Shown here: piece by piece, positions 1-17,352 of the stretch | Layout: each line of letters starts with the position of its first letter | How positions within the stretch are numbered: the first letter of the stretch is position 1 | From: Lachnospira sp. | GTDB lineage: Bacteria; Bacillota; Clostridia; Lachnospirales; Lachnospiraceae | Reading direction: 5' to 3' | Length of the DNA stretch: 17,352 bases | NCBI GenBank assembly: GCA_017626275.1 | Contig: JAGAJD010000087.1 | Location: 1 to 17,352 of the forward strand | Program-made: the position numbers and the translations under genes | Notes under the pieces: generated by a model | Seen by the model: only the letters and a program-made list of their open reading frames with translations | Told to the model about the DNA's origin: nothing | Databases searched by the model: none

Positions 1-12
1 TCCCGCATATAA

Positions 13-1389
13 TCAAGATTGACATAAAAGCCTTATACGAAGAGTAATCATTCCTGACTGTGTATATTTAACCGCATTTGTCAGAAGATTGGTTATAATC
101 TGACGTATCCTCACGTCATCACCGAACATTTCAGCAGGAAGCTTCTCATCTATATCAAGCTTAAACTCCAGCCCTTTCTTTCTGGCAGGCTCTTCAACCA
201 TCTGCACAAGTCCATCAATTAACGCTGCCGTTTTATATTCAACAGGAATAATTTCCATCTTTCCGTCTTCGATTTTTGAGAAATCAAGAATATTATTGAT
301 AATCGACAAAAGCGTCTTTCCTGCCATTTTTATATTGTTCGCATAATCCAGGATTTCTTTTTCCTTACTCTCCCTCAAAATCATCTCGTCCATACCTATG
401 ATAGCATTGATAGGCGTTCTGATTTCATGCGACATACTGGCAAGAAACGTACTTTTTGCCCTGTTTGCCTGTTCAGCCGCTTTCTTTGCCTCACGCAGCT
501 CATCGCTTTCTTTTACTTTTTCCTCCTCAAAAAGCAGATAAGCCGTTCCCACAACAAACAGAAACGTGAGTAACCCAAACACCCAGAACACCATAGGAAC
601 AATATAATTGGCTCCCTCCGAGACAACCTCAGCCGGAATCATTCCCATAATACGAAAATTGCTCCAGCCTGTTTCCGCCTCAAAATAAAATGTCTTCTTT
701 GAACTGTTCTTTACATATGTAGCCGCCACAACATTTTTACCGAGTTTTTTATTTAAATCCTTAACTGCTTCCTGCGGAAATTGACCAAGCCATTCTCCTG
801 TCTCCTCTATGTTCGCATTTTTTGCCGGAATAACAGGATTATAATTGCTGTCAACAATACAGATTTTTCCATTGCCTCCGTAACATTCAAGCCCGAATTT
901 TTCAGTAAGCTTCTCCTCCGGATATAGTTTATAAAATACATACTTTATGTTATTCCCGTTGTAAATCGGAACAGAAAACAAAAGTCCTTTTCCCTCACAG
1001 AAACATACCGCTTCATTTCCACGAAATGAATCTGTAATTCCCGAAAAATCCTTTTTAGATAACGCCTCGCCAAATACTGTGTCTCCATTCAGCAGCATAC
1101 AGCCATACGATATTCCATCATTATCTTCTGCCTCTATTAATTTCCTAATCGTATCATCTTCATATGCAATCTCTGACAGTCTGCCAAGCTTCTCCAGCTC
1201 TTCCTTAAACATTCTCCCCGACTGTTCGGATAACATTTCCACCTGTGCTGCAACCTGTTTCTCCATATATGTGCGAAGCATTAAATTTAGCCTTACGCCC
1301 ATCATACTGCCTATAACAAACAGCATAAAAAGAAAAACAACAATGACCGCAACAATTTTTATATTAATACGTTCTAACTTATTCCTCAT
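13..1389 (-). CDS. Membrane sensor histidine kinase, 3' part out of frame or cut off
   Basis: This is a transmembrane sensor histidine kinase. Residues 11-33 form TM1. Residues 34-262 form an extracellular sensor region of Cache-like length and pattern. Residues 263-286 form TM2, followed by a short coiled linker. The HisKA H box is SHEIRTPINAIIG at 320-332, with phospho-acceptor His321. The N box of the ATPase domain is visible (IITNLLTNAVKYT, 431-443). The frame then stops at 458, before the D, F and G boxes that any active kinase needs. Removing one base of the 'ATAAGG' near 31-36 would continue the frame as LRIGFYVNLDYMR to the window edge, so a 1-bp frameshift is likely. The start codon lies inside the end of the upstream BMP-like gene (11-bp overlap), which suggests translational coupling. 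The kinase is therefore probably co-expressed with the two binding proteins. Whether a receiver domain follows cannot be seen. Confidence 0.85.
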   Translation of the reverse strand: MRNKLERINIKIVAVIVVFLFMLFVIGSMMGVRLNLMLRTYMEKQVAAQVEMLSEQSGRMFKEELEKLGRLSEIAYEDDTIRKLIEAEDNDGISYGCMLLNGDTVFGEALSKKDFSGITDSFRGNEAVCFCEGKGLLFSVPIYNGNNIKYVFYKLYPEEKLTEKFGLECYGGNGKICIVDSNYNPVIPAKNANIEETGEWLGQFPQEAVKDLNKKLGKNVVAATYVKNSSKKTFYFEAETGWSNFRIMGMIPAEVVSEGANYIVPMVFWVFGLLTFLFVVGTAYLLFEEEKVKESDELREAKKAAEQANRAKSTFLASMSHEIRTPINAIIGMDEMILRESKEKEILDYANNIKMAGKTLLSIINNILDFSKIEDGKMEIIPVEYKTAALIDGLVQMVEEPARKKGLEFKLDIDEKLPAEMFGDDVRIRQIITNLLTNAVKYTQSGMITLRIRLLCQS

Positions 1390-2485
1390 AAATGTATACG
1401 CCTTCCACCAGCCAGTCCATTTTGTTCAAAAGAATTTCATCTGATATTGCTTCACCTATACTGCTTCGCAGCGTTCCTTGATTGTCATAAATCTCTCCTG
1501 AAAATATCTCCATTCCCGAAATAATTTTATCCGCTGCCTGCTGTACATCGGCTTTGATTGATTCCGATAGCGCAGGTGAGTATTCTGACAATGATACTGC
1601 TTCTTTTTCCATTCCTACCCAATATACGGAATTTGTATTTGTCTTCACCTTCCCCTGTATACATTCTTTAATAACCTCTCTATATACCTTAGTCCAGTCA
1701 CAAATTACCGATGTCAGATATTTTTCCGAATATTGTTTTTGCACCTCATGATAGCCTATCGAATAAATCCCGAGTTTTTCAGCTTCGTCTATAACATTTG
1801 TCTGATTCTGATGATACGTTACTATATCTGTATTTTTTCCTTTAACAAGCTTATCTGTCGCGTCTTTTTCTTTTTCAGCATTGTCCCACGAATTAGTCCT
1901 GAACACAAACACGTTTGCCTCAGGATTTACACTATGCACTCCCAATGCAAATGCATTGATTCCACGATTGACTTCGCTCGTATCCATAGCTGCAATATAT
2001 CCTATATTATTCGTCTCTGTCTTAAGTCCGGCTATAATTCCCGCCAAATATCTCGTCTGGTATATTCTTGCAAAATAAGCACAATAATTGTCTGCATTGA
2101 ATGTCGGGTCACAACAGCAAAAAGTTATTTCCGGGTGCGATTTAATAACATCTCCTACCTCCTGCGGATAGTTATAACTTACAAGAATGATAATATTTGC
2201 TCCCTCTTTTGCCATTTTTTCAATAGCCGGAGCACATTCTTCATATGTCTCTGATACATTTTCTTCAAGCCGTATACTTACACCCAGCTCCTCACATGCC
2301 GCACTGATTCCCTCATAATGTACATTATTCCACCCATTTTCCCGAATACTTCCCGGCATTATAACGCCCACAATATTAGCATTTTCCTCTTGTCTTCCAA
2401 AATATTTTACAGAAAACAGAATTATCACAAACAAAACTACTGCCACTGCAAGGAGAATGCTGTTTCTCTTTTTATTCTTTATCAT
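1379..2485 (-). CDS. Membrane-anchored BMP/PnrA-family ligand-binding protein (copy 1)
   Basis: This is a periplasmic-binding-protein fold of the BMP (basic membrane protein/PnrA) family, whose known members bind nucleosides for ABC uptake. The body opens with NIVGVIMPGSIRENGWN, carries the internal motif SEVNRGINAFALGV, and ends with a DNQGTLR...DWLVEGV segment shared with its neighbour. I chose the start at 2485 because AAGGAG (2495-2500) sits 9 nt upstream; an in-frame ATG at 2521 has no such site and lies deep in the upstream gene. From this start the N-terminus is basic, followed by about 20 hydrophobic residues and no cysteine. It should be an uncleaved membrane anchor rather than a lipoprotein signal. 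The gene overlaps its upstream paralogue by 14 bp and the downstream kinase by 11 bp. No permease or ATPase gene is near. I infer that it presents a ligand to the kinase; the ligand cannot be named. Confidence 0.85.
   Translation of the reverse strand: MIKNKKRNSILLAVAVVLFVIILFSVKYFGRQEENANIVGVIMPGSIRENGWNNVHYEGISAACEELGVSIRLEENVSETYEECAPAIEKMAKEGANIIILVSYNYPQEVGDVIKSHPEITFCCCDPTFNADNYCAYFARIYQTRYLAGIIAGLKTETNNIGYIAAMDTSEVNRGINAFALGVHSVNPEANVFVFRTNSWDNAEKEKDATDKLVKGKNTDIVTYHQNQTNVIDEAEKLGIYSIGYHEVQKQYSEKYLTSVICDWTKVYREVIKECIQGKVKTNTNSVYWVGMEKEAVSLSEYSPALSESIKADVQQAADKIISGMEIFSGEIYDNQGTLRSSIGEAISDEILLNKMDWLVEGVYIYEE
1923..1954. repeat. Conserved duplicated segment in BMP copy 1
   Basis: This 32-bp stretch matches 3016-3047 in BMP copy 2 with only two adjacent mismatches. 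It encodes the FALGV-SVNP motif and marks the tandem duplication. Confidence 0.7.
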
Positions 2486-3563
2486 CGGCAACAACTCCTT
2501 CCACATACCAGTCAAATTCATTAAGCATCACATCATCAGACATACTTTCTCCCTCTGTAATACGAAGATTTCCCTGATTATCTTTTATCGGTCCCCAAAA
2601 CACATCAAATGTACCATTTTTCAAAGCTTCCATTCGTGCATGAACAAAATTACCAATCTCAGGCTTCACATTTGCTGTAAACGGTGCAAGCGATACCACA
2701 CCTGTCCGAATATCTTCCCAATAATGCATACTCTGAAATTTACCAAGCTGACATTCCTTTAGTCTCGGTTCGTAAAATTTATCCCAGTTCCATACCGCAG
2801 CAGTAAGAAATGTATCCGGATATTTCTCACTGTTGTCAATATTATATCCTATTATCCATATTCCGTTTTCATCAGCAACGTCGTAAACCGCCAAAGAATC
2901 GCTATGCACCGTCATTACATCTATATTGTGCTTACTGATTAGACTGTTTGCTGCTTCCCGTGATGAATCATCATCTATCCACGAATTGCTCCACTCTACA
3001 TAAACCTTAGCATCGGGATTTACACTGCGCACTCCCAATGCAAATGCGTTAATTCCTCTGTTTACCTCTGAAATCGGATATGCCGCCACATAGCCGATTT
3101 CATTAGTTTTAGTCTGCAAGCCCGCAACAATTCCGCACAGATAACGCATCTGATATATTCTTCCAAAGTATGTAGACATATTCTTAGCTTCTTCAACTCC
3201 GGTAGCATGATAAAAATAAATATAAGGATGCTCCTCTGCAACCTCAAGCTCATATTTTCCAAAACCATATGAATTGCAGATAATAACTTCACAGCCCTGC
3301 TCAATCAATTCCTCCATTACAGAAATACACGCTTCATCTTCCGTAACATTTTCCCTGTAAATAACATTGAGCTTTAAATTCTGTGCTGCCTTTTCCATTC
3401 CCTCGTAATGTGACTGTCCCCAACTGGCATCATCTTTGCTTCCGTTCATCACAAACCCAACCTTCATCTGTTTCTCCGGCTGCTTCGTGTTTTCCTGTAA
3501 TACAAAAATTCCCACTATTATAAGCAAAAGCACTCCGCCTGCAATAATTCCTATCTTTTTCAT
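2472..3563 (-). CDS. Membrane-anchored BMP/PnrA-family ligand-binding protein (copy 2)
   Basis: This is a paralogue of the next gene downstream and the first gene of the three-gene unit. Residues 4-22 are a hydrophobic anchor after MKK, with no lipobox cysteine. The BMP-type domain starts at MKVGFVMNGSKDDASWG and contains SEVNRGINAFALGVRSVNP and a C-terminal DNQGNLR...FDWYVEGV block. The two proteins share these blocks and overall layout, so they probably arose by tandem duplication. The start ATG at 3561-3563 follows a purine-rich GGGGATGG stretch and is preceded by a possible promoter -10 box. Canonical BMP proteins deliver substrate to an ABC transporter, but here the partner gene is a histidine kinase. 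A sensory role is therefore an inference from context. An alternative is that it feeds a transporter encoded elsewhere. Confidence 0.85.
   Translation of the reverse strand: MKKIGIIAGGVLLLIIVGIFVLQENTKQPEKQMKVGFVMNGSKDDASWGQSHYEGMEKAAQNLKLNVIYRENVTEDEACISVMEELIEQGCEVIICNSYGFGKYELEVAEEHPYIYFYHATGVEEAKNMSTYFGRIYQMRYLCGIVAGLQTKTNEIGYVAAYPISEVNRGINAFALGVRSVNPDAKVYVEWSNSWIDDDSSREAANSLISKHNIDVMTVHSDSLAVYDVADENGIWIIGYNIDNSEKYPDTFLTAAVWNWDKFYEPRLKECQLGKFQSMHYWEDIRTGVVSLAPFTANVKPEIGNFVHARMEALKNGTFDVFWGPIKDNQGNLRITEGESMSDDVMLNEFDWYVEGVVADDKE
3016..3047. repeat. Conserved duplicated segment in BMP copy 2
   Basis: This is the partner of the 32-bp segment at 1923-1954 (30 of 32 bases identical). The distance between the copies is about 1.1 kb, one gene length. 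Confidence 0.7.
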
Positions 3564-3610
3564 TCCACAACCATCCCCATTCTCTTATGCAGCATATCTC
3601 TAATTTAAAT

Positions 3611-3616
3611 ATTATA
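3611..3616 (-). promoter_or_regulatory. Possible -10 box for the BMP-BMP-kinase unit
   Basis: A perfect TATAAT occurs on the minus strand about 50 bp before the first BMP start, in the 108-bp gap after nspC. No good -35 hexamer is visible at 16-18 bp. It may be a weak or activator-dependent promoter, or a chance AT-rich match. Confidence 0.35.
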
Positions 3617-3671
3617 TCAAACAAATGTGAAAATGGGAACTAGCTAAATGGATAGTTTTATTTCTCCAATT

Positions 3672-4844
3672 CTAACTTAGCCTTGTCTTAAAGTTTTCAT
3701 ATCCAAACCGCTTTATCAGCCGTATCCCCCGTTCTTCATTATAAGAAAGAATGTCCGGCAGTGCAATTCCGTTAAAAGTATTATTCTTTACCATGCTGTA
3801 ATGCGCCATATCACAGAATACAAGCTTGTCTCCGGCTTTAAGCCGGTAGTCAAACGAATAATCACCGATAATATCTCCCGCAAGACAGGTATTTCCGCCA
3901 AAGCGGTAACAGTATTTTTTCTCTCCCGGCTTTCCCGCTCCGATAATCTCAGGGCGGTATGGCATTTCAAGCACATCGGGCATATGACACGCCGCTGAAG
4001 CGTCAAGAATTACAGGAACGGTCTCCACCTGATTTAATGAAAAGCTTTTATTCTGCACTTCCAAAACCTGTGCAACAAGATATCCCGTATTCAGTGCAAC
4101 GGCTTCTCCCGGTTCAAGATAAACCTGAACATCGTAAGTTGACTTTATGTGATTAATACATTTTACCAAAAGCTCCACATCATAATCGGAGCGTGTAATA
4201 TGATGTCCGCCACCGAAATTGACCCATTTAATCTGCTCCATCGCCATATATTTACCGAATTTTTCTTCAAGATGCGCAAGCACCCGCTCTAGCGTATCCG
4301 AATTTTGCTCACACATTACATGAAAATGAATACCTTCTATTCCGTCCAGAGCCTGAGGATTAACACTCAGCTCCTCTTCAAATTCTTTTAAAGTTGTTCC
4401 AAGTCTTGAGCCCGCACAGCATGGATTATAAATTTCATGTTCCACCTCGGCATACTCAGGATTTACACGGATTCCACAGCCACAGTTTGCTGTTTTGCCA
4501 CGAAATTTATCATACTGGTGAAGCGAATTAAATACAATATGGTCACACAGCGAAACAATCTCTGCAAACTCCTCCTCCTTGTAAGCCGGTGCAAAGATAT
4601 GCGTTTCCTTACCCATTTCCTCTTTTCCAAGCTTCGCCTCGTAAAGTGAGCTTGCCGTAGTTCCCGATAAATATTTTCCAATCAGAGGATAGAGAGAATA
4701 CATTGAAAAACCCTTCTGTGCCAAAAGAATTTTACAGCCTGTGCGCTCCATAACCTGTGCAAGCAGCTTTAAATTCTTCTCAAGCAGTCTCTCATCTACA
4801 ATATATGCCGGTGTACTAACCTCGTTAAAATTAATATTTTTCAT
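3672..4844 (-). CDS. nspC: Carboxynorspermidine/carboxyspermidine decarboxylase
   Basis: This PLP-dependent enzyme of the alanine-racemase-like fold decarboxylates carboxyspermidine (or carboxynorspermidine) to the free polyamine, the last step of the aspartate-semialdehyde route. Visible hallmarks are the PLP lysine at K44 (AQKGFS), HFHVMCEQ at 173-180, the phosphate-binding NFGGGHH at 209-215, EPGE at 244-247, and a C-terminal TCLAGD around Cys320, the expected catalytic cysteine. The length of 390 aa is normal for the family. It lies 84 bp after the carboxynorspermidine dehydrogenase gene on the same strand, and the intervening gap holds a hairpin resembling a terminator, so its expression may be lowered relative to the upstream genes. 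A GAAAGG site precedes the ATG. The gene pair strongly supports the assignment over diaminopimelate or ornithine decarboxylases of the same fold. Confidence 0.93.
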   Translation of the reverse strand: MKNINFNEVSTPAYIVDERLLEKNLKLLAQVMERTGCKILLAQKGFSMYSLYPLIGKYLSGTTASSLYEAKLGKEEMGKETHIFAPAYKEEEFAEIVSLCDHIVFNSLHQYDKFRGKTANCGCGIRVNPEYAEVEHEIYNPCCAGSRLGTTLKEFEEELSVNPQALDGIEGIHFHVMCEQNSDTLERVLAHLEEKFGKYMAMEQIKWVNFGGGHHITRSDYDVELLVKCINHIKSTYDVQVYLEPGEAVALNTGYLVAQVLEVQNKSFSLNQVETVPVILDASAACHMPDVLEMPYRPEIIGAGKPGEKKYCYRFGGNTCLAGDIIGDYSFDYRLKAGDKLVFCDMAHYSMVKNNTFNGIALPDILSYNEERGIRLIKRFGYENFKTRLS

Positions 4845-4873
4845 CTTAATTAACCTTTCGATTTTTTATAATG

Positions 4874-4904
4874 TAAAAACAGGGTGGAACGTACTGCCCA
4901 CCCC
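4874..4904 (-). terminator. GC-rich hairpin with U-tract between the dehydrogenase and nspC
   Basis: On the minus strand GGGTGG and CCACCC form a perfect 6-bp stem (4898-4903 with 4882-4887) around a 10-nt loop. It is followed by TGTTTTTA. This fits a short intrinsic terminator or attenuator placed inside the polyamine cluster rather than at its end. Some read-through, or a separate nspC promoter, must exist if nspC is expressed. Confidence 0.5.
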
Positions 4905-4928
4905 TTTGCAAATCTTTTATATTCTTTT

Positions 4929-6146
4929 TTAATCAACCAATGTCGGATTAAAATCTTCAACCCACGGAAGACCGAATTTGTTAAGCGCTTCCATAAACGT
5001 ATCCGGATCAAATTCCTCAATATTATGAACTCCCAGCTTATTCCATTTACCTGTCATCAGCATCATAGCACCAATCATTGCTGGCACGCCTGTTGTGTAA
5101 GAAACTGCCTGTGCTCCAACTTCCTTATAGCACTCCTGATGGTCGCACATGTTGTATACATAATATGTCTTATCCTGTCCGTCTTTCTTTCCTCTGAAAA
5201 TACAGCCTATGTTAGTCTTGCCTACCGTTCTCGGTCCCAAAGATGCCGGATCAGGAAGCACAGCCTTTAAAAACTGTAACGGAATAATCTGGTGTCCCTC
5301 AAATTCGATAGGCTCGATAGAAGTCATGCCAACATTTTCAAGACATTTTAAATGTGTCAGATAACTCTGGCCAAATGTCATAAAGAAACGGATTCTCTTA
5401 ATTCCCTTAATATTTAATGCAAGAGATTCAATTTCCTCATGATGAAGCAGGTACATATCTTTCATGCCCACTCCGTCAAAGTTGTATTCTCTCTTAATTT
5501 CCATCGGCTCTGTCTCAACCCAGTGACCGTCTTCCCAATAACTTCCCTTTGCTGAAACCTCACGGATATTAATCTCAGGATTAAAGTTTGTCGCAAACGG
5601 ATAACCGTGATCACCACCGTTGCAGTCTAAGATATCAATATATTCTATTTCATCAAAATAATGCTTCTGTGCATATGCAGAAAATACTCCTGTAACTCCC
5701 GGATCGAAGCCTGAGCCTAAGAGTGCAGTAATTCCTGCTTTTTCAAATTTTTCTCTGTATGCCCACTGCCATGAATACTCGAAATGTGCTGTTTCCGGCG
5801 GTTCATAATTAGCAGTGTCCATATAATTAGTCTTTGTCTCTAAGCAGGCGTCCATAATTGTAAGATCCTGATACGGAAGAGCAATATTCATGACAATATC
5901 AGGTTTTACCTTGTTAATCAAGGCAACAAGCTCATCAACGTGATCCGCATCTACCTGTTCTGTCGTAATCTTTGTCTTTCCTTCTCCAACACCATACTTT
6001 TCTTCGCATGCTTTCTTTAATGCGTCACATTTTGACTTTGTTCTGCTGGCAATGCAGATTTCCTCAAACACTTCAGGATTCTGACAGCACTTGTGTACTG
6101 CTACTCCCGCAACACCGCCTGCACCAATGATAAGAGCCTTGCCCAT
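4929..6146 (-). CDS. Carboxynorspermidine/carboxyspermidine dehydrogenase (saccharopine dehydrogenase family)
   Basis: This NAD(P)-dependent enzyme condenses aspartate semialdehyde with putrescine (or diaminopropane) and reduces the imine to carboxyspermidine (or carboxynorspermidine). The N-terminus MGKALIIGAGGVAGVAV is a Rossmann dinucleotide-binding motif (GAGGVAG at 8-14). The middle and C-terminal parts, with LLGSGFDPGVTGVF and CNGGDHGYPFATNFNP, are typical of this branch of the saccharopine dehydrogenase family. The start at 6146 is preferred over an in-frame ATG at 6170 because GGAGG (6152-6156) stands 5 nt before it and the Rossmann strand begins right there. The 115-bp gap from speE contains a weak TTGAAA-N17-TAAATA match (6219-6247), so an internal promoter is possible but unsupported. 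Its pairing with nspC fixes the pathway. Confidence 0.92.
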   Translation of the reverse strand: MGKALIIGAGGVAGVAVHKCCQNPEVFEEICIASRTKSKCDALKKACEEKYGVGEGKTKITTEQVDADHVDELVALINKVKPDIVMNIALPYQDLTIMDACLETKTNYMDTANYEPPETAHFEYSWQWAYREKFEKAGITALLGSGFDPGVTGVFSAYAQKHYFDEIEYIDILDCNGGDHGYPFATNFNPEINIREVSAKGSYWEDGHWVETEPMEIKREYNFDGVGMKDMYLLHHEEIESLALNIKGIKRIRFFMTFGQSYLTHLKCLENVGMTSIEPIEFEGHQIIPLQFLKAVLPDPASLGPRTVGKTNIGCIFRGKKDGQDKTYYVYNMCDHQECYKEVGAQAVSYTTGVPAMIGAMMLMTGKWNKLGVHNIEEFDPDTFMEALNKFGLPWVEDFNPTLVD

Positions 6147-6151
6147 TATTT

Positions 6152-6156
6152 CCTCC
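6152..6156 (-). promoter_or_regulatory. Ribosome binding site deciding the dehydrogenase start
   Basis: GGAGG lies 5 nt before the ATG at 6144-6146. It would fall inside the coding region if the longer frame from 6170 were used. Confidence 0.7.
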
Positions 6157-6261
6157 ATTCCGCCGCACATTGGATATTAACCAATCATATAGCAGCACTA
6201 TCTTTTTGTCTAATTAATTATTTACCAAATTTCATGCATATTTTCAACATAAAAATAATAA

Positions 6262-7122
6262 CTATTCATTATTTTTACCTATTTCCAACAATTCCTTTAC
6301 ATATGTAGGTAAATAAAAACTTCCCTTGTGAAGATCCGTATTATAATATCGCGTTTTCATATTAAGGCTGTTCCAATAATCCTCACGCAAATCCTTAATC
6401 GGGTCATATTTTTTGGAAGCAAATCCAAACAGCCAGTGTCCTGACGGATATGACGGTATATGACACTGATAAACAGTACTGTACGGAAATACAAGCTGAA
6501 TATGCTGATGCGCCTTCTGCACCGTCCTTGAATGTTCGCTGTAATAAGGACTTTCATGCTGATTAATCAATATTCCGTCATCATGCAGTGCCTTAAAACA
6601 GTTGCCATAAAATTCTCTTGTAAAAAATCCCTCTGCCGGACCGTATGGGTCTGCACAGTCCACAATTATTAAATCATACTCATCTTTTTTCATACGCACA
6701 AAGCGAAGTCCCTCTTCAAAATACATATTAACACGAGGGTCGTCCAGTTTGCAGGCAGTTTCCTGAAAATATTCCCTGCACATGCGCACAACCATTTTGT
6801 CAATTTCAACCATGTCAATATTTTCAATGGTATCGTACTTTGTAAGTTCCCTGATTGTACCGCCGTCTCCTGCTCCTATAACAAGAACATTTTTTACATT
6901 AGGGTGAACTGCCATAGGCACATGGGTAATCATTTCATGGTAGATAAATTCGTCCTTCTGTGAAATCATAAGTTCTCCGTCAAGCACTAAGACCTTTCCG
7001 AATTCCACCGTCTCCAGAATATCAATCCGCTGATACTCACTCTCTACGCTCGCAATCTGATTTTCCACTTTCATAGTAAAATGCACATCTTTAGTGTGCT
7101 TATCAGTATACCATAATTCCAT
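6262..7122 (-). CDS. speE: Spermidine synthase (polyamine aminopropyltransferase)
   Basis: This enzyme transfers an aminopropyl group from decarboxylated S-adenosylmethionine to putrescine. The 286-residue length is standard. The N-terminal beta domain (1-60) is followed by YHEM (61-64), the nucleotide-binding loop VIGAGDGG (81-88), the acidic VEID (105-108) that contacts the donor, and VDCADPYGPAEGFF (154-167) with the catalytic Asp155 and the diamine-binding loop. The usual DSTDP appears here as DCADP. The gene sits 17 bp after speA with a GAGG ribosome site in the gap, so the two are almost certainly co-transcribed. No S-adenosylmethionine decarboxylase gene is in the window, so the donor must come from a gene elsewhere, or the enzyme has another substrate. 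The cluster also encodes the alternative aspartate-semialdehyde route. Confidence 0.95.
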   Translation of the reverse strand: MELWYTDKHTKDVHFTMKVENQIASVESEYQRIDILETVEFGKVLVLDGELMISQKDEFIYHEMITHVPMAVHPNVKNVLVIGAGDGGTIRELTKYDTIENIDMVEIDKMVVRMCREYFQETACKLDDPRVNMYFEEGLRFVRMKKDEYDLIIVDCADPYGPAEGFFTREFYGNCFKALHDDGILINQHESPYYSEHSRTVQKAHQHIQLVFPYSTVYQCHIPSYPSGHWLFGFASKKYDPIKDLREDYWNSLNMKTRYYNTDLHKGSFYLPTYVKELLEIGKNNE

Positions 7123-7139
7123 TATTTTTCCTCACTTTT

Positions 7140-8618
7140 TTAGTTAGGCATAACCGTAACATTTGTATCTACAACATTAATATTTTCTATCTTCATATCC
7201 TGTGTACCTGTCACAAGACAGCCTTTTTCCTTCGCGTACTGGATATAGTGGATAATTTCTGTTGTAATCATCTCTCCCGGTGCGAGAATAGGAATTCCCG
7301 GCGGATAGCACATTACAAATTCACTGCATATCATTCCGCTGCTTTCCTCTATCGGAACCGAAAACTTTTTACTGAAAAATGCCTTGTGCGGTCCCATTAC
7401 AACCTTTGGATTAATATATTCATGGTCAAACATTCCGGCTTTTTCTCTCTCATGAAGTCTCTTTATCTCCGAAAGCGCGGAAATGAGACGTTCTATCTCA
7501 AGATTTCTGTCTCCGCCTGATATTATTGCAAGAATGTTTCCAATATCACCGAATTCTATCTGAATACCATAGTCATCTCGCAGTAAATCATACACTTCAA
7601 TTCCCGCAAGCCCTATATCTCTCGTGTGAATTGACAGCTTTGTTCTGTCAAAATCATATACCATGTCTTTGTCTATCAATTCATCACCAAATGCATAATA
7701 ACCGCCTAATTTATTAATTTCTTCTCTTGCATATGTTGCAAGCTCTATCATACGGTCACTGTAAAACTTACCGTTAAGGCTCATATTTTTTCTTGCAATA
7801 TCCAAAGATGAGAGCAGGAGATACGAGCCGCTTGTAGTCTGAGTCAGATTAATAATCTGTCTTACATAATCAGCATTAACCGTCTTTCTTGTCAGAAGGA
7901 TTGAGCTTTGCGTCAATGAGCCTCCCGTCTTATGCATACTTACTGCCGCCATATCAGCCCCGGCTTCCATTGCCGACACAGGAAGCTTGTCACTGAAATA
8001 AAAATGTGTTCCGTGTGCTTCATCTGCCAGCACTAACATTCCATGCTCATGTGCTATTCTTACAATCTCTTTAATATCCGAACATATTCCATAATATGTC
8101 GGATTGTTCACAAGAATTGCTTTAGCATCAGGATTTTCCTGAATTGCCTGCTTTACGTCCGCAACCGACATTCCAAGCGGAATTCCGAGCTTTTTATTTA
8201 CTCCCGGATTTACATACACAGGCATTGCCCCATTGACTACAAGTGCGTTAATAGCACTGCGATGCACGTTTCTTGGCATGATAATCTTATCTCCTGCAAC
8301 TGTCGCAGTCATAATCATTGCCTGCACTGCCGCAGTCGTTCCGTTTACGATAAAAAAGGCTTCATCTGCCCCAAAAGCCTCCGCAGCAAGCTGCTGTGCA
8401 TCTTTAATGACAGAAACCGGGTGACATAAATTGTCAAGAGGTTTCATGGAATTCATGTCAAGTTTTACGCAATCTGCCCCCAAAAATTCCTTTAATTCTT
8501 TATTTCCGCGTCCGCCTTTATGTCCCGGAACGTCAAAGTGAGCCAAACGGTTGAGTCTTTGTTCTTCTAAGGCTCTGTGAATTGGCGTATCCTGCTGTGT
8601 AAGTTTTCTTTTTTCCAA
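7140..8618 (-). CDS. speA: Arginine decarboxylase, fold type I (Orn/Lys/Arg decarboxylase family, SpeA type)
   Basis: This is a PLP enzyme of the Bacillus SpeA type (about 490 aa), expected to decarboxylate arginine to agmatine; lysine or ornithine specificity cannot be excluded from sequence. Visible features are FDVPGHKGG (28-36), VNGTT (91-95), LADEAHGTHF (197-206) with the PLP-ring aspartate, and MHKTGGSLTQSS (228-239) with PLP lysine K230. Translation begins at a TTG (8616-8618) because GGAAGG (8627-8632) lies 8 nt upstream. The next in-frame ATG is residue 55, which would remove the conserved FDVPGHKGG. An ATG at 8621-8623 lies between the ribosome site and the TTG but is out of frame. 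It is the first gene of the polyamine cluster, 62 bp after cvpA. No agmatinase or agmatine deiminase gene follows. Confidence 0.92.
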   Translation of the reverse strand: MEKRKLTQQDTPIHRALEEQRLNRLAHFDVPGHKGGRGNKELKEFLGADCVKLDMNSMKPLDNLCHPVSVIKDAQQLAAEAFGADEAFFIVNGTTAAVQAMIMTATVAGDKIIMPRNVHRSAINALVVNGAMPVYVNPGVNKKLGIPLGMSVADVKQAIQENPDAKAILVNNPTYYGICSDIKEIVRIAHEHGMLVLADEAHGTHFYFSDKLPVSAMEAGADMAAVSMHKTGGSLTQSSILLTRKTVNADYVRQIINLTQTTSGSYLLLSSLDIARKNMSLNGKFYSDRMIELATYAREEINKLGGYYAFGDELIDKDMVYDFDRTKLSIHTRDIGLAGIEVYDLLRDDYGIQIEFGDIGNILAIISGGDRNLEIERLISALSEIKRLHEREKAGMFDHEYINPKVVMGPHKAFFSKKFSVPIEESSGMICSEFVMCYPPGIPILAPGEMITTEIIHYIQYAKEKGCLVTGTQDMKIENINVVDTNVTVMPN

Positions 8619-8626
8619 CTCATTAC

Positions 8627-8632
8627 CCTTCC
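8627..8632 (-). promoter_or_regulatory. Ribosome binding site for the TTG start of speA
   Basis: GGAAGG lies 8 nt before the TTG at 8616-8618. An out-of-frame ATG lies between them, only 3 nt from the site and so badly spaced for initiation. Confidence 0.65.
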
Positions 8633-8644
8633 TTTGTTCTTAAA

Positions 8645-8656
8645 ATTAGCGCTAAT
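8645..8656. repeat. 12-bp perfect palindrome upstream of speA
   Basis: ATTAGCGCTAAT is a perfect palindrome in the 62-bp gap between cvpA and speA. It has no loop, so it suits a dimeric DNA-binding protein better than an RNA hairpin. A regulator cannot be named. Confidence 0.4.
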
Positions 8657-8680
8657 CCATTTTGCCGCCTGTGCCGCTTA

Positions 8681-9427
8681 TTACAGCGTTCTGAATACTG
8701 ATTTGAGAATCAGATTATTATCATATATTAATGACAGCAATTTGCTGCTCTTAATATCTGCCAATGCATTTACTGCCCATTCCGTACTTCCCATAGCGGT
8801 AAGCAATGCAAAAAATACCCACACAATCAGTAATCCCTCAATCAATCCGACTGCCAGTCCCAAAAGCTTATTCGCCTCATGTATTACAGGCAGACGCCCG
8901 ATTATTCCCGTAACCGACATTACAATTCTAATCACCACAAATAGCGCAATAAATACTATTATGTGTATTATGGCGTTGAAGATTATCTGAGCCAGACGCT
9001 GTGATATAATTGACGAAACTAATGTATTAACTGTTGTATTTCCCTGCTCCTGAATCTCCTCTATGTAATCGTAATCAACGTCCTCTTCTACCCGTACAGC
9101 AATGCTTTCCGGAAGCTTCAGCATTTTTGCAGCCTGTCCAAGATATGTCTGTATCTCATTTTCATCTCCGGCTATATAAGACTCCGTTCCTATTTCTGTC
9201 TTCTGCAACGCTTCTGCCACCATCGTCTCCACTGAATTATACAGGTTGTCATATATCTTCGTACTATTTTTTACTATTTTTCCTAACAACGGTGCCGCAA
9301 ATACAGTAACGATAATAGTAACTATCATCGCTGCTACGGATACTACCATTTTTATTATGCCCTTTCTCCAGCCTGCATATCCGCATATCGCCAAAATCGC
9401 CAGTACTGCTATTAATACCCAATTCAT
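8681..9427 (-). CDS. CvpA-family membrane protein
   Basis: This integral membrane protein of the CvpA family (named after colicin V production; general role unclear) has 248 residues. Residues 1-50 hold two hydrophobic segments around the typical YAGWRKGIIK turn. A soluble insert of roughly 55-135 is rich in Asp/Glu. The C-terminal half has two more strong membrane segments (about 145-170 and 190-215), with the GIIGRLPVIHEANKLLGLAVGLIEGLLI pattern between and within them being characteristic (given here as GRLPVIHEANKLLGLAVG and adjoining residues). An AAAGGAG ribosome site precedes the ATG. It lies 16 bp after the propeller-like gene and is almost certainly in the same transcript. Family membership is clear; the cellular role is not. 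Confidence 0.85.
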   Translation of the reverse strand: MNWVLIAVLAILAICGYAGWRKGIIKMVVSVAAMIVTIIVTVFAAPLLGKIVKNSTKIYDNLYNSVETMVAEALQKTEIGTESYIAGDENEIQTYLGQAAKMLKLPESIAVRVEEDVDYDYIEEIQEQGNTTVNTLVSSIISQRLAQIIFNAIIHIIVFIALFVVIRIVMSVTGIIGRLPVIHEANKLLGLAVGLIEGLLIVWVFFALLTAMGSTEWAVNALADIKSSKLLSLIYDNNLILKSVFRTL

Positions 9428-9443
9428 ATTTTTTCTCCTTTTG

Positions 9444-10703
9444 TCACTCTAATCTTATATTTTGTATGTATTTTGAATTTACCATAATATATTTTCCTCT
9501 GGTTCCCGTCGGAAGCACTGTCTCTATCGGAAGCTCAAAATTCTGATTAGCAAGCAGCTTTCCTTTTAGGTTTATCAGTGAAAATGTAGATGCACTACTC
9601 ATTATAACGCTCTTTCCGTCAAAGCTTATATCATCATACTGAGTATTAAATGTAGTGCTGCAAAGCTCCTTTGCCGAAGTGTCGTAAACCGTCAGCTTAT
9701 AAATATCACCGGAATCCGAATTTTTCACAACAATTCCCACATAATGGCTGCTGAAAAATACACGCTCAATTTCACTGTCTATGGTAATTTCTTTTGCAAG
9801 CGACGGATATTCCTTAATATTATATATGCTAAGTACATTTTCTCCAACCGCCACTGCCGTCGTATCATTTAAAAACTGCACATCTCCGACAATAGTGCTG
9901 TCATAATGGTTAAAGCCTCCCACAATACGCTCTGTCTCATTTTGTCCGACCTCTGAGAAATTATAAAACACTACATTTGTCTTTATACTTTCCCCACTCA
10001 CATACAGATACGAAGCTATCAGCTTTGCTGCATCTTTGGAAATACTGATATCCAGCGGATATCCATCTCCCTCAAGCGTTGTCTTTACTGTATATATTTT
10101 GTTTCCGTCAGTGTTATACAGATTAATATAGTTCGCAGTTGTATCTTCAAGTACTGCCGCAACAATCCCCTGCTCTGCAACTTCTATCTGCGAAATGGAA
10201 AGTGAGGTATCTACCGAACCTATCATTCCCTGATTATCAAACATATAAATGGTGCTTCCATTCAAATCTCCAACTGCCGCCCATTTCCCACAGACCTTTA
10301 TCTGCGGCTTCTGCATGGAAAATGTCTGATTCCACACTGCCGTTCCTTTCGAGTTATAATACGCAGCTCCGTCATTACTGTACCGTATGTACCCTCCCTC
10401 AAAAGACTGATAGGCAGCCGAATCCGTGTCATCTCTATTGACAGAGCCATTCACGGAATACTCCGAATATGTACGTCCGTCTAAGAGAAATAATGCTATC
10501 AGAATCAAAATAACTGCCGCAACTGCCGTTATTGTGCATGCAATAATAACATTGCGACGGTGCTTCCTTATCTTCTCTTTTATTTCTTCTTCATTCAGAG
10601 AATCTTTTGGCTCTTCGCTGCTGCGCAGTTGTATGACTTTACCTGAACTTCCTGTCTTGTCCGTTCCGTTAAACCTTGACTTCCCTGATATAATATCAGC
10701 CAT
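9444..10703 (-). CDS. Single-pass membrane protein with propeller-like extracellular domain (DUF5711-like)
   Basis: The protein has 419 residues. Residues 1-50 are cytoplasmic, polar and end in a basic KIRKHRRN stretch. Residues 51-74 form one membrane helix. Residues 80-419 form an all-beta extracellular domain. It is built of repeated short strands with turns such as YYNSKGTAVWN, IYMFDNQGMIGSV, LYNTDGNKIYTV and LINLKGKLLANQ, as in a beta-propeller. From memory it resembles the uncharacterised DUF5711 family found in clostridia; this was not checked. No catalytic motif is visible. It is the first gene of a unit with cvpA (16-bp gap). The promoter is at 10779-10806, and an AAAGGA ribosome site lies 8 nt before the ATG. 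Its role may be in the envelope, but nothing in the sequence proves this. Confidence 0.8.
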   Translation of the reverse strand: MADIISGKSRFNGTDKTGSSGKVIQLRSSEEPKDSLNEEEIKEKIRKHRRNVIIACTITAVAAVILILIALFLLDGRTYSEYSVNGSVNRDDTDSAAYQSFEGGYIRYSNDGAAYYNSKGTAVWNQTFSMQKPQIKVCGKWAAVGDLNGSTIYMFDNQGMIGSVDTSLSISQIEVAEQGIVAAVLEDTTANYINLYNTDGNKIYTVKTTLEGDGYPLDISISKDAAKLIASYLYVSGESIKTNVVFYNFSEVGQNETERIVGGFNHYDSTIVGDVQFLNDTTAVAVGENVLSIYNIKEYPSLAKEITIDSEIERVFFSSHYVGIVVKNSDSGDIYKLTVYDTSAKELCSTTFNTQYDDISFDGKSVIMSSASTFSLINLKGKLLANQNFELPIETVLPTGTRGKYIMVNSKYIQNIRLE

Positions 10704-10733
10704 TAAATTTATCCTTTCTTTTTAGAGGCATTT

Positions 10734-10763
10734 TAGCGTGTCGTAAAATTTATACCGACGCTA
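10734..10763 (-). promoter_or_regulatory. Bulged hairpin in the 5' leader of the propeller/cvpA transcript
   Basis: On the minus strand TAGCGTCG can pair with CGACACGCTA around a 12-nt AT-rich loop, with a 2-nt bulge. It lies between the predicted transcription start and the ribosome site, so it would be transcribed into the leader. No U-tract follows, so it is not a terminator. Confidence 0.35.
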
Positions 10764-10770
10764 CCCCATA

Positions 10771-10793
10771 CTGATATCATTATACAATATCAG
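10771..10793. repeat. Inverted repeat centred on the -10 box (putative operator)
   Basis: CTGATAT (10771-10777) and ATATCAG (10787-10793) are perfect 7-bp arms separated by 9 bp. The centre at 10782 falls inside the TATAAT of the promoter for the propeller/cvpA unit. A dimeric repressor bound here would block RNA polymerase. The regulator is unknown. Confidence 0.5.
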
Positions 10794-10806
10794 ACAAAAT
10801 ATTCAA
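10779..10806 (-). promoter_or_regulatory. Sigma-A-type promoter of the propeller/cvpA unit
   Basis: TTGAAT (10801-10806) and TATAAT (10779-10784) are separated by 16 bp. The -35 box overlaps the stop codon of the upstream LysM gene at 10803-10805. The start of transcription should fall near 10772, leaving a leader of about 70 nt. Confidence 0.7.
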
Positions 10807-12050
10807 GGAAGTTTTATTTCTTGTCCAACATATAATTGATCTGCATTCTCAAGATCATTCAATTCAATAATCTCACTGAATTTTGAGATATCTCCATAAT
10901 GTCTCTTGCATATATTCATAATAGTATCACCGCTTTTAACAATATAAGACTCATATTCCGGCTCAGCGGCAGCCTCCTCAGATGCAGCCCCCTGCGATGC
11001 TGTTTCCTGTGACGCCTGCGTTTCTGTCGGTATTGTCTGCTGTGTTATGGAACTGCTTCCGGCTGACTGCTGACCTGCCGTATTCTGCTGTACATTCTGC
11101 TGCTCCTGTGCCTGTGTTTCCGCCTGTGTAGGATATACATTTCCGTCAAGCTTATTAACAGATACAATGCCTCCTGATACCTCTGCCGCATTATCGCCGC
11201 TGTTATCATTCATATTTGACATCTGAAGTGCAATAGTATTTAATGACTGATCAAGATTTTTCATTTTTTCATAGCTGTTCATAAGATTAATACCTATTAC
11301 AAGCACAACTACCACCATAAATGAACTGATTCCGTACATAAATACAGCATTCTTTTTTTGAAGCTTCTGCTCCTCTTTTTCCTGAATAATTGTACGGATA
11401 GACTTCATAACCTTGTCCTTTTCAGGTGCTTCTATTGATTTATGCCCTCTCTTTTGCAGCATATATTCCTGCATTTCGTAATTTCTTTCATAAAAGCATA
11501 CATACCCCTTTTGTTTTCTTAAATCCCCATTTTCATACAGATAAAAGCTTTCTTCTCTATCCGCCTTATTAATCAGATACAATGTTTTCATATTTCCCGC
11601 AAAATTGTCCAAATGAAGACGCCTCAGGTATTGCATTCTTTCTGTCGTTACATCAGGCAGTGCGGCAAACCAGCCGACAACATCAAGATTCGGAAAGTAT
11701 TTTTCCACATCTGCATAAATTCCATTCCATACTTTTTCATCAAAATATATTCCCTGTCTGCCGTCTTCCTCCATAATTCTTGCTTTGATAACACCTTTGA
11801 TAAACAGACATTTTTCGTCCTGTGATTTCTGACATTCTCCCAAAAGTATTCCCGCCTGTTCCTCAGGCTCAGCTCCATAGGCAATCGAACGGATATATGT
11901 AAATGCATAATCTTCTATATATATTTTTCGGTTCGAGCTGACATCTCCTATCTGCTTAATATTTTTCGGTCTTCTGATAACTGTATTTTTTGAAGTTTTC
12001 CCAACTTTGTCCTTCGCATCATCATCTCCATTGCAAATGATTTCTATCAT
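10803..12050 (-). CDS. Degenerate JAMM/MPN-like domain, membrane helix and C-terminal LysM domain protein
   Basis: The protein has 415 residues from the chosen start. Residues 40-190 resemble an MPN/JAMM fold: EEQAGILLGE (63-72) matches the glutamate-containing first strand, and VVGWFAALPD (124-133) sits where JAMM proteases have GW(Y)HSHPG. All three HSH positions are replaced (A129, A130, L131), so metal-dependent peptidase activity is not expected. Residues 235-256 are a single membrane helix. Residues 290-365 are a Gln/Thr/Ala/Ser-rich linker. Residues 368-415 are a LysM domain (YIVKSGDTI...YVGQEIKLP) that should bind peptidoglycan outside the cell. The start at 12050 is chosen for GGGAGG 7 nt upstream; an in-frame ATG at 12098 has no site. 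The LysM and helix assignments are firm; the JAMM relation is my own pattern match. Confidence 0.82.
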   Translation of the reverse strand: MIEIICNGDDDAKDKVGKTSKNTVIRRPKNIKQIGDVSSNRKIYIEDYAFTYIRSIAYGAEPEEQAGILLGECQKSQDEKCLFIKGVIKARIMEEDGRQGIYFDEKVWNGIYADVEKYFPNLDVVGWFAALPDVTTERMQYLRRLHLDNFAGNMKTLYLINKADREESFYLYENGDLRKQKGYVCFYERNYEMQEYMLQKRGHKSIEAPEKDKVMKSIRTIIQEKEEQKLQKKNAVFMYGISSFMVVVVLVIGINLMNSYEKMKNLDQSLNTIALQMSNMNDNSGDNAAEVSGGIVSVNKLDGNVYPTQAETQAQEQQNVQQNTAGQQSAGSSSITQQTIPTETQASQETASQGAASEEAAAEPEYESYIVKSGDTIMNICKRHYGDISKFSEIIELNDLENADQLYVGQEIKLP

Positions 12051-12057
12051 GCCGCTA

Positions 12058-12063
12058 CCTCCC
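12058..12063 (-). promoter_or_regulatory. Ribosome binding site deciding the LysM-protein start
   Basis: GGGAGG lies 7 nt before the ATG at 12048-12050. It excludes the longer frame that begins at 12098. Confidence 0.7.
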
Positions 12064-12168
12064 TTAAGATATACATTGTCTATCCTGCATATTAACACTC
12101 AATTTCCAAAAATATTATCAGATTTTGTCAGCAGATAAAATTTTTTAAGTTTTTTTCTTTTGGCAGCC

Positions 12169-12198
12169 GCATAAAAGACAGGTTTGCTACATACATTA
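12169..12198 (+). promoter_or_regulatory. Possible forespore-type (sigma-G/F-like) promoter for yyaC
   Basis: GCATA (12169-12173), a 16-bp spacer and CATACATTA (12190-12198) resemble the sigma-G pattern (GMATR and CATWMTA), although the spacer is about 1-2 bp short. The 241-bp gap between the divergent LysM and yyaC genes shows no convincing sigma-A promoter for yyaC. The evidence is weak. Confidence 0.25.
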
Positions 12199-12206
12199 AA
12201 CTTATA

Positions 12207-12236
12207 TAACGTAGGTGGACATAGGTTTGCACGTTA
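12207..12236. repeat. Inverted repeat TAACGT/ACGTTA and direct repeat AGGTTTGC upstream of yyaC
   Basis: TAACGT (12207-12212) and ACGTTA (12231-12236) are inverted arms 18 bp apart. AGGTTTGC occurs at 12180-12187 and again at 12223-12230. Together they look like binding sites or a leader hairpin in the divergent intergenic region; chance cannot be excluded. Confidence 0.3.
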
Positions 12237-12291
12237 AGAATACCTTTTGACACCAACATCACATAAATTGAAGAATTGAGGATTGTTTTAT

Positions 12292-12885
12292 ATGATATAC
12301 TACTTTGACTCTGCACACGATGAAACTATCAGCAATATGTGTAAACAGTTGGACAAGCTGATTCAGGACAATTATATGCCTGGACAGCCTATCGTGGTTA
12401 TGTGTATCGGAAGCGACCGTTCCACCGGAGACAGCCTCGGACCTTTGGTCGGATATAAGCTGTCCAAATTTTCTTTTGAAAATATTTATATCTATGGCTC
12501 TCTTAATCAGCCGATACATGCCACTAATCTCTCTGAAACCATAGATAAAATAAACAAAACACATTTATGCCCGTTTATTATCGCTTTGGACGCATCACTT
12601 GGAAAAAAAGAACACATTGGTTATATAACACTTGCGAACGGCCCTTTAAAACCGGGAATAGGAGTTAAAAAAAAGCTGCCCGAAGTAGGCAGTCTCCACA
12701 TTACCGGAATTGTAAATTACTCCGGCATTATGGATCATGCTCTTCTTCAGACAACCCGATTATCCACAATTATGACAATGGCAGATATTATTACCGCTGT
12801 TTTGGTAAATACGTTTCTTACTGATGTTTTTCCTTATAAACAGCAAGAGCCTGTGCAACTGTATCAGCAGCTCCTGTCGTCATAA
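12292..12885 (+). CDS. yyaC: Sporulation protein YyaC (DUF1256, GPR-like peptidase fold)
   Basis: This protein belongs to the YyaC family, related in fold to the spore germination protease GPR and to hydrogenase-maturation peptidases; its exact function is not known. Hallmarks are VVMCIGSDRSTGDSLGP (35-51) with two aspartates of the putative active site (D42, D47), LDASLGKKEHIGY (99-111), and LPEVGSLHITGIVN (129-142). The length of 197 aa is close to Bacillus YyaC. The ATG at 12292 is chosen because GAGG (12278-12281) is 10 nt upstream; a TTG at 12283 is too close to that site. It is the only complete plus-strand gene. Its last 68 bp overlap the end of the convergent coiled-coil gene. The family occurs in endospore formers, so this marks the organism as a likely spore former. 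Confidence 0.92.
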   Translation: MIYYFDSAHDETISNMCKQLDKLIQDNYMPGQPIVVMCIGSDRSTGDSLGPLVGYKLSKFSFENIYIYGSLNQPIHATNLSETIDKINKTHLCPFIIALDASLGKKEHIGYITLANGPLKPGIGVKKKLPEVGSLHITGIVNYSGIMDHALLQTTRLSTIMTMADIITAVLVNTFLTDVFPYKQQEPVQLYQQLLSS

Positions 12886-13912
12886 TCTGTTTTAACTCTG
12901 TAAGTCTCTCCATAGTGACGTATTCTTTTCCAAGATATGCCTCATAGTTAGACGATATATAAATACGCTGTTCTTTTACCAGATTATCAAGTCTTAAGTG
13001 TTCCGCTGATTTCTTTTCAAGTTCAGACTTCATTGCATTGATTCTCTCGTTTTCTCTTCCCTGAATCTCTGCAATGATATCTGCTTTTACTGTCTTATCA
13101 AAATCCTCAAGCGCTTTTTCTTTCTCCTGCTCGATTCTTTTCATGTCCTCACGAAGCTCACTTATCTTTGCATCAAACTCTTCGAGTCCATACATTTCCT
13201 CATTATTATCCGATTTGATGTTTCTGGCGATTTTTCTAATCTTTTTGTGATTACTGTAAATTTCTTCTTTTAATTTGCGTGCCTTATCAATCGTCTCTGC
13301 ATGGCGTACTATCGTTTTTTCTACAATCATTTTATTCACAAATGACTGTATGAGTATGACTATTACATAATACAGAATCATTCCCCACAACGGAAATTCC
13401 GGAATTATGCTTAGTACAAACGGCACTACCGCATATACTGCGGCAATTACCAAAAGATAAATAAAAACATCTGTAAGCTTTCTCGTTCTATATAACGCAA
13501 TATAGATTCTGCTGTTACAAAACATCGGTATATTTTCCTGTGCAAATGAGTCCTTAATCTGGTTCTTTAACACATCGTTCTGCTTACGGATATAAGCTGT
13601 TTCGCCGGCTATCCGTTCCTTAACGCCTGCCAGCTTTGCCTTTTCCCTTTTGTTTTGTACATCTTTGAGCTTTTCCCTGTCACCGGCTATTGTCTTATCA
13701 AACCCTGCACATATGGCATCTGTACTGTCTTTAATTCTACTGTCAATCTCCTGCTGTACAGCCCGACCTGCGTCCTCTACATTTTTTGTAATGTCCTGAA
13801 TACTCTCAGATAGTCTGCCAAGTCTTTCAATGGTTTCCTTATGAACATTCAGGTCATTCATCATCTGATCAAGAACACTGACATCTCCAGCCAGTATATT
13901 CTGTTCCGCCAT
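12818..13912 (-). CDS. Unrecognised two-TM coiled-coil membrane protein
   Basis: I do not recognise this 364-residue protein. Residues 20-125 are helical and highly charged, including ESIQDITKNVEDAG and KLKDVQNKREKAKLAG. Residues 149-170 and 175-193 are two membrane helices with a short PEFPLWG turn. Residues 200-320 form a second long, Lys/Glu-rich coiled coil (for example REDMKRIEQEKEKALEDFDK). Both ends should lie on the same, probably cytoplasmic, side. The start at 13912 is preferred over 13924 because GGAG (13919-13922) is 6 nt upstream of it. It lies 39 bp after the hydratase gene and may be read from the same promoter. Its tail overlaps yyaC on the opposite strand. The layout recalls membrane-tethered scaffolding or tension-sensing proteins, but no family can be assigned. 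Confidence 0.75.
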   Translation of the reverse strand: MAEQNILAGDVSVLDQMMNDLNVHKETIERLGRLSESIQDITKNVEDAGRAVQQEIDSRIKDSTDAICAGFDKTIAGDREKLKDVQNKREKAKLAGVKERIAGETAYIRKQNDVLKNQIKDSFAQENIPMFCNSRIYIALYRTRKLTDVFIYLLVIAAVYAVVPFVLSIIPEFPLWGMILYYVIVILIQSFVNKMIVEKTIVRHAETIDKARKLKEEIYSNHKKIRKIARNIKSDNNEEMYGLEEFDAKISELREDMKRIEQEKEKALEDFDKTVKADIIAEIQGRENERINAMKSELEKKSAEHLRLDNLVKEQRIYISSNYEAYLGKEYVTMERLTELKQIMTTGAADTVAQALAVYKEKHQ

Positions 13913-13918
13913 AACGTT

Positions 13919-13922
13919 CTCC
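13919..13922 (-). promoter_or_regulatory. Ribosome binding site deciding the coiled-coil protein start
   Basis: GGAG lies 6 nt before the ATG at 13910-13912. The other in-frame ATG (13922-13924) overlaps this site and has no purine-rich stretch of its own. Confidence 0.55.
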
Positions 13923-13951
13923 ATTCTTATGCATATTGTATGCCAATATCA

Positions 13952-16243
13952 TTATTTGTTATTTCTGTAAAAATTAATCAGACAGCCGTCAAGAATAATT
14001 TGTCTCTCGTCATCTGTAAGCTCATCTAACTTAAGTTCAAATTCTTTCATATCCTTATTTACAACATATGCCTTGACTACGGCTGCTTTTTCCTTTACAG
14101 CGTTTACGATTCCCGGAATAAAAATGTAATCTCCGTTTGCGAAAGGCAATTCTCCCTTATCAATAATAAACGGAAGCATACCCCAGTTAATCAAATTAGA
14201 GCGGTATCTCTTTGTAGCATATTCATTAGCAATATTTGCCCAACCGCCAAGTACCTTCTGGCATGAAGCAGCCTGCTCTCTTGCCGAACCATCGCCCGGC
14301 TTTACTGCAAAAATAGTACTTCCGATTCCGACATTTTCCTTAGTAACGTCATATGTCTCTTTAATTTTTTCCATAATAGGCTTTAATTCAGGCAGTGCCT
14401 TACCCATGCACTCCCCTGCCTCTCTTGCCTGCTCTGCTTTCTGTACTTCCTTTGCACGACCTACATATGCAGGGTCTTTTCTTGACAGTGCAAATTCAGC
14501 CAGTCCCAAAGGATTAGAGCGGAAAGATGAAGTCTCACCTGACGGAATCAATTCATCTGTTGTCGTAACAGGATCATGAATCTCTGATACCACCTTGATA
14601 ATTAAATTCTCAGGAAGCTCTACCATTGCCGGCCAGTCCTTAATATTCGGTCCAAACTGAATTTCCTGCTCCGGATCTGCAACTCCCTTGCTGTCAAACA
14701 CACGGTTAGCATAAATTGTTTTATCAAAATGATAAGTAGGGCCTGTAAATTCCACATCACAGTCCGTTGCCGGTGTAAGGAAGCCCTTATTAGCTGCTGT
14801 TGCTGCAATAGAACGTGCGTCCATAAGTGCAACTGAAGAAATCTGACCCTTCTGCAGCTTAGAACCCTCTCTGTTAGGGAAGTTTCTTGTTGAGTGTCTG
14901 ATTGAGAATGCATTATTGGCAGGTGTATCTCCTGCACCAAAGCAAGGGCCACAAAACGCTGTCTTTACAATAGCACCTGTTGCCATCAAATCAGCAAGTC
15001 TTCCGTTTCTTGCCAGTTCCACATAAATCGGTGTACTTGCAGGATATACGCTCAACGTAAATTCATCAGAACCGATAGAACGTCCCTTTAAGATATCTGC
15101 TGCTGCACAGATATTTTCAAAACCGCCTCCGGCACAACCTGCGATAATTCCCTGGTCTACATAAAGCTTTCCGTCTCTTATCTTATTTGTAAGCTTAAAG
15201 TCTACCTGTCCGTCAAGACTTACAAGTGCTTTCTGCTCACAATCGTGAAGAATATCTGTAAGGTTAGCATTTAACTCTTCAATAGTGTAAGTATTGCTTG
15301 GGTGGAACGGCATTGCAATCATAGGCTTAATCTTACTTAAATCTACCGTTACAACTCCATCATAGTATGCAACACTTCCCGGATTAAGTTCTTTATAGCT
15401 CTCACTTCTTCCGTGAATATCATAAAATTCCTTAATCTTATCGTCTGTTCTCCAGATTGAAGACAGACATGTTGTCTCTGTTGTCATAACATCAACGCCG
15501 ATTCTGAAGTCTGCACTTAAGCTTGACACACCCGGTCCGACAAACTCCATTACCTTATTCTTAACATAGCCGTTAGCAAATACAGCTCCGATAATTGCAA
15601 GTGCAACGTCCTGAGGGCCTACTCCCTTTGCCGGCTCACCTGTCATGTAAATTGCAACAACACCCGGCATATTAATATCGTATGTCTTGTTAAGAAGCTG
15701 TTTTACAAGCTCCGGGCCACCCTCTCCCATAGCCATAGTACCAAGAGCACCGTAACGTGTATGGCTGTCAGAGCCAAGTATCATCTTACCGCCTTCAGCC
15801 AGCATTTCTCTTGCATACTGATGAATAACCGCCTGATGAGGAGGTACATAAACTCCGCCATATTTCTTTGCACATGTAAGTCCAAACATATGATCATCTT
15901 CATTGATTGTTCCGCCAACTGCACAAAGACTGTTATGGCAGTTTGTTAATACATATGGAATAGGGAATTTTTCAAGACCTGACGCTCTCGCAGTCTGAAT
16001 AATTCCAACAAATGTAATATCATGAGATGTCATTTTATCGAATTTAATCTTTAACTTGTCCATATTACCTGATGTATTATGCTCTGCCAAAATACCATAG
16101 GCAATAGTATTCTTCGCTGCCTCTTCCTTTGAAGGCACATTATTTCCAAGCTTTGCTGAAAGCTCTGCTGCTGCCGAAGCCCCATCTTCTATAATTTCAT
16201 TACCGCTTAAAAGATATGCTCCGCCCTCGCTTAACTTAATCAT
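13952..16243 (-). CDS. Aconitase-superfamily hydratase (YbhJ-like)
   Basis: This 763-residue member of the aconitase/isopropylmalate isomerase superfamily resembles the long uncharacterised E. coli YbhJ type. Fe-S ligands are visible as Cys370 (IIAGCAGGG) and Cys431/Cys434 (FCGPCFG), matching the CxxC pattern of aconitase. [12 protein letters not shown] (157-168) corresponds to the substrate-binding DSHT loop. [11 protein letters not shown] (450-460) precedes the swivel domain, which carries [10 protein letters not shown] (650-659), the counterpart of aconitase GxGSSREHAA. It should be a cytosolic [4Fe-4S] hydro-lyase; whether it works on citrate/isocitrate or another hydroxy acid cannot be told. 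The promoter is at 16286-16314 and an AGAGG ribosome site lies 6 nt before the ATG. It follows the HIT gene after 163 bp. If no canonical aconitase exists in the genome, this enzyme is a candidate for that role. Confidence 0.88.
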
Positions 16244-16285
16244 TATCTACCTCTTTCCTGTCCTTCGACATTTTTCTTATATTTG

Positions 16286-16314
16286 ATAATACTATTAATT
16301 AGATTTTTACGCAA
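16286..16314 (-). promoter_or_regulatory. Sigma-A-type promoter of the hydratase gene
   Basis: TTGCGT (16309-16314) and TATTAT (16286-16291) are separated by exactly 17 bp, about 43 bp before the hydratase ATG. Confidence 0.55.
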
Positions 16315-16326
16315 GATTTTGTTAAA

Positions 16327-16389
16327 CCATTCAGCCATGCAAAATTATTGGGGAATACTGTATATTCTGGCAAATTATGAATGGCATGG
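16327..16389. repeat. Interleaved inverted repeats between the HIT and hydratase genes
   Basis: CCATTCA (16327-16333) can pair with TGAATGG (16378-16384), and CCATGC (16335-16340) can pair with GCATGG (16384-16389). The order of the arms is A-B-A'-B', which cannot form as nested hairpins but could form a pseudoknot or two alternative folds. GAATA/TATTC (16353-16367) makes a small hairpin within. It lies upstream of the hydratase promoter, in the 3' region of the HIT transcript. Confidence 0.35.
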
Positions 16390-16407
16390 ATGAATTGTTA
16401 CCATTTT

Positions 16408-16824
16408 CTACATAAATTGTGCAATTTTTTCTTTAAGTTCTGTAATCTCTTCTGCTTCTGCCTTTCCCGGAATCCATTTAATGTTCACGGTGTCACCTTC
16501 GTATCTTGGAATAATATGCATATGGAAATGAAATACTGTCTGTCCGGCAGCTTCTCCATTATTCTGCACAATATTCAATCCGTCACAATTCAACGCTTCT
16601 TTCATGGCCTTTGACACCTTTACTGCAGTCTGGAATACATGCGCAGCCGTAGCATTATCCATTGAATAAATATCGTCAAAATGATTCTTTGGAATAATCA
16701 GAACATGTCCCTTTGATGCCGGATTCAAATCAAATATAACTTTCACAATATCATCTTCGTACAGTGCGTTAGTCGGAATTTCCCCATTACTAAGCTTACA
16801 AAAAATACAATCTTCTTTTTTCAT
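16408..16824 (-). CDS. HIT-family protein (Hint-type nucleotide phosphoramidase/hydrolase)
   Basis: This is a small cytosolic histidine-triad enzyme that hydrolyses nucleotide conjugates such as AMP-lysine or aminoacyl-AMP; the true substrate is unknown. The triad is HFHMH at 99-103 (H99, H101, H103) followed by IIPR. CIFC (6-9) plus nearby histidines fit the zinc-binding version of the family. DLNPASKGHVLIIPK (32-46) is the usual core strand region. The length of 138 aa is normal. GGGAGG lies 11 nt before the ATG. A TCGACA-N17-TAAATT match (16849-16877) could be its promoter, but it would leave a leader of only about 18 nt. The stop is TAG. Confidence 0.93.
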   Translation of the reverse strand: MKKEDCIFCKLSNGEIPTNALYEDDIVKVIFDLNPASKGHVLIIPKNHFDDIYSMDNATAAHVFQTAVKVSKAMKEALNCDGLNIVQNNGEAAGQTVFHFHMHIIPRYEGDTVNIKWIPGKAEAEEITELKEKIAQFM

Positions 16825-16887
16825 TCGATTCTTTTCCTCCCATGAAATAATTTAAAAAATATGTAAATATTTGTCGAAATCCTTTTA

Positions 16888-16916
16888 TTTACATGACTTC
16901 ATAACAAGTATATACT
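16888..16916 (+). promoter_or_regulatory. Sigma-A-type promoter for the broken histidine-kinase-like gene
   Basis: TTTACA (16888-16893) and TATACT (16911-16916) are separated by exactly 17 bp. Transcription would start near 16923, with a leader of about 67 nt before the ATG at 16990. An intact promoter and ribosome site upstream of an interrupted reading frame suggest the interruption is recent. Confidence 0.6.
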
Positions 16917-16989
16917 CTAATTATCATATCGTATACAGCAGTTTATAGCAATAAATTTTTATCATATGAAAGATGTGAGGTACATAACA

Positions 16990-17352
16990 ATGAATAAAGA
17001 AGAATACTTATACATGCAAACATTAAAGGAAAACAATCCGAAAACCTATGACTTTATAAATAATCTCCTAAAACAACAGCGTGATGAAGTGTCTATTGCA
17101 TCTCACTAAATAAAAAACCAGCTTTCTTTTCTAAGAAGCTCCTATCAATTAATTTCCCGCAAGCACCCTGAAACCAATGAATTTTCTTTCTGGTCTCAGC
17201 TCGGTGCTTCCGTTGACACACTGATTGATTTTATGGAACGCACTTCCCTATACCGTTACAGCTTTAAGGCTGCCTTTTCTGACATCAGTATCACAAAGCT
17301 TTTATATTCTCTTCCTGATATCATGGACGAGCGTTTTCCAAATGAAACCAGA
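16990..17352 (+). pseudogene. Soluble histidine-kinase-like protein interrupted by an in-frame TAA in the H box; runs off the window
   Basis: The frame opens at ATG 16990 with GTGAGG 9 nt upstream. It codes 39 residues ending VSIASH, meets TAA at 17107-17109, then continues open in the same frame for 81 codons to the window edge, beginning IKNQLSFLRSSYQLI. Joined across the stop, the text is ASH-x-IKNQLSFL, the H box of a HisKA domain (SHEIKN), with x expected to be Glu (GAA or GAG). A single G-to-T change would turn GAA into TAA. The downstream part (HPETNEFSFW...TLIDFMERTSLY) looks like the second helix of the dimerisation domain and the linker to an ATPase domain. No membrane helix is seen, so it would be cytosolic. 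The alternatives are a genuine 39-aa peptide with chance homology downstream, or a sequencing error. Confidence 0.7.

Follow-up and report, generated by a model that had tools for sequence, protein, structure and literature searches.

Why do two genes of the Bmp family (PF02608), which Pfam files as binding proteins of importers and under which both products would be named transporter parts, overlap a gene for a sensor histidine kinase? The question is raised by one end of the window, the whole stretch of 17,352 nucleotides analyzed here. All three genes are on the minus strand. BMP1 (2472..3563; 363 aa in the ORF list) and BMP2 (1379..2485) match the Pfam model with E 8e-57 and E 3e-52, scoring 193 and 178 bits against a curated cut-off of 24.1. 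The longest BMP2 ORF (1379-2521, minus strand) has 380 aa, and the in-frame ATG at 2485 is the likely start. With this ATG the two BMP genes overlap by 14 bp, as in the original prediction (50 bp with the longest ORF). The ORF coordinates likewise bear out the predicted overlap of 11 bp between BMP2 and the kinase gene (13-1389, minus strand; 458 aa, HisKA E 7e-17). No ABC permease or ATPase had been seen in the sequence, and no ABC gene was found among the Pfam and NCBIfam matches of the window's 14 larger genes, the only one without any match being at 12818-13924. A consensus scan for promoters gave 3 sites against 1.3 expected; one of them, a promoter-like extended -10 site (TTCCCA-17-TATAAT; 3611..3639, minus strand), lies between nspC and BMP1, and the trio may be transcribed from it as its own promoter. 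Both BMPs have a basic start followed by a hydrophobic run of about 20 residues. By hydropathy the N-terminal anchor covers approximately aa 4-22 in BMP1 (3498..3554, minus strand) and aa 20-40 of the 380-aa ORF in BMP2 (2402..2464, minus strand), and residues 2-25 of BMP1 form a single helix in the AlphaFold model. Neither protein has a lipobox Cys on inspection, so that the anchors without a lipobox described originally also hold.

The kinase frame (13..1389, minus strand) is arranged, by Pfam and hydropathy, as TM1, dCache-like sensor, TM2, HisKA and the start of HATPase. Its extracytoplasmic sensor domain (aa 34-262; 604..1290, minus strand) has a dCache fold, a tandem PAS-like domain as in LuxQ. 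The window begins at base 1 of the contig and the gene is cut short there: the HATPase match extends only to model position 32 of 111, and the final residues of the frame diverge from homologues. A search of the 59%-complete genome for the rest of this kinase showed other kinases only, none of them joined, and its presence elsewhere in that assembly was rejected. Full-length relatives are hybrids, in which HATPase is followed by REC and usually by Hpt, a few lacking a detected Hpt.

The BMP1-BMP2 tandem was found in 48 non-redundant loci, and because all of them share the gene order this layout is not due to chance. The next gene after BMP2 encodes this kinase type in 47/47 loci readable past BMP2; since the loci were gathered by similarity to BMP1, the figure holds for relatives of this pair and not for BMPs at large. 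Identical loci (L066, L072 and L073) were removed before counting. L090, with three lipoprotein BMPs, was excluded, and L047, whose contig ends after BMP1, was not counted. L054 was counted despite a BMP1 frame broken in the assembly, and is among the 9 loci classed as single in the ABC and lipobox survey given below. The linkage was also seen from the side of the kinase. With a profile of the sensor domain, 20/20 strong matches (E 2e-20 or better) were directly downstream of a BMP gene in 30 genomes, which comprised 15 carriers and 15 picked non-carriers and were not a random draw. No match at 1e-6 was found in the 15 genomes selected as lacking the BMP pair; three weak matches (3e-8 to 1.5e-7) are on contigs without a PF02608 match. 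Binding protein and kinase are thus in stable genetic linkage, as in LuxPQ. Distances of BMP1 and BMP2 among 35 trios correlate with those of the sensor domain (partial r 0.59 and 0.65 with the kinase core held constant) more strongly than with REC-Hpt (0.27 and 0.31), which is suggestive only, as trios share phylogeny. Kinase loci with a single BMP, of either paralogue type, exist as well, and in a tree made by a quick method the BMP1 and BMP2 types form two old paralogue groups.

Importer genes are missing from these neighborhoods. An ATPase and permease of the BMP-type ABC importers were found near 0/46 trio loci and 0/9 single loci, against 23/24 ABC-class loci; the neighborhood was taken as 8 kb or the fetched stretch, and for 29 of the 46 trio loci it included 6 kb or more of sequence to each side. 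A lone ABC-ATPase match occurs at two of the 46 (L045 and L053). The BMPs of trio loci do not have the lipobox of importer lipoproteins either (0/46 BMP1 and 0/46 BMP2, that is 0/92), against 20/24 ABC-linked BMPs; the same rule gave 2/9 for single-BMP loci and 5/7 for MCP-linked BMPs. A second count, with a different lipobox rule, gave 2/94 for kinase-linked BMPs (both inside the hydrophobic run), 6/7 for MCP-linked and 6/7 for ABC-linked ones. A missing lipobox was rejected as proof of sensing: both BMPs of L115, one of the two of L116 and that of L098 also lack one, and because this makes 3/4 ABC-linked BMPs in L115 and L116 the feature alone is not diagnostic. The gene order and the anchored BMPs free of transporter neighbors had been proposed as checks, and both recur in the counts above. 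Neither of the two outcomes named originally as refuting, homologues consistently beside ABC transporter genes or BMP pairs and kinases without recurrent linkage, was obtained. Recruitment of the BMPs as co-receptors of the kinase, the central point of the original prediction, is supported by the recurrent kinase linkage, the sensor-BMP linkage and the absence of importer genes nearby.

The pocket residues were mapped onto AtzT sites Y45/S97/E165/W194/N218/N220, which are given in the accessible part of PMC6834077. The predicted pocket is formed by W48, S98, E166, W195, H220 and D222 in BMP1 and by W64, S115, E183, W212, H237 and N239 in BMP2 (numbered from the 2521 start). At these sites W/S/E/W/H/D are kept in 41, 42, 43, 43, 43 and 38 of 43 BMP1 sequences, and W/S/E/W/H/N in 44, 44, 44, 44, 44 and 42 of 44 BMP2 sequences. 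Judged by these residues, both proteins would belong to the purine-base subclass (AtzT, 3s99), with an aromatic sandwich plus Ser, Glu, His/Asn and Asp/Asn. The pocket of nucleoside-type BmpA (F27, F151, F176, V224, D225 and K242, taken from sections of PMC13325309) was not found in BMP1 or BMP2: the aromatic pair is retained as W/W at F27 and F176, while F151 is replaced by G, V224 by Y, D225 by N or H, and K242 by W or variable residues. A nucleoside ligand was therefore rejected. Because both pockets are intact, BMP1 and BMP2 probably each bind ligand. The purine-base-type pocket is also common to chemoreceptor-linked BMPs (7/7) and some ABC-linked ones (E 4/7, H 4/7), and thus it marks the type of ligand and not the role. 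In 16 soluble BMP fusions the pocket E, W and H are mostly lost; the genome's other BMP protein (C10, 645 aa) is of this separate fusion type and was rejected as a partner. Our favored reading, which we consider likely, is that BMP1 and BMP2 are a two-antenna, sensor-only pair of purine-base co-receptors of the kinase, similar to LuxP-LuxQ, and not importer parts. Its computational support consists of the conservation of the trio, the two-way linkage of sensor and BMP, the lack of importer genes nearby, the anchors, the pockets, the dCache fold and the neighboring regulators.

The classic role of BMPs is in ABC importers, and the ABC-class relatives counted above almost all adjoin ATPase and permease genes. 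BMP1 and BMP2 could accordingly be ordinary binding proteins that bring purines or nucleosides to an ABC transporter with genes elsewhere, with a kinase that only regulates uptake genes. A BMP-type permease is indeed present in 4/15 near-complete carrier genomes, and shared use with a transporter is therefore possible in these four. However, no such permease was found at 1e-15 in 11/15 of these carriers by a search that was positive in 3/3 control genomes, one of which had supplied the query, and in G187, G256, G265 and G312 (96-98% complete) the pair comprises the only PF02608 matches. The adjacency of every strong sensor match to a BMP gene and the BMP distances that follow the sensor domain also argue against an importer, which we regard as very improbable. 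Another reading places the ligand site in the kinase, whose dCache domain would sense its own ligand directly, the BMPs merely tuning sensitivity as proposed for CuaD/CuaS. Direct ligand binding is known for many dCache domains (PMC11245519, in the text available), and the CuaD authors proposed weak direct sensing by CuaS (PMC10384115, likewise in part). But only 2/36 sensor rows have the Trp-aromatic pair that the dCache motifs for amino acids, amines and purines share, and in these two it lies in the domain's second half, which is not the matching place; any Trp within residues 55-135 is found in 2/36 rows. The dCache_1PU purine motif (an essential Trp, then an aromatic residue; excerpts of PMC11245519) was not found in this comparison, which covered the Trp-aromatic pairs and the Trp residues at 55-135. 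In addition, the 30 genomes gave no strong sensor match without a BMP gene. The dCache domain itself probably lacks a site for small molecules, and direct sensing seems unlikely.

Other readings keep the co-receptors and change the ligand or its number. Some compound other than a purine base may be the ligand, for instance a polyamine, a modified nucleoside or a different heterocycle. In the window, as in the related loci L056 and L062, polyamine genes are directly upstream, and AtzT also bound 2-hydroxyatrazine, a triazine (PMC6834077, same part), so an AtzT-like pocket can accept other rings. Against this, a flat double-Trp stack with Ser, Glu, His and Asp matches guanine- and adenine-bound structures, nspC and the carboxynorspermidine synthase and spermidine synthase genes are in only three fetched loci, two of them closely related, and a separate promoter-like site precedes BMP1. 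A non-purine ligand is quite improbable, and the case for a polyamine from neighboring genes is weak. The neighboring genes in the window are for synthesis of carboxynorspermidine/spermidine-type polyamines; their position upstream in two lineages is left unexplained by the purine reading. Just as improbable is that only one BMP binds ligand and the other is a structural subunit: one BMP can suffice, because single-BMP kinase loci of either type exist, but both pockets are near-invariant over the 43 and 44 sequences. At one contact site BMP1 has Asp, as in adenine-modelled 3s99, and BMP2 has Asn, as in guanine-bound AtzT. A tentative and rather doubtful extension is that the two BMPs bind different purine bases, so that one dCache kinase would compare two extracellular purines and set c-di-GMP, the single-BMP loci keeping one half of the device.

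Under the favored purine-base reading, each BMP would be held in the membrane by its uncleaved N-terminal helix, with the two-lobed binding domain outside. Each would close on an adenine- or guanine-like base, which two tryptophans would sandwich and Ser, Glu, His and Asp/Asn would bond. Both BMPs would be in contact with the dCache sensor domain, and closure of their lobes would alter kinase activity across the membrane. Phosphate may then pass in a His-Asp-His relay from HisKA to REC to Hpt and on to response regulators, which in many cases are c-di-GMP synthases (REC-GGDEF) or hydrolases (REC-HD-GYP) with genes nearby. Physical contact between BMPs and kinase, the identity of the ligand and the direction of the response are what we infer here. 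A GGDEF/HD-GYP gene is adjacent in 27/36 readable loci, nine of the 36 having no such neighbor, and the background is 44/790 ORFs with the trio neighbors themselves included. These neighboring response regulators suggest a c-di-GMP output. The region downstream of the window kinase is absent, as the contig ends, and c-di-GMP would be the output in this genome by extension from the related loci.

Several known systems have similarities with this trio. LuxP, the binding protein of the Vibrio autoinducer-2 receptor LuxP-LuxQ, is one soluble periplasmic protein, unlike the two anchored BMP-family proteins with predicted purine-base pockets described here. LuxP acts through the tandem PAS-like (PDC) sensor of LuxQ, which itself does not bind ligand (the review PMC8534201, in the portion available). 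The match of the window kinase to the LuxQ model (E 2e-38) reflects the kinase core in general; the TorS model matches better, and the LuxQ score stays well under the cut-off. LuxQ is not among the 50 fold matches listed for the sensor, and this excludes nothing. CuaD-CuaS-CuaR of Ruminiclostridium cellulolyticum is also a clostridial three-component system; its binding protein CuaD is encoded near the kinase and binds the kinase's extracellular part, as far as the accessible text of PMC10384115 describes it. However, CuaD is a single predicted lipoprotein for cellobiose, the system controls an importer operon, and CuaS has HAMP and no predicted extracellular domain. The dCache_1PU receptors (McpH) sense purines as well, but there the dCache itself binds the purine (PMC11245519, in excerpt), while here the predicted pocket is in separate BMPs and the motif Trp is missing from the kinase sensor. 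AtzT (6pi5) presumably has a role in uptake, and the title of 3s99 names a lipoprotein (both in the part of PMC6834077 mentioned above); our analysis showed no kinase link for either. Med (2hqb), the comK regulator, is a BMP-family protein titled a transcriptional activator and not a transporter part, but is shorter and lacks the C-terminal extension in the alignment. Med is not known to have a kinase partner. Among the literature matches listed, no title or abstract opening reported a BMP protein coupled to a kinase, and an earlier mention may exist.

These results indicate a transporter-free branch of the family, in which a receptor with a BMP-linked sensor domain has acquired the BMP pocket. 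Lipoprotein BMPs paired with chemoreceptors make a second branch. Loci with pairs, with a BMP1-type protein alone and with a BMP2-type protein alone are a natural set for studying how a single kinase takes its input from two binding proteins. If the favored reading is true, clostridia of the animal gut would have a sense for outside purines wired to c-di-GMP and motility.

ORF calling placed the three genes of the trio on the minus strand of the window: BMP1 (2472-3563), BMP2 (1379-2521, with a probable start at ATG 2485) and an incomplete histidine kinase (13-1389). Since the window runs from base 1 of its contig, the kinase is cut within its ATPase domain. The final kinase residues diverge from those of homologues and the frame stops at the contig start (window 1-30), which points to either a genuine break or an artefact of the contig's end in the assembly; the remainder of the kinase was not found in the 59%-complete genome. 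Upstream of the trio, also on the minus strand (3672-8618), there are carboxynorspermidine/spermidine polyamine genes, encoding an Orn/Lys/Arg-type decarboxylase, a spermidine synthase, a carboxynorspermidine synthase-like protein (model score below the cut-off) and a carboxynorspermidine decarboxylase. The decarboxylase gene last named ends 108 bp before the BMP1 start, and the gap holds a promoter-like extended -10 site. Carboxynorspermidine/spermidine genes also precede the trio at L056 and L062, two related loci from a different branch, where PAD_porph and CN_hydrolase genes stand in between; no other fetched locus was found to have them.

The trio is a conserved unit. BMP relatives were drawn from one contig scan (30 loci), a genus/family/order sample (61 genomes), 397 family genomes and 299 phylum genomes, and their neighbourhoods were fetched. 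With identical loci removed, the BMP1-BMP2 tandem occurs at 45 loci including the window, and three more loci (L110, L111 and L113), which belong to a different family within the phylum, have it too. The original prediction, that the BMP-BMP-kinase order recurs in other genomes, was borne out: the kinase is the next gene past BMP2 in 44/44 and 3/3 loci readable there, L056 standing outside the 44 as it runs off its contig. Of the 45, 31 show a BMP1/BMP2 overlap of either 11 or 14 bp. The distribution is patchy, because only 15 of the 397 family genomes and 5 of 22 from the window's genus list an adjacent pair. Genomes G468 and G707, from the different family (L110-L114), carry four and three BMP-plus-sensor loci, respectively, some with one BMP and others with two.

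The strongest test among those run is a sensor search in 30 genomes, 15 carriers of the pair and 15 chosen without it, using a profile of 36 kinase sensor domains. The 20 matches with an E-value of 2e-20 or lower all came from the carriers, and none was found at 1e-6 in the 15 genomes without the pair. A PF02608 gene lies directly upstream, on the same strand, of every strong match (two genes in 16, one in 4). Three weak matches (3e-8 to 1.5e-7) are on contigs without a PF02608 match.

Both BMPs had also been described as anchored, lacking a lipobox and transporter neighbours, and both points held. A BMP-type ABC ATPase with permease, sought over 8 kb or over the stretch fetched, accompanies 0/46 trio loci (both flanks are 6 kb or longer in 29 of them), 0/9 loci classed as single and 23/24 ABC-class loci. 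Over whole genomes, a BMP-type permease was not found at 1e-15 in 11 of 15 near-complete carriers and was present in G025, G061, G140 and G159; three of three control genomes were positive, one being the source of the query. In G187, G256, G265 and G312 the pair provides the sole PF02608 matches. Under a rule requiring a polar stretch after it, a lipobox was found in 0/46 BMP1 and 0/46 BMP2 proteins, and in 20/24 ABC-linked, 5/7 chemoreceptor-linked and 2/9 single kinase-linked proteins. The median hydrophobic run is 19 residues in BMP1 and 21 in BMP2, and the binding domain is probably outside, because a basic start is followed by one helix. However, L115 and L116 are counter-examples, with tandem anchored BMPs ahead of ABC genes; the lipobox Cys is absent in 3/4 of their proteins, so some importers apparently use an anchored BMP as well.

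In a 140-row BMP tree (quick method, root for drawing only), BMP1 (50 rows, support 97) and BMP2 (54 rows, support 99) form separate groups, with ABC-linked and chemoreceptor-linked BMPs outside both. Single kinase-linked BMPs fall within BMP1 (L078, L080) or BMP2 (L079, L081, L086, L097, L112, L114, besides the broken-pair locus L054), which fits one old duplication followed by losses. In G179, the BMP1-type L078 and the BMP2-type L079 are on separate contigs and each adjoins a kinase of its own, an arrangement resembling a split pair. Distance matrices computed for 35 trios correlate; once the kinase core is accounted for, the distances of BMP1 and BMP2 follow those of the sensor (partial r 0.59 and 0.65) more closely than those of REC-Hpt (0.27 and 0.31).

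Two other BMP arrangements were found. At seven loci (L087, L091-L093, L095, L102, L103) a single BMP gene, mostly with a lipobox, directly precedes a chemoreceptor gene, as at L087:8318-10027 (sCache_3_3 and MCPsignal domains; the other six receptors are in the same cluster). Their pocket sites are Y, S, E, W, H and D in 7/7 (AtzT order), and these BMPs are possible purine chemotaxis co-receptors. The window's genome also has a fused BMP protein (contig G000:C10, L003:377-2314), its gene adjoining a metallophosphoesterase gene. In this type (L003, L018-L025, L027-L033) the BMP domain lies behind an N-terminal region of about 290 residues, hydropathy revealed no N-terminal anchor, and the purine-pocket E, W and H are lost in most of the 16 copies; it is possibly a cytosolic BMP protein.

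Binding-protein-driven kinases are already known, about ten being characterised according to the consulted portion of one survey (PMC9602780), which reports receptor interaction for 13/22 binding-protein families and, in that portion, does not state whether Bmp counts among them. The literature search listings, which two key surveys lay outside, contained no BMP-kinase system. Computation shows a conserved trio, two-way sensor-BMP linkage, no importer nearby, anchors, purine-type pockets and a dCache fold. Each BMP may close on binding a purine base, its contact with the dCache domain would switch the kinase, and phosphate would be relayed from REC to Hpt and on to c-di-GMP enzymes. By analogy, the system would work like LuxP-LuxQ and CuaD-CuaS, in which, from the excerpts consulted, the binding protein touches the kinase sensor (PMC8534201 and PMC10384115, respectively).
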